Positions 1 through 64,000 of a stretch of DNA of 64,000 nt are shown here, piece by piece; position 1 is the first letter of the stretch; every line of letters starts with the position of its first letter. Origin of the DNA: Thermoanaerobaculum sp. (GTDB lineage Bacteria > Acidobacteriota > Thermoanaerobaculia > Multivoradales > UBA5704). A program made the translations under genes and the position numbers. Location of the stretch: the NCBI GenBank assembly GCA_021154885.1, contig JAJKHS010000160.1, positions 1-64,000 on the forward strand, read 5' to 3'. Under the pieces are notes generated by a model. It ran no database searches. It had not been told where the DNA came from and saw only the letters and a list, made by a program, of their open reading frames with translations.

Positions 1-53
1 CTCCAAGCCGTTACCCGCGAAAGCCCGAGGCCGCCCCTACTGAGCGCTCCGGC

Positions 54-713
54 CTACCAGAGGCTCCCACTACCTGCGGAGTAGGCCGGTAAACAGATAC
101 TTGTAATCTTGGTATCGATTCCTGAGTAACCAAGAACGACGACATGGTTTTGGAGCAGGAGCTCTTTGAGCAATCGTTTGGCCTTCGGCTTCAAGTAGAA
201 CTCGCTCTCTTCAATCGAGATCACGGGCTCTTCGCCGTCCTCCCGCAGAGAGCCATGAATTTTGTGAATTGGCGGCGATGAAAATCCTTCACACTCGCAG
301 GCTTCCTCTAGCAAGCTATCGAAATTCATTGTGATCGTTGCGTGAACCATTCCTTCCTTCATCAGGTTCGCGAGGCGGCGGTAACCAGGACAATCCCGGC
401 CCTTCACATAACCCAGGTGCTTTCTCAGAATGGCGCGCTTTCGGTCTACCTCTTCGTTCTTCCAATAGTAATCGAGCTCACGTCGAAGAGTATCAAGGTT
501 AGGATTTTCCAACTCCTTTTTACCATGGAGGTCATAGCAAACCCTGCTGAGGAGCTCGTGGAATCCCGGGAGTCCATATTGCATGGAGCAGCCGGCTCCC
601 AGGAGGAAGACGACGCCGGGCCGCCCGTTCGATTTGGTATGATGGAGGAAGCCAGCCAGGAGGTTGAGACTCTGCTGCAACCGGGAAGAATGATGATCGA
701 GAATGGAATCCAT
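54..713 (-). CDS. SIR2-like domain protein, possibly C-terminally truncated
   Basis: Encodes 219 residues with SIR2-family hallmarks: a GAGCS nucleotide-binding loop near residue 40, NFDSLLEEA near 130, IHKIHGS near 150 and VVVLGYSGID near 190. SIR2-like NADases of this kind are common in antiphage defence genes (family knowledge); no partner domain or partner gene is visible. The reading frame ends about 20 residues after the GYSG motif, shorter than usual, so a C-terminal domain may have been lost by frameshift or deletion. GC content is clearly lower than in the neighbours, which suggests transfer. The start ATG sits about 7 bases after a perfect -10 box, so the mRNA may be leaderless. Confidence 0.7.
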   Translation of the reverse strand: MDSILDHHSSRLQQSLNLLAGFLHHTKSNGRPGVVFLLGAGCSMQYGLPGFHELLSRVCYDLHGKKELENPNLDTLRRELDYYWKNEEVDRKRAILRKHLGYVKGRDCPGYRRLANLMKEGMVHATITMNFDSLLEEACECEGFSSPPIHKIHGSLREDGEEPVISIEESEFYLKPKAKRLLKELLLQNHVVVLGYSGIDTKITSICLPAYSAGSGSLW

Positions 714-719
714 AATATC

Positions 720-748
720 AGTATAACAGTTTTCTCATTTGCTGTCAA
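720..748 (-). promoter_or_regulatory. Near-consensus sigma-70 promoter for the SIR2-like gene
   Basis: On the minus strand a perfect TTGACA (743-748) and TATACT (720-725) are separated by exactly 17 bases. The predicted start falls at or very near the ATG at 713, so the transcript would have little or no leader. Such an AT-rich consensus promoter stands out in this GC-rich window. Confidence 0.7.
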
Positions 749-979
749 GCGACTCCGCCTGGCTTTGAGCGTCAACATCATCGATCGCCTCCCGCACGGT
801 CCGGAGGCAGGCCTGAAGGAGTGCCACCTACCCTCGTCATCGTAAGGGGACAACGGTTCATCGTCCACGTTCGACGCGCCGTTGTCCGCGTACGATGGAA
901 ATGCGCCGCGTACGACGGAAAATCGTAAGGGCACGACGGTCCATCGGTCACATCCGATGTGAGATCTGCCCCCGTGGAG

Positions 980-2497
980 CTATCGTCCCCCCCGTAACTG
1001 GGGGATTTCCCGCCGAATCTCCTCCGCCGTCAGCCCCAGCAATCCGGCTCCTGCGATCAAGAGCTCCAGGTCCACCGGATACAGTCGGTTCCGCGCTGGA
1101 TCGGCAAGGCCCGCCAGGTTCCGCGGTGCGATGATCTGCCGAATCTCCTCCTCCTCGAAGCCGGGCTCCTGGAGGCCGGCGAGGACGCGGTCGAGCATCT
1201 TCCGCACTACCGGATCGGTGCTGCCCAGGAAGCCGCTCCAGGCCCAGCCGTCCGCGGGTCCAGGGAGGAGGCGCTGGCTGGCCTCGGCGAAGCTGGCAGC
1301 GGCGAAGTAGAGGAGGGAGCCGGCGGCGAAGCGGTCGAAATCTCCCATCGTGGCGTAGGCCCCGGCGACGAGCTTCTGGATGTGGTCTGCCTCCAGGCTC
1401 AGGAGATCGCCGTAGCGTTGGAGCCCTTGGGGGCCCCGTTCCAGGAGAAAGGCCAGCCGCTCGACGGCGAGCAGACTCCAGGCGATCCCGGTCGAGAACA
1501 AGGGGCTGAGGAAGCAGTAGGCGTGCGGGAGGAGGGCCCAGCCGTCTCCGGCGGCCTGTGCGAGGCGGTGCTGGAGGCGAGGGATCTTGCCGATCGGCCT
1601 GGCGGGGCGGGCCGGAGCGAACTGGTCCCGCAGCGTGGGGTAGCGGGCGAGGAGTTGTTCCCAGGCCTGATCCGGGGTATGAGACGCCAAGGCGGCCCGG
1701 GCGCGGCCTTCCGCGATCACGAAGCCGGCGCTCACCGTGCCGTGGTCGAAGGGGAGGACGTACATCCATCCTTCCTCCAGGATGTGATGGACGGCCGCCT
1801 GCTCGTCGGGATAGGGGCCTTCGGGCAGGACCGCGCCGCCTGCGACCTCGGCAAAGTCGGCTATCCCTTCGAAGTGTCCGAAGATCAGGGTGGTGTGCGG
1901 CTCGGTCTCGACTCGTTCGATGGGGAGGTGCCGGGCCAGGAAGCCGCCGGGGCCGGAGGCGTCGACGATCAGGTCGACGTTGAAGCGGACGTCGCGTCCC
2001 TTGTGCCTGCCGGCGAGGCGCCATGCTCCCTGCGCGGATTCCACGCTGCTCAGCTCCCCCTCTTCCAGGACCTCGGCTCCGGCCCGACCGGCCTCCAGGA
2101 CGAGGTGGTGGTCCACATCCTCCCGCAGCCAGTGGGTGTCCGCGATGGCATCCGAGGGACTGGCCGCCACCAGGAGCCGCCGCTCATTCGATGCGCCGTT
2201 GGAATAGGGCCGGCCGGGAGAGTGGCCGTAGAACGTGAAGCCGCGCTTGAGGCCCCGGCGCAGGTGGGGCAGCCGCTCCCGCCAGCGGCCCCAGGCGGCC
2301 AGGGCGTGGAGGTCCTCCAGGCCGTAGCGTTCGGCGAGCCGCTCCAGGCAGAGGGCGGCGAGGGGCGTGGAGGACTCGCCCAGTGCGAAGCGGGGGTGGC
2401 GATGGCGGTCGAGGAGGAGCACCCGGTGCCCCTGGATCTGGAGGATGCGGGCGAGGATCGATCCCGCGAAGCCCGAGCCGACGATGGCGATCCGCAA
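980..2497 (-). CDS. FAD-dependent oxidoreductase, halogenase-like
   Basis: A 505-residue flavoprotein. The N-terminus has the dinucleotide-binding GSGFAG motif followed by an acidic-end LLLDR strand, then GESSTP near residue 42, a motif seen in flavin-dependent halogenases and related monooxygenases. The segment GWMYVLPFDHG near residue 240 sits where halogenases carry their W-x-W-x-I-P motif but does not match it, so halogenation should not be assumed. No membrane segment is evident. It starts 3 bases after the stop of the radical SAM gene and is the last gene of a minus-strand operon. Substrate unknown. Confidence 0.7.
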   Translation of the reverse strand: MRIAIVGSGFAGSILARILQIQGHRVLLLDRHRHPRFALGESSTPLAALCLERLAERYGLEDLHALAAWGRWRERLPHLRRGLKRGFTFYGHSPGRPYSNGASNERRLLVAASPSDAIADTHWLREDVDHHLVLEAGRAGAEVLEEGELSSVESAQGAWRLAGRHKGRDVRFNVDLIVDASGPGGFLARHLPIERVETEPHTTLIFGHFEGIADFAEVAGGAVLPEGPYPDEQAAVHHILEEGWMYVLPFDHGTVSAGFVIAEGRARAALASHTPDQAWEQLLARYPTLRDQFAPARPARPIGKIPRLQHRLAQAAGDGWALLPHAYCFLSPLFSTGIAWSLLAVERLAFLLERGPQGLQRYGDLLSLEADHIQKLVAGAYATMGDFDRFAAGSLLYFAAASFAEASQRLLPGPADGWAWSGFLGSTDPVVRKMLDRVLAGLQEPGFEEEEIRQIIAPRNLAGLADPARNRLYPVDLELLIAGAGLLGLTAEEIRREIPQLRGGR

Positions 2498-2500
2498 GGT

Positions 2501-3394
2501 TCAATTCCCCTTACAGGTGGTACAGGCGAGGCGCGGCTCAGGCTGGCCAGAGCGGTTCATGCGGTCGAGCCGGGCGAGGCGCGCGTCCGTGCATTCGGCG
2601 CAGCTCGCGAACCGGCGGGCGTCCCACAGATCCGCGGTCACGATTCCCTGCTCCAGAGCGAGACAGAGCTCCAAGGCCTCCTCGAGCTGATCGAGGCGGG
2701 GCGGGGTGAAGTCCCCGGCGTCCCGGAGGGCCTCCATCGCGCCGTTCCCGCCGCGGACCGGAATCAGCGAAACCCGCTCCACGCCCTGCGTGAAAGCGTG
2801 CTCGGCGGAGCGCACAGCCCACTCGACCGCCTCCTCCGGCGGCACGAACGGCGGCGCCACCAGCACGAAGGCCCGCAGCCCGATCCCGGCTCCACGCAGG
2901 GTCGCGGCAGCGCGATCGAAGTCCGCCAGGGTCATCTCCTTGTTGAGGCGGGCGAGGGCCTGGGGGTGAACCGTCTCCAACCCCATGGCCACTTCCAGGG
3001 AGCCGGCCAGGCGCTCCGCAAAGCGCAGGCAGCGGTCGCCGACGAGCCGCGGGTGGCATTCGACGGTGACTCGTGAGAAGGGGGCGACCAGCTCCAGGAT
3101 CTCCGGCTCGTCGTCCGGGGGCACCGCCCGGGGCTCGAAGAAGTTGCTGGCGTTGTAGAGTTTCAGAGCGGCTCTTTCGCGCTCCCGTCCAGCCGCTGCC
3201 AGGGCCTTCCGAATCTGGGAGGGCAGGGCTCCAGGTGGTGTGGCGCCGTCCAGAGTCTGCTGCCAAAGATCGCAGAAGATGCAGGAGAACGGGCACTCGG
3301 CTCCGGCGAGGAAGACGGTGAGAGCCGGCAGGAGGCGGCCGTCCGGCGCGCGCTCCTCCTCCCAGAGGTGGCCCAGTGGCTCCCAGGGATCCAT
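2501..3394 (-). CDS. Radical SAM protein, Elp3-fold type
   Basis: Encodes 297 residues. The cluster motif CPFSCIFC (C-x3-C-x2-C) is at residues 34-41, followed by a radical SAM barrel containing LKLYNASNFFEPR, a signature resembling Elp3-related and RaSEA-like (TIGR01210-type) enzymes. The C-terminus has two further Cys pairs (CAEC near 265, CTTC at 291-294), possible ligands of a second metal site. The ATG at 3394 lies 41 bases after the upstream stop; an in-frame GTG near 3440 would overlap the upstream gene. Neighbours are an asparagine-synthase-like protein and a flavoprotein, suggesting a small biosynthetic or modification pathway. No precursor peptide gene is visible. Confidence 0.75.
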   Translation of the reverse strand: MDPWEPLGHLWEEERAPDGRLLPALTVFLAGAECPFSCIFCDLWQQTLDGATPPGALPSQIRKALAAAGRERERAALKLYNASNFFEPRAVPPDDEPEILELVAPFSRVTVECHPRLVGDRCLRFAERLAGSLEVAMGLETVHPQALARLNKEMTLADFDRAAATLRGAGIGLRAFVLVAPPFVPPEEAVEWAVRSAEHAFTQGVERVSLIPVRGGNGAMEALRDAGDFTPPRLDQLEEALELCLALEQGIVTADLWDARRFASCAECTDARLARLDRMNRSGQPEPRLACTTCKGN

Positions 3395-3435
3395 CGCCCG
3401 CTTGGGAGACCGCAGCGACCGTATCCACTGCGATG

Positions 3436-4770
3436 TCACGGATAGAGGCTCAGCAGGTGGCTCCGGTAGCGCCCGGGGTGGATGCCGAAGCGACTGCGGA
3501 AGGTCTCCCGGGTCGCGGCTCCGTGCTGGAACCGCCGCTTGGGGAAGACCGGGAGGTCGAGCCCCGTCACCCGCCGGACGCCGCGGCTCAGCACCTCGCC
3601 CTTGAGGCGGTAGAGAGCTTCGTGGGAGCCCTGGGCGAGCTCGGCGAAGGGGATGGCCTCGGCCACGGCGATGACCCGCGGTCGGTGGTAGGGGCTGAAC
3701 AGCGAGAAGCCGTGGCGCTTGGCGGGGGCGTAGCCCCGGACGCACCCGCGGCTCAGGCCGCCGCTGTAGGTCAGGGAGTGCTTGATGGCCTCGACTCCCC
3801 AGCCCTCCTGATAGAGCATCCGGTTGTTGACGACGCTGCGGAGGGTGAGTTCGGGATTCTCCTCGATGGGATAATCCTTGAGGTTCTCGTCGCCGCCGTC
3901 GCCGTCGGCCAGGAAGCGCCAGGAGGGGTAGCGCTCCCGGATTCCCTGAAGCAGGGCCAGGCTCATGGCCGCGCACTCCACGTCCAGGGGCTTGTAGTCC
4001 TCGATCGCCGCCACGGCCGCGAAGGGATCGAGCCCGGCGCTGGTCACCTCGACGGCCTCGCCGAACATCGGCAGGCCGGTGCGCTGGAGAAACTCCCGGG
4101 CCTGCTCCAGGTCGTCGCCGGCGCCATCCACGGCGAGAGTGAACGCCTTGAGGCGGGCAGGGCTCCGCCCGGACGCGAGGAGCTCGTGGTAGAGGCAGAG
4201 AAAAAGCGCGCCGCTGTCGATGCCGCCGGAGAAGAGGACGCCGAGGGGCTCCCTCTCGGGCACGGCGGCGAGCCACAGGCGGACCTCCTCGCAGAGGGCG
4301 CGGACGTAGGCCTCGCCGATCGCGTCGAGGTCCGGCGGCAGGACGCCCCGGGGCGGATCGAAGAAGCGCCGGTAGGCCGGATTGGGGTCGGGGCAGCCCA
4401 CGAGCTGGATCTCGGTGACGTGATGGGCCGGGACCATGCGGGTGTAGGAGGGATGGAACTGGTCGCCGTGCCCCTCCCGCTCCAGCGCGTCGCGCAGGGT
4501 GTCGATACGATCGGCCACCACCAGCAGGGGGCCGTCGGACTCCTTGGCGAGGAAGTAGCGCAGGGGCCGGTCGAGGCTGCGGGCGAGGCAGACTCGCTGA
4601 GGATTGCCGGCATCTCGGGCAAGTAGAGCGAAAGAGCCCTGGATCCGGAGCACCTCGCGCGGGTCGTGCGACAGCAGGAGGCGGCGGGCGTCCGCCACGG
4701 ACAGATTGAGGATCTGCTGATCCTCGTCGGACACCAGGTTGAGGACGCGGGCGAGGGTCTGGCGTTGCAA
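3436..4770 (-). CDS. Asparagine synthase-like protein lacking the glutaminase cysteine
   Basis: Encodes 444 residues. The synthase half carries the PP-loop motif LFSGGIDSG near residue 180 and a second acidic loop (ADGDGGDEN near 288), as in AsnB and beta-lactam synthetase. The N-terminal part has traces of the Ntn glutaminase fold, but the protein begins MQRQ instead of having Cys at position 2, so glutamine hydrolysis is unlikely. It may adenylate a carboxylate and use ammonia or another amine (inference). The start is TTG with AGGAG about 8 bases upstream. It lies 20 bases downstream of the DedA-rhodanese gene. Confidence 0.75.
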   Translation of the reverse strand: MQRQTLARVLNLVSDEDQQILNLSVADARRLLLSHDPREVLRIQGSFALLARDAGNPQRVCLARSLDRPLRYFLAKESDGPLLVVADRIDTLRDALEREGHGDQFHPSYTRMVPAHHVTEIQLVGCPDPNPAYRRFFDPPRGVLPPDLDAIGEAYVRALCEEVRLWLAAVPEREPLGVLFSGGIDSGALFLCLYHELLASGRSPARLKAFTLAVDGAGDDLEQAREFLQRTGLPMFGEAVEVTSAGLDPFAAVAAIEDYKPLDVECAAMSLALLQGIRERYPSWRFLADGDGGDENLKDYPIEENPELTLRSVVNNRMLYQEGWGVEAIKHSLTYSGGLSRGCVRGYAPAKRHGFSLFSPYHRPRVIAVAEAIPFAELAQGSHEALYRLKGEVLSRGVRRVTGLDLPVFPKRRFQHGAATRETFRSRFGIHPGRYRSHLLSLYP

Positions 4771-4790
4771 GATCGGCTCCTTGTTTCTCT

Positions 4791-5759
4791 TTATCGCGGC
4801 CGGCGGATGGCGACGAGCGTTTCGTCTTCGAGCAGGTAGCCCTTCTCCGCCCAGCCGTCGAGCCCGCCTTCAAGCGGCCGGACCCGGGTGAATCCTCGTT
4901 CCATCAGAGCGCGAGCCACACGGGCCGCGGAGGCTTCGTTCGGTCAGGCACAGTAGAGGACGATCTCGCGGTCCCGCGGCAACTCGGGCAGCTTCGAGTC
5001 GACCTCGTCGAAAGTCATGTGCAGGGCGCCCGGAATGCGCCGCGGATCGTGGAGGTGGGCGGAATGGCTGCGCACGTCCACGAGGACCGGCGCCTCGCCC
5101 GCGTCCAGCAGGCGCTTGAGCTCGTCCGCGGAGATGCGGGCCAGCTTCAGCAGCTTGCGCACCCGCGTGCGCTGCCACCACTTGGCTGCGATCACCAGCA
5201 GCAGCCCCACGGCGAGCACCACCAGCGCCCAGAAGCCCAGATCTCCCAGGTAGCCGAGGACCTGGTCGACGGCATGGTGGAAGAGGCGGCCCAGCAGCAC
5301 GCCGGAGCCGAGCCAGAGGAGGCTGCCGAAGCCGTCCCACAGCAGGAAGGCCCCGAGGGTCTTGCCCATGGCTCCGGCGAGGGGTGGTGCCACGGTGCTG
5401 TAACCGGGAATGAACTTGGCATAGAGCAGGGAGGGCAGGCCGGCCCGCTCGAACATGTCCTCGGTGCCGCGCACGCAGGAATCGGGGGAGAGCGAGAGCC
5501 GGCAGATGGTCTTCAACACCCGGTGCCCCTGCCAGCGGCCGAGAAGGAACCAGATCGTGTCCGCCGCCACCGAGGCCACCAGGGCGACGCCGAGCAGGGC
5601 GGGCAGGTTCATTTGCCCCCGGGCCGCGAGGGCCCCGGAGACGATCAGCGTCGGCAGGGCCGGGATGGGAGCCCCGATCTGCTCCAGGAAGACGTTGGCG
5701 AAGACGACCAGCAGGCCGTAGCGGACGAGGTCGGCGATCAGGCTCTCCATGCGCGGCAT
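4791..5759 (-). CDS. DedA-family membrane protein fused to rhodanese domain, probable selenoprotein (UGA at 4944-4946)
   Basis: The first ~200 residues are a DedA/SNARE-associated membrane domain with several hydrophobic helices and the PGYSTVAPPLAGAMG motif. A rhodanese domain follows (residues ~215-322). The frame meets UGA at codon 272 in the context LYCA-UGA-PNEAS, then continues without interruption through a typical rhodanese end (VRPLEGGLDGWAEKGY) to TAA at 4791. From memory, DedA-rhodanese homologues carry CxCPNEAS here, so UGA replaces the second Cys of the active-site loop, two residues after the Cys aligning with the rhodanese nucleophile. Read conventionally it would be a 271-residue product lacking the end of the domain. 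The ATG at 5759 is preceded by AGAGGA. It heads the operon with the asnB-like gene. Confidence 0.75.
4911..4928 (-). promoter_or_regulatory. Candidate bacterial SECIS-like hairpin
   Basis: Directly downstream of the in-frame UGA the RNA can form GCGGCC-CGUGU-GGC(U)CGC, a 6-bp stem with one bulged U. The 5-base apical loop begins 22 bases after UGA and has G at its second position. Bacterial SECIS elements are small hairpins at about this distance with a guanine early in the loop (established knowledge). The fold was judged by eye only. Confidence 0.45.
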
Positions 5760-5773
5760 TCTATCCTCTGCTC

Positions 5774-5804
5774 TTGACAGCCCGCTGTGCTCCTGCGGTA
5801 AGCT
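5774..5804 (+). promoter_or_regulatory. Putative sigma-70 promoter of the aro-his-trp supraoperon
   Basis: TTGACA at 5774-5779 is a perfect -35 box. A weak TAAGCT lies 19 bases on (5799-5804), or GTAAGC with an 18-base spacer. The start would lie near 5811, about 18 bases before the leader ORF. It diverges from the DedA-rhodanese gene, whose start is at 5759. Confidence 0.5.
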
Positions 5805-5828
5805 CCACGACTGATCGGTAACCTGACG

Positions 5829-5909
5829 ATGCTTAACCAAGCCCAACTCCGCTCCGCAATCTCCGCCGCCTGGGCTTGGCGTACGCATCATCATCACGCC
5901 GTGAGCTGA
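5829..5909 (+). CDS. Leader peptide with Trp and His codon runs (his-trp attenuator)
   Basis: A 26-codon ORF, ATG 5829 to TGA 5907-5909. Residues 15-17 are Trp-Ala-Trp (5871-5879) and residues 20-23 are four consecutive His codons (5886-5897: CAT CAT CAT CAC). Trp and His are the end products of the operon that follows, so this is the expected design of a ribosome-mediated attenuator leader, here apparently for two amino acids at once. The C-terminal residues after the His run are Ala-Val-Ser. No strong Shine-Dalgarno is visible before the ATG, which is the weakest point. Single-signal trp or his leaders are well known; the combined one is the observation. Confidence 0.8.
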   Translation: MLNQAQLRSAISAAWAWRTHHHHAVS

Positions 5910-5990
5910 GCCGGGCACGCTGTCCCGGCCGCACGGACCCGGGACGAGAGAGACCGCCTGACGCTTGACGTCAACCTCCTTCCGGGTCCG
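5910..5990 (+). promoter_or_regulatory. Attenuator RNA: alternating segments 1:2, 2:3, 3:4
   Basis: Four short complementary segments follow the leader stop. Segment 1 GCCGGG (5910-5915) pairs with segment 2 CCCGGC (5924-5929). Segment 2, as GTCCCGG (5922-5928), can instead pair with segment 3 CCGGGAC (5939-5945). Segment 3, as CGGACCCGG (5934-5942), pairs over 9 bp with segment 4 CCGGGTCCG (5982-5990), which lies in the loop and inner arms of the terminator hairpin. A ribosome stalled on Trp or His codons leaves 1:2 free to form, releasing 3 to pair with 4. A ribosome reaching the stop codon would cover segment 1, allowing 2:3 and then the terminator. The pairings are seen; the mechanism is inferred. 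Confidence 0.65.
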
Positions 5991-6004
5991 GAAGGAGGTT
6001 TCGT
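5973..6004 (+). terminator. Attenuator terminator hairpin that also sequesters the aroDE ribosome binding site
   Basis: A perfect 11-bp stem AACCTCCTTCC (5973-5983) / GGAAGGAGGTT (5990-6000) with a 6-base loop, followed by the interrupted U tract TCGTTT. The 3' arm contains GGAAGGAGG, the Shine-Dalgarno of aroDE, ending 6 bases before its TTG start at 6005. The hairpin can therefore act by transcription termination, by blocking translation initiation, or both. Confidence 0.75.
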
Positions 6005-7534
6005 TTGGAGACGTCCCCCGCAGATACGACTCGCGCCACGCTGGTCGCGACCGTCACGACGGTGCCCGAGGGAGGGCTCGCGAGCCTCGCCTCCGGCCTC
6101 GGTGGGCTCGGTGGCCTCGACGGTGTCGACTGGCTGGAGGTGCGGGCCGACCTGGTGGGGGACCTCGATCCCGCCGCTCTCCGCTTCTTCCCGGGGAGGC
6201 TCCTCTATACCCTGCGCAGCCGCGCCGAGGGCGGCGCCTTCGAGGGCTCGGCCGAGCGGCGCAAACGGCGGCTGATCGAGGCGGCATCCCGCTACGACCT
6301 GGTGGACCTCGAGGCGGTGCGCGATCTGTCGCCGGAGGTGCTGAAGGCCGTGCCGGCCGAGCGCCGGGTCCTCTCCTGGCACGGTCCGGCCGCCGACCTC
6401 GACGGCCTGAAGGCCACCTTCGAACGCATGGCGGTCGTCCCCGCCCTGCTCTACAAGCTGGTGCCCACGGCCACGCAGCCGGGTGAGGAGGTGCCGGCAT
6501 TGCAGCTCCTGCGGTCGCTGGGCCGCCGCGACGTCATCGCCTTCGCCACCGGCGCGGGCGGCGCTTGGACTCGGTTCGTCGCGCCGCGCCTGGGAGCGCC
6601 GGTGGTCTACGGCGCCCTGGGCGAGGTCCCCGGTGCGCCGGGCCAGCTCTCCATCGAGCGCCTGCGCGCCGATTACGGCCTGCCGGACCTGCCGCCGGCC
6701 GCGGCCCTGTTCGGCATCGTCGGTCACCCCGTCGCCCATTCCCTGTCGCCCCGCATCCACAACACGGCCTATCGCGCTCTGGGGCTCCCGGCCCTGTATC
6801 TACCCTTCGACACCGAAGCCTTCGGCGACTTCTGGCTGGAGGTGGTGGAGAACGGCGCGCTGGAGACCCTGGGCTTTCCCATCCGGGGCCTGTCGGTGAC
6901 CACGCCGTTCAAGGAGGCGGCCCTGGCCGTGGCCGGTGCGGAGAGCCCGCTCGCCGGCCTGATCGGCGCCGCCAACACGCTGGTATGGAACCATGGGGTG
7001 TGGGAGGCCGAGGCGACCGATCCCGACGGCGTCGTCCTCCCCCTCCGCGACCGCGGCATCGCCATCGACGGTCTCGAGGCCGCCGTGGTGGGAGCCGGCG
7101 GCGCGGGACGGTCCGCGGCCGAGGGGCTCAAGAAGGCCGGGGCGCGGGTGACGATCTGCAACCGCGATCTCGAGCGCGGCCGGGCCGCCGCCGAGCGGCT
7201 GAAAATCCCGTTCCTCCCTCTCGCCGAGCTCGATCCCTCTCGTTTCGGTCTGCTGGTCAACGCCACGTCCCTGGGCCGCGGCGTGGGCGATCCCCTGCCC
7301 TTCGACGCCGGCCGGTTGCGGCCCGGCGCGGTGGTGATCGATCTCGTCTATCTGCTCGACCGGCCGACGCGCCTCCTTGCCGAGGCGGCGGCCGGGGGCG
7401 CGGTGGCCGTCGACGGCCGGGAGGTGCTGATCGACCAGGCCCGGGGACAGTTCCGGCTGATGACCGGCCGGGACCTGCCGCTGGACCTCGCCCGCCGGGC
7501 GGCCGGCCTGGAGATCGCGGAGACCATGCCATGA
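6005..7534 (+). CDS. aroDE: Bifunctional 3-dehydroquinate dehydratase / shikimate dehydrogenase
   Basis: Encodes 509 residues combining two consecutive steps of the shikimate pathway. Residues ~15-215 are a type I dehydroquinase with the Schiff-base Lys in LLYKLVPTA and the catalytic His in LSWHGP. Residues ~228-505 are shikimate dehydrogenase with GHPVAHSLSPRIHN (substrate) and GAGGAGRSA (NADP). AroD-AroE fusions are known from plants and some bacteria. The start is TTG at 6005, fixed by the strong SD GGAAGGAGG buried in the attenuator hairpin. It supplies chorismate precursor for the downstream trp genes and overlaps hisZ by 4 bases. Confidence 0.93.
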   Translation: METSPADTTRATLVATVTTVPEGGLASLASGLGGLGGLDGVDWLEVRADLVGDLDPAALRFFPGRLLYTLRSRAEGGAFEGSAERRKRRLIEAASRYDLVDLEAVRDLSPEVLKAVPAERRVLSWHGPAADLDGLKATFERMAVVPALLYKLVPTATQPGEEVPALQLLRSLGRRDVIAFATGAGGAWTRFVAPRLGAPVVYGALGEVPGAPGQLSIERLRADYGLPDLPPAAALFGIVGHPVAHSLSPRIHNTAYRALGLPALYLPFDTEAFGDFWLEVVENGALETLGFPIRGLSVTTPFKEAALAVAGAESPLAGLIGAANTLVWNHGVWEAEATDPDGVVLPLRDRGIAIDGLEAAVVGAGGAGRSAAEGLKKAGARVTICNRDLERGRAAAERLKIPFLPLAELDPSRFGLLVNATSLGRGVGDPLPFDAGRLRPGAVVIDLVYLLDRPTRLLAEAAAGGAVAVDGREVLIDQARGQFRLMTGRDLPLDLARRAAGLEIAETMP

Positions 7535-8496
7535 GAGTCTCCGCCGCCCTGCCCACCGGGGTCGCCGCCCTGCTGTTCGAAAGCGCTCGCCGCCGCCGCG
7601 ACGCGGAGGATCGGTTGGTGGTCCACCTGCGGGAGGCGGGCTACGCGGAGGTGATCCTCCCCATCCTCGACTACGTGGAGCCCTACGACTCACTGCTGAC
7701 GACGGCTTCGCGGGGGGAGCTATACCGCTTCGTGGACCGCGACGGCGAGCTGCTCGCCCTGCGCGCCGACTTCACGCCCATGCTGGCGCGGTTGCTCGCC
7801 CCCCGTCTCGAATCGCTGCCGCTGCCTCTGCGCCTCTACTACCGCGGCGACGTGGTGCGCTATCAGGAGGAGCGGGCGGGCCGGGCGCGGGAGTTCTACC
7901 AGCTCGGCGCCGAGTTGCTGGGCCTGCCCGGCGAGGCGGCGGAGCGGGAGGTGCTGCGGCTCTTCCTGGAGCTGGCGACCGCCGTGGGTGGCGGCTCCCT
8001 CCAGGTGGTGCTCGGCTTCGCCGGCGCCCTCGACCAACTGCTGCTGGCGGCGGACGCCGCCAATCCCGCGGCCCTGGCGGCGGCGGTGGCGCGGCGCGAG
8101 CGCAGCGCGGTCCGCCGCGCCTGCCCTGCCCTGCTGGCGGTGGTGGAGAACGGCGTGCCGGAGCGGCCGGAGGACCTGGGACCGGAAGCCGCCGGCCGGC
8201 TGCGTGGGCTCCTGGCTCTGCGCGATGAGCTCGCCGCGTCCTTTCCCCAGGCGTTGCTGACGATCGACCTTGCCGAGTTCGCCTGCAACAGCCTGGACCC
8301 GCGAATGTCCGAAGGGGCAGCCGAGGGAGAGCGTTCCTACTACGACGGCGTCGTCTTCCACGCCTACGCCGGTCCCGCGGCCCTGCCGGTGGGCGGCGGC
8401 GGGCGCTACGACCGCCTGTTCAAAGCCCTGGGAGCGGAGATACCAGCCGTAGGATTCGCCATCAGTCTGGAGCGGCTGCTGGAGGCGCGGCCGTGA
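7531..8496 (+). CDS. hisZ: ATP phosphoribosyltransferase regulatory subunit
   Basis: A 321-residue histidyl-tRNA-synthetase-like protein: class II aminoacyl-synthetase core with ALRADFTPMLARL (motif 2 region) and GGGGRYDRL near residue 291, but no C-terminal anticodon-binding domain. HisZ pairs with the short form of HisG, which is the next gene, and mediates feedback inhibition by histidine. The ATG overlaps the aroDE stop (ATGA). Confidence 0.92.
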   Translation: MRVSAALPTGVAALLFESARRRRDAEDRLVVHLREAGYAEVILPILDYVEPYDSLLTTASRGELYRFVDRDGELLALRADFTPMLARLLAPRLESLPLPLRLYYRGDVVRYQEERAGRAREFYQLGAELLGLPGEAAEREVLRLFLELATAVGGGSLQVVLGFAGALDQLLLAADAANPAALAAAVARRERSAVRRACPALLAVVENGVPERPEDLGPEAAGRLRGLLALRDELAASFPQALLTIDLAEFACNSLDPRMSEGAAEGERSYYDGVVFHAYAGPAALPVGGGGRYDRLFKALGAEIPAVGFAISLERLLEARP

Positions 8497-9119
8497 TCCG
8501 GCTGGCGCTGCCCAAGGGGCGGAACCTGGAGGCGGCGCTCGCGGCCTTCCGCGCCGCCGGCATTCCGCTCGACGGCGTCGACGCCAACGGCCGCAGCCTC
8601 CTCTGGCGGCTCCCGGACCTGGGGGTAGAGATCCTCTCGCTCAAGGACTGGGACCTCCCCCTCTACGTCGGCCACGGCATCGCCGACTGCGGCATCGTCG
8701 GCAGCGACGTGCTGGAGGAGGTGGACGGCGACCTGCTGGTTCCCGTGCGCCTCCTTGCAGGGCGCTCCCGCCTGTCGCTCATCGGCCTCGACCCGGCCCT
8801 GCCCGCGCCGGGGACGCAGGTGCGCCTGGCCACCAAGTACCCGCAGACGGCGCGGCGCCTGGTGGCCGGCCGGACGTGGGGGGCCGAGATCCTGAAGCTC
8901 TCGGGCTCCATCGAGCTGGCCGCCGTGCTGCGCCTGGCCGAGCTGGCCCTGGACATCGTGCAGACCGGCCGCACCCTGGCCGAGAACCACTTGGTGGAGA
9001 TCGAGACGGTGGCCGAGGTGGCCCCCTGTCTGGTGGTGAACCGCGCCTCGTACCAGCGTCACCGGGCGCTCCTCAACGACTGGATCGGCCGCCTGGAGGC
9101 GGCGGAGGTGGTCTCGTGA
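8493..9119 (+). CDS. hisG: ATP phosphoribosyltransferase, short form
   Basis: Encodes 208 residues, the length of the short HisG that needs HisZ. It catalyses the first step of histidine synthesis, ATP + PRPP to phosphoribosyl-ATP. It starts with IRLALPKGRNLE and has the PRPP-binding segment ALDIVQTGRTL near residue 150. The C-terminal regulatory domain of long HisG is absent, as expected with hisZ next door. The start is GTG overlapping the hisZ stop. Confidence 0.94.
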   Translation: MIRLALPKGRNLEAALAAFRAAGIPLDGVDANGRSLLWRLPDLGVEILSLKDWDLPLYVGHGIADCGIVGSDVLEEVDGDLLVPVRLLAGRSRLSLIGLDPALPAPGTQVRLATKYPQTARRLVAGRTWGAEILKLSGSIELAAVLRLAELALDIVQTGRTLAENHLVEIETVAEVAPCLVVNRASYQRHRALLNDWIGRLEAAEVVS

Positions 9120-10414
9120 GCTCTCTCGACGTCCTCAAGCCCAGCTCCCGCGCCGGCCGCCGCGCGGTCGAGCGCCTCGTCCGCCGCGGCGACTCCGTGC
9201 TCGACGCCAAGACCCTGCGCAAGGCGGAGAAGATCGTCGCCGAGGTCCGCGAGCGCGGCGACCGCGCCCTCCTCGACTACGCCCGCCGGCTCGACGGCGC
9301 CGAAGCGGAATCGGCGGCTGCCCTCGCCCTGATCGCATCGCCGGCGGACTCGGACCCCGCCCTCCTGCCCGCCGGTTTCGCCGAGGCCCTGGAGCGGGCC
9401 ATCGTGGCGGTCGAGCGCTATCACGCGCCCCAGGTGCGCACCGGCTACCGGCTGGAGGAGGAGGGGGTGGAGCTGGAGGAGCGGGTGACCCCCTTGCGCC
9501 GGGTCGGCGTCTACGTCCCGGGCGGCCGGGCGAGCTACCCCTCGACGGCGGTGATGACGGTGGTGCCCGCGCGGGTGGCCGGCGTGCGGGAGATCGCCGT
9601 CGCGACACCGCCCGGCTCGTACCGCGCCAACGCCGCCCTGCGCTTCACCCTCGCCCGCCTGGGCGTCGCCGAGGTCTGGGGCATGGGCGGCGCCCACGCC
9701 GTGGCGGCCTTCGCCTACGGCACGGAGACGATCCGCCGGGTGGACAAGATCGTGGGCCCGGGCAACGCCTGGGTCACGGCGGCGAAGAAGCTGGTGGTGG
9801 GGGACGTGGGAATCGATGGCATCGCCGGTCCCAGCGAGGTGGTGATCGTGGCCGATCCGACCGCCGATCCGGGCGATCTGGCCGCCGACCTGCTGGCCCA
9901 GGCGGAGCATGATCCGCAGGCCGCGGCGGTGCTGATCACGACCGACACCCGGCTGGCCAGGCGCGTCTCGGCCGAGGTCGACCGCCAGCTCGCCGGCCTT
10001 TCAACCGCCGAGACGGCCCGGGCATCGCTGGCGAATTTCGGCGCGGCCTTCGTGGTGGAGGGACTGGAGGAGGCGCTCGATCTGGTCGAGCGGATCGCCC
10101 CCGAGCACCTGCAGCTCGTGGGGCACGAAGCGGAGGTGCTGGCCTTGCACGTCCGCGCCGCCGGGGCCATCTTCCTCGGCAGCTCCACACCCGAGGTGTT
10201 CGGCGACTACGTGGCCGGCCCCAGCCACGTCCTCCCCACCTGCGGCAGCGCCCGCTTCGCCTCGGCCCTCGGGGTGGAGGATTTCCTGCGCCGCAGCCAC
10301 ACCCTGCGCTTCACGGCGGGGGCTGCGAGTCATCGGGCCGCGGCGGCGGCGACGCTGGCGGACGCCGAGGGGCTCCCCGCCCATGCGGCGTCGGCGCGGC
10401 GGAGAGTCCGATGA
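9116..10414 (+). CDS. hisD: Histidinol dehydrogenase
   Basis: Encodes 432 residues with family signatures GVYVPGGRASYPSTAVM near residue 135, the stretch VDKIVGPGNAWVTAAKK near 210, GPSEVVIVAD and IAPEHLQL. It performs the last two oxidations, histidinol to histidine, with NAD and zinc. The start is GTG in the GTGA overlap with hisG. Confidence 0.94.
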   Translation: MSSLDVLKPSSRAGRRAVERLVRRGDSVLDAKTLRKAEKIVAEVRERGDRALLDYARRLDGAEAESAAALALIASPADSDPALLPAGFAEALERAIVAVERYHAPQVRTGYRLEEEGVELEERVTPLRRVGVYVPGGRASYPSTAVMTVVPARVAGVREIAVATPPGSYRANAALRFTLARLGVAEVWGMGGAHAVAAFAYGTETIRRVDKIVGPGNAWVTAAKKLVVGDVGIDGIAGPSEVVIVADPTADPGDLAADLLAQAEHDPQAAAVLITTDTRLARRVSAEVDRQLAGLSTAETARASLANFGAAFVVEGLEEALDLVERIAPEHLQLVGHEAEVLALHVRAAGAIFLGSSTPEVFGDYVAGPSHVLPTCGSARFASALGVEDFLRRSHTLRFTAGAASHRAAAAATLADAEGLPAHAASARRRVR

Positions 10415-12240
10415 AAGACCCGGCGCTCTTCGTCCGGCCCGAGCTGCGGGCCCTGTCGCGGTATCACCTCGACCTGACGCCCAGCCGCCACAAGCTGGAT
10501 CAGAACGAGGTCCCCTGGGACCTGCCGCGGCGCTACAAGCGGGAGATGGCCGCGCGCCTGCTGGCCGCGGACTGGGCCCGCTACCCCGACTTCCACGCCG
10601 ACGAGCTGCGCCGTGACCTCGGCCGCCTGCACGGCCACCCGCCAGAGGGGGTGCTGGTGGGTAACGGCTCGAACGAGCTGCTGTCGGTGACGCTGACGGC
10701 CCTGGTTCCGCCCGGCGGCGAGGTGCTGGGGGCCGAGCCGAGCTTCGGGCTCTATCGCAGCTTCGTGCTCAAGGCCGCGGGTGTCCCCCGGTTCCTTCCT
10801 CCCCGCCTCGATCTGCGCATCCCGATCGATGAGCTCGAGGCCGAGATCGAGCGCGATCCGCGCCGTCCGCTGATCCTCTGCACGCCCAACAACCCGACCG
10901 GCGACGCCCTGGCGCCGGAGCGGGTGGAGCGTCTGCTGGAGCGCCTGGAGGCGCCGCTCCTGCTCGACAACGCCTACGGCGAATTCTGCCGGTTCGATTA
11001 CCGGCCGCTCCTCGCCAGGCATCCCCATCTCGTCCTGTTCCGCACTTTCTCCAAGGCCTGGTCGCTGGCGGGGATGCGCCTCGGCTATCTGCTGGCCGAC
11101 CCGCGGCTGGTGGCGGAGCTGCTCAAAGTGAAGCTCCCCTATAACCTGGGCCATGCCGGAGTGATCTCCGGCCGCGTGGCCCTGGAGGCGGAGAGGGAGG
11201 CCCGCAAGCGGGTGGAGATCCTGATCGCCCGCCGTGCTCAATGGGCGGCCATGCTGGCGGCGGCGGGGCTGGAGGTCTTCCCGTCGGAGGCCAATTTCCT
11301 CCTCGTCCGCGGCGGCTCGCCGGAGAAGGCGAAGGAGATTCGTGAGACCCTGGAGGCGCGCAGTATTCGGGTGCGCGACGTGGGCGGCTACCCGGGGTTG
11401 GCCGGCTGCCTGCGGGTGTCGGTGGGGACGGGCGCGGCTCTGCGGGCGGTGCGGGCGGCGCTCGGGCCCTCACCCCCCCCGCCCAAGACCCTCATCACCC
11501 CGGCCCTCTTCTCCCGCCCCCTCCCACCCCCCTCACCGGGAGAAGAGGGAGAACGGCAAGAGACCTCCAACCGGGTTCCCCTCTCCCGGGGAGGGGGGTG
11601 GGAGGGGGCGGGAGAGGGGACAGGGGTGAGGGCCCTCGGGTGGGGGCGCACCGGCCACGTTGAGCGCACCACCGGTGAGACGCAGATCCGCCTGGAGCTC
11701 CGCTTGGACGGCGGGACGCGGCGGATCGACGTTCCCAACGGCTTCTTCGGCCACATGCTGAACGCGCTGGCCACCCACTCCGGCGTCGGGCTGGACCTGG
11801 AGGCCCGGGGGGATACCCACGTCGACCTCCACCACACCGTCGAGGACGTGGGGATCGCCTGGGGCGAGGCCCTGGCCGCCGCGCTGGGGGAGCGCAAGGG
11901 GATCGTGCGCTTCGCCCACGCCTATGCCCCCTTGGACGAGGCCCTGGCCCGCGCCGTGGTGGACCTCTCCGGCCGTGGCTCGTTCCACTACTCGGCGCCG
12001 CGCGACGTCGCCGCTTCGTGGGTGACGGCGGACTTCCCCCTCACCCTGGTGGCCGACTTCTTCCAGGCCTTCGCGGACCGCGGCCGGCTCACCCTTCATC
12101 TGGAGATCCTCGCCGCCCGCAACGGCCACCACGCCGCCGAGGCCGCCTTCAAGGCGGCGGCGCTGGCGCTGCGCCAAGCCGTGGCTTTGAGAAGGGGACC
12201 AGGAGAGGTGCCGAGCACCAAGGGGACGCTCTCCGCATGA
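10411..12240 (+). CDS. hisC-hisB: Histidinol-phosphate aminotransferase / imidazoleglycerol-phosphate dehydratase fusion
   Basis: Encodes 609 residues in one frame. Residues ~1-352 are HisC, a class I/II PLP aminotransferase with NNPTGD and the PLP lysine in FRTFSKAWSLAGMRLGY. Residues ~353-415 are a Pro/Gly/Arg-rich linker encoded by a palindromic dispersed repeat. Residues ~416-609 are HisB dehydratase only, with the metal motifs HHTVEDVG and GHHAAEAAFKA; the HisB phosphatase domain found in enterobacteria is absent. The two halves are not adjacent steps of the pathway (dehydration, then transamination is next), so the product of HisB feeds HisC. The start is ATG overlapping hisD; the end overlaps hisH. 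Confidence 0.9.
   Translation: MKDPALFVRPELRALSRYHLDLTPSRHKLDQNEVPWDLPRRYKREMAARLLAADWARYPDFHADELRRDLGRLHGHPPEGVLVGNGSNELLSVTLTALVPPGGEVLGAEPSFGLYRSFVLKAAGVPRFLPPRLDLRIPIDELEAEIERDPRRPLILCTPNNPTGDALAPERVERLLERLEAPLLLDNAYGEFCRFDYRPLLARHPHLVLFRTFSKAWSLAGMRLGYLLADPRLVAELLKVKLPYNLGHAGVISGRVALEAEREARKRVEILIARRAQWAAMLAAAGLEVFPSEANFLLVRGGSPEKAKEIRETLEARSIRVRDVGGYPGLAGCLRVSVGTGAALRAVRAALGPSPPPPKTLITPALFSRPLPPPSPGEEGERQETSNRVPLSRGGGWEGAGEGTGVRALGWGRTGHVERTTGETQIRLELRLDGGTRRIDVPNGFFGHMLNALATHSGVGLDLEARGDTHVDLHHTVEDVGIAWGEALAAALGERKGIVRFAHAYAPLDEALARAVVDLSGRGSFHYSAPRDVAASWVTADFPLTLVADFFQAFADRGRLTLHLEILAARNGHHAAEAAFKAAALALRQAVALRRGPGEVPSTKGTLSA
11482..11640 (+). repeat. Palindromic dispersed repeat forming the HisC-HisB linker
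   Basis: C-rich left arm (from 11482) and G-rich right arm (to ~11640) form a long imperfect inverted repeat; for example CGCCCCCTCCCACCCCCCTC on the left is answered by the reverse complement around 11593-11612. Positions 11482-11526 are identical over 45 bases to 27315-27359 outside the operon. The element is in frame and without stop codons here. Confidence 0.85.
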
Positions 12241-12866
12241 AACCCGATGCGCTGATCGTCGACGCCGGAGTCGGCAACCTCGGTAACCTCGTCCGCGCCG
12301 TGGAGCGCGTGGGCGGGCGGGCCGAGATCACGACGGACCCCGAGCGGGTGGCGGAGTCCCGCTGCCTGCTCCTTCCGGGCGTCGGGGCTTTCGGGCCTCC
12401 CCGCGAGGCAGTGCGCGGCGGCGTCGAGCAGGCCCTGCGCGCGGCCCTCTCCCGGGGCGCCTGGCTCCTCGGCATCTGCGTCGGTTTCCAGATCCTCTTC
12501 GAGGAGGGGGAGGAGTTCGGCGTCACCGACGGTCTCGGTCTCCTCCCGGGTCGCGTCACCCGGCTTCCCCACACTGTGCCGGTGCCCCACATCGGCTGGA
12601 ATCGGCTGCACGACGTGGCGGATCACCCCCTCCTCTCCGGCCTCGCCGAGGTGGCCGGCCGCGGGCGCTACGTCTACTTCGTCCACAGCTACGCCCCGGA
12701 GGGCGTGCCGGAGGAGGATCAGATCGCCCGCTGCACCCATGGCCGCGTCTTCCCGGCGGTGGCCGGCCGCGGGCGGGTGATAGGCACCCAGTTCCATCCC
12801 GAGCGGAGCGGCGACGCCGGTCTGCGCCTATTGTCCAACTTTCTGGAGATGGCCCGTTGGAGCTGA
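12237..12866 (+). CDS. hisH: Imidazole glycerol phosphate synthase, glutaminase subunit
   Basis: A 209-residue class I glutamine amidotransferase. The nucleophile Cys is in LLGICVGFQ, and the His/Glu pair is in GTQFHPERS near the C-terminus. It delivers ammonia to HisF, which here is the C-terminal half of the following fusion protein. The ATG is in an ATGA overlap with hisB; the 3' end overlaps the TTG start of hisAF by 10 bases. Confidence 0.92.
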
Positions 12867-14335
12867 TCCCGGCGATCGACCTGCGCCATGGCCGGGCCAT
12901 CCGCCTGCGCCAGGGGGACGACGCCCGAGCCACCGTTTACGGCGACGACCCCGTGGCCGTGCTGGCGGCGTACGTCCGCGCCGGCGTCCCCCGCGTGCAC
13001 GTGGTGGATCTGGACGCCGCTCTGGGCGAGCCCCCCCAGCGAGAGCTGATCACGCGCATGGCAACCGTGGAGACCAAGATCCAACTCGGCGGCGGCCTGC
13101 GGGACCGCGAGGCCGTCGACTGGGCCCTTGCGGCGGGCTGCGATCGGGTGGTGATCGGCTCGCTGGTGGCCCGCAACGTGGAGGCCTTCCGCGCCCTGGC
13201 CTTGGAGAGGCCAGGCCGGCTCGTCCCCGCTCTGGACGTGGAGCGCGGGGAGGTGCGGATCGCCGGCTGGAAGGAGGGGGCTCCTCACACTCTGGGCGAG
13301 ATCTGCGGCAGGCTCATGGGCGCGCCGTGTCCCGCCGTCCTGGTGACCGACGTCGAGCGCGACGGGATGATGACCGGTCCCAACCTCGACCTCGCCCGCC
13401 GCGTCGGCCGGGCGACCGGCATCCCCGCGCTCGTCTCGGGCGGCGTCCACGCCCTGGCCGACCTCGAAGCGGCGCGGACTGTCCCCGAGGTCGGCGGCGT
13501 CATCGTCGGCCGGGCGCTCTACGAGGGCGCCTTCACCGTCGAGGAAGCGCTGGCGGCCTGCGGAATTTCCGGCCTCGCCCGGCGGGTCATCCCCTGTCTC
13601 GACGTGCGCGCCGGCCGGGTGGTCAAGGGCGTGCGGTTCCGCGACCTCGTCGACCAGGGAGACCCGGCCGAGGCGGCCCTGCGCTACGCCGGGCAGGGGG
13701 CGGACGAGATCGTCTTCCTCGACATCACCGCCGCTCCCGAGGAGCGCGACACGGACGTGGAGTGGGTGCGGCGCACGGCCGAGCAGGTTTTCATTCCCCT
13801 CACCGTGGGCGGCGGCGTGCGCCGCGAGGCGGACGCCCGGCGGCTCCTGCGCTCGGGCGCCGACAAGGTGGGGATCAACTCCGCCGCCGTGGAGCGGCCG
13901 GAGCTGGTGAGCGAGCTCGCCCGCCGCTTCGGCAGCCAGTGCGTGGTCCTGTCGGTGGACGCCCGGCGGAGGGATGGTGAAGGCTGGGAGGTGGTGACCC
14001 GCGGCGGCCGCCACCCCACGGGCCGCGACGCTCTGGCCTGGATCCGCGAAGGCGTCGAGCGCGGCGCCGGCGAGGTCCTGCTCACCAGCATCGACCGCGA
14101 CGGCACTCAGGGGGGCTACGACCTCGACCTCCTGGCCGCGGTAACGGAGGCGGTCCCCGTGCCGGTGATCGCCTCGGGCGGTGCGGGCGCGCCGGAGCAC
14201 CTGGTGGCGGCCCTCGGGGCCGGCGCCGCCGCCGTCCTCGCCGCCTCCATCTTCCACCAGGGGACCTGGACTGTGGGCGACGTCAAGCGGGCCATCGCCC
14301 AGGCAGGATTCCCGGTGAGAGAGGAGCAGGGATGA
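12857..14335 (+). CDS. hisA-hisF: HisA-HisF tandem barrel fusion (ProFAR isomerase / IGP synthase cyclase)
   Basis: A 492-residue fusion of two homologous (beta-alpha)8 barrels. Residues ~1-233 are HisA with the catalytic Asp in [10 protein letters not shown] and the second acidic site in [14 protein letters not shown]. Residues ~240-492 are HisF with [15 protein letters not shown] and the general acid in [15 protein letters not shown]. The linker is only a few residues (CGISGLA). The two enzymes catalyse consecutive steps; HisF needs the ammonia from HisH encoded just upstream. The start is TTG at 12857, inside hisH. Separate hisA and hisF genes are the rule in bacteria. Confidence 0.92.
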
Positions 14336-14982
14336 GCGTCGACCCCGCCGCCCTCCGCTACGACGACCATGGCCTGATCCCCGTCGTCGTCCAGGACGTC
14401 AATTCAGGAGCCGTGCTGATGCAGGCCTTCGCCAACCGCGAGGCCGTGGAGCTCACCCTGTCCACCGGTCAGGCTCATTTCTGGAGCCGCTCCCGCCAGG
14501 CCCTGTGGCGCAAGGGCGAAACCTCGGGCAACGTCCTCCGGGTGGTGGAGGTGACGGCGGACTGCGACGCCGACTCACTGCTGGTGCGCGCCCTCCCCGC
14601 CGGCCCCGCCTGCCATCGCGGCACCCGCACCTGCTTCGAGCCCAACCCCGCTCGCCTGGAGCTCGGGTGGCTGGCCGCGGTGCTGGAGTCCCGGCGCGGG
14701 GCAGACCCCGAGACGAGCTACACGGCACGACTGCTGGCCCGCGGCATCGAGCGCATCGCCCAGAAGGTGGGGGAGGAGGGGGTCGAGACCGCCATCGCCG
14801 CGGTAGTGGCCGGGATCGCCGCGGAGAAAGAGGGCGGAGAGCGCCGCAAAGCCTTGATCGGCGAGGCCGCGGACCTTCTTTATCACCTGCTGGTGCTCTT
14901 CGAAGCGAGCGGGATCGATCCGTCCGAAGTGGGGGAGGAGCTTTTACGGCGCCACGGTTTGAGCCGGCCGGTGCACTCATAG
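14332..14982 (+). CDS. hisIE: Phosphoribosyl-AMP cyclohydrolase / phosphoribosyl-ATP pyrophosphatase
   Basis: A 216-residue bifunctional enzyme of the usual kind. Residues ~1-112 are HisI with metal-binding DCDADS and CHRGTRTCF. Residues ~118-216 are the helical HisE pyrophosphatase with [10 protein letters not shown] and [12 protein letters not shown]. It performs steps 2 and 3 of the pathway. ATGA overlap with hisAF; 46 bases separate it from trpE. Confidence 0.94.
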
Positions 14983-15028
14983 GGAGAAGCGCGAACATTT
15001 TTTCTTGTCTTTTGGAGGATTGATTTCA

Positions 15029-16482
<1,454 letters not shown>

Positions 16483-16486
<4 letters not shown>

Positions 16487-17067
16487 TCCTGATGATCGAC
16501 AACTACGATTCCTTCACCTACAACCTCGTCCAGATGCTGACGGCGGCGGGGACGCAGGTGGAGGTCCTGCGCAACGACGCCGAGAGCGCCAGGGCCATGC
16601 TGGCCCGCAAGCCCGCGGGCATCGTCCTGTCCCCCGGCCCCGGCCGGCCCGAGGACGCGGGCGTGTGCCTCGACCTCCTCCGCAGCCGCGCCCCCATCCC
16701 CCTCCTGGGGGTCTGCCTCGGCCACCAGGCTCTCGGCGTCGCCTTCGGCGCCACGGTCGACCGCGCGCCGCGGCTCATGCACGGCAAGACCTCCCCTGTC
16801 CGCCACGGCAATCAGGGCGTCTTCGCCGGCCTGCCCAACCCTTTCCCGGCCACCCGCTATCACAGCCTGGAGGTCAAGGAGGGCACCCTGCCGGAGGAGC
16901 TGGAGCCGCTGGCCTGGGCGGACGACGACACCCTCATGGGCCTGCGTCACCGCGAGCTCCCCTACTGGGGCGTGCAGTTCCACCCCGAGTCGGTGCTCAC
17001 CGGCTCCGGGCCGCGCCTGCTGGCCAATTTTCTCGATCTCTGCCGAGAGGCCGGCAATGGCCATTGA
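16483..17067 (+). CDS. trpG: Anthranilate synthase component II (glutamine amidotransferase)
   Basis: A 194-residue class I glutaminase with MIDNYDSFTYNLVQ at the N-terminus, nucleophile Cys in LLGVCLGHQA and the His/Glu pair in GVQFHPES. It may also serve PabB, as in many bacteria. The start is GTG at 16483 overlapping trpE; ATG at 16492 is an alternative. Confidence 0.93.
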
Positions 17068-18073
17068 CGCCCGCACGGCGCTGGTGCGCGTCACGGGCGG
17101 CGACCACCTGACGCGGGAGGAGACCGAGGAGCTCTTCGGCCAGCTCATGGACGGACAGGTCAGCGAAACCCTGAAGGCGGCGCTGCTCGTCGCCCTGCGC
17201 ATGAAGGGGGAGGCGGTGGCGGAGATCTCCGGCGCCGCCGCGGCCATGCGCCGGCGGTCCCTCCCCATCCCCCACCAGCGTCAGGGGCTGGTGGACACCT
17301 GTGGCACGGGCGGCGACGGCCGCGGTACCTTCAACATCTCGACCGCCGCGGCCCTGGTGGCGGCGGCGGCCGGCGTGCCGGTGGCCAAGCATGGCAACCG
17401 CTCGGTCTCCAGCCGCTCCGGCAGCGCCGACGTGCTGGCCGCCCTGGGGGTGAAGATCGAGATCGACCCCGACACCGCCGGCCGCACCCTGGACGCGGTC
17501 GGCATCACCTTCCTTTTCGCGCCGCTCCTCCACCCCGCCATGCGGGAGGTGATGCCGGTGCGCCGCGAGCTGGGGATGCGCACCATCTTCAACGTCCTGG
17601 GGCCGCTGACCAACCCGGCCGGCGCCCGTCGCCAGCTCATGGGCGTCTACATGGAGAGCCTGGTGGAGCCCATCGGCCACGTGCTGCGCGACCTCGGGGC
17701 CGAGCACGCCCTGGTGGTGCACGGCGACGGTCTGGACGAGATCACCACCACAGGGCGCACCCACGTCGCCGAGGTGAAGGACGGCGAGGTGCGGATCTAC
17801 GACCTCGAGCCCGAGCGCTTCGGCCTGCGCCGGGCGCGTCTCGAAGAGCTGGCCGGCGGCACGCCGGAGGACAACGCCGCCGCCGTGCGCCGCGTCTTCT
17901 CCGGCGAAGACGGCGGCGCCCTCTTCGACGTCACCGCCCTCAACGCCGGCGCCGCCCTCTACGTGAGCGGGATCGCCGCCACCCTCGAAGAAGGGGTCGA
18001 GCGCGCCCGCGTGGCCCTGGCGTCTGGAGCTGCGGCCGAAAAGCTCGAAGCCTTGAGGAGCTTCCCGGGATGA
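17057..18073 (+). CDS. trpD: Anthranilate phosphoribosyltransferase
   Basis: Encodes 338 residues with the PRPP-binding glycine-rich loop DTCGTGGDGRGTFNIST near residue 79, KHGNRSVSSRSGSADVLAALG near 112, and RTIFNVLGPLTNPA. It attaches phosphoribose from PRPP to anthranilate. It overlaps trpG by 11 bases. PRPP is also the substrate of HisG, so both branches of this operon draw on it. Confidence 0.94.
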   Translation: MAIDARTALVRVTGGDHLTREETEELFGQLMDGQVSETLKAALLVALRMKGEAVAEISGAAAAMRRRSLPIPHQRQGLVDTCGTGGDGRGTFNISTAAALVAAAAGVPVAKHGNRSVSSRSGSADVLAALGVKIEIDPDTAGRTLDAVGITFLFAPLLHPAMREVMPVRRELGMRTIFNVLGPLTNPAGARRQLMGVYMESLVEPIGHVLRDLGAEHALVVHGDGLDEITTTGRTHVAEVKDGEVRIYDLEPERFGLRRARLEELAGGTPEDNAAAVRRVFSGEDGGALFDVTALNAGAALYVSGIAATLEEGVERARVALASGAAAEKLEALRSFPG

Positions 18074-18873
18074 CCCCTCCAGACATCCTGTTGCGGATCA
18101 CCGACCGGCGGCGCGAGCGCATCGCCGAGACGGGCGGTGCTGACGCTGCCAACTGGGCCGAGGGCGCCCCCCGCGCACCGGCCGACAACGCCTTCCTGGC
18201 CGCCCTGCGAAAGAGGCGGCCATCGCAGTCACCCCCGGCGATCATCGCCGAGGTGAAGATGGGCTCGCCCCGCCTCGGCTCCCTGCATGGCCGGGTGGAC
18301 CCCGTCGCCCAGGCCCGGACCTACGCCGCCCATGGCGCCGCGGCCCTCTCCGTGGTGGTGGAGCCCGACTTCTTTCATGGCGGCTACGAGCTGCTGGCCG
18401 CCTGCCGCGCAGCGTCGGGCCTGCCGGCCATCGCCAAGGACTTCATCGTCGATCCCGTGCAGCTCCTCTGGGCGCGCGACGCGGGAGCGGACGCCATCCT
18501 GCTCATCGCCGCCCTCTACGAGCCGGCGGAGATGGCACGCTACGCCCGCCTCGCCCGCGGCCTCGGGCTCGTCCCCCTGGTCGAGACCCACGACGCGGCC
18601 GACGTCGCCCGGCTGGGCGGCGAGCCGTGGGAGATCGTGGGCATCAACAACCGCAATCTGCGGACGTTCGACGTCGACCTGCAGAATTCCATCGCGCTCC
18701 TGGCCGGCCTCCCCGCGGAGGCGGTGAAGGTCGCGGAGAGCGGTATCCGCGACGCGCTCGACGTGCTCCTCCTGCGCGACAGCGGCTTCGACGCCTTCCT
18801 CATCGGCGAGACGCTGCTCCTGGCGCCCGATCCCGCCGCGAAGCTCCGCGAGCTCCTGGGGCCGGAGGGTTGA
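18070..18873 (+). CDS. trpC: Indole-3-glycerol phosphate synthase
   Basis: A 267-residue (beta-alpha)8 enzyme with IIAEVKMGSPRLG (the catalytic Lys region), KDFIVDPVQL, and IVGINNRNLRTFDVD. It decarboxylates and closes CdRP to indole-glycerol phosphate. The substrate motif reads KMGSP rather than the more usual KKASP, but the Lys is kept. It is not fused to TrpF; the stop overlaps the trpF ATG (TGATG). Confidence 0.93.
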   Translation: MTPPDILLRITDRRRERIAETGGADAANWAEGAPRAPADNAFLAALRKRRPSQSPPAIIAEVKMGSPRLGSLHGRVDPVAQARTYAAHGAAALSVVVEPDFFHGGYELLAACRAASGLPAIAKDFIVDPVQLLWARDAGADAILLIAALYEPAEMARYARLARGLGLVPLVETHDAADVARLGGEPWEIVGINNRNLRTFDVDLQNSIALLAGLPAEAVKVAESGIRDALDVLLLRDSGFDAFLIGETLLLAPDPAAKLRELLGPEG

Positions 18874-19514
18874 TGCCCGTCAAGGTCAAAATCTGCGGCA
18901 TCACCTCTGCCGCCGACGCGCTGGCGGCGGTGGAATGGGGCGCCGACTACCTGGGGTTAAACTTCTACCGGGCCAGCCCGAGGTACGTGGACCCGGGACG
19001 GGCGAGCGAGATCGCCGAGGCGGTGCGCGGTCGCTCCCGGAGGGTGCCGCTGGTGGGGGTGTTCGTCAATTCCCCCCGCGCCGAGGTGGAGTCGATCGCC
19101 GGGCGCGTGGGGCTCGACCTTCTCCAGTTCCATGGCGACGAGGAGCCGGGCTTCGTGGCCCCCTTCGCCGGACGGGCGATCAAGGCCTTCCGCACCGGCG
19201 GGCTGCCGGGTCCGGACGAGCTGGCGGCCTGGGAAGCGGCCTGGGGGATCCTGATCGACGCCCCCCACGCGACGCTCTACGGCGGCACGGGCGCGGCCTG
19301 GGATTACGGCACGGTCGCGTCAGGCTTTGACCGGCGGCTGTTCCTCGCCGGCGGCCTGGGTCCCGGCAACGCGCGCCAGGCGGTCGAGCGGGTGCGGCCG
19401 TACGCCATCGACGTCTGCTCGCGGGTGGAGTCCCGCCCCGGGATCAAGGATCGCGAGCTGCTGCGACGGCTCTTTCAGGAGGTGAGGCATGGCGAGACCC
19501 AAACCCCTCCCTGA
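18873..19514 (+). CDS. trpF: Phosphoribosylanthranilate isomerase
   Basis: Encodes 213 residues with [14 protein letters not shown] (catalytic Cys), LLQFHGDE and the phosphate loops GGTGAAWDY and [10 protein letters not shown]. Its presence means the HisA part of HisAF need not be a PriA-type dual isomerase. It overlaps trpB by 26 bases, giving an alternative C-terminal tail. Confidence 0.92.
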
Positions 19515-20757
19515 CCCGGAGGGTTACTTCGGCCCCTATGGCGGCCGCTTCGTCCCCGAGACGCTCATGGCGCCCCTGGCCGAGCTGACGCGCTTCTACG
19601 ACAAGGCCCATCGCTCCCGCGCCTTCAAGCGCGAGCTGACGGCCCTGCTCAACGACTTCGCCGGCCGCCCGACGCCGCTCTACTTCGCCGAGCGGCTGTC
19701 GGAGGAGCTGGGCGGCGCCCGCATCTTCCTCAAGCGTGAGGACCTGCTGCACACCGGCGCCCACAAGATCAACAACGCCCTCGGCCAGTGCCTGCTCACC
19801 AAGCTGATGGAGAAGGAGCGGGTGATCGCCGAGACCGGCGCCGGCCAGCACGGCGTCGCCACCGCCACCGCCGCTGCCGCCCTCGGCCTCACCTGCACCG
19901 TCTACATGGGCAGCGAGGACATGCGCCGCCAGCGCCTGAACGTCGACCGCATGCGCCTGCTGGGCGCCGAGGTGGTGCCGGTCGACGCCGGAAGCTGCAC
20001 GCTCAAGGACGCCATCAACGAGGCGATGCGCGACTGGGTGACCAACGTCCACACCACCCACTACGTGCTCGGCTCGGTGCTGGGTCCGGACCCGTTCCCC
20101 CGCATGGTGCGCGACTTTCACCGCGTCATCGGCGACGAGGCGCGCCTCCAGCTCAAGCGGCAGGCGGGCACCGAGGCGCCCGACCTGGCGGTCGCCTGCG
20201 TCGGCGGCGGCAGCAACTCGATCGGCCTCTTCACCGCCTTCCTCGCCGACCTGCGGGTGCGGATGATCGGCGTCGAGGCCGGCGGCCGGGGGCCGGCCCG
20301 TGGCGAGCACGCGGCGCGCTTCGGCGGCGGCGCCCTGGGCGTCCTCCACGGCACCCGCACCTTCGTGCTGCAGGACGAGGAGGGGCAGATCGCCACCACT
20401 CATTCCGTCTCCGCCGGCCTGGACTACCCGGCCATCGGCCCGGAGCACGTCTGGCTCCACGATGCCGGGCGGGTGCAGTACGGCTCGGCCACCGACGCCG
20501 AGGCCATCGCCGCCTTCCACCTCCTGGCCCGGACGGAGGGGATCCTCCCCGCCCTGGAGTCCGCCCATGCCATCGCCGAGGTGGTCAAGCGGGCGCCGCG
20601 GCTGTCGCGCCGGCGGATCATCCTGGTCAACCTCTCGGGGCGCGGCGACAAGGACGTCGAGTCGGTCCTCGCCTGGGACCGCGAGCACGCGGGCGACGAT
20701 GGCAACCATGGGACGGTGGAGTCTTTCGCGGCCGCGGCCGCCCGGAGGGGACGATGA
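19489..20757 (+). CDS. trpB: Tryptophan synthase beta chain
   Basis: A 422-residue PLP enzyme with [13 protein letters not shown] at the N-terminus, the PLP lysine in HTGAHKINN near residue 92, the phosphate-binding [12 protein letters not shown], and GRGDKD near the end. It condenses indole with serine; forms the alpha2-beta2 complex with TrpA. It is a TrpB1-type sequence with strong matches throughout. Confidence 0.95.
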
Positions 20758-21575
20758 GCGCCATCGACGAGGTCTTCCAGAGCTGCGCCCGCGAGGGCCG
20801 GGCGGCCTTCATCCCATTCATCATGGCGGGCGATCCCGACCTCGGGGCCACCGCCACCCACCTCGAGGCGCTGGCCGCCGGCGGCGCGGATATCATCGAG
20901 CTGGGCGTGCCGTTCTCCGACCCCATCGCCGACGGGCCGGTGAACCAGCGCGCCGCCGTCCGCGCCCTGGCCGCCGGCACCAAGCTCTCGGCCATCCTGC
21001 AGCTCGTGGCCCGGCACCGCGACAAGCTGGGCATCCCCATCGTCCTCTTCACCTACTTCAACCCCATCCACGCCCGCGGCGTCGAGCGCTTCGCCGAGCA
21101 GGCGGCGGCTTCGGGCGTCGACGGCGTGCTCTGCGTCGACCTGCCGCCGGAGGAGGGGGAGCGGGAGCTCATCCCCGCGATGCGGGAGCAGGGGGTGGAC
21201 ACCATCTTCCTGCTCGCTCCCACCAGCACCCGCGACCGGGTCAACAAGGTGGCCGCGTGCTCCTCGGGCTTCGTCTACTACGTCTCGCGCACCGGCGTCA
21301 CGGGCGAGCGCGCGGCGCTGCCGCCGGACCTGGTGCGCGACGTCAAGAAGCTCCGCAAGCGGCTCGATCAGCCCCTGGCCGTGGGCTTCGGCCTCTCGAC
21401 CCCGGAGCAGGTGGAGGCGGTGGGGGAGATCGCCGACGGCGTGGTGGTGGGCAGCGCCCTGGTGCGGCTCATCGAGGAGAAGGGGAGCGACCCGGAGCTG
21501 CCGGCCCTCCTCGAAGACCGGGTGCGCGAGCTGGCGGCGCCGCTGCGGCCCCGCCCCGAGAGGCGGCGGGCATGA
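20754..21575 (+). CDS. trpA: Tryptophan synthase alpha chain
   Basis: Encodes 273 residues with [11 protein letters not shown], the catalytic Glu in [16 protein letters not shown], the catalytic Asp in [12 protein letters not shown] and [10 protein letters not shown]. It cleaves indole-glycerol phosphate to indole, which channels to TrpB. ATGA overlaps at both ends. Confidence 0.94.
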
Positions 21576-22234
21576 GCGAGGAACGGGAAATCGCGGCCCT
21601 CGTCCACGGCCGCTACCTCCTCGAGGCGCCCGCCGACCCCGAGGGGTGCCCGCTGGTGGTGGGCTTCCACGGCTACGGGGAGAACGCCGACGTCCATCTG
21701 GAGCAGCTCCGCCGCCTCCCCGGCGCCGCCCGCTGGGTGCTCTGCGCCGTGCAGGCGCTCCACCCGTTCTACAACCGGGCGGGCGAGGTCATCGCGAGCT
21801 GGATGACCCGCGAGCAGCGGGAGCACGCCATTCAGGACAACCTCGGCTACGTGGCCGGCGTGGTGGCCGAGGTGAAGCGCGAGCTGCCCGTCTCGGAGCG
21901 GCTCGCCTATCTCGGCTTCTCCCAGGGGGCCGCCATGGCCTACCGCGCGGCGGCCGGCTCGGGCCACGCCTGCCAGGGCGTGGTCGTGCTGGGCGGCGAC
22001 CTGCCGCCGGAGCTGGAGCCCCGCGACCTGTCCCAGTTCCCCCCGGTCCTGCTGGGCCGCGGCTCCAGCGAGGAGTGGTACGACGCCGCCAAGATGGAGC
22101 ATGACGTCGAGCTGCTGCGCAAGAAGGGGGTGGACATCCGCCCCTGCGTCTTCCAGGGCGGCCATGAGTGGACGAACGAGTTCCGGGCCGCGGCCGGCCG
22201 GTTCCTCGAAGAGGTGTTCCGGCCGGCCTCGTAG
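21572..22234 (+). CDS. Alpha/beta hydrolase, phospholipase/carboxylesterase type
   Basis: A 220-residue serine hydrolase with LVVGFHGYGENAD (oxyanion region), the nucleophile elbow GFSQGAAMAY near residue 115 and a C-terminal GGHEW that supplies the His. It belongs to the carboxylesterase/phospholipase family. It is translationally coupled to trpA and is the last gene of the supraoperon, but no role in His or Trp synthesis is apparent. Confidence 0.8.
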   Translation: MSEEREIAALVHGRYLLEAPADPEGCPLVVGFHGYGENADVHLEQLRRLPGAARWVLCAVQALHPFYNRAGEVIASWMTREQREHAIQDNLGYVAGVVAEVKRELPVSERLAYLGFSQGAAMAYRAAAGSGHACQGVVVLGGDLPPELEPRDLSQFPPVLLGRGSSEEWYDAAKMEHDVELLRKKGVDIRPCVFQGGHEWTNEFRAAAGRFLEEVFRPAS

Positions 22235-22304
22235 GACGAGCTGGAGCCATGCCGGTGCCAGGCTCCGGGGCCCTGGACAAGAAGTTTTTACCGGCGGCGA
22301 GCGG

Positions 22305-22340
22305 GAAAAAAGAAAGGGGCGCTCGACGGGCGAGCGCCCC
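22305..22340 (-). terminator. Intrinsic terminator
   Basis: A perfect 10-bp stem GGGGCGCTCG (22316-22325) / CGAGCGCCCC (22331-22340) with a 5-base loop. On the minus strand it is followed by TTTCTTTTTT, ending the lipoprotein gene at 22377. The hairpin lies between convergent genes and may also slow transcripts from the trp side. Confidence 0.85.
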
Positions 22341-22376
22341 GGAAAGCTCTTGCGGACTTCGTCGCGACCGGGCGAC

Positions 22377-22637
22377 TTACTTGCCGGACGGCGGGGTGGT
22401 GGCGTCCGAGGTCATGGACCCCGAGCCCGAGGTCATGCCGGTATCGGTGCCCATGGCGCCGCCGGAGGACGTGTCGCTGGTGCTCGTGGAGGTGGAGGTC
22501 GAGGTCTCGACCGTGGTCTCCGAGGTGACGGCCGGAGTCTCCTCGACCGCCTCGTCCTCCTTCTTGCACCCGGCGAACGGGATCAGCAGGAAGGCCAGCA
22601 GGCACAGAAGCGAAAGGTGAATGGACAGCTTCTTCAT
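22377..22637 (-). CDS. Small Ser/Thr-rich lipoprotein
   Basis: Encodes 86 residues. Signal peptide with lipobox LIPFAGC (Cys near residue 24), then a charged KKEDE stretch and a low-complexity Ser/Thr/Gly tail including alternating ST repeats. No domain recognised; probably an extended envelope lipoprotein. SD GGGAGA lies before the ATG. Located 49 bases downstream of the BON lipoprotein, probably on the same transcript. Confidence 0.7.
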   Translation of the reverse strand: MKKLSIHLSLLCLLAFLLIPFAGCKKEDEAVEETPAVTSETTVETSTSTSTSTSDTSSGGAMGTDTGMTSGSGSMTSDATTPPSGK

Positions 22638-22686
22638 TTTGTTTCTCCCTTGTTAATGGAACTGATTTAAGACTACAGGGCGACCT

Positions 22687-23007
22687 TCAAGCCTTGTCAC
22701 CCACTTTGACCAGGTTGATGACCCTCTTGACGCCGCCGGTCTCCCGCGCAAGGCGCTCGGCCCTGGCCCGGATATCCTGACTCTTGACCCGCCCCTGGAG
22801 CGTCACGACGCCCTCGTTGGTGTCCACGTCGATGTTGAACGGATTGATGTCGCCGTCCGCCGCCAGCTTCGCCTTGACCTTGGTGGTGATGGACGCATCG
22901 TCGATCTGTTCCTTGACGGGCACGGTCGTCTTGCAAGCGCCCAAGACCAGAGCGAGCACCAGCGCCACACAGACGGCTGGCACACGCAGCAGCATGGAAT
23001 TCCTCAT
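22687..23007 (-). CDS. BON-domain lipoprotein
   Basis: A 106-residue envelope protein: signal peptide with lipobox LVLGAC, then one BON domain (DDASITTKVKAKL, INPFNIDVDTNEGVVTLQGRV). BON proteins such as OsmY/DolP bind membranes and respond to envelope stress (family knowledge). The ATG at 23007 follows GAGGAGGAGG. A sigma-54 type promoter lies ~85 bases upstream. Confidence 0.85.
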   Translation of the reverse strand: MRNSMLLRVPAVCVALVLALVLGACKTTVPVKEQIDDASITTKVKAKLAADGDINPFNIDVDTNEGVVTLQGRVKSQDIRARAERLARETGGVKRVINLVKVGDKA

Positions 23008-23089
23008 TGCATCCTCCTCCTCAATGTTCGACCTGTCGATTCGTTCGAGTCCGCGGCATTCGGTTCCACGCGTACCAGAGTCGCTCTGA

Positions 23090-23105
23090 AGCAGAATTTG
23101 TGCCA
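23090..23105 (-). promoter_or_regulatory. Sigma-54 type promoter upstream of BON lipoprotein
   Basis: On the minus strand TGGCACAAATTCTGCT has GG and GC exactly 10 bases apart, matching the -24/-12 consensus TGGCACG-N4-TTGC with two differences. Confidence 0.6.
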
Positions 23106-23222
23106 CGGTCTCCTGTTCAAGTCTCGCATTAAGTCGTCGGACGACGGGGGAGTATACAACCTCCCGTCCGGCCCCTCAAGGGGGAACCCTCGTCTCTTTC
23201 TCCGTCCATCCCCCAGGGTCCC

Positions 23223-24560
23223 CTACGGCTCCCGGTAGGTGTTGAGGCGATTGTACAAGGTCTTGAGGCTGACCCCCAAGATGTCGGCGGTCTTGCGCTT
23301 GTTGCCGCCGTGCGCATCGAGGGTGGCCATGATCAGCCGCCGCTCCACCTCCTCGATGGAGGTGCCCACCTGGAAGTTGAGGCTGCGTACGCTGCCGAAG
23401 TCGCCGCCCACCTCCCGCGGCAGGCAGCGGGGAGTGATCTCGTGGTCGGCCATGATGAACGCCCGGTGGACGACGTTCTTCAGCTCGCGCACGTTGCCCG
23501 GCCAGGAGTGGGTGCGCAGGCGGTCCAGGGAGTCCTCGGTGAAGACCTTGTCCGTGCCCTGGCGCTCGTTGAGCTGGCCCAGGAAGTAGTCGGCCAGGAG
23601 CTGCACGTCGTCGCCGCGCTCGCGCAGCGGCGGCATGTGGATCGGGAACACCTGCAACCGGTAGAGCAGGTCTTCACGCAGCTTGCCCTCGTTGACCGCC
23701 TTCTGCGGGTCGCGGTTGGTGGCGGCGATGACCCGCACGTCCACCGGCGCCGCCTGGTCGCCGCCGATGCGGACCACCTCGCCCGTCTCCAGCACCCGCA
23801 GCAGCTTGACCTGAAGCTCGATCGGCATCTCGCTGATCTCGTCGAGGAACAGGGTGCCCGTATGGGCGCGCTCGAAGTAGCCCTTGTGCCGCCGCGCCGC
23901 GCCGGTGAAGCTGCCGCGCTCGTGGCCGAAGAGCTCGCTCTCGATCAGGGTGGGGGAGATGGCGCCGCAGTTCAAAGGCAGGAACGGCGCCCTGGACCGC
24001 CGCGACAACATATGGAGCGTCTGCGCCGCGAGGTCTTTGCCGGTGCCGCTCTCGCCGACCAGGAACACCGAGGCGTCGGTGGGGGCCACCCGGTTGAGCA
24101 TCTCGTAGAGCGCCTGCATGGGTGGCGAGGCCCCCAGCAGCAGCCCCAGCCGCCCCACCTCCTGAGGCTCGGCCGTCTGCGCCTGCGCCCCCTGCGCCGC
24201 CGGCTGCACGCTGGCGACATTGGCCAGGATGCTCTTCAGCCGGCCGATGTCCAGCGGCTTGGTGAGATAGTCGCTGGCGCCCAGCCGCAGGGCCTGGACG
24301 GCGCTCTCGACGTCGGCGTGACCGGTCATCAGCACCACCTCGGTGGCGGCGCCGAGCTCAAGGTCCTTGAGCAGGTCGATGCCGCTGCCGTCGGGGAGGT
24401 AGAGATCGACCAGCGCCACGTCCGGCGTCCGGTGGCTGACCTGGGCGCGGGCGTCGCGCAGCGTGCAGGCCGTGTTGGTGGTGAAGCCCTGCCCCTCGAT
24501 CAGCTCGGCGAGTGCGGAGAGAAAATTGGGATCGTCGTCGACCGCGAGTGCGTGTGGCAT
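23223..24560 (-). CDS. NtrC-family sigma-54 dependent response regulator
   Basis: Encodes 445 residues: receiver domain (1-~120, phospho-acceptor Asp in [10 protein letters not shown]), AAA+ domain with Walker A GESGTGKD, the sigma-54 contact loop reading GSFTGA instead of GAFTGA, Walker [12 protein letters not shown], and a Fis-type HTH ending [20 protein letters not shown]. It should activate sigma-54 promoters, several of which occur in this window. It starts 7 bases after the stop of the kinase gene. Confidence 0.92.
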
Positions 24561-24567
24561 GGTCTCC

Positions 24568-25746
24568 TCACTCCTTGTTCTCTGACTGCGTGGGGCCCGC
24601 GATCGTCAAGTCTACCTCATATGCCTGCGCCGGTCCCGCCGCGGAGACCCCCGCCGGCCCGGCGGCCCTCACCTCGCCGCCGTGGGCGACGAGGATCGAG
24701 CGCGCCACCCAGAGCTGGGCCACGGCGCCTTCGGACGACAGGCGGAGGTCGAACCCGGGCGCCGGCCCTGCGCTCGCGCCCTCCCCCGCGGCTCCCGCGA
24801 CCCCCGAGGATGCTGCGGCCGGGCTCTCCGGTCCCGCGACACCGTGCAGCCGCAGCCGCGCCCGGCCGTTCTGCCGCTCCAGGCCCAGGTGCAGCGTCCC
24901 CTGCTTCGGCACCCCGGCCAGCGTCGCCAGCGACAGGTGGAGGAGCGCCTGCCGCAGGAGGAAGCGATTGCCCTCGACCGGCACCGGCTCCGGCGGCAGC
25001 TCCGCCTCCACCCGCGCCTGTTGCTTGCGCGCCGGCCCCACCAGCAGCGCCGCCAGCTCCTCGGTCAGCTCCCGCAGGTCGAGCGTCTCCTGCCGGTCGC
25101 CGCGCGGCGAGATGTGGGCGAGGAAGATCTCCAGGCCGCGGTGCAGCCGCGTCAGCTCCTCCTTGAGCACGGTGACGTAGCGCAGCAGCTTGTCCCGGCT
25201 GCCCGGCTCCGCCGCCCGCCCCGAGGCGATCGTCTCCTTCAGGATCTCCAGGTTGAAGACCATGGCGTTGATCGGCGCCCGCAGGTCGTGGGCCACGGCG
25301 GGCGAGATCTGGGCGACGGACCGCATCTGCGAGGTCAGGCGCAGGTCGGTCGCCAGGCCCGCCAGGGTGCCCAGGTCCTGGACGAGGAGCACGCCGCCGC
25401 CCTCCGGATCGCGGCGCAGGTCGAAGAGCAGGTGCCGCAGGGATGCCTCGCCGGTGGTGCTGTCGTCTGCGGGCGGGGCCGGCACCGGCAGGTCGAGGGC
25501 GGCCCAGGGAGCGCCGCCGGCGGCGCCGTTCCAGCGCAGGCCGGCGCTCTCCAGCCGGGGCTTGAGCTCGGCCCACAGGCGCTCCAGCTCGAAGCCGTCC
25601 TCACACCCCAGGAGCTCCAGGGCCCGCGGGTCGGCGAAGCGCACGTTGGCGCCAGGGCCGAGGAGCACGACGCCGGGGCCGAGGGCGCCCGCGAGCTCGT
25701 CGTGGGGCGCGCCGGGGGGCGGGGTGGGGGAAGGCTCGAGGGTCAT
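24568..25746 (-). CDS. Histidine kinase-like protein with degenerate ATPase domain
   Basis: Encodes 392 residues and no transmembrane helix. A PAS-like N-terminus is followed by the dimerisation helix with phospho-acceptor His in ISPAVAHDLRAPINAM near residue 152. The C-terminal catalytic domain is poorly conserved: the N-box reads LRQALLHLSLATL without the usual Asn, and I cannot find a DxGxG box, though a G2-like end (VARSILVAHGGEV) remains. It may be a phosphatase or scaffold for the adjacent regulator rather than an active kinase (inference). Confidence 0.75.
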   Translation of the reverse strand: MTLEPSPTPPPGAPHDELAGALGPGVVLLGPGANVRFADPRALELLGCEDGFELERLWAELKPRLESAGLRWNGAAGGAPWAALDLPVPAPPADDSTTGEASLRHLLFDLRRDPEGGGVLLVQDLGTLAGLATDLRLTSQMRSVAQISPAVAHDLRAPINAMVFNLEILKETIASGRAAEPGSRDKLLRYVTVLKEELTRLHRGLEIFLAHISPRGDRQETLDLRELTEELAALLVGPARKQQARVEAELPPEPVPVEGNRFLLRQALLHLSLATLAGVPKQGTLHLGLERQNGRARLRLHGVAGPESPAAASSGVAGAAGEGASAGPAPGFDLRLSSEGAVAQLWVARSILVAHGGEVRAAGPAGVSAAGPAQAYEVDLTIAGPTQSENKE

Positions 25747-25812
25747 GATTCATTCTCCATCTGCATCTCCGCGCCGCAGCTGGGGTCTGAGGGCCCTCCA
25801 GCGCGGCGCGTA

Positions 25813-25841
25813 TTTATAGAAGGCTTGACGCTGCGACGCAA
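25813..25841 (-). promoter_or_regulatory. Sigma-70 type promoter for kinase-regulator operon
   Basis: On the minus strand TTGCGT (25836-25841), a 17-base spacer and TATAAA (25813-25818) lie about 65 bases upstream of the kinase ATG at 25746. Confidence 0.5.
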
Positions 25842-25997
25842 GGAGAGTCGTCTGTGCGACCCGGCCACGGTTGGCCCCGGCGCTCGTCAAGCCCTGCGAA
25901 ACCCGCAACCTGAGATCACAAAACAGGGTGGCGTGCTCGAGCGTCGAGAGACGTGCTGCCGGACGCGAGGCTGCGCCGAATGGTTGAAGGACCCGGG

Positions 25998-26013
25998 TGC
26001 AGGTTGTATGCCA
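25998..26013 (-). promoter_or_regulatory. Candidate sigma-54 promoter facing the kinase operon
   Basis: Minus strand TGGCATACAACCTGCA keeps GG-N10-GC. It lies ~250 bases from the kinase start in a 420-base gap (25747-26166) that otherwise holds only the promoters listed here. Two differences from consensus. Confidence 0.4.
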
Positions 26014-26038
26014 CACGCGCGTTTCTCTCTCAGGAGAC

Positions 26039-26054
26039 CGGCACGAGCAGTGCA
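26039..26054 (+). promoter_or_regulatory. Candidate sigma-54 promoter for topoisomerase IB
   Basis: CGGCACGAGCAGTGCA keeps GG-N10-GC and the CACG core. It faces the topoisomerase gene 113 bases downstream and is divergent from the site at 25998. Confidence 0.4.
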
Positions 26055-26166
26055 GTGAGGGAGACCGTTTCCTGGATGCTGGGAGCGGCCCTCCGGATCG
26101 GCCGCCACGACGCCGGCAAGACATCTCGGTAATTCTTGCAATCCACGCCGGAGGAGCCGGCAAAAG

Positions 26167-27291
26167 GTGACCATGACCGCCGCCATTCAAGCCATTGATC
26201 TCGATGAAAACGAAAACCTGGACACGGGACTGACGGTCGCCGTGTTCGTGGACCCGGTGGAGAGCGCCAGGGCCGCCGGCCTGCGCTACGTCACCGACGA
26301 CGAGCCCGGCATCCGCCGCCGCAAGAGCGGCACGGGGTTCACCTACGTCGACCCCCAGGGGAAGACGGTGAAGGACCCCAAGGTGATCGAGCGCATCAAG
26401 AAGCTGGCGATCCCGCCGGCGTGGACCGACGTCTGGATCTGCCCGCGGACCAACGGCCATCTCCAGGCCACCGGCCGCGACGCCAAGGGGCGCAAGCAGC
26501 ACCGCTATCACCCCGACTGGCGCAGCGTCCGCGACGAGACCAAGTTCGGGCGCATGATCCTCTTCGGCGAGGCGCTGCCGAAGATCCGCGAGCGGGTGGA
26601 GACGGACCTCGCGCTGCGCGGCCTGCCACGGGAGAAGGTGCTCGCCGCCGTGGTGAAGCTCCTGGAGACGACCCTGATCCGCGTCGGCAACCCGGAGTAC
26701 GTGAAGCAGAACCACTCCTTCGGCCTCACCACCCTGCGCAACCGGCACGTGGAGATCTCGGGCGCCACGCTGCGCTTCGAGTTCCGGGGCAAGAGCGGCC
26801 AGGACCACTCAGTGGAGATCCACGACCGGCGCCTGGCCCGCATCCTCAAGCAGGTGCGCGACCTGCCCGGCCAGAAGCTCTTCCAGTATCTGGACGACGA
26901 CGGCGAGCGCCAGAGCATCAGCTCGGAGGACGTCAACGACTACCTGCGGGCGACGACCGGCGAGGACTTCAGCGCCAAGGACTTCCGCACCTGGGGGGGC
27001 ACCGTCCTCGCCCTCTCGGCGCTGCTGGAGCTCGGCCCCTGCGAGACCGAGAAGGAGGCGAGCCGGGCGGTGGTGGAGGCCGTCAAGCGGGTCTCCGCCT
27101 CGCTGGGGAACCGGCCCGCCATCTGCCGCAAGTTCTACGTCCACCCGCTGGTCATCGAGTCCTACCTGGAGGGGAGCCTGACCCAGGCGCTGGAAGCCGC
27201 CGCGGACGGCCTGCCGGACGAGGAGGACCCGACGGGGCTGCGCAGACTGGAGGCGCAGGTGCTGGGGCTGTTGAAGGGGGCGAAGGGCTGA
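26167..27291 (+). CDS. DNA topoisomerase IB (poxvirus-like)
   Basis: A 374-residue type IB topoisomerase. N-terminal domain with GFTYVDPQGKTVKD and IPPAWTDVWICP; catalytic domain with GLTTLRNRHVEI, FRTWGGTVLA and the C-terminal ICRKFYVHP, whose Tyr is expected to form the 3'-phosphotyrosyl link. It relaxes supercoils of either sign without ATP. The start is GTG at 26167 or ATG at 26173. Bacterial TopIB is accessory, often found near stress genes. Confidence 0.9.
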   Translation: MTMTAAIQAIDLDENENLDTGLTVAVFVDPVESARAAGLRYVTDDEPGIRRRKSGTGFTYVDPQGKTVKDPKVIERIKKLAIPPAWTDVWICPRTNGHLQATGRDAKGRKQHRYHPDWRSVRDETKFGRMILFGEALPKIRERVETDLALRGLPREKVLAAVVKLLETTLIRVGNPEYVKQNHSFGLTTLRNRHVEISGATLRFEFRGKSGQDHSVEIHDRRLARILKQVRDLPGQKLFQYLDDDGERQSISSEDVNDYLRATTGEDFSAKDFRTWGGTVLALSALLELGPCETEKEASRAVVEAVKRVSASLGNRPAICRKFYVHPLVIESYLEGSLTQALEAAADGLPDEEDPTGLRRLEAQVLGLLKGAKG

Positions 27292-27308
27292 GCGAGCCGT
27301 CGTGAGCG

Positions 27309-27595
27309 CCCCCACCCAAGACCCTCATCACCCCGGCCCTCTTCTCCCGCCCCCTCCCAACCCCCCCATAGGCGCTAACTTTGGCCTCGATGCCTAGGGT
27401 AGGGGCGGGTCTGGACGGCAGGTTGGGGGCTCGACCCGCCCCTGGGTGGACGATCTCGTCGTTGCAGGGCGGGTCGCGCCCCCTCCCGCCCGTCCAGACC
27501 CGCCCCTACCCTAGGCTTAAAGTTAGCGCCTATGGGGGACAGGGGTGAGGGCCCCCTCTCCCGCAGGGAGAGGGGGCAAGAGATGAGAAGAGCCC
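27309..27595. repeat. Second copy of the palindromic repeat, interrupted by another element
   Basis: The left part (27315-27359) is identical over 45 bases to 11482-11526 in hisC-hisB. The right part (27539-27595) shares GACAGGGGTGAGGGCC with the right arm there, and adds the hairpin CCCCTCTCCCGCAGGGAGAGGGG. The two parts are split by a 176-bp element at 27363-27538. The DUF892 stop codon lies at its edge. Confidence 0.85.
27363..27538. mobile_element. MITE-like 176-bp element with perfect terminal inverted repeats
   Basis: The ends are perfect 20-bp inverted repeats starting CCCCCATAGGCGCTAACTTT (27363-27382 and 27519-27538). A second, perfect 27-bp inverted repeat lies inside (27392-27418 with 27490-27516). 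No coding capacity. It sits inside another palindromic repeat, which shows it inserted later. Confidence 0.75.
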
Positions 27596-28090
27596 TCAGC
27601 GAACCAGGGCCTCTTCGTTGACGTGGCTCTCGGCCAGCTCGGTGAGGCGCTCGTCCGTCTCCTCCTCCTCGCGCAGGGTCTGCTCGAGCAGCGAGACGTG
27701 CTGATCCCGGCCCAGCAGCTCGGCGTAGGTACGCACCGTGCCGTAGCCGGCGATCTCGTAGTGCTCCACCCGCTGGGCGGCGGCGATGAGGCCGGCGTCG
27801 ATGGCCGCGGGCTCGCCCTTCATCTTCATCATCTCCTCGCCTTCCTTGACCAGCCCCTTCATCCCCTCGCACTCTTTGCCCTTGGGGCTCTCCTGAAGGT
27901 CCTTGAAGATGCGCTCCAGGCGCTTCACGTGCTCCTCGGTCTGGCGCAGGTGGTCCTTGAACCCCTTGCGCAGGTCGGGCGCGGTGGCCTTCTCGGCCAT
28001 CTTGGGAAGCGCGTCGACGAGCTGCGTCTCGGCGCTGTAAAGGTCTTTGAGCTGCTCCAGGTACAGGTCCTTGAGGGATTCGAGCTTCAT
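27596..28090 (-). CDS. DUF892 / YciF-type ferritin-like protein
   Basis: A 164-residue helical protein starting LKDLYLEQLKDLYSAETQL, with EHVKRLERIF and VEHYEIAGYGTVRTYAELLG, typical of the YciF/YciE ferritin-like family with an acidic di-metal helix bundle. Members are induced by osmotic or general stress in enterobacteria. A sigma-54 type promoter lies ~70 bases upstream. The stop codon is next to a repeat. Confidence 0.88.
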   Translation of the reverse strand: MKLESLKDLYLEQLKDLYSAETQLVDALPKMAEKATAPDLRKGFKDHLRQTEEHVKRLERIFKDLQESPKGKECEGMKGLVKEGEEMMKMKGEPAAIDAGLIAAAQRVEHYEIAGYGTVRTYAELLGRDQHVSLLEQTLREEEETDERLTELAESHVNEEALVR

Positions 28091-28156
28091 GCTGCTGCCT
28101 CCTTGCCGTTCATTCCAGGTGAGTTGGGCGCAACGTCGCGCCCGGCCCTGGAAAAC

Positions 28157-28172
28157 CGCAAGATCCGTGCCG
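28157..28172 (-). promoter_or_regulatory. Sigma-54 type promoter upstream of DUF892 gene
   Basis: Minus strand CGGCACGGATCTTGCG matches TGGCACG-N4-TTGC with only the first base different and has GG-N10-GC spacing. Confidence 0.65.
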
Positions 28173-28196
28173 GTGTTTTTCGTCCCAGCGTTTCGA

Positions 28197-29048
28197 TCAC
28201 GACCGGCTGTGGGCGTGGCCGTATTTGATCAGCGCCACGAACACGATGCCGCCGACGACGTTGCCGAGGGTGGACCAGAAGAGGAACTTGCCGAAATCGG
28301 CGAGGTCCGCGCCTTGTCCGATGAAGACGCCCGCCAGCACTTCGGCGGCCCCGGCCATGCAGTGATGGAGATGGAGGAAGCCGATCGCGAAGGTTACCAG
28401 CCAGACGATGAAGATCTGGCCGATCGTGTCGCGGCTCGCCGCCACCAGCCAGGAGAGGAGGCCCATGAGCCAGCCGGCCAGGATGCCGGAGAGCAGGATG
28501 ACCCAGCCCGGGTGGTCCACCATGCCGGCGGCGATCTCGCCGAAGGCCCGCGGCGCGATAACGCCGAGCCGCGGCCCGGTGAACGCGGCGAAGGCCGCGA
28601 AGGCCGTGGCGCCGATCAGGTTGGCGGCGTAGATCAGCCCCCAGAGCCGGCCGAGCTGACGCAGCGAGGCACGGCCGTCGAGCACCGGCAGCACGGCCAG
28701 CGTCGTGTGCTCGGTGAACAGCTCCGAGCGGCCGAGGATCACGAAGAGGAACCCCGCGGAGTACATGTTGGCCACCAGCATCTCGGAGACGGCATGCGGC
28801 AGCGTGTCCTCGGTCAGGGTGCGCATGGTGGCCATCAGCAGCAGGCTCAGGGAGACGTCGAGGCCGGCCGAGAGGCCGGAGAGGAAGAGGTTGGGGGCGG
28901 GGCGCTCGAGCTCAGTGATGCCGGCCTGGATCTGCTGCTCGAGGATGGTCTCGTAGCTCTTCTGCGGCTCCTCGCCCTTCTCCTTCTCCTGCTGGCGCTC
29001 GCGGCGGGCGCCCGGTTCCTCGAGGGAGTCGTCCAGGTCGTCCGCCAC
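28197..29048 (-). CDS. Formate/nitrite transporter family channel
   Basis: A 283-residue membrane protein: charged N-terminal tail (~1-45), then six hydrophobic segments with FNT features such as LNLFLSGLSAG-like opening, NMYSAGFLFVILGRSELFTEHT and HHCMAGAAEVLAGV. It resembles the YfdC branch rather than FocA or NirC, so the substrate is uncertain. It begins 3 bases after the methyltransferase stop, so the two are an operon. Confidence 0.85.
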   Translation of the reverse strand: MADDLDDSLEEPGARRERQQEKEKGEEPQKSYETILEQQIQAGITELERPAPNLFLSGLSAGLDVSLSLLLMATMRTLTEDTLPHAVSEMLVANMYSAGFLFVILGRSELFTEHTTLAVLPVLDGRASLRQLGRLWGLIYAANLIGATAFAAFAAFTGPRLGVIAPRAFGEIAAGMVDHPGWVILLSGILAGWLMGLLSWLVAASRDTIGQIFIVWLVTFAIGFLHLHHCMAGAAEVLAGVFIGQGADLADFGKFLFWSTLGNVVGGIVFVALIKYGHAHSRS

Positions 29049-29051
29049 CGG

Positions 29052-29876
29052 CTAGCCGCCGTTCCCGCCGGCCCCGCCGTTCCCGCCAGGCAACGGCCGG
29101 CCGGTGGCGATGCGCAGCTCGGTCTCGATCCAGGCCGTCTCCTCGCACGGCGGAGCGGGCTCGCAGACGTAAATCTCGTGGCCCGGCCGCTCCAGCACCG
29201 CGAGCCCCGACGAGCGCAGCATCGCCTCGACGGCGGCGTGGTTGGGGGCCCACCAGTTGGTGGGATCCCCGGCCACGCGGCGCTCGATGAAGGCCATCTT
29301 CGGCCAGCCCGGCTCCAGCATCACGTTCCGCTCGTCGATGGGCAGGTCGGCCGGCGGCTCGCAGACCTCCTCGCCGGGCATGGTGAGCGTCTGGAAGACC
29401 ATCCGCCGCCGCACCTTGCGGGCCACGATGTCCAGCCCCAGGAGCGGATAGCGCAGGTGGTAGAGCACGCCCATGAAGAGGACGAGGTCCCACTGCTCGG
29501 CGCGCGCCACGAGGTCGTAGACCTGCATCCGCTCGAAGTGCACCCGGTCCACGAGGCCGAACTGCCGGGCCGCCCAGCGCGCCTGCTCCAGATAGTGGGG
29601 ATCATGGTCGATGCCGGTGACGAGGGCGCCCCGGCGGGCCAGCTCGAACGAGTAGAAGCCGGCGTTGCAGCCGATGTCCAGCGCCGTCCAGCCCGTGAGG
29701 TCGGCCGGCAGGTGGTCCCGGATCTGCTCCCACTTGAAGGTCGGGAAGTCGCCCAGGAAATGGTCGGGAATGGTCTGCGTGCCGTCCGGCAGGTGGAGAT
29801 TGTGGAACCAGGGGCCCAGGGCCGCGATCTCATCCGCCAGGGATGACTTCGTTTCCAACGAGAGGTCGGTCATCAT
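29052..29876 (-). CDS. SAM-dependent methyltransferase, CmoB-like fold
   Basis: Encodes ~274 residues. SAM-binding motif I is LDIGCNAGFYSFEL, followed by VTGIDHDPHYLEQAR and a post-motif LVLFMGVLYHLRYP, as in CmoB and related enzymes. The C-terminus ends in a glycine/asparagine-rich tail (PGGNGGAGGNGG). Substrate unknown. The ATG could be 29876 or 29873; no clear SD is present, and a sigma-54 type promoter lies only ~15 bases upstream. Confidence 0.75.
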   Translation of the reverse strand: MMTDLSLETKSSLADEIAALGPWFHNLHLPDGTQTIPDHFLGDFPTFKWEQIRDHLPADLTGWTALDIGCNAGFYSFELARRGALVTGIDHDPHYLEQARWAARQFGLVDRVHFERMQVYDLVARAEQWDLVLFMGVLYHLRYPLLGLDIVARKVRRRMVFQTLTMPGEEVCEPPADLPIDERNVMLEPGWPKMAFIERRVAGDPTNWWAPNHAAVEAMLRSSGLAVLERPGHEIYVCEPAPPCEETAWIETELRIATGRPLPGGNGGAGGNGG

Positions 29877-29890
29877 GCCCGGCCGGGGAC

Positions 29891-29906
29891 AGCAAATCGC
29901 GTGCCC
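29891..29906 (-). promoter_or_regulatory. Sigma-54 type promoter upstream of methyltransferase-FNT pair
   Basis: Minus strand GGGCACGCGATTTGCT matches the consensus except for the first base, with GG-N10-GC. It leaves a very short leader before the predicted start. Confidence 0.55.
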
Positions 29907-29921
29907 TGGTTCCCCTCTCAA

Positions 29922-30323
29922 TCAGTCCGCCGGCACCGGTCCCGGACCTTCGAGCTTGAAATGCGGGTTCTCGATGATGCCGAGGAGGTTGCCGAAGGGA
30001 TCGGTCACCGTGGCGACCTTGATGCCGCCGCCGACCTCCTGCACGCCTTCGTGCTCGCCGGCGCCGTGGCGGAGGGCATGCAGGAAAGCCACCTCCGCGT
30101 CGGCGACGCCCCAGTAGGCCACCACGCCGCCGGGGCCGGGCTTCACCTTCGAGACGTCAGGATTGAGCCCCAACTCGAAGCCGCCGACGTTGAAGCCGAC
30201 GTAGAACGGCTCGTCGAAGTACGGCTCGGTGCCGAAGAGCGCGCTGTACCACGCCTTCGCCTTCTCGAGGTCGTTCACCGTGTAGATGGCCGTGCGCAGG
30301 CCGAGGAACGGTTGCTGGTCCAT
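29922..30323 (-). CDS. VOC-superfamily (glyoxalase/bleomycin-resistance fold) protein
   Basis: A 133-residue single-module VOC protein with RTAIYTVNDLEKAKAWYSALFG at the start and TVTDPFGNLLGIIENP at the end, the two beta-alpha-beta-beta-beta halves. Substrate not predictable. It lies 15 bases downstream of the AHSA1-type gene, so probably co-transcribed. Confidence 0.85.
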   Translation of the reverse strand: MDQQPFLGLRTAIYTVNDLEKAKAWYSALFGTEPYFDEPFYVGFNVGGFELGLNPDVSKVKPGPGGVVAYWGVADAEVAFLHALRHGAGEHEGVQEVGGGIKVATVTDPFGNLLGIIENPHFKLEGPGPVPAD

Positions 30324-30338
30324 CGATGAGTCTCCTCC

Positions 30339-30881
30339 CTATGCTTTTGTTTCCAGGGTCTCGCGCAGCCGGTCGAGCGCCTCGCTCCACCAGGCCTTGC
30401 GGCGGGCCGCCTCCTGGGCATCCGGCAGCTTCTTGTGATCGACCGCCACCTGGCTCTTCGCCTCGCCCTTGGGGTAGAAGTTGACCTCCGCGTTCGTGCC
30501 GTCGCCCCAGGCGATGCGCAGCGACTTGTCCGGCGTGGCCTTGCGGACGGTGAAGTCCGCGTCCGGCAGCCAGCGCTGGCGGAGCGCCTCGTCGGTCCAG
30601 GCGGCGAAGAGGCGGCTCACGGGCACGGCGATCGTGCGGCTGCCGCTCACCTGGAAGCCGGCGGGCGTCTCGTGCTTCACCCGCTTGCCCCGCGCCCGCT
30701 CGTAGGTCACCGTCACCATCTGCTGCCACCACGGGCCGACCCCGGGCTGGCCGCTCAGCCAGGCGACGACCTGCTGGTGGTCCATCTCCCGGCAGCCCGC
30801 GGCGTCCAGGATGGCGAACCATTCATCCCACGTCTTCCCGGTCCTGGACTGCACGGCCTCGTCGCTCATGCGCTCCGCCAT
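30339..30881 (-). CDS. DUF4287-like plus AHSA1/SRPBCC-domain protein
   Basis: Encodes 180 residues. The first ~70 (VQSRTGKTWDEWFAILD, MDHQQVVAWL, WWQQMVTVTYERARG) match the DUF4287 type; the remainder (ISRTIAVPV-like SGSRTIAVPVSRLFAAWTD, RQRWLP) is an AHSA1/START-like fold. Function unknown; such pairs often accompany VOC proteins. The 5' end overlaps a 21-bp tandem repeat region upstream. Confidence 0.75.
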   Translation of the reverse strand: MAERMSDEAVQSRTGKTWDEWFAILDAAGCREMDHQQVVAWLSGQPGVGPWWQQMVTVTYERARGKRVKHETPAGFQVSGSRTIAVPVSRLFAAWTDEALRQRWLPDADFTVRKATPDKSLRIAWGDGTNAEVNFYPKGEAKSQVAVDHKKLPDAQEAARRKAWWSEALDRLRETLETKA

Positions 30882-30911
30882 GGCGTGGTCCCCCTTCGGT
30901 TGCGGGAGAGA

Positions 30912-31142
30912 GTAGCAGGTCGCTCGCCCCGCGAATCAGGTCCTCTGATCCGCGGATTGAATGCGCGGACCCGCGGGTCGAGTCACTTGCCCCGCGAGTC
31001 GGGTCATCCGCAACTCGGGTCAGCTCATCCACAACTCGAATGAGGTCATCCGCAACGCGGGTCAAGCCACTCACAACTCGGATGAGGTCGTCTGCAACGC
31101 GGGTCAAGTCATTCGCCCCGCGGATCCAGTCATCCGCGACCG
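30912..31142. repeat. Minisatellite: eleven 21-bp units
   Basis: Exactly eleven degenerate 21-bp units fill 231 bases; typical units are GGGTCAAGCCACTCACAACTC and GAATGAGGTCATCCGCAACGC, with alternating types so that a 42-bp period is also visible. Because 21 is a multiple of three, both strands stay open; the minus strand would read heptads such as TRVADDL and IRVVDEL. It occupies nearly the whole 306-base gap between 30881 and 31188. Confidence 0.85.
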
Positions 31143-31187
31143 TTGCGAACCGCCTTCGGCCGCCTGTTCATGAGATCCTAGGCCGCC

Positions 31188-32123
31188 GTGGATCTCCTGA
31201 AGACGTTCGTCCTGGCCTTATTCGCCTCGACCGCTCCGGCGGCCGGCTGGACGCTCGTCGACTGCCCGCCGGAGGTGGTGAAGACGTGGGCCCCCCAGGA
31301 GACGGCCCTGCGGGCGGCCAGGCCGGGAGATCCCCTCTATCTTCCCAGGCCCTTTCCCAAGGCCAGGGAGGAGGTCGTCCAGGACTACGTCCACGAATTC
31401 CAGCGGCTCCTGAAGGACACTCCACCCGCGTCACTCCCCAAGGGCGCGGCGGCCGTTCTGGAGGGGATGCGGAGAGGGACCCTGCGCTACGACGTCCTGC
31501 GGATCGTGAACTGGTCGCCCACGCGCTGCGTCAAGGAGCGCCGGCTGGACGCCTACCATCTCCTCCGCGTCGTCGACGGGCGCAGCGGTCTGGAGATCAC
31601 CCGCTCGGTCCTCGACGAGAGCGGCCGCCTCACCGTCATTTCGACGACGATGGAGGACGAGCGGACGGACTCCCCAGCGCGCCAGGAGGTCCGGCTCCGT
31701 CCCCCCGACGTGGCGTTGCGGGACGGGAAGGCGCGATTCAGAATCCGCGGCGAATCTCCGCAGTACGTGACCACGTTCGGGACGCTCCGCTGCACCACCT
31801 TCGCACCCTGCCTGGCGTTCCGCGGTGCGGGGCACGTCTATCTCATCTCCTATGACGGGGACCTTTTCGAGATCGACCAGAAGGGCCGGCGTCTGGAGAT
31901 GGGCAAGGACATCGGCTCGCCGGAGCTGAACGATCCCATCCTCAAATCCCTGGGGCCGGAGGGACGGGTGGTTTCGTTGGGGGGGAAGGTGTTTACGCCG
32001 GCGCGGCGGGTGGGGCAGGGACAGCAGGGACTCCAGGGACAACAGGGACACGGCAGATCCAGCCTCGGACCTCTTGTCCCTGGAGTCCCTGGAGTCCCTG
32101 CTGTCCCTGGAGTCCCTCTCTGA
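31188..32123 (+). CDS. Secreted protein of unknown function with repeat-encoded C-terminus
   Basis: Encodes 311 residues from GTG at 31188; no good SD. A short signal peptide (LLKTFVLALFASTAPAAG) is followed by a soluble domain with three or four Cys that I do not recognise. The last ~35 residues (QGQQGLQGQQG, VPGVPGVPAVPGVP) are encoded by a 9-bp-unit repeat element, so the natural stop was probably displaced by its insertion. Confidence 0.6.
   Translation: MDLLKTFVLALFASTAPAAGWTLVDCPPEVVKTWAPQETALRAARPGDPLYLPRPFPKAREEVVQDYVHEFQRLLKDTPPASLPKGAAAVLEGMRRGTLRYDVLRIVNWSPTRCVKERRLDAYHLLRVVDGRSGLEITRSVLDESGRLTVISTTMEDERTDSPARQEVRLRPPDVALRDGKARFRIRGESPQYVTTFGTLRCTTFAPCLAFRGAGHVYLISYDGDLFEIDQKGRRLEMGKDIGSPELNDPILKSLGPEGRVVSLGGKVFTPARRVGQGQQGLQGQQGHGRSSLGPLVPGVPGVPAVPGVPL
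32016..32117. repeat. GGGAC-type 9-bp-unit inverted repeat element, copy 1
   Basis: Left arm of tandem units (CAGGGACAG, CAGGGACTC, CAGGGACAA) and right arm of the complement (TGTCCCTGGAGTCCCTGG...) form a long hairpin around ~20 unpaired bases. It lies between convergent genes and encodes the end of the upstream protein. A second copy is at 48696-48779. Confidence 0.85.
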
Positions 32124-32147
32124 AACCGATCCGGACCCGCCCGCCCC

Positions 32148-33239
32148 TCACGCCGCCACGTGCCGTTCGAGCAGGCTCAGGGCGTAGCCCTCCAGCTCTT
32201 CGGCGCGGTGGGCGGCGGTGTGCTCGTGGAGGACGCGGGCGCGGGCGCGCTGGCCGAGGGCGCGGCGCTCGGCTTCGGGAATCCCCTGCAGGTATTGCAG
32301 CACCTGGCCCGGCGTGCGCGCGGTCAGGATCTCCTCGCCGATGCGGAAGAAGGTGCCGAGGCCCGGCCACTCGTCGCTGATGATCGGCGTCGCGCAAGCC
32401 GCCGCTTCGAACAGACGGACGCTGGGCGAGAAGCCCGCGGCCACCATGTCCGCCCGCGTGATGTTCAAGGTGAAGCGCTGCTGGTTGTAGAAGCGGGAGT
32501 GTTTCTTCGGCTCCAGGTGCTCGAAGCGCTTCACGTTTTTCGGCCAGCGGATCTCTTTCGGATACTGCGGCCCGGCCACGGCGAAGCGACCGGCGGACCA
32601 GCGGCGGGCGGGCTCGACGAGGAGCCGCTCCAGCGCCGGCTGGCGGTCGTCGCTGTAGGTGCCCATGTAGCCAAGGTCCCACTTGGGCGCCAACGCTTCG
32701 GGCCGGTACAGGCCAGGGTCGAAGGAGCAGTAGAGCGGCCGGGCCATGGGCGAGCCGTAGCGGCGCTCGAGGCTCTTGAGCGTCGGGCCGCCGGTGAAGG
32801 AGAGATAGGCGTGGTAGCGCGGGATGAGGTCGGGGGTGATGTACTCGTGATCGCCCCGCGAGAGCTTGGCCAGCGTCACCGGCGTATCGATGTCGTAGAA
32901 GGCGGTGACGCCCGTGGCGGTGTCCGTCACCCACTGGCCGGCCTCGACGCCCTGGGGGACGTAGGAGCCGACGATGACGAAGTCGGCCCGGCGCACGGCG
33001 GGGCCGAAGCGGTCCTTGAGCTCCTCCAGGCTGGTGTAGAGCTCGGTGCGGCCGTAGGGCGGCGCGGGGAGGTCGCGGTTTTCGGCATACCAGGGCTGGT
33101 CGCGCTCCAGGAAGAGGACGCGGTGCCCCCGGGCCGCGAGCTCGCGCACCAGCCCGCGGTAGGTGGTGGCGTGGCCGTTGCCCCACGAGGAGGTGATGGA
33201 GAGGCCCAGGACGACGACGTCGAGCGGCTCGCGTCTCAC
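32148..33239 (-). CDS. CgeB-like glycosyltransferase (third of three paralogues)
   Basis: Encodes 363 residues. The N-terminus VVVLGLSITSSWGNGHATTYRGLVREL and the C-terminal RLFEAAACATPIISDEWPGLGTFF match the CgeB/GT4-like two-domain fold. It shares the opening pattern (W-N/G-x-A-T-x-Y-R-G) with its upstream neighbour. The start is GTG overlapping the preceding stop (GTGA). It probably glycosylates a surface molecule; donor unknown. Confidence 0.8.
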   Translation of the reverse strand: MRREPLDVVVLGLSITSSWGNGHATTYRGLVRELAARGHRVLFLERDQPWYAENRDLPAPPYGRTELYTSLEELKDRFGPAVRRADFVIVGSYVPQGVEAGQWVTDTATGVTAFYDIDTPVTLAKLSRGDHEYITPDLIPRYHAYLSFTGGPTLKSLERRYGSPMARPLYCSFDPGLYRPEALAPKWDLGYMGTYSDDRQPALERLLVEPARRWSAGRFAVAGPQYPKEIRWPKNVKRFEHLEPKKHSRFYNQQRFTLNITRADMVAAGFSPSVRLFEAAACATPIISDEWPGLGTFFRIGEEILTARTPGQVLQYLQGIPEAERRALGQRARARVLHEHTAAHRAEELEGYALSLLERHVAA

Positions 33240-34363
33240 GGCAGTGCCTCCAGGCCGGCGGTGGAGAGGGCGCCGGCGCCCTTGGGAGATCGCAGTCCCA
33301 GAACGGATTCGACCTGCGCCGCCCGATGGGCATAGGTATGCTCGGCGAGGATCCGCCGCCGCGCCGCTCTCCCGATCCGGCGGGCCGTCTCGGGGTCGAG
33401 GTCCCGGAGCCGGGCCGCCACTTCGCCGCCGCCGGCCGCCACCAGCACCTCCCGCTCCGGCTCCAGGAACATCTCGATGCCTTCCCACGCGTCGGTGATC
33501 AGGCAGGCGCCGGCCCCCGCGGCTTCGAAGACGCGGGTGGCCGGCGAGAAGCCGTAGCGGGCCATGCTCTCGCGGCTGATGTTGAGCACCGCCAGGGGGG
33601 TGCAGTTGAACGCATTGTGATCGCGGGTGTAGACGTGCCCCAGAAGTTGGACGTTGGCCGGCAGCGGCTTGTCCCCCCAGCCGTTGCCGCCCAGCAGAAA
33701 GCGGCGCTCGGGGCACTGGACCGCCGCCTGCAAGAAGAACTCCTCGACCCGCGCCTCGCGGTCCGGCAGGCGGTTGCCCAGGAAGCCGAGGTCGGCCGCA
33801 AAGCGCGGGTCGGGCGCGACCGGGTGGTGGGTGGTGGGGTCCAGGGCATTGTAGATGGGTACGCACTCGCGGGCGCCGAAGCGTTTGTAGGCCTTCACGA
33901 CCGGCTCGCCGCCGCCGTAGGTGAGAACGAAGTCGTAGCGGTGCACCAGCGGCCGGAACGGATCGCGGGGGGAGCTCTCCAGGCGGTCCAGGGTGGCGGG
34001 GGCGTCCACGTCCCAGAAGACCGCGAGGCCGCCGGGCTCCCGCAACTCCAGCACCGCCGCCTCCAGCAGCTCGTCGAATACTCCCACGCCGCTCGCCTTG
34101 ACGACCATGTCGGCCCCTCGCGCGTCCTCCAGCGCCCGCAGCACCCCGCGATCGTCGGCAGGATAGACGACGACCCGCGCCCATTCCGGGTCGGGGATGT
34201 CACGGTGCTGTTGCCGCTCGAAGGCGTCGGGCTCGTAGAAGGTGATGCGGTGGCCGCGCTCGGCCAGCGCCCGCAGGATGCCGCGGTAGTAGGTGGCGGC
34301 GCCGTTCCAGTAGGCGGAGACGAGGCTCGATCCGAAGAAGGCGATATGCAGTCCGGCGCTCAT
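33236..34363 (-). CDS. CgeB-like glycosyltransferase (second paralogue)
   Basis: Encodes 375 residues with IAFFGSSLVSAYWNGAATYYRG at the N-terminus, VVKASGVGVFDELLE, and the donor-site region RVFEAAGAGACLITDAWEGIEMF. It has the same fold as the neighbours on both sides. ATGA overlap with the upstream gene and GTGA overlap with the downstream gene indicate tight translational coupling. Confidence 0.8.
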   Translation of the reverse strand: MSAGLHIAFFGSSLVSAYWNGAATYYRGILRALAERGHRITFYEPDAFERQQHRDIPDPEWARVVVYPADDRGVLRALEDARGADMVVKASGVGVFDELLEAAVLELREPGGLAVFWDVDAPATLDRLESSPRDPFRPLVHRYDFVLTYGGGEPVVKAYKRFGARECVPIYNALDPTTHHPVAPDPRFAADLGFLGNRLPDREARVEEFFLQAAVQCPERRFLLGGNGWGDKPLPANVQLLGHVYTRDHNAFNCTPLAVLNISRESMARYGFSPATRVFEAAGAGACLITDAWEGIEMFLEPEREVLVAAGGGEVAARLRDLDPETARRIGRAARRRILAEHTYAHRAAQVESVLGLRSPKGAGALSTAGLEALP

Positions 34364-35502
34364 AGCAACCCCACTCCCAGGAAAGCGCCGGCCCGCAGCG
34401 AGGCGCCGCGGAGCTGGCGGTCGATGTTCAAGAGCTCGTCCACGCGATGAGCGCAGGTGTGGCGGTCCAGGATGGTCTCGCGGCCCGAGCGGGCGATCCG
34501 GGCCGCCAGCTCCCGGTCGTGCAGCAGGTCGCGAAGCAGGAGCTTCATCTCCTCGCCGTTGTGGGCCACCAGGTAGTCCTGGCCCGGGCGGAAGAGCCCC
34601 TCGGCATCGTCCCAGGGGGCGGAGATCAGGGGGATGCCGCAGGCCAGGGCCTCGAAGGGGCGGATGGTGGGGATCCCCGGCAGCGCCTCGACGTACGGCC
34701 GGCGGGGCACGTGAACGGTGACGGCGAAGCGGGCGAAAGTCCGCGGCACCTCGTGGTTGGGGAGCCAGCCGGCGTAGTCGATGCCCGCCTCGGCCAGGGC
34801 CCGCCGCCCCGCCTCGGGATAGCGCACGCCGTGGACGCGGGCGAAGAGCCCCAGCTCCCGCACCGGGCCGATGAGGAACCGGTGCAGCTCGGCCGTGCGT
34901 TCCTCGTCGCCCCAGTTGCCGATCCATACCAGGTCGCCCTGCCGGTCCTCGATACCCTGGGGATGGCGGGGGTAGAAGACGCGGGTATCGGCGGCCTCGT
35001 GCCAGGTCCAGGCCCGCCGCGCCCAGCCGTTCCTCAGGTAGAGGTCGCGGACGACGGCGCCGAAGGCCAGGACGCCGTCGTAGTCCGCCAGGTCGTAGGC
35101 GGCCATGGCCGCGGGATCGGTCGCCGAGCGGTGGTGGGTGTCGTGGAAGAGGAGGCGGTAGGTGCCGCCGTACCGGTGGTGGCGGCCGATGCGGCGCACC
35201 AGGCCGGGGTCGTTCCACTCGTGGACGATCACCAGGTCGGCGCCGTCCAGCTCGCGGTCCAGGTCGAGGGCCGCGGGGTCGTAGCGCCGGCTGGCGAGCG
35301 CGGGATAGGCGGCGTGGAAGCCGGCGACGGCCTCCTCGCCGTGATCGGCGACGAGGTTCTGCAGGCTCCAGGCGTCCCGCGGCTCGAAGACGAGAACCTC
35401 GTGGCCGCGCGAGATCAGCTCCGTGGCCACGCCGCGCAGGAAGTGGGCGTTGCCGTGGTTCCAGTCCGACAGCAACGAATGGACGAAGAGGGCGATGCGC
35501 AT
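34360..35502 (-). CDS. Glycosyltransferase of the same cluster (first paralogue)
   Basis: Encodes 380 residues with RIALFVHSLLSDWNHGNAHFLRG at the N-terminus, VIVHEWNDPGLVRRIG, and IRPFEALACGIPLISAPWDD in the donor domain. GT-B fold, CgeB/GT4-like. It starts 11 bases after the upstream GT4 stop. Confidence 0.8.
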   Translation of the reverse strand: MRIALFVHSLLSDWNHGNAHFLRGVATELISRGHEVLVFEPRDAWSLQNLVADHGEEAVAGFHAAYPALASRRYDPAALDLDRELDGADLVIVHEWNDPGLVRRIGRHHRYGGTYRLLFHDTHHRSATDPAAMAAYDLADYDGVLAFGAVVRDLYLRNGWARRAWTWHEAADTRVFYPRHPQGIEDRQGDLVWIGNWGDEERTAELHRFLIGPVRELGLFARVHGVRYPEAGRRALAEAGIDYAGWLPNHEVPRTFARFAVTVHVPRRPYVEALPGIPTIRPFEALACGIPLISAPWDDAEGLFRPGQDYLVAHNGEEMKLLLRDLLHDRELAARIARSGRETILDRHTCAHRVDELLNIDRQLRGASLRAGAFLGVGLL

Positions 35503-35513
35503 ACGCCCGCCGG

Positions 35514-36653
35514 TCAGACCGCGACCGGATAACCAGACGCCGTGTCGTCCAGAGCGGCGGACTGCTCCGCCAGGACCTCGCCGTAGGCCGCGAGGTAGGC
35601 CTCCACCATCTTGCCGGGCGTGAGCTGGAGCGCCCGGGCGCGGCCGCCGGCGGCGAGCGACGACCGGCGGTCCGGATCGTCGATGAGCCGCTGCACGGCG
35701 TCGGCCAGGGCCTCGGGGTCGTCGGGCGGCACGAGGATCGCCCGGTGACGCCAGATCTCCCGCAGGCTGGGGATGTCGCCCAGCACCAAGGCGCAGCCGG
35801 AGAGGGCGGCCTCCAGGATGGAGAGGCCGAAGGGCTCGTAGCGGGCCGGCAGGCAGTAGATGGCGGCGCGGCCGAGCCAGGCGCCGAGCGCCCGGGGGGA
35901 GAGCCGGCCGAGCAGCCGGGTGTGGTGCGGGCGGGCCTCGCCGCCGTCCGGGTGGTGGTTCTCGCCGGCCACGAAGACGGGCCAGGGGAGGCGCGGCGCC
36001 ACGGCCTCCAGGGCTTCGAGGTTCTTGGCCTCGTCCCACAGGCGGCCGGCGGCGAACACCATCGGCTCCTTGGCGCCGGGCTTGAACGTCTTGGCGTCGC
36101 GGCCGTTGTAGATCACCCGCGAGCGGCGGGGCTTGCCGTAGTGCTCGCCGAGGGCGGTGAGCATGGCCTCGGAGGGCGCGATCACCAGGTCCGCGGCCGC
36201 CAGGCCGGCGGCCACCTCGGCGGTGTAGCGCTCATACTCCTCGGGGGCGGGCTCGCCCTTGACGGCGCGCCACCAGGAGCGCACGCAGGAGTGGCCCACC
36301 ATCACCTTGGGCGCGCTCCAGGGCAGGGCGCCATGGGCGTAGCCATTGAGGTGGATGACGTCGGGGCCGATGCGCTCCTCCAGGCCCAGGAGCCACTCCC
36401 CCGCCTTCTCCATGTCGCGCCAGGGATCGTCCATCCACTCCAGCTTGAAGGTGCTCTCGAACACCTTGAGGCGGGGGATGCGCTCGACCTTCTCGCGCTG
36501 CGAGTCGTTCAAGGGATCGCCCATGGTCGCCAGGGCGACGTCGACACCGCGCTCCGTGAGGCCGAAGGCGAGGTCGACGGCGTAGGTCCACACGCCGCCC
36601 ATCGTGTCCGCGGTCATCAGGACCTTACGGGGAAGTGGATAGGTCTCAGTCAT
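35514..36653 (-). CDS. GT4-family glycosyltransferase
   Basis: A 379-residue GT-B enzyme. N-terminal MTADTMGGVWTYAVDLA resembles glycogen-synthase-like and trehalose-synthase-like acceptor domains. The donor half has VIYNGRDAKTF, FAAGRLWDEAKNLEAL and the EX7E motif in RYEPFGLSILEAALSG. It is the first gene of the glycosyltransferase run. The ATG is preceded by AGGAGGGGACCGGC. Confidence 0.88.
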   Translation of the reverse strand: MTETYPLPRKVLMTADTMGGVWTYAVDLAFGLTERGVDVALATMGDPLNDSQREKVERIPRLKVFESTFKLEWMDDPWRDMEKAGEWLLGLEERIGPDVIHLNGYAHGALPWSAPKVMVGHSCVRSWWRAVKGEPAPEEYERYTAEVAAGLAAADLVIAPSEAMLTALGEHYGKPRRSRVIYNGRDAKTFKPGAKEPMVFAAGRLWDEAKNLEALEAVAPRLPWPVFVAGENHHPDGGEARPHHTRLLGRLSPRALGAWLGRAAIYCLPARYEPFGLSILEAALSGCALVLGDIPSLREIWRHRAILVPPDDPEALADAVQRLIDDPDRRSSLAAGGRARALQLTPGKMVEAYLAAYGEVLAEQSAALDDTASGYPVAV

Positions 36654-36743
36654 GCCGGTCCCCTCCTGCCCAAACGAGAGCCTTGGGCATGGATCTATCC
36701 AAAATTCGTGCCGCCGGACGGCGGCGGACCGGACCCGAGCAGC

Positions 36744-36772
36744 GAGGGGCGGCCGGCCCGGCGCCGCCCCTC
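36744..36772 (-). terminator. GC-rich hairpin between epimerase and glycosyltransferase genes
   Basis: A 10-bp stem GAGGGGCGGC (36744-36753) / GCCGCCCCTC (36763-36772) lies 10 bases after the epimerase stop. No U tract follows on the minus strand, so it is at best a weak or RNA-stabilising structure. Confidence 0.4.
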
Positions 36773-36781
36773 TAGGGAGGT

Positions 36782-37909
36782 TTACGAAGCCTGGCGTCCG
36801 GCCGTCGCGGCGACCTCGCCCAGGCCTCTGGATTCCAGCAACCAGTTGTAAAGGTTGCTCACGCCCTCACGCACGTTTACACGCGGCCGCCAGCCGGTGG
36901 CCGCCGCGAAGCGGGCGGTGTCGGAGACGTAGTAGCGCTGGTCCCCCGTGCGCCAGTTCTCGTAGAAGATCCGGGGCGGAACGCCGTGCAGCCCGGCGAT
37001 CAGGTCCACCAGCTCCAGCAGGGAGATGGTGTTGTCCGGCCCGCCGCCCATGTTGAAAGCCTGGCCGGCGACCGTGTCGATGTGGCGCTCGGCGAGGAGG
37101 AAGGCGCGGGCGAGGTCCTCGACGTAGAGGACGTCCCGCACCTGCATACCGTCGCCGTAGAGGGTGATGGGCCGATCCTCCAGGGCGCGGATGAGGAAGT
37201 GGGCGACCCAGCCCTGGTCCTCGGTGCCGAACTGGTGGGGGCCGTAGATGCAGCTCATGCGGAAGACGGCGGTGCGCAGGCCGTAGCTGCGGGCGTAGTC
37301 GAGCACGTACTGGTCCGCGGCCCCCTTGGAGCAGCCATAGGGGCTGTGGAAGTCGAGCGGCCGGTCCTCGCCGAAGCCGCGGGCGCTTAAGGCCGCGTCG
37401 CACGGCTCGTAGCGCAGGCCGCGCAGCTTCAGGGGGACGTCCGTCATGCCGCCGTAGACCTTGTTGGTGGAGGTGAAGAGGAGGACCGGCGGCTGCTCCT
37501 GCGCCCGCACCGCCTCCAGCACGTTGAGAGTGCCGCGGACGTTGACCTCGAAGTCGTGCACGGGGTCGGCGAGGCTGGTGGTCACCGCCACCTGGGCGGC
37601 GAAGTGGAAAACGGCTTCGACGCCGGCTACGGCCCGGCGCACGGCGAACGGATCGCGCACGTCGGCCACCTCGATGCTGAGGCGGTCGGCGTAGGTCTTC
37701 TTCAGCCAGCGCAGGTTCTGCTCGACGCCGGGCCGCGACAGGTTGTCAAGCAGCCGGACGCGGCGGCCGGCGGCGGCGATGGCGTGCGCCAGGTTGGTGC
37801 CGATGAAGCCGGAGCCGCCGGTGATGAGCACGGTCTTCTCCGCGCCGCGCCGGGCGCCGCCCATGGCGGAGAGATCCGGGAGCTTCTGCATCGTCTTCTT
37901 GGCGCTCAT
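36782..37909 (-). CDS. NAD-dependent sugar epimerase (CDP-paratose epimerase-like)
   Basis: A 375-residue extended SDR with TVLITGGSGFIGTNLAHA (NAD site), the catalytic YxxxK in SPYGCSKGAADQYV and SCIYGPHQFGTEDQGW, a stretch typical of the CDP-paratose/CDP-tyvelose epimerase branch. It probably makes a nucleotide sugar for the adjacent glycosyltransferases. The ATG is in an ATGA overlap with the upstream epimerase. Confidence 0.82.
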   Translation of the reverse strand: MSAKKTMQKLPDLSAMGGARRGAEKTVLITGGSGFIGTNLAHAIAAAGRRVRLLDNLSRPGVEQNLRWLKKTYADRLSIEVADVRDPFAVRRAVAGVEAVFHFAAQVAVTTSLADPVHDFEVNVRGTLNVLEAVRAQEQPPVLLFTSTNKVYGGMTDVPLKLRGLRYEPCDAALSARGFGEDRPLDFHSPYGCSKGAADQYVLDYARSYGLRTAVFRMSCIYGPHQFGTEDQGWVAHFLIRALEDRPITLYGDGMQVRDVLYVEDLARAFLLAERHIDTVAGQAFNMGGGPDNTISLLELVDLIAGLHGVPPRIFYENWRTGDQRYYVSDTARFAAATGWRPRVNVREGVSNLYNWLLESRGLGEVAATAGRQAS

Positions 37910-39036
37910 ACCGTCAACCCCCGGGCCGCCAGCTCCGCGCCGGCTTCCGCCGCGCGGTCGCAGGCCACCTGCCCCGCGAGCCAGGAGGCGAGCTCGACGA
38001 GCCCCTGCTCCAGCGGCATCTGCGGCTCGTAGCCAAGGACGCGGCGGGCGAGGGTGATGTCCGCCACGCAGTGCCGGATGTCGCCGACGCGATACTTGCC
38101 CGTGATCTCCGGCTCGATCGCCTCGCGGCCGAGCACCTCGCCCAGGGCGCGGGCGATCTCCCGCACCGTGTACTGGCGCCCGCTGCCGATGTTGAAGACT
38201 TGGCCGAAGACCTGATCGCTCGCCTCCGGCCGCTCCAGGGCGAGGCGGCAGGCGCGGGCAATGTCCGAGACGTGGACGAAGTCGCGCATCTGCCGGCCGT
38301 CCTCGAAGATCAGCGGCGGATTGCCGTTGAGCAGGCGGGAGGCGAAGATGGCCAGCACTCCGGTGTAGGGGTTGGAGAGCGCCTGGCGGGTGCCGTAGAC
38401 GTTGAAGAAGCGCAGCGCCACGGTGGGGATGCCATAGGCCCGGCCCACCATCAGGCAGAGCCGCTCCTGATCGTATTTGGAGAGGGCGTAGACGGAAGTG
38501 AGGACCGGCGGCTTGCTCTCCGGCGTGGGCACGGGCGTCAGCGGCCGGCCCTGGCCATCCTTGAGCTCCCACTCATGGGCCTTGAGGCTCTCGCGGTCGC
38601 GTTCGCAGGCGGTGACCGGCCGGCCGTCGGCGTCGCGGTACAGCCCCTCGCCGTAGATGCTCATGCTGGAGGCCACGACCAGCCGCTGCACCGGCCGCTC
38701 GATCAGCGCTTCGAGCAGCACCGCGGTGCCCAGGTTGTTGGCGCTGGTGTAGCGCTCGATCTCGTACATGCTCTGGCCGACGCCCACCATGGCGGCGAAG
38801 TGATACACCGCGTCGACGCCCTCCAGCGCCTGGCGTACGGCCTCCGGGTCCCGGACGTCGCCGGCGATCAGCTCGACGTCGGGAGAGAGATAGCCGGGCC
38901 GCGAAGCCGCGGGACCGTGGACCTGCTCCGACAGGTTGTCCAGAGCTCTGACGCGATAGCCGTGCTCCAGCAGCTCATCGGCGAGATGAGAGCCGAGGAA
39001 GCCGGCACCGCCGGTGATCAAGATCCGTCCGCTCAT
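37906..39036 (-). CDS. NAD-dependent epimerase/dehydratase (dTDP-L-rhamnose 4-epimerase-like)
   Basis: A 376-residue extended SDR with ILITGGAGFLGSHLADEL, the catalytic YxxxK in TSVYALSKYDQERL, and VALRFFNVYGTRQ. The insertion ELKDGQGRPLTPVPTPE is typical of WbiB-like dTDP-rhamnose 4-epimerases. It is the first gene of the sugar cluster, with a perfect sigma-54 promoter 270 bases upstream. Confidence 0.82.
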   Translation of the reverse strand: MSGRILITGGAGFLGSHLADELLEHGYRVRALDNLSEQVHGPAASRPGYLSPDVELIAGDVRDPEAVRQALEGVDAVYHFAAMVGVGQSMYEIERYTSANNLGTAVLLEALIERPVQRLVVASSMSIYGEGLYRDADGRPVTACERDRESLKAHEWELKDGQGRPLTPVPTPESKPPVLTSVYALSKYDQERLCLMVGRAYGIPTVALRFFNVYGTRQALSNPYTGVLAIFASRLLNGNPPLIFEDGRQMRDFVHVSDIARACRLALERPEASDQVFGQVFNIGSGRQYTVREIARALGEVLGREAIEPEITGKYRVGDIRHCVADITLARRVLGYEPQMPLEQGLVELASWLAGQVACDRAAEAGAELAARGLTV

Positions 39037-39305
39037 GCTGTCCTCCGAAGGAAGTCATTGATGATCTCGCACGCGATGGGGCCGGCGGACGAGGTCCGGC
39101 CGGTCCAGGGTCGGTCGAGGCGCCGGGGGATGGAGCCGGGTGTGGCCTGCCTGTGGCGGGAGCGGGGCGCCGACACGCCGGCGGGGTGAATCCCCGTCGC
39201 GCGGTCGAGGTCTGTCGGTCGTCGGCGTCACGGTCTCTCCCGCCCTTTCGCTCCCCGGCTCATGCAGCCGCCGGCAAAATCGAAGCCATCGCGGTTCCGA
39301 TAACC

Positions 39306-39321
39306 AGCAAGCGACGTGCCA
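39306..39321 (-). promoter_or_regulatory. Sigma-54 promoter for the epimerase-glycosyltransferase genes
   Basis: Minus strand TGGCACGTCGCTTGCT is a perfect match to TGGCACG-N4-TTGCW. It sits just past the terminator of the M16 operon. The rest of the 416-base gap (39037-39452) shows nothing else clear. Confidence 0.75.
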
Positions 39322-39325
39322 AGGG

Positions 39326-39351
39326 AAAAAACGCCGGGAGAGGCGTTTTTT
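39326..39351. terminator. Bidirectional intrinsic terminator after the M16 operon
   Basis: AAAAAACGCC (39326-39335) pairs with GGCGTTTTTT (39342-39351) around a 6-base loop, giving U tracts on both strands. It lies ~100 bases downstream of the M16 peptidase stop at 39453. Confidence 0.85.
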
Positions 39352-39452
39352 CGGGCGGGGCGAGAATCCAGCGGGGTCCCGGGCGGGGCGGGGCACCCCC
39401 GTGGTCGGGCTTATAGAGGTAAGTACCTGTATTTTCTACAGGGAGACGATTC

Positions 39453-40892
39453 CTACTTCTTTCCCGGGGCCGGCGCCGGCGGGGCGAGGTCGATCGGCGT
39501 CACCTTGCCGTAGGTGGTGAGGGGCTTGTCCGTCCCCTGGGCAGGGCCGACCACGACGATGGCGAAGTCCTCCGGGCGCAGCCGTCGGGCCGCCGCGCGC
39601 ACCTGGTCGGTGGTCACGCCTTCGACGGCCGTGCGGTAGCGCGACAGCCAGTCCAGTGGGTAGCCGAAGTACTCCAGGGTGAGCTGGCGGGCGAGCACCT
39701 CGCGCCGGGTGTCGTAGTTGAAGACGAAGGAGCTCAGCAGGGACTGCTTCGCCTTGGCCACCTCCTCGTCGGTGGGCGGCTGGGCGGTGAGGTTGCGGGC
39801 CTCCTCCAGCAGGGCGTCGATGCTGGCGCCGGTGGTCTGGGTCTTGGTGGAGACGAAGATCCAGGCCATGCCCGGATGGTCGTAGCCGCTGTCGAGCTGC
39901 CCCTGGACGCCGTAGGCGAGCCCCTTGCGGGTGCGCACGTCGTTGACCAGGCGCGAGGCGAAGGAGCCGGAGAAGAGCTGGTTGAGCACCTCCAGGGCGT
40001 AGAAGTCGGGATCGCTGCGCAGGCCGGCCAGGTGGCCCATCATGATGAAGGACTGGGTGACGTCGTCCTTGCGGGCGAACCAGACGCCGGGGCTGGGCTG
40101 CTTGCGATACGGCACGTCGGGAGCCTTCCACGCCGGTCCCTGCGGCCAGTCGCCGAAGGCTTCGCGAATCTGGCGGAGGGCCTCGTCGCGCTGGAAGTCC
40201 CCCGCCAGACCGAGGATGATGCGATCCGGATGGAAGGTCTCGCGATGCCAGGCCACCAGGTCGTCGCGGCGGATCTTGCCCAGCGAGGCGAAGGTCTCGG
40301 TGCGGCCGTAGGGCGAGTCGGGGCCGTAGACGACCTTCTTGAACTCGCGGGCCAGGAGCTGGCCGGGCTCGTCGTTCTGCCGTGCCACCTCGGCGATGGC
40401 CTGGTTGCGGGCCACCTCCAGCTTGCGGGCGTCGAAGGCGGGCCGGCGCAGCACGTCGGCGAAGACGCGGAGCACGGCGGGGAAGTCCGCCTTGAGCGCG
40501 GAGAGCGCAGCCTGGAGGTGGTCGTCCTGGGCGCGAACCTCGATGGCTGCGGCGCGGCTCTCGAGGTAGTCGTCGAGAGCGTCGCTCGCCATACTCTGCG
40601 TGCCGCCGGTGCGCATCACGCCGGCGCCGAGGCTGGCGAGGCCCGCCTTGTCCGCGGGATCGAGCCGGCTGCCGCCGCGGATCAGGGCCGTGGCCTCCAC
40701 CAGGGGGAGCTCGTGGTCCTCGAGGAGCATCACCACCATGCCGTTGTCGAGCACCACCCGCTCCGGCTGGGGGATGTCGAAACGCGGGAGCGGGGGATAG
40801 CGCAGGTCTTCGGCGCGGGTGGCCTGGGCCGCCGCGGCGGCGGGCAGGGCGAGGACGGCGGCCAGGAGGAGCTGCGAAGCGGTGCGGATCAT
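39453..40892 (-). CDS. M16 peptidase-like subunit without the zinc motif
   Basis: A 479-residue secreted protein (signal peptide ending AAAAAQA) with two M16 repeats. The HxxEH region reads SLGAGVM, so it cannot bind zinc; the substrate-binding RKGLAYGVQGQLDSG segment is kept. This is the inactive partner of the heterodimeric M16B type. ATGA overlap with the active subunit upstream. C-terminus Pro/Ala rich. Confidence 0.88.
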   Translation of the reverse strand: MIRTASQLLLAAVLALPAAAAAQATRAEDLRYPPLPRFDIPQPERVVLDNGMVVMLLEDHELPLVEATALIRGGSRLDPADKAGLASLGAGVMRTGGTQSMASDALDDYLESRAAAIEVRAQDDHLQAALSALKADFPAVLRVFADVLRRPAFDARKLEVARNQAIAEVARQNDEPGQLLAREFKKVVYGPDSPYGRTETFASLGKIRRDDLVAWHRETFHPDRIILGLAGDFQRDEALRQIREAFGDWPQGPAWKAPDVPYRKQPSPGVWFARKDDVTQSFIMMGHLAGLRSDPDFYALEVLNQLFSGSFASRLVNDVRTRKGLAYGVQGQLDSGYDHPGMAWIFVSTKTQTTGASIDALLEEARNLTAQPPTDEEVAKAKQSLLSSFVFNYDTRREVLARQLTLEYFGYPLDWLSRYRTAVEGVTTDQVRAAARRLRPEDFAIVVVGPAQGTDKPLTTYGKVTPIDLAPPAPAPGKK

Positions 40893-42418
40893 GGTTGGGT
40901 CCTCGCCTGCGGCGCGTCGCCGGGCTTGTTGACGAGCATGGCGACGGTGCGGTTCTCGCTGCGGAAAGCCTCGCCGGCCACCCGGCGGATATCGGCCTTG
41001 GTCACCTTGTCCAGGCGGTCGATATAGCGGAACAGCTCGCGCCAGTCGCCGTAGAGGCGCTGGTACTCGGCGAGCTGGCTGGCGAGCCCCTGGTTGCTGC
41101 GCAGCGAGCGGATGAGGTTGGCCTTGGAGCGGGCCTTGAAGCGGGCCATCTCCTCGTCCGTGACGTCCTGGCCCTTGAGCTTTTCAAGCTCCTCCCGCAG
41201 CGCCGTCTGCACCTGCTGGTTGCTGACGCCGAAGGCGGGCACGGCGAGGATGGCCCAGAGGTTCGGGTACTTCTCGCCGGGATAACCGGAGAAGGACTCG
41301 ACGTCGACCGCCAGCTTCTTGTCCCGCACCAGCGAGCGGTAGAGGCGCGAGGTGCGGCCGGTCGACAGGACGTCGTCGATGGCGTCGTAGACCGCCTGGT
41401 CCGGATGGGTGGACGCCGGCTTGTGGTAGGCCTCCAGGTACATGGGCTGGGAGGCGTCCTCCAGCACCACCGTCTTCTCGGCCACCTGCGGCGGCTCGAC
41501 GGTGCGCAGCGGCGGTGGCGCCGGGCGCGCCGGAATGCGGCCGAAGTACTGGTCGAGGATGGGGATCAGCGTCTCGGCGTGGACGTCGCCGACGATCGCC
41601 GTGGTGAGCCGGGACGGCACGTACTCGGTCTGGAAGAAGCGCTCGGCGTCGGTCATGGTGATCGACTGGAGGTCGCTGGTGTAGCCGATGGCGGGCTGGT
41701 GGTAGGGGTGGGCGGCGAAGGCGGCGCTGGTGAACTGCTCCACGAGCCGGCCGATGGGCTGGCTCTCGGTGCTCATCCGCCGCTCCTCCATGACCACGTC
41801 GCGCTCCTCGTAGAACTCGCGGAACACGGGGTGGAAGAACCGCTCGGATTCGAGGAAGGCGAAGAGCTCGACCTTGTTGGCGGGGAGGGAGTAGAAGTAG
41901 CGGGTCTCGTCGGCGCCGGTCGAGGCGTTCATGCCCACGCCCCCCTCGCGGGTGATGATGTCGTCGAACTCCCCCTTGACCACGAATCCCGCCGCAGTCT
42001 GCTGCTTCGTCTTGAAGTCGGCGAGCAGGCGCTCGAGCTTCTTCGCGTCCGGCTGCGGCGCCAGGCGTTCGGCCTGCCAGGCCTGGTAGGCGGCCTCCAG
42101 GGCATCGAGGGCCTTCTTCTCTCCTGCGAAATCGCGGGTGCCGATGTTGGGCGTGCCCTTGAAGGCCATGTGCTCGAACATGTGGGCGAGCCCCGTGATG
42201 CCCGGCACCTCTTGGGCGGAGCCCACGTCGGCGACCGTGGCAAACGAGAAGACGGGCGCGGTGGGCCGCTCGACGATGATGAACGTCCAGCCGTTCTGGA
42301 GGACGTGGACCTTGGTCTTCGCCTCGAAGGAGGCGAGGTCCTGGGCCGCCAGGGGCGCGGCGGCGGCGAACACGAGGAGGAGCAGCGCGAGGGCGCAGGT
42401 TACGGAGTTTCGGTTCAT
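40889..42418 (-). CDS. M16 zinc peptidase, catalytic subunit
   Basis: A 509-residue protein: signal peptide MNRNSVTCALALLLLVFAAA, zinc motif HMFEH in GLAHMFEHMAFKGT near residue 75 with the distal Glu expected in EERDVVMEERR. An extra helical insertion of ~50 residues (AAYQAWQAERLAPQPDAKK...) follows the zinc motif. It acts in the periplasm or outer envelope on peptides, as a dimer with the downstream inactive subunit. Confidence 0.9.
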   Translation of the reverse strand: MNRNSVTCALALLLLVFAAAAPLAAQDLASFEAKTKVHVLQNGWTFIIVERPTAPVFSFATVADVGSAQEVPGITGLAHMFEHMAFKGTPNIGTRDFAGEKKALDALEAAYQAWQAERLAPQPDAKKLERLLADFKTKQQTAAGFVVKGEFDDIITREGGVGMNASTGADETRYFYSLPANKVELFAFLESERFFHPVFREFYEERDVVMEERRMSTESQPIGRLVEQFTSAAFAAHPYHQPAIGYTSDLQSITMTDAERFFQTEYVPSRLTTAIVGDVHAETLIPILDQYFGRIPARPAPPPLRTVEPPQVAEKTVVLEDASQPMYLEAYHKPASTHPDQAVYDAIDDVLSTGRTSRLYRSLVRDKKLAVDVESFSGYPGEKYPNLWAILAVPAFGVSNQQVQTALREELEKLKGQDVTDEEMARFKARSKANLIRSLRSNQGLASQLAEYQRLYGDWRELFRYIDRLDKVTKADIRRVAGEAFRSENRTVAMLVNKPGDAPQARTQP

Positions 42419-42562
42419 GGTCGGGTCTCCCGTCTGGGGGAGTTTAACCGAGGAGGGAGTGATCTTGTTCGCCTTCCCAAACGCTACGGCTCCCGGCCCA
42501 CCGGGGCGCCTGCACATCCCCCACAGCGTGGTTCTATGAAACTCGAAGGGGACTTGGCGTTT

Positions 42563-42578
42563 TGGCACTATTGTTGCA
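42563..42578 (+). promoter_or_regulatory. Sigma-54 promoter for the Cys-rich secreted protein
   Basis: TGGCACTATTGTTGCA keeps GG-N10-GC and differs from consensus at one base of the -24 element. It lies 58 bases before the ATG at 42636. Confidence 0.65.
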
Positions 42579-42635
42579 AAAATGCAGAATCGTTAAGGAG
42601 CTCAAGGAAGCTGTCATCTTACCAAGGAGAAAAAA

Positions 42636-43079
42636 ATGGACAGAAGAATCTCGCGAGTCTTTGTGTCTTTCGCCTGGGCATTCACTTTCGCCCTGCCTTC
42701 TCCCGGCTTGGCGGAAGCGTGTTCATGCGACAGTTACCCGTTCTGCAGTGGAAATTATTGTTATTGTTGTACCACTGGAGGTAATTACTGTTTTAGCGTG
42801 GAACCTAGAAACAACCCGTGTAGCAATTTTACACTGGCATACAACGCCAGCCAAGGCGAACTTGCTGCATTTAAAGAACGGATTGATGTCTGGTCTGAAA
42901 GAGAGGATTTACGCACAGTGGTCGAAGCTGCGACCGAGCTTTACAACTCCGTGCTCTTCAAGGACAGCCAGAGCTTTGTTGAGGCGAGCGAAAAGTTCCA
43001 GCAGGCAATTAACTCCCTCTCGGGAGAAGCCCGTAAAAGCCTCATTCAGTCTGAGGGGAGACAGGCTCGCATTAAGTGA
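42636..43079 (+). CDS. Small secreted cysteine-rich protein, unknown family
   Basis: Encodes 147 residues. Signal peptide (residues 1-~27, ending GLAEA), then eight Cys within ~36 residues (CSC, FC, YCYCC, YC, PC), rich in Tyr, Gly, Asn, and a C-terminal helical region (GELAAFKERIDVWSERED... to the end). The Cys module may be disulfide-knotted or metal-binding; no family recognised. SD AAGGAGA precedes the ATG. GC content and codon use are lower than the neighbours, suggesting recent acquisition. Confidence 0.75.
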   Translation: MDRRISRVFVSFAWAFTFALPSPGLAEACSCDSYPFCSGNYCYCCTTGGNYCFSVEPRNNPCSNFTLAYNASQGELAAFKERIDVWSEREDLRTVVEAATELYNSVLFKDSQSFVEASEKFQQAINSLSGEARKSLIQSEGRQARIK

Positions 43080-43112
43080 TTCTTGCCTTTGACGAGACAG
43101 CAGTCTCGCTTG

Positions 43113-43139
43113 GGCGGGCGGCCTGCAAGGCCGCCCGCC
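43113..43139 (+). terminator. GC-rich hairpin after the Cys-rich gene
   Basis: GGCGGGCGGCC (43113-43123) pairs with GGCCGCCCGCC (43129-43139), an 11-bp stem with a 5-base loop, 34 bases after the stop. No U tract follows. A smaller GAGAC/GTCTC hairpin lies just before it. Confidence 0.5.
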
Positions 43140-43250
43140 GGGCGGCGAGCATCGACGGGATCTTCGGACGGGCCGTGGGTGGGCGTCGGTCCTCAGACCG
43201 CGATTAGCCGCCCTGAACCAGCCAGACATCACTCTCCCCCAACAATTCCG

Positions 43251-43808
43251 TCACGCCGCCTCGGCCAGCCGTTCTCGCGCCTCCATCAAGGCGAAGCCCA
43301 GGAGGTTGAGGCCCTTCCACTCCTCGGGGTTGCGCGAGCGCACGTCGTCCGAGGCGAGGCCGATGCCCCAGAGCGGGTCGAGGGGGCTCGCCTCCACCAG
43401 CACGCGGGGACCGGTGCCGAGGAGGAAGGTCTGCAGGTCCTTGTTCTGGCTGAACTTGTGGAGGTTGCCGCAGATCACCACCTCGAAGCGCGCCTTGTTC
43501 CACGTCTCCTGGTCGAAGCCCTCGATCTCGCGGCCGAGGCGCTTGGCCTCGGAAGGGCTCTTGGCGGCGATGATCTTCTCCTGCGCCACCGTGTCGCCGA
43601 ACAGCCGCGCCTTCTCGGCCATCATGAAGTGCTCGGCGGAGGCGTAGGTCACGCCGTCGACGGTGAAGCTTGAGGGCCACCAGTGGCTCAGGCAGCTCTT
43701 GCCGATCTTGCCGTCCTTCTCCGGGTGGTGGCCCCAGAAGAAGAAGTAGCTGGGCTTCTGCCCTTCAGTAATGTCCCGGCGGAGCTGGTGGACGCTGCGT
43801 GGATTCAT
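43251..43808 (-). CDS. NADAR-domain protein (YbiA-like)
   Basis: A 185-residue protein with YFFFWGHHPEKDGK, CLSHWWPSSFTVDGVTYASAEHFMM and NKDLQTFLLGTGPRVLVEASPLDPLWGIGL, the core NADAR signatures (in YbiA: N-glycosidase on riboflavin intermediates; in others: removal of ADP-ribose from guanine bases). Length is usual for the family with a short N-terminal addition. Start ATG at 43808. Confidence 0.9.
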   Translation of the reverse strand: MNPRSVHQLRRDITEGQKPSYFFFWGHHPEKDGKIGKSCLSHWWPSSFTVDGVTYASAEHFMMAEKARLFGDTVAQEKIIAAKSPSEAKRLGREIEGFDQETWNKARFEVVICGNLHKFSQNKDLQTFLLGTGPRVLVEASPLDPLWGIGLASDDVRSRNPEEWKGLNLLGFALMEARERLAEAA

Positions 43809-43893
43809 GGGGGGGGTCCTTCCCTGACAGGATCGGACGATTGTGCCCGAGGCTGGAGTCAGTATACAGGAATTATGTGAAAACCGGTAGTTC

Positions 43894-45621
43894 TTATCGT
43901 TGAATCGCTTTCCAGAACGTCTCGAACGGCAACGTATTCAGTACGTCACCCGCCGTGAGCCCGGCCCGGCGCGCCTGCTCGACGCCATAGCGCATCAGGT
44001 CGAGCTCGGCCGTGCGGTGGGCGTCGGTGTCGATCACCACCTTGCAGCCCAGCTCGCGGGCGAGCTTGAGGTGGGTGTCCTTGAGGTCCAGGCGGTTGGG
44101 GCTGGAGTTCAGCTCGACGGCCACGCCCAGCTCGGCGGCGCGGCGCAGCACGAGGTCGAGGTCCATGTCCACCGGCTTCCGGCGATTGATGAGCCGCGCC
44201 GTGGGGTGGCAGAAGACGTTGACCTCCGGGTGCTCCAGGGCCTTGAGCACGCGCGCGGTCTGCTGCTCCCCCGGCAGGTCGAGGCGGGAGTGGAGGGAGA
44301 CGAGCACGAGGTCGAGACCGGCCAGCATCTCGTCTTCGAGGTCGAGGGAGCCGTCGCCCAGGATGTCCACCTCCATGGCGCGCAGGACGCGGATCTCGGG
44401 GTGGCGGGAGCGGACCTGATCGATCTCGTGCCATTGCAGGCGCAGGCGATAGGCGTCGAGGCCGCCGGTCATCGACAGCGACTTGCTGTGATCGGAGATG
44501 ACCATGTACTCGTAGCCGCGGGCGGCGCAGGCCGTCACCATCTCCTCGATCGAGTTGCGGCCGTCGGACCAGGTGGAGTGCATGTGGAGATCGCCGCGCA
44601 GGTCCTGCACCCGGATGAGGTCGGGGAGCCGGCCGGCCGCCGCGGCTTCGATCTCGCCGCGGTCCTCCCGCAGCTCGGGGGGGATCCAGGCGAGGCCCAC
44701 GGTGGCGTAGACGTCCGCCTCCTCGCGCCCGGCGATCCACTCTCCCTCGCCGTCCGGTTGCTCGCGGAACACGCCGTACTCGGAGATCCGCAGCCCCTTC
44801 TCGACGGCCCGGCGCCGGAGCTTGACGTTGTGCTCCTTCGAGCCGGTGAAGTAGACCAGGGCGGCGCCGTAGCAGTCCGCCGGCACCACCCGCAGGTCGA
44901 CCTGGAGGCCGGAGCCGAGGACGACGGTGCTCTTGGTATCCCCGGCATTGAGGACCTTGTCCACCTGGGGATAGCCGCGGAAGCGCTCCATGACGGGGAC
45001 GGGCTGCGAGGCGATGGCCAGCAGGTCGATGTCCCCCACCGTCTCCTTGCGTCGCCGATAGCTGCCGGCCACCTCCAGACGCTCCAGCCCCGGCGACTCC
45101 CGCAGATAGCCGAGGAGGGGCTCGACGGCGCGCTCGGCCTGGGGGAGGAGGAAGCGGCTGCCGTGCTGGCGATACTCGGCGATGCCGGCGAGGATCTTCT
45201 CCTGGCTCTTGGCGCCGAAGCCGGGGACGGCGGCGATGAGGCCCGCCTTGGCCGCGGCTTCGAGCTCGTCCACGGAGCCGATCTTGAGCTCGTCGTAGAT
45301 CTTCTTCGCCTTCTTGGGACCGAGATTGGGGAGGCGCATCAGCTCGATCAACGAGCGGGGGACCTCGGCCAGCAGCTCGTCGCGGAAACCGAGCGTGCCC
45401 GTCTCGACCATCTCCCGCACGTGGTTGGCCATCTCCTTGCCGATCCCTGGGAGGTCGGTGAGCGGGCGATTTTCCTCCACCCATTTGCGCAGGGGAGTGG
45501 TCAGGCTTTCGACGGTGCGGACGGCGTTGCGATAGGCGCGGATGCGGAACGTATTGGCGCCCTGGATCTCGAGGACATCGGCGACCTCGTCGAAGATGCG
45601 GGCGATCTCGGGATTGTCCAC
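43894..45621 (-). CDS. polX: PolX-family DNA polymerase/3'-5' exonuclease with PHP domain
   Basis: A 575-residue protein in the usual order: N-terminal 8-kDa-like domain with helix-hairpin-helix motifs (LTDLPGIGKEMANHV, LPNLGPKKAKKIYDEL), nucleotidyltransferase core (AGSYRRRKETVGDIDLL near 190, and VDLRVV), and PHP phosphoesterase (DLHMHSTWSDG near 345, VISDHSKS, CHPTARLI, DTDAH). It acts in base-excision type repair. It starts 4 bases after the vapC stop. Confidence 0.93.
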   Translation of the reverse strand: MDNPEIARIFDEVADVLEIQGANTFRIRAYRNAVRTVESLTTPLRKWVEENRPLTDLPGIGKEMANHVREMVETGTLGFRDELLAEVPRSLIELMRLPNLGPKKAKKIYDELKIGSVDELEAAAKAGLIAAVPGFGAKSQEKILAGIAEYRQHGSRFLLPQAERAVEPLLGYLRESPGLERLEVAGSYRRRKETVGDIDLLAIASQPVPVMERFRGYPQVDKVLNAGDTKSTVVLGSGLQVDLRVVPADCYGAALVYFTGSKEHNVKLRRRAVEKGLRISEYGVFREQPDGEGEWIAGREEADVYATVGLAWIPPELREDRGEIEAAAAGRLPDLIRVQDLRGDLHMHSTWSDGRNSIEEMVTACAARGYEYMVISDHSKSLSMTGGLDAYRLRLQWHEIDQVRSRHPEIRVLRAMEVDILGDGSLDLEDEMLAGLDLVLVSLHSRLDLPGEQQTARVLKALEHPEVNVFCHPTARLINRRKPVDMDLDLVLRRAAELGVAVELNSSPNRLDLKDTHLKLARELGCKVVIDTDAHRTAELDLMRYGVEQARRAGLTAGDVLNTLPFETFWKAIQR

Positions 45622-45625
45622 GGGC

Positions 45626-46024
45626 TTAGCGCAGAATGGTAAATCCAGGATGGCCCATTAGATCGCGGTCGAAGGAAAGTGTGTCGTCGCAACCCGCGCG
45701 GCCGTTCTGCCGGCCGATCAGGTAATCAGCGAAGTCGGCTTGCCCTGTTCGGTATTCCTCCAGAGCCCGCTCGGCCAGATCCCGATCCTGGACCTCGAAG
45801 GAGCCAACCGAGAGGATCAATCCGAGAGTCGAGCAGATCTTGTCTCGGCCTAGACGGTAAACGCTCCGCAAGACCCAGACCAGCTCGCAGAGCACGACGC
45901 TGGGGACGTGATAGCGCTCTTCTCTCTTCGTTCCTTGGTCGAACAGATTCTTCACGACTTCGACTTGGTGAGGGTCATCCAGCAGCAGATACCGAACGAG
46001 GATATTAGTGTCGAGGCCTCTCAA
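45626..46024 (-). CDS. vapC: PIN-domain toxin (VapC-like)
   Basis: A 132-residue PIN-domain nuclease with the acidic residues in GLDTNILVRYLL (Asp5), VLCELVWVL, and DFADYLIGR, plus TLSFDRDL at the end. Such toxins cleave specific RNAs. The start overlaps the antitoxin stop by 4 bases. All four catalytic acids appear present. Confidence 0.9.
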   Translation of the reverse strand: MRGLDTNILVRYLLLDDPHQVEVVKNLFDQGTKREERYHVPSVVLCELVWVLRSVYRLGRDKICSTLGLILSVGSFEVQDRDLAERALEEYRTGQADFADYLIGRQNGRAGCDDTLSFDRDLMGHPGFTILR

Positions 46025-46290
46025 GCTTCACCCTTGAGGATCCGTTCATTCTCCGCGGCGTGGAATTGCGCTATCCCCTCGTTCATCTCCTCGACGCTGA
46101 CAGCGCGCATCCCTGGTTGGTGAAGCATCCCGAAGAGGCTCTGAATGGGAGGCGAGGCAGGGCGCAGCTCAACTTTGCCCGTGCAATCGATCAGGAACTC
46201 CACTCGATCCCCGGCGGCAAGGTGGAGATGCTCCCTGACTTCCTCGGGCAGTCTGATCTGGCCTTCGCTGGTGATCGTGCTGGTTGGCAT
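46021..46290 (-). CDS. vapB: AbrB/MazE-type antitoxin (VapB-like)
   Basis: An 89-residue protein with a swapped-hairpin AbrB DNA-binding domain (TSTITSEGQIRLPEEVREHLHLAAGDRVEFLI-like opening, given here from residues 3-34) and an acidic, Glu-rich C-terminus that should wrap the toxin. The start ATG at 46290 follows AGGAGG. It forms a toxin-antitoxin pair with the next gene and likely represses itself. Confidence 0.88.
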   Translation of the reverse strand: MPTSTITSEGQIRLPEEVREHLHLAAGDRVEFLIDCTGKVELRPASPPIQSLFGMLHQPGMRAVSVEEMNEGIAQFHAAENERILKGEA

Positions 46291-46328
46291 CTTTTTCCTC
46301 CTATCGAGAACTGTACCACGATCCGCCC

Positions 46329-48671
46329 TCACACATAATACCCCCACCGCCCATCCAGCCGCTCCGAGCCGGTGTTCTTCTCCAGCCCCTCGGAGACCAT
46401 GCGGAAGGCCTCGACGATGCCGGGGACGAGGAGGGGGCGGTCCTGCTCGTCGAAGGGGATGTGGGCGCGGAACTCGTTCGCCGTGCCGAGCCGGGGCTCC
46501 AACTGGTGGGCCAGCTTGCAGAGCCCCTTCAGCCGGACCAGGAGGGCGATGAGGCCGCTGGTGGTGAAGTAGCTGTAGGGCTCCACGCGCTCCAGGGCCG
46601 CCAGGAAGGACGCCTCGTCCCGGAACACCTGGACGTTCCCCCGCCAGCTCTCGTCCGACTTGGCGGTGACCAGCACCGCCACGGGACGCAGGTCGGCGAA
46701 GCCGAAGTTGGCGACGTGGAATTCGACGAACCGCTCGAAGTCGTCCGCGCTGCCGCCCCCCAGCTCCTCGAAACGCCGCCGCAGGTGGGTGGCGAAGGTG
46801 TCGCGGTGGGTCACCACCCGGTCGAGGGAGGCGGCGTAGTAGCCGGCCACCACCCGCCGCCGGCCGTGCTTTTCATAGATCACGGGCGTGCCGATGGAGG
46901 ACACGGCCCAGGCGGCGTGGATGGCGGCCTGGAGCGCCCGGTGCGTGGCCTCCTGCCGGTCCGGGTCCCGCTGGTAGAAGTGCTTGAGAGGCGCCAGGTC
47001 CTTCTCCTCGCGCGCGGTCACCAGCAGGCACAGGTCCCGGGACAGCTCCTCGGGATTCCAGTGCAGGACGTCTTCCAGGGTCAGCCCCCGGGAGTGCGTC
47101 TCGAAATATTCCTCGGGCTGGAACGAGGCGAGGTCCACGTGCGGCGGCAGGGCGTCGAAGTCCAGAGTCTTCAGGCGGTGAAGGAGGATGAGCAGGCCGA
47201 GGGTGTGGAGCTCGGCCTGGTGCTTGGCCGAGCCCAAGTCCTGCAGGGCCTTGGGGCTCAGGCCGCTCTGCTGGTTGCGCCGCAGCCGGGGCTGCCCCAG
47301 GAGGTCGAAGACCTGGCGGCTGTTGTCGGTCTCGGTGTAGTAGCAGGCGTTGCCGGGGAACATGGGGACGTGGGGGTCGTCGCCGAACACGGCGGTGCGG
47401 GCGAGGAGGAGCCCGAGCTCGCTGCTGGTCGTCACCCGCATCACCCGGTAGAGGGCGTCGGCGTTGGAGATGGTGAAGTAGCCGTTCTCGCCGCTCTTCA
47501 GGACGTAGTCCAGCACCAGGGGGCGGCCGTGCTGGAAGGCGACCGGCTCGTGGGGCTCGGCCAGCAGGTCGAGGTCCACGGGCGGGTAGACGGCCAGGCG
47601 TGCGGGCGGGGCGGGCACGATCACGGGGTGACCCTGGCCTTGAGCGCGGGCGAGCTGGCGGCGGATGGCGCCGTTCATCGGCGGGCTCTCCTTGACCAGC
47701 ACGGCGTCGACGCCGATGGCGGCGGCGGTGATCAGCATCTTGATCTGCTTCTCGGCGTAGAGGCGGGCCAGCTCTTCGGCGAAGATCTGCTTCTTGCGCA
47801 GCTTGTCGTCGATGGCGCTGTGGGCGAAGCCGAGGCGAATGGTGCGCGAACCGTCCTCCTCCTCGTCGTACATGCCGCCCACGGCGGTGGTGTGGGCGGC
47901 CAGCACCTCGCCGGCCAGCCGGTCGCGGACGTTGGCGAGGTCGTCCCGGATGGCCGCCAGGTAGACCTCCTTGAGCTCGTCCATGCGCGAGCTGCCGCGG
48001 GCCACGCCGAGGAAGGGGCCGGCTTCGTCGAGGTCTCCCAGCTTGTAGGCGGCGACGCTGGCGAGGGGGATGCCGACCACCACCGAGCGGAAACGCCCGC
48101 GGCCGCCCGGCAGCGGCCCGCGCTCGGCCAGCCAGCCTTCGAGGAAGCGGCTGAACGGCTGGCCCACCCGCTGGCGCAGGGCCTCTTCCAGGAAGCGCGC
48201 CTTCGCCTCGTCCGGGCTCTCGGGACCGAGGCCGCCGCCGGCCAGGAACTGGCGGATGGCCTCCTGGCGCCCGACCGCGTCGGCTTGGGCGAAGTCCTGG
48301 AGGCCGGGGATGGCGGGATCGACGCCGAGCACCGTCAGCTCGACGGTGACACCGCCCACCGTCCGGTATCCCAGGTGGTCGAGAGCTTCCGGGTGGCGGC
48401 CGTGATCACGCTCCTGGAGGTCGAAGAGGAGGCGGGTGAACTGCCGCACCTCGGCCTTCGACCGGCCGGTGATCACCAGCCGCGGCGAGCGGCCCGCGGC
48501 GGCGGGATTGTCCCGGGCGGCCTCCTCGAAGAAGCCGATGACCTGCAGGGCCGTCGCGCCGCCCACGGCGCCCGTGCCGCCGAAGAGGACGTGGACCTGG
48601 TCGAAGAACGCGGGATCGGCGGCCGCCCGGCGGAGCTGGGGACCGAGACGGTATCGCTTCGAGCGGCTCAT
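46329..48671 (-). CDS. Large uncharacterised protein with N-terminal Rossmann motif
   Basis: A 780-residue soluble protein. Near residue 28 HVLFGGTGAVGGATALQ resembles a dinucleotide-binding loop. The rest has no family I recognise; conserved-looking segments include VVVGIPLASVAAYKLGDL and FTISNADALYRVM. No signal peptide or membrane helix. It might be an unusual NAD(P)-dependent enzyme with a large C-terminal domain. A repeat hairpin separates it from the SDR gene upstream. Confidence 0.75.
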   Translation of the reverse strand: MSRSKRYRLGPQLRRAAADPAFFDQVHVLFGGTGAVGGATALQVIGFFEEAARDNPAAAGRSPRLVITGRSKAEVRQFTRLLFDLQERDHGRHPEALDHLGYRTVGGVTVELTVLGVDPAIPGLQDFAQADAVGRQEAIRQFLAGGGLGPESPDEAKARFLEEALRQRVGQPFSRFLEGWLAERGPLPGGRGRFRSVVVGIPLASVAAYKLGDLDEAGPFLGVARGSSRMDELKEVYLAAIRDDLANVRDRLAGEVLAAHTTAVGGMYDEEEDGSRTIRLGFAHSAIDDKLRKKQIFAEELARLYAEKQIKMLITAAAIGVDAVLVKESPPMNGAIRRQLARAQGQGHPVIVPAPPARLAVYPPVDLDLLAEPHEPVAFQHGRPLVLDYVLKSGENGYFTISNADALYRVMRVTTSSELGLLLARTAVFGDDPHVPMFPGNACYYTETDNSRQVFDLLGQPRLRRNQQSGLSPKALQDLGSAKHQAELHTLGLLILLHRLKTLDFDALPPHVDLASFQPEEYFETHSRGLTLEDVLHWNPEELSRDLCLLVTAREEKDLAPLKHFYQRDPDRQEATHRALQAAIHAAWAVSSIGTPVIYEKHGRRRVVAGYYAASLDRVVTHRDTFATHLRRRFEELGGGSADDFERFVEFHVANFGFADLRPVAVLVTAKSDESWRGNVQVFRDEASFLAALERVEPYSYFTTSGLIALLVRLKGLCKLAHQLEPRLGTANEFRAHIPFDEQDRPLLVPGIVEAFRMVSEGLEKNTGSERLDGRWGYYV

Positions 48672-48695
48672 GGCGGCGATTCTACTGGAGAAAAA

Positions 48696-48779
48696 CAGGG
48701 ACTTCAGGGACAGCAGGGACTCCAGGGACGGAGGAGTCCGGCGGTATCTTCGTCCCTGTTGTCCCTGTTGTCCCTGTTG
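48696..48779. repeat. GGGAC-type 9-bp-unit inverted repeat element, copy 2
   Basis: Left arm CAGGGACTTCAGGGACAGCA... and right arm of GTCCCTGTT units (three tandem copies) can fold into a hairpin. On the minus strand the arms are followed by TGTTTTTCT, so it may terminate the SDR transcript just before the 780-residue gene. Same family as 32016-32117. Confidence 0.85.
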
Positions 48780-48788
48780 CCCTTACCC

Positions 48789-49868
48789 TCAGCGAGGCTT
48801 CCCGTACTCGACCGCGTCGCCCCGCAGCTCGTTGTTCTCCACGGCGGCCTCGTCGGCCAGCCGGGTGAGCATCGAGGGGACCCAGCGCGAGGCGTTCTGC
48901 CAGCCCGGCCGGGCCTCCCGGCCGTCCTCGCCCGCCGGGGCGGGGAGGAGCCGGGTGATCGCTTGCAGGAGGCGGGCGGTGACGTTGGGGGCCAGGGTGG
49001 CGGCCAGCACGGCCGCCCGCGCCTGGGGGGTGAGGGTGAGGTGGGGCTCGCCGTAGCGGCAGGCCTCGACGATGCGCCGCGCCGCCCGCCGCCCGGCCAT
49101 GGAGGTCAGCGGCAGCGAGTCGGCGACGGCGAACCAGGCGAGCTCCGCCGCCCGCCGTCCCTTGAACAGGGCGTTGACGTGGGAGCCGGTGCGCATCAGC
49201 CCCGGACAGACGGTGGTGATGTAGATCCCCTCCTGTGCCAGCTCGGCGCGCAGGCCGTCGGACAGGCCGACGAGGGCGAACTTGCTGGCGCTGTAGGGGA
49301 CCAGGTGGGGGACGGCGATCCTGCCGCCGATCGAGGCGATGTTGACGATGCGGCCGTTGCCGCGCCGCCGCAGGTGGGGGATGGCGGCCAGGACGGCGTA
49401 GAGCGGACCCCAGAAGTGGACCCGCAGGGCTTCCTCGAAGTCCTCGACCGTCATGTGCTCGAGGGGGCCCACCTGGATGGTGCCGGCGTTGTTGATCAGC
49501 ACGTCCAGCCGGCCGAAGCGCTCGGCCGCCGCGTCGATGGCCCACTGCGCCTCGCCGCGGTCACCGACGTCGCAGGGGAGGGCCAACACCCGGTGGCTGC
49601 CGAGGGCGGCGAGCTCGCGCCGGGCGAGGTCGAGCTCGGCCGGATCGCGGGCCAGGATGGCGAGCCGCGCCCCCTCGGCCGCCAGCTCCCGGGCCATCAG
49701 CAGCCCCAGGCCCCGCGAGCCGCCGGTGATCACCACCGCGCGGTCGCGGAACTGGATGGGCCGGCGCCGCCGCAGTGCCCGGGCGGCCACGGCGAGGCCG
49801 GCGGCGGCCGCGAGGACCGCCGCCGGACCGGCCAGACGTCTCAGATCTTCACGGGCCGGGGCCCTCAT
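48789..49868 (-). CDS. Short-chain dehydrogenase/reductase
   Basis: A 359-residue classical SDR with an N-terminal hydrophobic segment ([14 protein letters not shown], residues 16-29, probable membrane anchor), [19 protein letters not shown], and the catalytic IGGRI...YSASK set. The extra C-terminal ~90 residues are helical and unassigned. ATGA overlap with the alcohol dehydrogenase gene upstream. Confidence 0.87.
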
Positions 49869-51118
49869 GCATCATGCTCCCGGCCGTTGCCGCCGTGAGA
49901 GTGCCCGTTTCCCCCGAGCGTGTGCGTGTGGAAGTGGCCGTTGCCGCCGGGCTTGAGGACGATCTTGATACAGTCGTCCTCCTTGTCCCGGAACGTCTTG
50001 TAGCCCCAGGGGGCGTCGTCCAGGCCCAGGCGGTGGGTGATCAGCCGCGAGGGATCGATCTCGCCGTTCTGGATGCGCTCGAGCAGCGGCTTCATGTAGC
50101 GCATGACGTGGGTCTGCCCCATCTTCAGGGTCAGCCCCTTGCCGAAGGCCGCGCCGAACGGCACCTTGTCGAGCACGCCGCCGTAGACGCCGGGGATCGA
50201 TACCGTCCCCCCTTTGCGGCAGGCCTGGATGGCCTCGCGCAGGGCGTGCGGCCGGTCGGTGCCCAGGCGCACGGTCTGCTTGGCCTTGTCGTACTTCGCG
50301 TCGAGCGTGGTGCCGTGCGCCTCCATGCCGACGGCATCGATGCAGGAGTCGGGGCCGCGGCCGCCGGTCATGTCGCGCAGCGTGTCGAGGACGCTGTCCA
50401 CCTCCTCGTAGTCGAGGACCTCGGCCCGTCCCCAGGTCTGGGCGAGCAGCAGCCGCTCGGGGAAGCGGTCGATGGCGATCACCCGCTCGGCGCCTAGCAT
50501 CCAGGCGCTCTGGATGGCGAACTGGCCCACCGGGCCGCAGCCCCAGATGGCCACCGTGTCGCCGGGCTGGATGTCGCAGTTCTCCGCCGCCATGTAGCCG
50601 GTGGGGAAGATGTCGGAGAGGAAGAGGACCTTCTCGTCCTCGATGCCGTTCTCGATCTTCAGCGGACCGACGTCGGCGAAGGGGACGCGGGCGAATTCGG
50701 CCTGGCCGCCGGCGTAGCCGCCCATCATGTGGGAGTAGCCGAACAGGCCCGAGCCGGACTGGCCGTAGGCCTTCTCCGCGATCCAGGCGTTGGGGTTCGA
50801 GTTGTCGCAGGCCGACCACAGCTCATGCTCGCAGTACCAGCAGCGGCCGCAGGCGATGGTGAAGGGGACGACGACACGGTCTCCCGCCTTCAGGTTCTTG
50901 ATCTCGCGGCCGACCTCCATGACCTCGCCCATGAACTCGTGGCCCAGGATGTCCCCCTTCTTCATGGTGGGGATGTAGCCGTCGTAAAGGTGGAGGTCCG
51001 AGCCGCAGATCGCCGTCGAGGTGATGCGCACGACGGCGTCGCGGGGGTTGAGGATTTCGGGATCCGGGACGGTCTCCACCCGGATGTCGTTCTTGCCGTT
51101 CCAGCAGACTGCTCTCAT
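49865..51118 (-). CDS. Zinc-dependent alcohol dehydrogenase, formaldehyde dehydrogenase-like
   Basis: A 417-residue medium-chain dehydrogenase. Catalytic zinc ligands in [11 protein letters not shown] and GHEFMG; structural zinc Cys in [18 protein letters not shown] site [14 protein letters not shown]. The long loop after SNPNAW resembles glutathione-independent formaldehyde dehydrogenases. The C-terminus is an unusual Gly/His/Asn-rich tail ([15 protein letters not shown]) that may bind metal. Confidence 0.88.
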
Positions 51119-51160
51119 CGGTTTTGCTCCCGGCCTTGTCAGGGCTCTGATGTCGGTTTC

Positions 51161-51946
51161 CTAGATGGGGTTCTTGACGTTGAGGAGGGACCGGGTGCCG
51201 TGGGGTTGGCCGTCGGTGGTGGCGACCTCGCCGGCTTCCATCAGCTCCTTGAAGCGCCGCAGGTCCTCGCGCACCTGCTGCTCGGTGATGCCGGAGAGCA
51301 TCTTGCCCACGGCCTGGCCGAGGAAATGGCCGGGCACCTGGTAGTCCAGGGAGGCCCGGACCACCGTGCCGCGCCCGCCTGTGGCCGGCTCGAAGAACAC
51401 GGTGCCGGCGTTGTGCACGTCGGAGCCGGGGAGCGAGCGCCAGGAGAGGAGCGTGCCCTCGCGCTGCTCGAGGATCTCGGCGTCCCACTCCAGCTTGAAG
51501 CCGAGCGGGCTCTTGCCCACCCAGTGGGAGCGGCGGCCGTCGAGCTCGGTCACGGAGTCGAGGTTCTTCATGAAACGGGGGAGGTTCTCGAGCCCGCGCC
51601 AGAAGCGGTACAGCTCACCGGCCGGCCGGCCGACGGTGACAGCGGTCTCGATGGGGACCAGGGCCACGGCATCGGAGGCGCGCTGGGCGATCTTCTCCGG
51701 CACCGGCCAGTGGCCCGTGGCGCCGCGGTAGATCAGGGGTGCACCGGCGGCGGCGATGCCGAGCGTGCGCCAGGAGCGCTGCTTGGCGGCGAGGGCGACC
51801 AGCGCCGCGCCGCTGACGATCATGGCAGCCTGGCCTACCCGGGTCATGAAGGTGGCGGATTCCTCGTTGGCGGGGTAGCCTTCGAGGGCGGGTTCGAAAG
51901 ATCCCGTGCTCTGTTGGACCGAGATCAAGATGACTTCCTCTCGCAC
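51161..51946 (-). CDS. SRPBCC-family protein with N-terminal membrane segments
   Basis: Encodes 261 residues. A hydrophobic region (residues ~35-75, DUF2892-like with AAMIVSGAALVALAA) is followed by a polyketide-cyclase/COQ10-like SRPBCC domain with IETAVTVGRPAGELYRFWRGLENLPRFM. The role is unknown; similar proteins are often stress-related. The perfect-looking sigma-54 promoter ~100 bases upstream supports that. A 42-base gap separates it from the ADH start. Confidence 0.8.
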   Translation of the reverse strand: MREEVILISVQQSTGSFEPALEGYPANEESATFMTRVGQAAMIVSGAALVALAAKQRSWRTLGIAAAGAPLIYRGATGHWPVPEKIAQRASDAVALVPIETAVTVGRPAGELYRFWRGLENLPRFMKNLDSVTELDGRRSHWVGKSPLGFKLEWDAEILEQREGTLLSWRSLPGSDVHNAGTVFFEPATGGRGTVVRASLDYQVPGHFLGQAVGKMLSGITEQQVREDLRRFKELMEAGEVATTDGQPHGTRSLLNVKNPI

Positions 51947-52046
51947 GTGGATGCCTCCTTTGGATCAGGTTGAATTGAAAGTGGTGGCGGCCTCCTGGAC
52001 GACTCCACAGCGGCCGGCACGGCGCCGGCCCGAAGCCTGAAAAGCC

Positions 52047-52062
52047 CGCAAGAGACGTGCCA
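52047..52062 (-). promoter_or_regulatory. Sigma-54 promoter for the SRPBCC-ADH-SDR genes
   Basis: Minus strand TGGCACGTCTCTTGCG matches TGGCACG-N4-TTGC perfectly, with GG-N10-GC. It lies ~100 bases upstream of the start at 51946. Confidence 0.75.
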
Positions 52063-52137
52063 CGGAAATGGTCTGGTGACAGGTTCTGGACGCTTCTCCG
52101 GGGTGACCGTTGAGCCGCAGGGGACTAGAATAGCCCT

Positions 52138-52356
52138 ATGACCCGAGATTTCAACGTCATCATCGAACGCGACGGAGGGGGTTACTACGTGGCGACCGTC
52201 CCGGCTCTCAAGGGCTGCCATACCCAAGCCAAGTCATTGGACAAGCTCATGGAGAGGGTCAGAGAGGCGATCGAGCTGTGCCTGGAGGTCGAAGGGGAGG
52301 GAGAATTGGAGGATCTTGACTTCGTCGGGGTACAGCGGGTGAAGATCGCAAGATGA
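52138..52356 (+). CDS. hicB: HicB-like antitoxin
   Basis: A 72-residue protein with FNVIIERDGGGYYVATVPALKGC, the partial RNase H-like fold of HicB; the C-terminal DNA-binding domain is missing, as in the short HicB type. Its order (antitoxin first) and 4-base overlap with hicA mark a HicBA pair. The ATG directly follows TAGAATAGCCCT, with no clear SD. Confidence 0.88.
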   Translation: MTRDFNVIIERDGGGYYVATVPALKGCHTQAKSLDKLMERVREAIELCLEVEGEGELEDLDFVGVQRVKIAR

Positions 52357-52577
52357 GCCGGCTCCCCCGGATCTCTGGCAAAAAGCTCGTGGCTGCCCTG
52401 GCGAAGGCCGGTTTCGCGACCGTCCGGACCAAGGGCAGCCATTTCTACCTTCGTCATCAGGATGGACGAGCTACAGTAGTGCCGGTGCACGGCGGTGAAA
52501 CTCTTGGTCCGGGTCTGCTGTCTCAGATCCTCCGCGACTGCGAGCTTTCACCGGAGGATCTGCGCCGGTTGCTCTGA
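52353..52577 (+). CDS. hicA: HicA-like mRNA interferase toxin
   Basis: A 74-residue dsRBD-like toxin with SGKKLVAALAKAGF, catalytic His in TKGSHFYLRH and VPVHGGETLGPGLLSQIL. HicA cleaves mRNA independently of the ribosome. Confidence 0.9.
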   Translation: MSRLPRISGKKLVAALAKAGFATVRTKGSHFYLRHQDGRATVVPVHGGETLGPGLLSQILRDCELSPEDLRRLL

Positions 52578-52619
52578 CCTTCCTGTCTGCCTGGCCTCTC
52601 TTCGACCAACCGCGCGCCC

Positions 52620-53531
52620 ATGCCCGACACTCCCTCTCTCCCCGAAGTCACCATCTACACCGACGGCGGCGCCGATCCGAACCCGGGCACGGGGGGCTGG
52701 GCGGCCATCCTCCTCGATCCCGCCAGTGGCAAGGTCAAGGAGCTCTCCGGCGGCGAGCCCCGCGCCACCAACAACCGGATGGAGCTGACGGCGGCCATCC
52801 GCGGTCTGGAGTCGCTGAAGCGCCGCTGCCGGGTCCAGCTCTTCACCGACTCGCAATATCTGAGGAAGGGGATCACGCAGTGGCTCCCCGGCTGGATCGC
52901 CCGCGGCTGGCGGCGCAAGGACGGCGAGCTGCAGAACGAGGACCTCTGGCGCCGCCTCGCCGAGCTCGTCCAGCTCCACGACGTGAAATGGGACTGGATC
53001 AAGGGGCACGCCGGCAACCGCTTGAACGAGCGGGCGGACGAGCTGGCCACGCTGGAGATCCGCAAGCTGCGCGGGAGAGGCGCCGCCTCGGTGCCGGCCG
53101 AGCCGCCGGACGCCGAGGTCTTCCTCCGCGTCTCCTGCTCCGGTAAGCGGGGCGGCTGGGCGGCCCTGGTCCGCCGCCGTAGTGGGGAGGAGGAGCTCCT
53201 CTCCGCCGGCCTCTCGGGCACCACCCCCAACCAGCTCGACCTCCTGGGCGCCATCGCCGCTCTGGAGAGCCTGCCGCCGGGGACCTCGGTGGCCGTCCAC
53301 ACCGGCTCGGACTATCTGCGGAATGGCGCCAGCCGCTGGATCGAGGGCTGGCGCCGCCGCGGCTGGAAGACCCAGGAGGGTCAGCCGGTGCTCCACCGCG
53401 ACCTCTGGCAGCGCCTGGAGCAGGCCATGGCCGTCCGCCGGGTGACCTGGCCCGAGGTCAAGGGGCGGGAGGTGGCGGAGTTGGAGGAGCTGGGGAAGGT
53501 GGCGAAGGCGGCGGCGGGGAGCGGGTCGTGA
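52620..53531 (+). CDS. rnhA: RNase HI followed by a degenerate second RNase H-like domain
   Basis: A 303-residue protein. Residues ~8-150 are a complete RNase HI: catalytic Asp in IYTDGGADPNPG, Glu in NNRMELTAAI, Asp in LFTDSQYL and the final Asp in GHAGNRLNERADELA. Residues ~163-300 repeat the same pattern (GGWAALVRRRSGEEEL, NQLDLLGAIAALESL, VHTGSDYLRNGASRWIEGW, DLWQRLEQAM) but with catalytic positions changed (Asp to Ser or Gly, HAGN lost), so this half is probably inactive and may bind RNA-DNA or regulate. It cuts RNA in RNA-DNA hybrids. Confidence 0.9.
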   Translation: MPDTPSLPEVTIYTDGGADPNPGTGGWAAILLDPASGKVKELSGGEPRATNNRMELTAAIRGLESLKRRCRVQLFTDSQYLRKGITQWLPGWIARGWRRKDGELQNEDLWRRLAELVQLHDVKWDWIKGHAGNRLNERADELATLEIRKLRGRGAASVPAEPPDAEVFLRVSCSGKRGGWAALVRRRSGEEELLSAGLSGTTPNQLDLLGAIAALESLPPGTSVAVHTGSDYLRNGASRWIEGWRRRGWKTQEGQPVLHRDLWQRLEQAMAVRRVTWPEVKGREVAELEELGKVAKAAAGSGS

Positions 53532-53561
53532 CCAGTGGGTCCTAAGGGGGGGTGGGGGGCC

Positions 53562-53665
53562 CCTGGGACCGCCGGCGTCCCGCCGGCATCTAACTCCGCT
53601 TTCCTACCTCCACTCAAGAAAGAAAAAACGGAGTAAGTTGCCGGCGGGACGCCGGCGGTCCCAGG
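53562..53665. repeat. Palindromic element with perfect 27-bp arms
   Basis: CCTGGGACCGCCGGCGTCCC... (53562-53588) is perfectly complementary to 53639-53665. The 50-base middle is A-rich on one side and has inner arms ACTCCG/CGGAGT. It lies between rnhA and smpB and could serve as a terminator; a different family from the other repeats here. Confidence 0.8.
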
Positions 53666-53734
53666 GGGGCGTGCCGCCCCTAGTCACTTCTCCCCGCCGG
53701 AAGCCTCTTCCCCGCCCCTGATACACTTCCCTCC

Positions 53735-54208
53735 ATGGCGACCAAGGCCAGGGACGAGCAGCGCCCCCTCGCCTCCAACCGCCGGGCCCGGCACGACTAC
53801 GAGGTCCTGGAGACGGTGGAGGCCGGCATCAGGCTGAGCGGCACGGAGGTGAAGTCGGTGCGCTCGGGGCGGGTGCAGCTCAAGGACAGCTTCGTGGAGT
53901 TCAGGGACGGCCAGGCTTGGCTCGTGGGCGCCCACATCAGCCACTACACCCACGGCAACCGGGAGAACCACGAGCCCGAGCAGCCGCGCAAGCTGCTGCT
54001 CAAGAAGCGGCAGATCGACCGTTTCTTCGGCCGTACCCAGCTCAAGGGGTTGACCGTGGTGCCGCTCTCGGTCTACCTCAAGGGGAACTGGATCAAGGTG
54101 GAGATCGCCCTGGTGCAGGGCAAGAAGGAGTTCGACAAGCGGGAGGCCACGAAGGCCCGCGAGCTCGACCGCGAGGCCGAGGCCGCGGTCAAGGACGGCC
54201 GCTGGTGA
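53735..54208 (+). CDS. smpB: SsrA-binding protein SmpB
   Basis: A 157-residue protein with the OB-fold core NRRARHDYEVLETVEAGIRL, GTEVKSVRSGRVQL, FVEFRDGQAWLVGAHIS and HEPEQPRKLLLKK, and a C-terminal basic tail KKEFDKREATKARE. It carries tmRNA to stalled ribosomes in trans-translation. No ssrA gene was recognised in the window. Confidence 0.96.
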   Translation: MATKARDEQRPLASNRRARHDYEVLETVEAGIRLSGTEVKSVRSGRVQLKDSFVEFRDGQAWLVGAHISHYTHGNRENHEPEQPRKLLLKKRQIDRFFGRTQLKGLTVVPLSVYLKGNWIKVEIALVQGKKEFDKREATKARELDREAEAAVKDGRW

Positions 54209-54237
54209 CCGGCGGCCGAGCCCTCCAGGCCCTCAGA

Positions 54238-54723
54238 TTACTCGCTCCCGACCTCCTGCCGGCGGCGCCGGCCGCCGGTGTCCTGGATGCGCTCCAGCGC
54301 CGTCTGGCCGCCATAGCGGGCGACGATCCGATCGTCGTAGTCGTCGGCGACGGAGGCCACGGCAGTGATGGCCCGCAGCAGGTCCCGCGGCTCCAGGGTG
54401 CGGCCGAAGAGGGAGTGGGCGAAGAAGATGTCATTGCCGACGACCGAGAAGTGGCCGCACGGCATCTGGTGGTTGAGCTCCAGGAGACCGGCCATCAGCT
54501 CCTCCTCCAGCTCCACGTCCTGCACGCAGTAGGACATGATGGCCACCACCGCCTCGTCCGGACCGTAGGGCTCCACGGAGATCTCCAGCACCGTCGAGCC
54601 GTAGCGCACGTAGAAATGGTCGTTCTCGGGGTCGTGATAGGGCTCCTCGAACAGCTCCCCCAGGTATTCTCTCAGCTTGTTGAAGGTCTCATGATGGACC
54701 GGGCTTTCGAACATGATCCTCAC
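54238..54723 (-). CDS. YbjN-domain protein
   Basis: A 161-residue protein with the YbjN / type III secretion chaperone-like fold: FNKLREYLGEL, FYVRYGSTVLEISVEPYG, LLELNHQMPCGHFSVVGNDIFFAHSLFG. Function not firmly known in any species. C-terminus ends in a basic stretch (GGRRRRQEVGSE). It is convergent with smpB, 29 bases apart. Confidence 0.78.
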   Translation of the reverse strand: MRIMFESPVHHETFNKLREYLGELFEEPYHDPENDHFYVRYGSTVLEISVEPYGPDEAVVAIMSYCVQDVELEEELMAGLLELNHQMPCGHFSVVGNDIFFAHSLFGRTLEPRDLLRAITAVASVADDYDDRIVARYGGQTALERIQDTGGRRRRQEVGSE

Positions 54724-54885
54724 CTCCAGAGGGGCCTACTCTATCAGCAGTTCAGGATCGCCGCAGGCGTTGACACCCCAGGGAGTTGGGACTAACGTTT
54801 ACGCGAGCTGAAAAATGCCATCCGAGACCCATTTCCGCAACTCTCGGTCCACTATCTCATGAGCTCATCAGACAGGAGGAAGTCA

Positions 54886-56199
54886 ATGCAGAGGCGAGGA
54901 GGAGTGACGTGGAGAGTGCTGGGCGCGGCGGTCGCCCTCGGCACTCTGGCCGCGGTGCCCATGCACGCGGCCGGATTCGGTATCTTCGAGCAGGGGACGA
55001 AGTCGATGGGCATGGCCGGAGCCTTCACCGCCCAGGCCGACGACCCCTCGGCGCTGTTCTACAACGCCGGCGGTCTGGCCTTCGTCACCCAGAAAGACGG
55101 CTCGATCGGCGTCACCTATATCAAGGGTCTCAAGGCTGATTTCCAGGGCGCCAACCCGTTCCCGGGCGAGGGCTACAGGGCGAGCCAGAAGAAGCTCTCG
55201 GAGTTCCCGCCGCACGCCTACTACGTGCAGCCGATCAACAGCACCTGGAAAATCGGTCTCGGCGTCGAGACGCCGTTCGGCCTCACCACCGAGTGGGAGA
55301 AGCCGAACCAGTTCGCCGGCCGGTTCCTCTCCACCAAGGCCGCCCTGCGGGCCTTCGACATCAACCCGACGATCGGCTGGCAGGTGACGCCCAACCTCGG
55401 CATCGGCGTCGGCGGCATCGCCCGCATCTCGGACGTCGAGCTGAACCGCAACATCCCGGCCAACAACCCCTTCACCCAGTCGATCGTGGACGCGGCCTCG
55501 CTCAAGCTGAAGGGCGATTTCAAAGAGGGCTACGGCTTCAACGCCGGCATCCTGTACAAGGCCACCCCCGATTTCTCCCTGGGCTTCTCCTACCGCAGCA
55601 AGGTCAAGCTCAACTACACGGGCAACGCGCGGCTGACCCCGATCTCCACCGGCAACGCCCAGCTCGACGCCGCCATCGCCGCCGCGCTGCCCCTCAACAC
55701 CAACCTCCCGGTCAAGACCTCCATCGACTTCCCCGACATGGCGAGCCTCGGCCTGGCCTACAGCTTCACGCCGAACCTGCTGATCGAAGCCGACGCCAAC
55801 TGGACCGGCTGGAGCTCCTTCAAGAACGTGCCGATCACCTTCACCGGCGGCGCGACCAACTCGCTGCCCAGCACCACCATTCCCGAGAACTGGAAGGACG
55901 TCTACAACTATCGTCTGGGACTGCGCTGGCAGGCCAACCCAACCTCGCAGTTGCGCCTGGGCTACGTCTACGACCAGACGCCGCAGCAGGAGGAGGGGGT
56001 CTCGCCGCTGCTGCCCGACGCCAACCGCAACGGCTACTGCATCGGCTACGGCTACACGGGCGCGTGGAAGGCCGACTTCGCCCTCATGTACCTCCCCTTC
56101 AAAGAACGCTCCCGCAACAAGAGCTTCCCGGGAGAGGGACCGTTCTTCGGCACCTACAAGACGGACGCCCTGCTGCTGGGCGTGACGCTCACCTTCTAA
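54886..56199 (+). CDS. FadL/OMPP1-type outer membrane porin
   Basis: A 437-residue beta-barrel: signal peptide ending PMHAAG, then the FadL signature GFGIFEQGTKSMGMAGAFTAQADDPSALFYNAGGLA (seen from residue ~28), many amphipathic strands and a C-terminal Phe (LGVTLTF), the outer membrane sorting residue. It imports hydrophobic compounds such as fatty acids. ATG at 54886 follows AGGAGG; ATG 54859 is a less likely alternative. 25 bases upstream of the GDSL hydrolase. Confidence 0.93.
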   Translation: MQRRGGVTWRVLGAAVALGTLAAVPMHAAGFGIFEQGTKSMGMAGAFTAQADDPSALFYNAGGLAFVTQKDGSIGVTYIKGLKADFQGANPFPGEGYRASQKKLSEFPPHAYYVQPINSTWKIGLGVETPFGLTTEWEKPNQFAGRFLSTKAALRAFDINPTIGWQVTPNLGIGVGGIARISDVELNRNIPANNPFTQSIVDAASLKLKGDFKEGYGFNAGILYKATPDFSLGFSYRSKVKLNYTGNARLTPISTGNAQLDAAIAAALPLNTNLPVKTSIDFPDMASLGLAYSFTPNLLIEADANWTGWSSFKNVPITFTGGATNSLPSTTIPENWKDVYNYRLGLRWQANPTSQLRLGYVYDQTPQQEEGVSPLLPDANRNGYCIGYGYTGAWKADFALMYLPFKERSRNKSFPGEGPFFGTYKTDALLLGVTLTF

Positions 56200-56224
56200 C
56201 GCGCGACGACAAGGAGACAGGAAG

Positions 56225-57586
56225 ATGCATCGTGTCAAGATACTGGCGGGCCTCCTGGCGCTCGCCCTCCTCACGGCCGGGGGCGCCTTCGCCCAGGTCA
56301 GCTTCACCAAGTACGTCGCCCTGGGCGACAGCCTCACCGCCGGCTTCTCGAGCGGCAGCATCAACCAGAACTTTCAGGTCAACAGCTACCCCGCGCTGCT
56401 GGCGCGGCAATTCGGCATCACCGACTTCCAGCAGCCGCTGGTGAGCCCTCCGGGCCTGCCGGGCATCCTGCAACTGACGCGGCTGGTCCCCACTCCGGTC
56501 ATCGCTCCGAGCGCGGGCTCGGGCTCGCCAATCAATCTCGGCCTGGGCCGGGCCTACGACAACATGGCGGTTCCGGGCGCCACGGTCCACGACCTGCTGA
56601 CCAAGCTGCGGTCGACCAGCGCCAACGATCCGACGGACCTCATCCTCCGCGGACTGGGCTTCACGCAGCTCGTGCAGGGCCTGTCGCTGAAACCGACCTT
56701 CGTGACTTTGTGGATCGGCAACAACGACGCCCTCGGCTCCGCCACGGCGGGCACCGACCAGCTCCTGACGCCGGTGGCGAGCTTCGAGGCTGACTACCGG
56801 GCCATCGTGGCCGCCATCGCCGCGTCCGGCGCCAAGATGGCGATCGCCAACATCCCGGACGTGACCAGCATCCCGTTCGTCACCACGCTGACGCGGTTCA
56901 TCATCAATCCGCAGACCGGCCAGCCGCTGCTCGTCAGCGGCAACCCGGTGCCCCTGATCGGCGTGCAGCCCGGTGACTTCGTGCTGCTCACCGCCACCAC
57001 CGCGGAGGCCCAGGGCTTCGGCATCCCCACCTCGCTCGGAGGCAACGGCCAGCCGCTGCCCGGCTCCGTGGTGCTCACCGCCGCCGAGGCAGCCAACGTC
57101 CGTACCCGCGTCAACGCCTACAACGCCATCATCCAGACGGTGGCCAACGAGCGCGGCGCCGCCCTGGTGGACGCCAACGCATCGCTCACCCAACTCGCCA
57201 CCACCGGCGTCAACGTCGGCGGCATCACCTATACCAGCGCCTTCCTGCGCGGCGGCGTCTTCTCCTACGACGGCGTCCACCCGACCCGGTTCGGCTATGC
57301 CTTCCTCGCCAACACATTCATCGACGCCATCAACCAGAAGTTCGGCACCACCGTGCCGGAGGTCAATCTCTTCCCGTTCGTCTTCGGCCCGTCCGCCATC
57401 ACCTCGCCAGCGCAAGTCTCCGCCGACGACTCCGTTGCCGGCCCGCCCTTCCTCTTCACCGAGGAGGCCCGGGTCAACCTGCTGCGCTCGTTCGGCGTGC
57501 CCCAATCCTACATCGACGGCACTCCACCGGAGGCGCCGGCTCCCGCGCCGACGCACCGGCCGCGGCGCCCCCACGGCCACTCTTAG
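56225..57586 (+). CDS. SGNH/GDSL hydrolase, secreted
   Basis: A 453-residue protein with signal peptide ending GGAFAQ. Catalytic blocks: ALGDSLTAG (Ser, block I), VTLWIGNNDALG (block III) and DGVHPTRFG (Asp-His, block V). Large size and Gly/Asn-rich middle resemble outer-membrane associated esterases. It probably releases fatty acids taken up through the FadL-type porin encoded just upstream (inference from context). The C-terminus ends in a Pro/Arg/His-rich tail. Confidence 0.9.
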   Translation: MHRVKILAGLLALALLTAGGAFAQVSFTKYVALGDSLTAGFSSGSINQNFQVNSYPALLARQFGITDFQQPLVSPPGLPGILQLTRLVPTPVIAPSAGSGSPINLGLGRAYDNMAVPGATVHDLLTKLRSTSANDPTDLILRGLGFTQLVQGLSLKPTFVTLWIGNNDALGSATAGTDQLLTPVASFEADYRAIVAAIAASGAKMAIANIPDVTSIPFVTTLTRFIINPQTGQPLLVSGNPVPLIGVQPGDFVLLTATTAEAQGFGIPTSLGGNGQPLPGSVVLTAAEAANVRTRVNAYNAIIQTVANERGAALVDANASLTQLATTGVNVGGITYTSAFLRGGVFSYDGVHPTRFGYAFLANTFIDAINQKFGTTVPEVNLFPFVFGPSAITSPAQVSADDSVAGPPFLFTEEARVNLLRSFGVPQSYIDGTPPEAPAPAPTHRPRRPHGHS

Positions 57587-57599
57587 CGCCTGCCCGGCT

Positions 57600-57626
57600 C
57601 GCAGGGGCGCAGCCCGCGCCCCTGCG
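57600..57626 (+). terminator. Hairpin terminator after GDSL hydrolase
   Basis: CGCAGGGGCGC (57600-57610) pairs perfectly with GCGCCCCTGCG (57616-57626). It is 14 bases after the stop. Only a C/T-rich tail follows, so efficiency is uncertain. Confidence 0.6.
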
Positions 57627-57668
57627 GCCCCTCTCCTCCGCTGTCACGCTTTTTGATCCCCCAGCACC

Positions 57669-57674
57669 TATAAT
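57669..57674 (+). promoter_or_regulatory. Perfect -10 box before TPR gene
   Basis: TATAAT lies 27 bases before the ATG at 57696. No good -35 is found at 16-18 bases; the T-rich stretch CTTTTTG upstream may help. Confidence 0.4.
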
Positions 57675-57695
57675 GGGCCAATGCTTGGAGGTCCC

Positions 57696-58880
57696 ATGCG
57701 CGTGCGAACGGAAGGGAAGCTCGCGGGCCGGCCTGTCCTCTGGCTCGCCCTGGTCTGGCTGTCGGCCGGCCTGGCCGCCTGGGCTCAGCCGGCCCCGGGG
57801 ACACAGAAAGGGAGCGGCACTCTCGGCCTGCGCGCCGGAGAAAGGCTGTCGCCGGCGAGGATTCAGGAGGTCTATCGCAAGATCCTCGCTGACTGGTCGG
57901 CAGGCGACACGGAGCGGGCGCCGGACGAGCTGATCGAGCTCGAGTCGGCCGTGGTGTCGGATGCCGATGCGGGCACCCGCAAGGTCCTCCTCAAGGCGGA
58001 GCAGGCGGTCATCCACCAGGTCGGCGCCGCGGATCTCGAGGTGCTGGTGCCCATCGCCGTGCTCCACCACGAGGCCTACCGGCGTCTCCTGAAGCGGGGG
58101 TTCCATGGCCACGCGCTGGCCATGATCCACACCCGTACCATGACTCGGGATCTGGCCATCCTCTACCACGACCAGTCGGGTTCGGAGGGGGCGTCGCTGG
58201 TCTCCAGCCGGCTGCTCACCAGCCTGGGCGGGCTGCTGCAGCAGTCGGCCCAGCAGCTCCCGGCGGCGGAGATGTTCCAGCAGGCCTTCACCCTGGACGC
58301 CAAGAACGCCGCCGCCCTGCTGGGTCTGGCCGCGATCTACGAGAAGAACACCCAGACCGAGAGCGCCGTCAAGCTCCTGCGCCACGTCCTGGAGATCGAG
58401 CCGGGCAACGCGGAGGCCCACCTGCGGCTGGCGCTGAACCTCAGGCGGCAGGACCACCATGACGAGGCCGCGAAGCTCCTCCAGGAGCTCACGGCCTCAA
58501 CCGACCCCTCCTGGGTGACGCCGCTGGCCTTCCAGGAACTCGCCCGCCTCGACTCCGACGAGGGCAAGACGGCGGACGCGGAGAAGGTGTTGCGGCAGGC
58601 CCTACGGCGCTATCCGAACGACCTGCGTCTGCACGTCCAGCTCGCGGCGGTGCTCGACCGCCGGGGCGCGCCAGGGGAGGCCACGGCCCTGGTGGAGAAG
58701 GCCCTCACCCTGCCGGCCGGCGAGGAGGCCGCGGCGCGCTTCCTCTACAACACCGTGCGCCCGGACGCCTTCGCCGCGGCGCGCGCGTTCCTCGACGAGA
58801 ATTCGCGCTCCCGCCTGCCGGTGCTCGCCCAGGCGCTGGGCGCGCCGCCGGCGCCGGCGGGGACGGGGGTGGGCCGATGA
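57696..58880 (+). CDS. Secreted TPR-repeat protein
   Basis: A 394-residue protein: signal peptide ending AAWAQ, a central region without family, then TPR-like helical pairs (residues ~200-350: AEMFQQAFTLDAKNAAALLGLAAIYEK, SAVKLLRHVLEIEPGNAEAHLRLAL). ATG at 57696 follows TTGGAGG. The 3' end overlaps the VWA gene by 4 bases. TPR proteins next to VWA proteins often form periplasmic complexes, but the partner is unknown. Confidence 0.82.
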   Translation: MRVRTEGKLAGRPVLWLALVWLSAGLAAWAQPAPGTQKGSGTLGLRAGERLSPARIQEVYRKILADWSAGDTERAPDELIELESAVVSDADAGTRKVLLKAEQAVIHQVGAADLEVLVPIAVLHHEAYRRLLKRGFHGHALAMIHTRTMTRDLAILYHDQSGSEGASLVSSRLLTSLGGLLQQSAQQLPAAEMFQQAFTLDAKNAAALLGLAAIYEKNTQTESAVKLLRHVLEIEPGNAEAHLRLALNLRRQDHHDEAAKLLQELTASTDPSWVTPLAFQELARLDSDEGKTADAEKVLRQALRRYPNDLRLHVQLAAVLDRRGAPGEATALVEKALTLPAGEEAAARFLYNTVRPDAFAAARAFLDENSRSRLPVLAQALGAPPAPAGTGVGR

Positions 58881-60037
58881 GGCGGAAGCAGTTCCTCCCG
58901 GCCCTGGCCGCGGGCCTGCTCCTCGCCGCCGCGGCCCGCGGACAGGTGGCGGTCCGCATCCTCAGTCCCGAGCCAGGCCAGCCGGTCTTCGGCGCCACCG
59001 ACGTGCGAGTGGGCGTGCAGGCCGGTCCCGCCATCGACCGGGTGGAAATCTACGTCAACGGGGAGCTGGCGGGCACGGCCAGGACACCCCCCTACCACGT
59101 CCAGATCGACGTCGGCGAGGACAACATCCAGCGCGAGTTCCGCGCCGTGGCCTACACCCCCACCGGTGCCACGGGTTCCGACTCCGTGGTGACGCAGCCG
59201 GTGATGATCAACGACGAGATGAACCTCAGGCTGCGCGCCCTGTTCGTCTCGGTGACGCGCAACGGCCAGCGGGCGCTCGACCTCGGCAGGGAAGACTTCC
59301 AGGTGCTGGACAACGGTGCCCCTCAGGAGATCGTCACCTTCGGCCGTGACGAGCTGCCGCTCACCGCCGTCCTCCTGCTGGACACCAGCGAGAGCATGCA
59401 GGGCAAGCGGCAGGAGGCCGTCCGCCGCGGGGCCAAGGCCTTTCTCGACGGCATGAAGCCTTCAGACGAGGCGATGCTCGCCCTGTTCTCCGATCGCCTG
59501 CTGCGCTTCACGCCTTTCACCTCGCAGAAGTCCACCCTCGAATCCGCCATCGCCGGCACCCAGGCCGCCGGCGGCACGGCGGTCAACGACTTCCTCTACA
59601 TGTCGCTCAAGCTGCTCGACGCCCGCCAGGGGCAGCGCGTGGTGGTGCTGTTCTCTGACGGCTCGGACGTGCACAGCGTCCTGCCCGCCTCCGACGTGCT
59701 GTGGAAGTCGCGCGCCGGCCAGGCGCTGATCTACTGGATCCAGCTCGGCGGTAAGCACGAGTCCTTCACTTCCTCCTGGCGCGACTTCAAGGCGAACGAC
59801 CAGGAATACCGGGAGCTGGAGCAGGCCGTGAGGGAGAGCGGCGGGCGTATCCTCACCATCGAGCGCCTCGAGGACCTGGAGGGCGCCTTCCGCAACGTCC
59901 TCAAGGACCTGCGCGAGCAGTACGCCGTCGGCTACTACCCGAACAACGCCAAGGGCGACGGCAAGTGGCACAAGCTCGACGTCCGCGTCAAGGGCGGCGC
60001 CCGGGCCCGGACCCGCGAAGGGTACGCGGACTATTAA
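58877..60037 (+). CDS. VWA-domain protein of the acidobacterial type
   Basis: A 386-residue secreted protein: signal peptide ending AAARG, an Ig-like N-terminal part (VRILSPEPGQPVFGATDVRV), then a VWA domain with the MIDAS motif DTSES (TAVLLLDTSESMQGKR) and VVVLFSDGSDVHS. The overall pattern, including FVSVTRNGQRALDLGREDFQVLDNG and EQYAVGYYPNN, matches the 'VWFA-related Acidobacterial domain' family as I remember it, the best hint to the organism. Coupled to the TPR gene. Confidence 0.88.
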   Translation: MRRKQFLPALAAGLLLAAAARGQVAVRILSPEPGQPVFGATDVRVGVQAGPAIDRVEIYVNGELAGTARTPPYHVQIDVGEDNIQREFRAVAYTPTGATGSDSVVTQPVMINDEMNLRLRALFVSVTRNGQRALDLGREDFQVLDNGAPQEIVTFGRDELPLTAVLLLDTSESMQGKRQEAVRRGAKAFLDGMKPSDEAMLALFSDRLLRFTPFTSQKSTLESAIAGTQAAGGTAVNDFLYMSLKLLDARQGQRVVVLFSDGSDVHSVLPASDVLWKSRAGQALIYWIQLGGKHESFTSSWRDFKANDQEYRELEQAVRESGGRILTIERLEDLEGAFRNVLKDLREQYAVGYYPNNAKGDGKWHKLDVRVKGGARARTREGYADY

Positions 60038-60058
60038 GATCAAGATCGAAAATCCCTC

Positions 60059-60089
60059 TTGACCCTCACGTTGCGTGAGGCTTTATCGT
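60059..60089 (+). promoter_or_regulatory. MerR-type promoter with operator
   Basis: TTGACC (60059-60064) and TATCGT (60084-60089) are separated by 19 bases. The spacer carries the dyad CCTCACG-TTG-CGTGAGG (60064-60080). An over-long spacer with a centred dyad is the hallmark of promoters activated by MerR-family regulators, so the gene below is probably autoregulated. Confidence 0.8.
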
Positions 60090-60132
60090 CTCCTCCATGG
60101 CCACCATGAACCGGCGGAAAGGAGGAGTGACG

Positions 60133-60870
60133 ATGCGGCCCGCGCCCTGGAAGGTGGGCGAGCTGGCCAGGTGGACGGGGGTCTCGGTGCGGACCCTCCA
60201 CTACTACGACGAGATCGGCCTGCTGCGGCCGGCGCAAACCACCGAGGCGGGCTACCGCCTCTACACCGAGGGCGACGTGATCCGTCTGCAGCAGGTCAGG
60301 TCGCTCCGCAACCTGGGGTTCTCCCTGGCGGAGATCAAGAATCTCCTGGCCCGTCCCGAGGTCTCGCCCGGCGAGGTGCTGCGCATGCAGATCGCGCACC
60401 TCAAGGAGCAGATCGCCCTGCAGCAGCGCCTGTGCGAGCGCCTGGAAGCCCTCGCCGGACGCTGGGGGGAGGCCGGATCGATCTCCACCGGAGAGCTCCT
60501 GCAACTCATTGAGGTCACGAACATGATGGACAAGTACTACACCCCTGAGCAGTCCGAGGAGCTGCGCCAGCGCCGGGAGCAGATCGGCGACGAGCGCATC
60601 AAACAGTCCGAAACCGACTGGCAGGAGCTGATGGATCAGGTGAGAGCGGAGATGGAGAAGGGCACCGACCCCGCGAGCGAGACCGTGCAGGCCCTCGCCC
60701 GGCGGTGGGACGGCCTGATCCAGGAGTTCACCGGCGGCAACCCCGGCATCGCCCAGTCGCTCGGCCGGATGTGGAAAGAAGAGCCCGCCATCGTCGGCAT
60801 GGCCACGGGCCCGGTGCGCGAGCTGATGGCCTACATCGACAAGGCGCGGGCGGCGGGGAGGGCCTCGTAG
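60133..60870 (+). CDS. MerR-family regulator with TipAS-like domain
   Basis: A 245-residue protein. HTH and wing (WKVGELARWTGVSVRTLHYYDEIGLL, AGYRLYTEGDVIRLQQV), a dimerisation coiled coil (~residues 80-125), then a TipAS-type ligand domain (MMDKYYTPEQSEEL to the end). Such proteins sense drugs or other small molecules and activate resistance genes. ATG at 60133 is preferred because AAAGGAGG lies 7 bases before it; ATG 60097 or 60106 is closer to the promoter. Confidence 0.9.
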   Translation: MRPAPWKVGELARWTGVSVRTLHYYDEIGLLRPAQTTEAGYRLYTEGDVIRLQQVRSLRNLGFSLAEIKNLLARPEVSPGEVLRMQIAHLKEQIALQQRLCERLEALAGRWGEAGSISTGELLQLIEVTNMMDKYYTPEQSEELRQRREQIGDERIKQSETDWQELMDQVRAEMEKGTDPASETVQALARRWDGLIQEFTGGNPGIAQSLGRMWKEEPAIVGMATGPVRELMAYIDKARAAGRAS

Positions 60871-60878
60871 TTTTCCAA

Positions 60879-60910
60879 GGATCGCCGCGCAGGTGACCGC
60901 GCGGCGATCC
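60879..60910. terminator. Hairpin between convergent genes
   Basis: A perfect 12-bp stem GGATCGCCGCGC / GCGCGGCGATCC with an 8-base loop separates the MerR and amidohydrolase genes. U tracts are weak on both strands. Confidence 0.6.
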
Positions 60911-60919
60911 TCATCTCCC

Positions 60920-62173
60920 TCATTTCCCGCACCGCACCTCGTTCTTCACCAGCCTGCCCGCCTTCATCACCCACACCACCCGCTTCAAAGCCCGGATATT
61001 CTTCACCGGGTCGCCCTCGACGGCGATGAGGTCCGCCTCCAGGCCGGGCGCGACAGCGCCGACCTTGTCCTTGAGACCGAGCGACTCGGCAGCCAGAGAG
61101 GTGGCCGAGACGATGGCGGCCATGGGGTCCTGTCCCCCCTTCTCGACGCGGTAAATCAGTTCCTCGAAGTTGCGGCCATGGGAGCCGGCCACGGCATCGG
61201 TGCCGAAGACCACTTTGAGGCCGGGGGTGACCAGCGACTGCTTGAAGATGGCCAGCGCCAGGGGGACGGCCCGGTGCATCTGGGCGAAGCCCTCCTCGGT
61301 GAAGTTGTCGACGCCCACGAAGCGGTCCTTGTTCTCGAAGTAGTTGCGGAACACCAGGTCGGTGTTGGGATCGAAATACGTGCCGTGCTCGGCCAGCACC
61401 TTGAGGGTGGCGGCGTCGAGCAGCACGCCGTGCTCGACGGAGGTGCAGCCGGCGAGGGCGGCCCGGCGGGCGCTCTCGATGCCGTGGGCGTGCACCGCCG
61501 CCCGCAGGCCGTGGGCCCGGGCCTCGCCGCAGGCGGCGTCGAGCTGCTCCTGGCTCCAGGTGGGGGCGCCGCCGTCGCGGATGCTCTTCGAGGCGAAGAT
61601 CTTGATCACGTCCGCGCCCTGGCCGGCCCGCTCGCGCACGATCCTGCGGATCTGCTCCGGCGTCAGCTTCGGGTCTTCGAGAGGCTCGAGCGAGGTGAGC
61701 ACCCGCGGGCCGGGGAGGGTGCCGCGGGCGATCCAGTCCCGCAGGTCCTTGTCCTCCGGCGCGCCCAGGCTCTGGACGGTGGTGATGCCGCTCATCAGCG
61801 TCTGCTGGGCGTTCTCCGCGGCGTAGAGCGCCGTCTGGCCGGGCGGCTCGGGCTTGCTGTCGTCGTGGGTCTTGCCGTTGCGGTCGAAGTGCCAGCCGAT
61901 GTGGACGTGGGTGTCGACGCCGCCCGGCATCAGGGTGAGCCCGCGCAGGTCCCAGGTGGCCGTCCCCGTCCCGCCAGCCTCCGTCTTTTCCACCTTGACG
62001 ATGCGCGAGCCCTCGACCGTCACCGTCACGTCCTCGCGGGCGCCTCCCCGGCCATCCAGGAGCTTGCCGACGCGAATCGTGACGGGCTCGGGCGCCGCAG
62101 GCGACTGGGCGGCCATCACCCAAGGCAGGGCGAGGAGGAGCGACAGGACGAAGGCGGAGCGGGTGCGTCGCAT
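60920..62173 (-). CDS. Secreted metal-dependent amidohydrolase
   Basis: A 417-residue protein: signal peptide ending WVMAAQ, then an amidohydrolase barrel with the metal motif DTHVHIGWH, the bridging Lys in VIKIFASKS, His in AVHAHG and SVEHGVL, and the final Asp in VFGTDAVAG. It resembles imidazolonepropionase-related and prolidase-like members; substrate not predictable. It starts 21 bases after the ABC-F stop. Confidence 0.88.
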   Translation of the reverse strand: MRRTRSAFVLSLLLALPWVMAAQSPAAPEPVTIRVGKLLDGRGGAREDVTVTVEGSRIVKVEKTEAGGTGTATWDLRGLTLMPGGVDTHVHIGWHFDRNGKTHDDSKPEPPGQTALYAAENAQQTLMSGITTVQSLGAPEDKDLRDWIARGTLPGPRVLTSLEPLEDPKLTPEQIRRIVRERAGQGADVIKIFASKSIRDGGAPTWSQEQLDAACGEARAHGLRAAVHAHGIESARRAALAGCTSVEHGVLLDAATLKVLAEHGTYFDPNTDLVFRNYFENKDRFVGVDNFTEEGFAQMHRAVPLALAIFKQSLVTPGLKVVFGTDAVAGSHGRNFEELIYRVEKGGQDPMAAIVSATSLAAESLGLKDKVGAVAPGLEADLIAVEGDPVKNIRALKRVVWVMKAGRLVKNEVRCGK

Positions 62174-62194
62174 GACAATCTTTCTCCTTGCCGG

Positions 62195-64000
62195 CTACGT
62201 CCCCAACTCGCTGAGCTCGGACTCGATCTTCTCCCACTCCGCCATCAGCTCCTCGACCTTGGCGGAGAGGGTCTTCTGCTCGTTTTCGAGCTTCTTGACC
62301 TGCTCGCGGGAGGTGCGGTCGAAGAAGGTGGGATCGCAGAACAGCTCGTTGATGGCGTGGACGCGCGACTCGGCCTGCTCGACGGCGGCGGTCGTCTGGT
62401 CGCGCTTCCTGGCGAGCTCCTTCTGGCGGTTCTGGCGGCGGCGGGCCTCGGCGGGATCGGCGGCCTCCTCGCGGGCGGCGGCCGCGGCGGCCTTCTTCTT
62501 CTGCTCGCGCCGCATGCGCAGCACGGCCTCGGCGTCCAGGTGGTCGTCGCCCAGGCGCTCCAGGTACTCGTCGTAGGTGCCGACGAAGTCGTTGTACCCC
62601 TTGGGCGAGATCTCGAAGATGCGGGTCGCGAGCTGGGAGACGAACCAGCGGTCGTGGGAGACGAAGATCAGGGTGCCGTCGTATTTCTTCAACCCCTCGA
62701 CCAGCGCCTCGATGGCTTCGAGGTCGAGGTGGTTCGTGGGCTCGTCGAGGATCAGGACGTTGGGCCTGGTCACCGACAGCTTGCAGAAGACCAGCCGCGC
62801 AGCCTCGCCGCCGGAGAGGCTGCCGATGGGCTTCTTCACGTCGTCGCCCGAGAAGAGGACCATTCCGAGGTTGCCGCGGATGTAGCCGATGGGCTCGCCC
62901 GGGACGAATTCCCAGAGCCACGCCTCCACCGTCTGCTTGCTCCCCTTGGGGATCTCGTGGTGGTCCTGGGAGAAGTAGCCGGGGTAGGTCTCGTAGCCCC
63001 ACTCGATGCGGCCGGCGTCGGCGTCGATCTCGCCGACGGCGATCTTGAGCAGAGTCGACTTGCCGATGCCGTTGGGGCCGATGATGGCGATGCGGTCGCC
63101 GCGCTCGACCTTGAGCGAGACGTCCTTCAGCACGTGGTTGTCGCCGTAGGATTTGGAGATCCCTTCGAGCTCCAGGGCCTGCCGGCCGCTGGGGCGGACC
63201 TGCTGGAACTTGAAGGTGGGGTACCGCCGCGAGCTCTGGGGCAGGCGCTCGATGACGATCTTCTCGATCATCTTGATCTTGCTCTGGGCCTGCCGGGCCT
63301 TGGTGGCCTTGGCGCGGAAGCGGTCCACGAACTCCTTGTGGCGGGCGATCTCGGCCTCCCGCTTCTCGATCTCGGCCTCCTTGCGGTCGCGGTTGTCGAC
63401 CTTGGCGTTCATGAACGCCGCGTAATTGCCGGGATAGAGGATCATCGTCTCGTAGTCCACGTCCACGATGTGGGTGCAGATGTTGTCGAGGAAGCGGTGG
63501 TCGTGGGAAATGACGATGGCGGTGCCCTTGTAGGTGTCGGTGAGGAACTTCTCCAGCCAGCGGATGGAGAGGATGTCGAGGTGGTTGGTGGGCTCGTCGA
63601 GGAGCAGGACGTCGGGCTCGGCGGCCAGCACCTGGGCGAGGAGCACGCGCAGCTTGAAGCCGCCGGAGAGGGTGGAGAGGGGCTGGAGGTGGATCTCGGT
63701 GGGGATGCCGAGCCCTTCGAGCACCTCGCCGGCGCGGGACTCCAGGGTGTAGCCGTCGTGGCGGAGGATGAGGTCCTCCAGGTCGGCGTAACGGTCGGAG
63801 TCGAACTCCTGCTCGGCGTTGGCGAGCAGGCGCTCCTTCTCGACCATGGCCTCCCAGACGTCGTGGTTGCCCATCATGGCCACTTCGAGGATGGGCATGT
63901 GCTCGTAGCGGAAGTGGTCCTGCTTGAGGACGCCCAGCTTGAGGCGTTTGGGCATCGCGATGGTGCCCTCGCTGGGGATGTCCTCGCCGGCGAGGATGCG
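62195..64000 (-). CDS. ABC-F family ATPase, YbiT-like (5' end outside window)
   Basis: Partial: the frame runs through the right edge; 601 residues are visible and the first Walker A lies beyond it. Visible: first signature LSGGFKLR and Walker B LLLDEPTNHLD, a linker helix region (DRDRKEAEIEKREAEIARHKEF), the second Walker A GPNGIGKST, LSGGEAARL and LILDEPTNHLDLE, and a charged C-terminal coiled coil. ABC-F proteins act on the ribosome rather than as transporters. Confidence 0.92.
   Translation of the reverse strand, partial: RILAGEDIPSEGTIAMPKRLKLGVLKQDHFRYEHMPILEVAMMGNHDVWEAMVEKERLLANAEQEFDSDRYADLEDLILRHDGYTLESRAGEVLEGLGIPTEIHLQPLSTLSGGFKLRVLLAQVLAAEPDVLLLDEPTNHLDILSIRWLEKFLTDTYKGTAIVISHDHRFLDNICTHIVDVDYETMILYPGNYAAFMNAKVDNRDRKEAEIEKREAEIARHKEFVDRFRAKATKARQAQSKIKMIEKIVIERLPQSSRRYPTFKFQQVRPSGRQALELEGISKSYGDNHVLKDVSLKVERGDRIAIIGPNGIGKSTLLKIAVGEIDADAGRIEWGYETYPGYFSQDHHEIPKGSKQTVEAWLWEFVPGEPIGYIRGNLGMVLFSGDDVKKPIGSLSGGEAARLVFCKLSVTRPNVLILDEPTNHLDLEAIEALVEGLKKYDGTLIFVSHDRWFVSQLATRIFEISPKGYNDFVGTYDEYLERLGDDHLDAEAVLRMRREQKKKAAAAAAREEAADPAEARRRQNRQKELARKRDQTTAAVEQAESRVHAINELFCDPTFFDRTSREQVKKLENEQKTLSAKVEELMAEWEKIESELSELGT

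What the first reader, a model, noticed from the sequence alone, without database searches (positions are those of the whole stretch)
5774..6004. One leader peptide with both Trp and His codon runs ahead of a joint aro-his-trp operon
The 26-codon leader at 5829-5909 contains Trp-Ala-Trp and, three codons later, four consecutive His codons. The operon that follows makes exactly these two amino acids. The leader is followed by overlapping pairings 1:2 (5910-5915/5924-5929), 2:3 (5922-5928/5939-5945), 3:4 (5934-5942/5982-5990) and the terminator hairpin (5973-6000). A ribosome stalled at either codon run would leave segment 1 free, so 1:2 and 3:4 form and the terminator does not. A ribosome at the stop codon covers segment 1, so 2:3 forms and the terminator folds. 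This would act as an OR gate: shortage of either amino acid opens both pathways. I know of classical trp-only and his-only leaders but cannot recall a combined one.
Basis: partly seen in the sequence, partly recalled or inferred. Interest (0 to 1): 0.93.

Follow-up and report, generated by a model that had tools for sequence, protein, structure and literature searches.

The report
Leader peptide sensing tryptophan and histidine
In a group of bacteria (Acidobacteriota) the genes for making tryptophan and histidine sit in one operon behind one tiny leader peptide that carries codons for both amino acids, and across relatives those codons come and go with the genes behind them, so one ribosome-read switch appears to watch two pathways at once.

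Summary
Leader 5829-5909 (MLNQAQLRSAISAAWAWRTHHHHAVS*) precedes aroDE-hisZGD-hisCB-hisH-hisAF-hisIE-trpEGDCFBA (6005-21575), and every claimed pairing is exact. Comparative tests strongly support a joint Trp/His attenuator. In 27 of 27 operons holding both his and trp genes (18 genera of class Thermoanaerobaculia) the leader carries Trp and at least two His codons. Where trp genes moved away the Trp codons are gone (4 of 5 his-only leaders); where his genes are absent, His codons are mostly gone (7 of 9 have at most one). When aroDE left instead, the dual leader stayed with his-trp. The end hairpin and the competing 3:4 pairing both covary. Two corrections. First, the 'terminator' also holds the Shine-Dalgarno of the first gene in its 3' arm, so the off state probably blocks translation as well as, or instead of, transcription. 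Second, pairing 3:4 is longer than stated (5934-5948 with 5976-5990): segment 3 mimics the Shine-Dalgarno strand. Full-length folds favour the off hairpin in most loci whether or not segment 1 is covered, so control must act while the RNA is being made. I found no report of a combined Trp+His leader. It is a new variant of ribosome-mediated attenuation; amino acid response is untested.

The parts
5774..5802 (+). promoter: TTGACA, 17 nt, GGTAAG
   Evidence: Sequence; TTGACA about 17 nt before a -10-like hexamer recurs upstream of the leader in almost all relatives
5829..5909 (+). leader ORF, 26 codons, Trp-Ala-Trp (5871-5879) and four His codons (5886-5897), stop TGA 5907-5909
   Evidence: conserved across relatives
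5910..5915 (+). segment 1 (GCCGGG), directly after the leader stop; covered by a ribosome at the stop codon
   Evidence: segment 1 begins 1-4 nt after the stop in all 36 loci examined
5922..5929 (+). segment 2 (GTCCCGGC); pairs with segment 1 (5924-5929) or segment 3 (5922-5928)
5934..5948 (+). segment 3 (CGGACCCGGGACGAG), mimic of the Shine-Dalgarno strand; pairs with segment 2 or with segment 4 (5976-5990)
   Evidence: 7 of 13 pairs show changes on both sides, 0/500 shuffles reach the covariation score
5973..5990 (+). segment 4, anti-Shine-Dalgarno arm and loop of the end hairpin
5989..6000 (+). segment 5, 3' arm of the end hairpin; holds the Shine-Dalgarno AGGAGG 5993-5998 of aroDE
   Evidence: 8 of 11 pairs of helix 4:5 show changes on both sides
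5999..6006 (+). T-rich stretch TTTCGTTT after the Shine-Dalgarno (interrupted U tract), running into the start codon
   Evidence: at least 4 T of 8 in 82% of 50 attenuators; 6.7% of 449 ordinary Shine-Dalgarno sites
6005..7534 (+). aroDE (fused 3-dehydroquinate dehydratase / shikimate dehydrogenase), TTG start
7534..14982 (+). his genes: hisZ, hisG, hisD, hisCB (fused), hisH, hisAF (fused), hisIE
15005..21575 (+). trp genes: trpE, trpG, trpD, trpC, trpF, trpB, trpA

Best explanation
A ribosome-mediated attenuator with one leader peptide that senses two amino acids and controls a joint aro-his-trp operon. When Trp and His are plentiful the ribosome runs to the leader stop codon and covers segment 1; segment 2 then captures segment 3, leaving segment 4 free to close on segment 5. 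That hairpin hides the Shine-Dalgarno of the first gene and, with the T-rich stretch behind it, can also end transcription. When either Trp-tRNA or His-tRNA is short the ribosome stalls earlier; segment 1 pairs with 2, segment 3 (which looks like the Shine-Dalgarno strand) takes segment 4 before segment 5 is made, and the operon is expressed. It thus works as an OR gate on shortage. Shown: leader, codons, pairings, covariation, and codon content following operon content. Inferred: the stalling logic, the kinetic choice, the split between transcriptional and translational output, and the amino acid response itself.
For: Codons follow genes: dual leaders in 27/27 joint operons against 3/14 single-pathway operons (Fisher p=1.2e-7; p=2.8e-6 with joint operons counted once per genus). 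When aroDE is elsewhere the dual leader stays before his-trp (G029, G033, G044, G015). When trp genes are elsewhere the leader lacks Trp (G003, G007, G022, G008). The separate his and trp operons of G094 have TWHHHHHHVM and NWWWSRRS. Order of codons is not fixed (HAHRHSTWAW in G093, WHWHWHH in G089). Five-segment anatomy in all 36 loci, own 3:4 pairing better than swapped ones (z=-6.2, p<5e-5, 23 representatives); covariation. A model of the RNA hits one place at high score in the window's genome (68 bits; next 30.5, on the other strand of the same place) and gives one reported match per genome in 56 of 149 class genomes. The Shine-Dalgarno of the first ORF lies in the hairpin in nearly all loci; in the eight hisZ-first operons read by eye a short ORF follows the hairpin and overlaps hisZ.
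Against: Full-length folds prefer hairpin 4:5 in most loci whether or not segment 1 is covered, so thermodynamics alone gives no on state; in truncated transcripts 3:4 is favoured with segment 1 free in 25 of 36 loci and disfavoured in 5, and for the window the difference is small. Three single-pathway leaders keep both kinds of codon (G094h with one Trp, G034, G024t). The leader has no clear Shine-Dalgarno. The permutation and shuffle tests do not fully correct for kinship. No expression data.
Confidence: 0.87

Rival explanations
1. Purely transcriptional attenuator of the classical kind: hairpin 5973-6000 is only an intrinsic terminator and its overlap with the Shine-Dalgarno is incidental.
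For: Stretch after the hairpin is T-rich: mean 62% T and at least 4 of 8 T in 82% of 50 loci, against 21% and 6.7% at 449 ordinary Shine-Dalgarno sites; in some families the arm ends in GGGGG-TTTTT (G086, G092); kinetic competition suits a terminator.
Against: U tract weak or missing in genus g5 (TCTTCCCG), G029, G033, G044, G007, G008 while the Shine-Dalgarno stays in the hairpin arm; hisZ-first operons keep a short ORF just after the hairpin, overlapping hisZ; no consensus terminator in the window.
Confidence: 0.3
2. Purely translational attenuator: only the Shine-Dalgarno is hidden; the T-rich stretch is incidental and the rest of the operon follows by translational coupling or polarity.
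For: Shine-Dalgarno within the hairpin in nearly all loci; short coupling ORF before hisZ; overlapping gene ends through much of the operon.
Against: Strong T enrichment behind the hairpin in most loci.
Confidence: 0.25
3. Only one codon set is read and the other is a relic of operon fusion.
For: Some trp-only leaders keep His codons (G034, G024t), so codons can linger.
Against: Both sets persist in 27/27 joint operons across 18 genera with different peptides and different codon order, and are lost in most operons that lack the pathway.
Confidence: 0.08
4. Chance ORF over an unrelated RNA structure.
For: The window fold as a whole is not unusually stable against shuffles (z -1.2 and -1.9).
Against: Conservation of ORF, codons, segment positions, promoter and covariation.
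Confidence: 0.01

Closest known systems
Classical trp and his attenuators of enterobacteria (trpL, hisL; Rfam Trp_leader and His_leader)
   Same: Short leader ORF with runs of the regulatory codon, mutually exclusive RNA pairings, hairpin before the first structural gene
   Different: One leader here carries both codon sets; segment logic is inverted (segment 1 free means on); the end hairpin holds the Shine-Dalgarno; no Rfam family of this kind matches
Multivalent attenuators: thr (Thr, Ile) and ilvGMEDA / C. glutamicum ilvBNC (Ile, Val, Leu) leaders
   Same: One leader with codons for several amino acids; for ilvBNC see PMC11857589; thr and ilvGMEDA codon make-up from general knowledge
   Different: Those amino acids share one branched pathway; Trp and His come from separate pathways joined here by operon fusion (and by shared use of PRPP, general knowledge)
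Translational attenuation by Shine-Dalgarno sequestration (erm/cat leaders, general knowledge; translational T-boxes of actinobacterial ileS, PMC1262725)
   Same: Hairpin hiding the Shine-Dalgarno of the first gene, competing anti-sequestor
   Different: Here it is coupled to amino acid codons in a leader ORF and in most loci also followed by a T-rich stretch
trp attenuators of Corynebacterium and Streptomyces (PMC1262725)
   Same: High-GC hosts, UGG-rich leaders before trp operons
   Different: Trp codons only in that report; terminators with poly-U; no conserved structures were found before his operons there

Membership tests
Ribosome-mediated attenuation of amino acid operons | Leader ORF with regulatory codons for the product of the operon | tested here: met
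Ribosome-mediated attenuation of amino acid operons | Mutually exclusive pairings between leader and first gene | tested here: met
Ribosome-mediated attenuation of amino acid operons | Intrinsic terminator before the first gene | tested here: inconclusive
   Hairpin plus T-rich stretch in most loci, interrupted in the window and not scored by the consensus scan
Ribosome-mediated attenuation of amino acid operons | Expression rises on starvation for the cognate amino acid | not testable with these tools
   needs experiment
Translational attenuation (Shine-Dalgarno sequestration) | Shine-Dalgarno of the first ORF lies in the regulated hairpin | tested here: met
   AGGAGG 5993-5998, 6 nt before TTG 6005; same layout in nearly all loci
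Multivalent attenuators (thr, ilv type) | Leader codons for more than one end product of the operon | tested here: met
   27 of 27 joint operons
Rfam Trp_leader / His_leader | Match to the covariance model | tested here: not met
   No such match at E up to 5
T-box | Match to the T-box covariance model | tested here: not met
   No such match at E up to 5

The most novel reading that the evidence does not exclude
A class-wide family of five-segment attenuators in which an imitation of the Shine-Dalgarno strand competes for the anti-Shine-Dalgarno arm, governing transcription and translation at one hairpin, and whose leader codons are rewritten as genes join or leave the operon; in some members (GYRTYGHWYWFH before aro-his-trp; WYWYW before aro-trp; FAFSFEYYRF before a chorismate mutase-like gene) the leader may sense three or four amino acids at once.
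Probability: 0.4. Interest if true: 0.85.

Novelty: new variant of a known kind. Interest (0 to 1): 0.76.

Why it matters
It extends attenuation to a phylum where I found no report of it, shows one leader peptide apparently reading two separate pathways, and gives a natural series of fusions and splits showing that the codons of a leader follow the gene content of its operon. That makes it directly testable how leader peptides are rewired, and how transcription and translation share one control hairpin.

Tried and rejected
Rfam at permissive threshold: no relevant family. The search for related loci on genome contigs gave only five loci, two of them distant; it served mainly to name the class. 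Consensus promoter and terminator scans found nothing in the window, although the conserved TTGACA was later seen by comparison. Equilibrium folding of full-length RNA did not discriminate on and off states in most loci. An independent Trp leader was looked for before the detached trp genes of G003, G007, G022 and G008 and not seen. Literature searches for a Trp+His leader found none, but the library lacks most subscription papers and preprints.

Full report
WHAT IS THERE. The leader ORF 5829-5909 reads MLNQAQLRSAISAAWAWRTHHHHAVS. Two Trp codons (5871-5873, 5877-5879) and four His codons (5886-5897) stand before the stop at 5907-5909. No other of the 635 ORFs of 8-60 codons in the window has such a tail, and random tails of similar richness are rare (74 of 400,000). 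Downstream lie aroDE, hisZ, hisG, hisD, hisCB, hisH, hisAF, hisIE, trpE, trpG, trpD, trpC, trpF, trpB and trpA.

WHO CARRIES IT. The window's genome (8.2 Mb; 70% GC in the window) belongs with class Thermoanaerobaculia of Acidobacteriota: one relative of its order (G004) is the same contig as a record titled 'Thermoanaerobaculia bacterium' (L029 and L033). aroDE was found in 87 of 99 relatives. I read the regions upstream of aroDE, and of hisZ or trpE where these stand apart.

CODONS FOLLOW GENES. Operon content was established by tblastn of the window's proteins on the fetched stretches. In all 27 operons with both his and trp genes (18 genera) the last 16 residues of the leader contain Trp and at least two His. 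Examples: WWHGVHHHGDF (G017), WWGFVHHHVE (G004), SWWAHGHGKG (genus g5), RHWHVHHS (G074), SWHWHWHHG (G089), GHWYWFHTPERR (G090), and, with the order reversed, HAHRHSTWAWPERR (G093). In G029, G033 and G044 aroDE has no leader and the dual leader stands before hisZ, so the leader goes with his-trp, not with aroDE. In G003 (same family as the window), G007, G022 and G008 trpE lies elsewhere and the leader keeps His but has no Trp (VVVHHHPVI, DLVHHHKMT, RGVHHHHGMS, GGMHHRHGP); no leader was seen before the detached trp genes. In G031, G086, G098, G092 and G076 the leader stands before aro-trp genes without his genes and has Trp but no His (PVWWCVRSRS, SNWRWREATR, CWYWYWSDTR, SFSWWRLEKRR, LWWWPSSE). 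G094 has separate leaders TWHHHHHHVM before hisZ and NWWWSRRS before trp. Exceptions: G034, G037 and G024 have no hisD match in the genome but keep one or two His codons, perhaps relics. Dual in 27/27 joint against 3/14 single-pathway operons, Fisher p=1.2e-7, or 2.8e-6 with joint operons counted by genus. Kinship is not fully removed by counting genera.

RNA ANATOMY. Thirty-six loci show five segments: segment 1 starts 1-4 nt after the leader stop, pairs with 2; 2 pairs with 3; 3 pairs with 4; 4 pairs with 5. In the window, 3:4 is 5934-5948 with 5976-5990, longer than described: segment 3 (GGACCCGGGACGAG) resembles the Shine-Dalgarno strand (CCGGAAGGAGG) and competes with it for the anti-Shine-Dalgarno arm. 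Loci on average pair better with their own partner than with those of other families (z=-6.2, p<5e-5 over 23 representatives). On a 27-sequence alignment, helix 4:5 has 8 of 11 pairs with changes on both sides and 3:4 has 7 of 13; no shuffle of 500 reaches either covariation score, and sliding the partners lowers the share of cells paired and the covariation score. Related sequences inflate such tests, so I take them as support, not as probabilities. A covariance model finds the window's element at 68 bits, next best 30.5 bits on the opposite strand of the same place, and gives one match per genome in 56 of 149 class genomes.

OUTPUT. The Shine-Dalgarno AGGAGG (5993-5998) for the TTG at 6005 lies in the 3' arm of the hairpin. 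This layout holds in nearly all loci. In the eight hisZ-first operons I read (G007, G008, G015, G022, G028, G029, G033, G044) the hairpin is followed by a short ORF of 5-54 codons whose stop overlaps the start of hisZ; in six of them a Shine-Dalgarno in the arm precedes that ORF at 6-9 nt, while in G029 and G033 it is missing from the scan or very close. This suggests that the hidden site is really an entry for translation. On the other hand, the 8 nt behind the Shine-Dalgarno arm are T-rich (mean 62%, at least 4 T in 82% of 50 loci) against 21% and 6.7% for 449 ordinary Shine-Dalgarno sites, which is expected of a terminator. Genus g5 and several others lack the T run. I therefore think the hairpin serves both outputs, in proportions that differ between lineages.

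HOW IT WOULD WORK. A ribosome at the stop covers segment 1, 2:3 forms, 4:5 closes, off. A ribosome stalled at Trp or His leaves segment 1 free, 1:2 forms, 3 takes 4 before 5 is made, on. Full-length folds favour 4:5 in most loci in both cases, and only in truncated transcripts is 3:4 favoured when segment 1 is free (25 of 36 loci; 5 go the other way). So the choice must be kinetic. With no leader translation the model predicts on, unlike trp of E. coli (general knowledge).

COMPARISON AND NOVELTY. It works like the classical attenuators and, in carrying codons for several amino acids, like thr and ilv leaders (PMC1183508, PMC11857589). It matches no Rfam family of this kind. Literature searches found no combined Trp+His leader, within a library that lacks most subscription papers. 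I rate it a new variant of a known kind.

Noticed in passing
L150, L152, L153, L155, L156, L093, L095, L104 (before hisZ): In hisZ-first operons a short ORF (5-54 codons, e.g. LELTP, MRRNDYQPLARGRRR) starts just after the hairpin and overlaps the hisZ start (ATGA/GTGA), a likely translational relay.
   Followed up: partly
L200, about 300-800: The same RNA model hits before a chorismate mutase-like gene (judged by eye) with a leader VQHVFAFSFEYYRFS, rich in Phe and Tyr codons: the attenuator family seems to serve other aromatic operons.
   Followed up: partly
L213, L214, L208: Leaders GYRTYGHWYWFHTPERR (aro-his-trp) and CWYWYWSDTR (aro-trp) also hold Tyr and Phe codons, perhaps sensing three or four amino acids.
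   Followed up: no
G005, G013, G020, G024, G026, G031, G034, G035, G037, G042, G046 and others: Many relatives, including all family f3 genomes searched, have no hisD match while keeping trp genes, suggesting loss of histidine synthesis.
   Followed up: partly
window 10411-12240, 12857-14335: Fused HisC-HisB and fused HisA-HisF (two paralogous barrels in one chain), besides fused AroD-AroE and HisI-HisE.
   Followed up: no
L177, L167, L168, L174 (attenuators of G010, G025, G034, G030): The leader ATG upstream of these lies close behind the -10 element and lacks a Shine-Dalgarno, so these leaders may be translated from leaderless RNA.
   Followed up: no
window 980-2497 (-): FAD-dependent protein matching Trp_halogenase (Pfam PF04820, E 1.3e-13).
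   Followed up: no
L025, before aroDE (G026): A Shine-Dalgarno-hiding hairpin (TTTCCTTCCG...CGGAAGGAG) remains before aroDE without an evident leader ORF, possibly a decaying attenuator.
   Followed up: no
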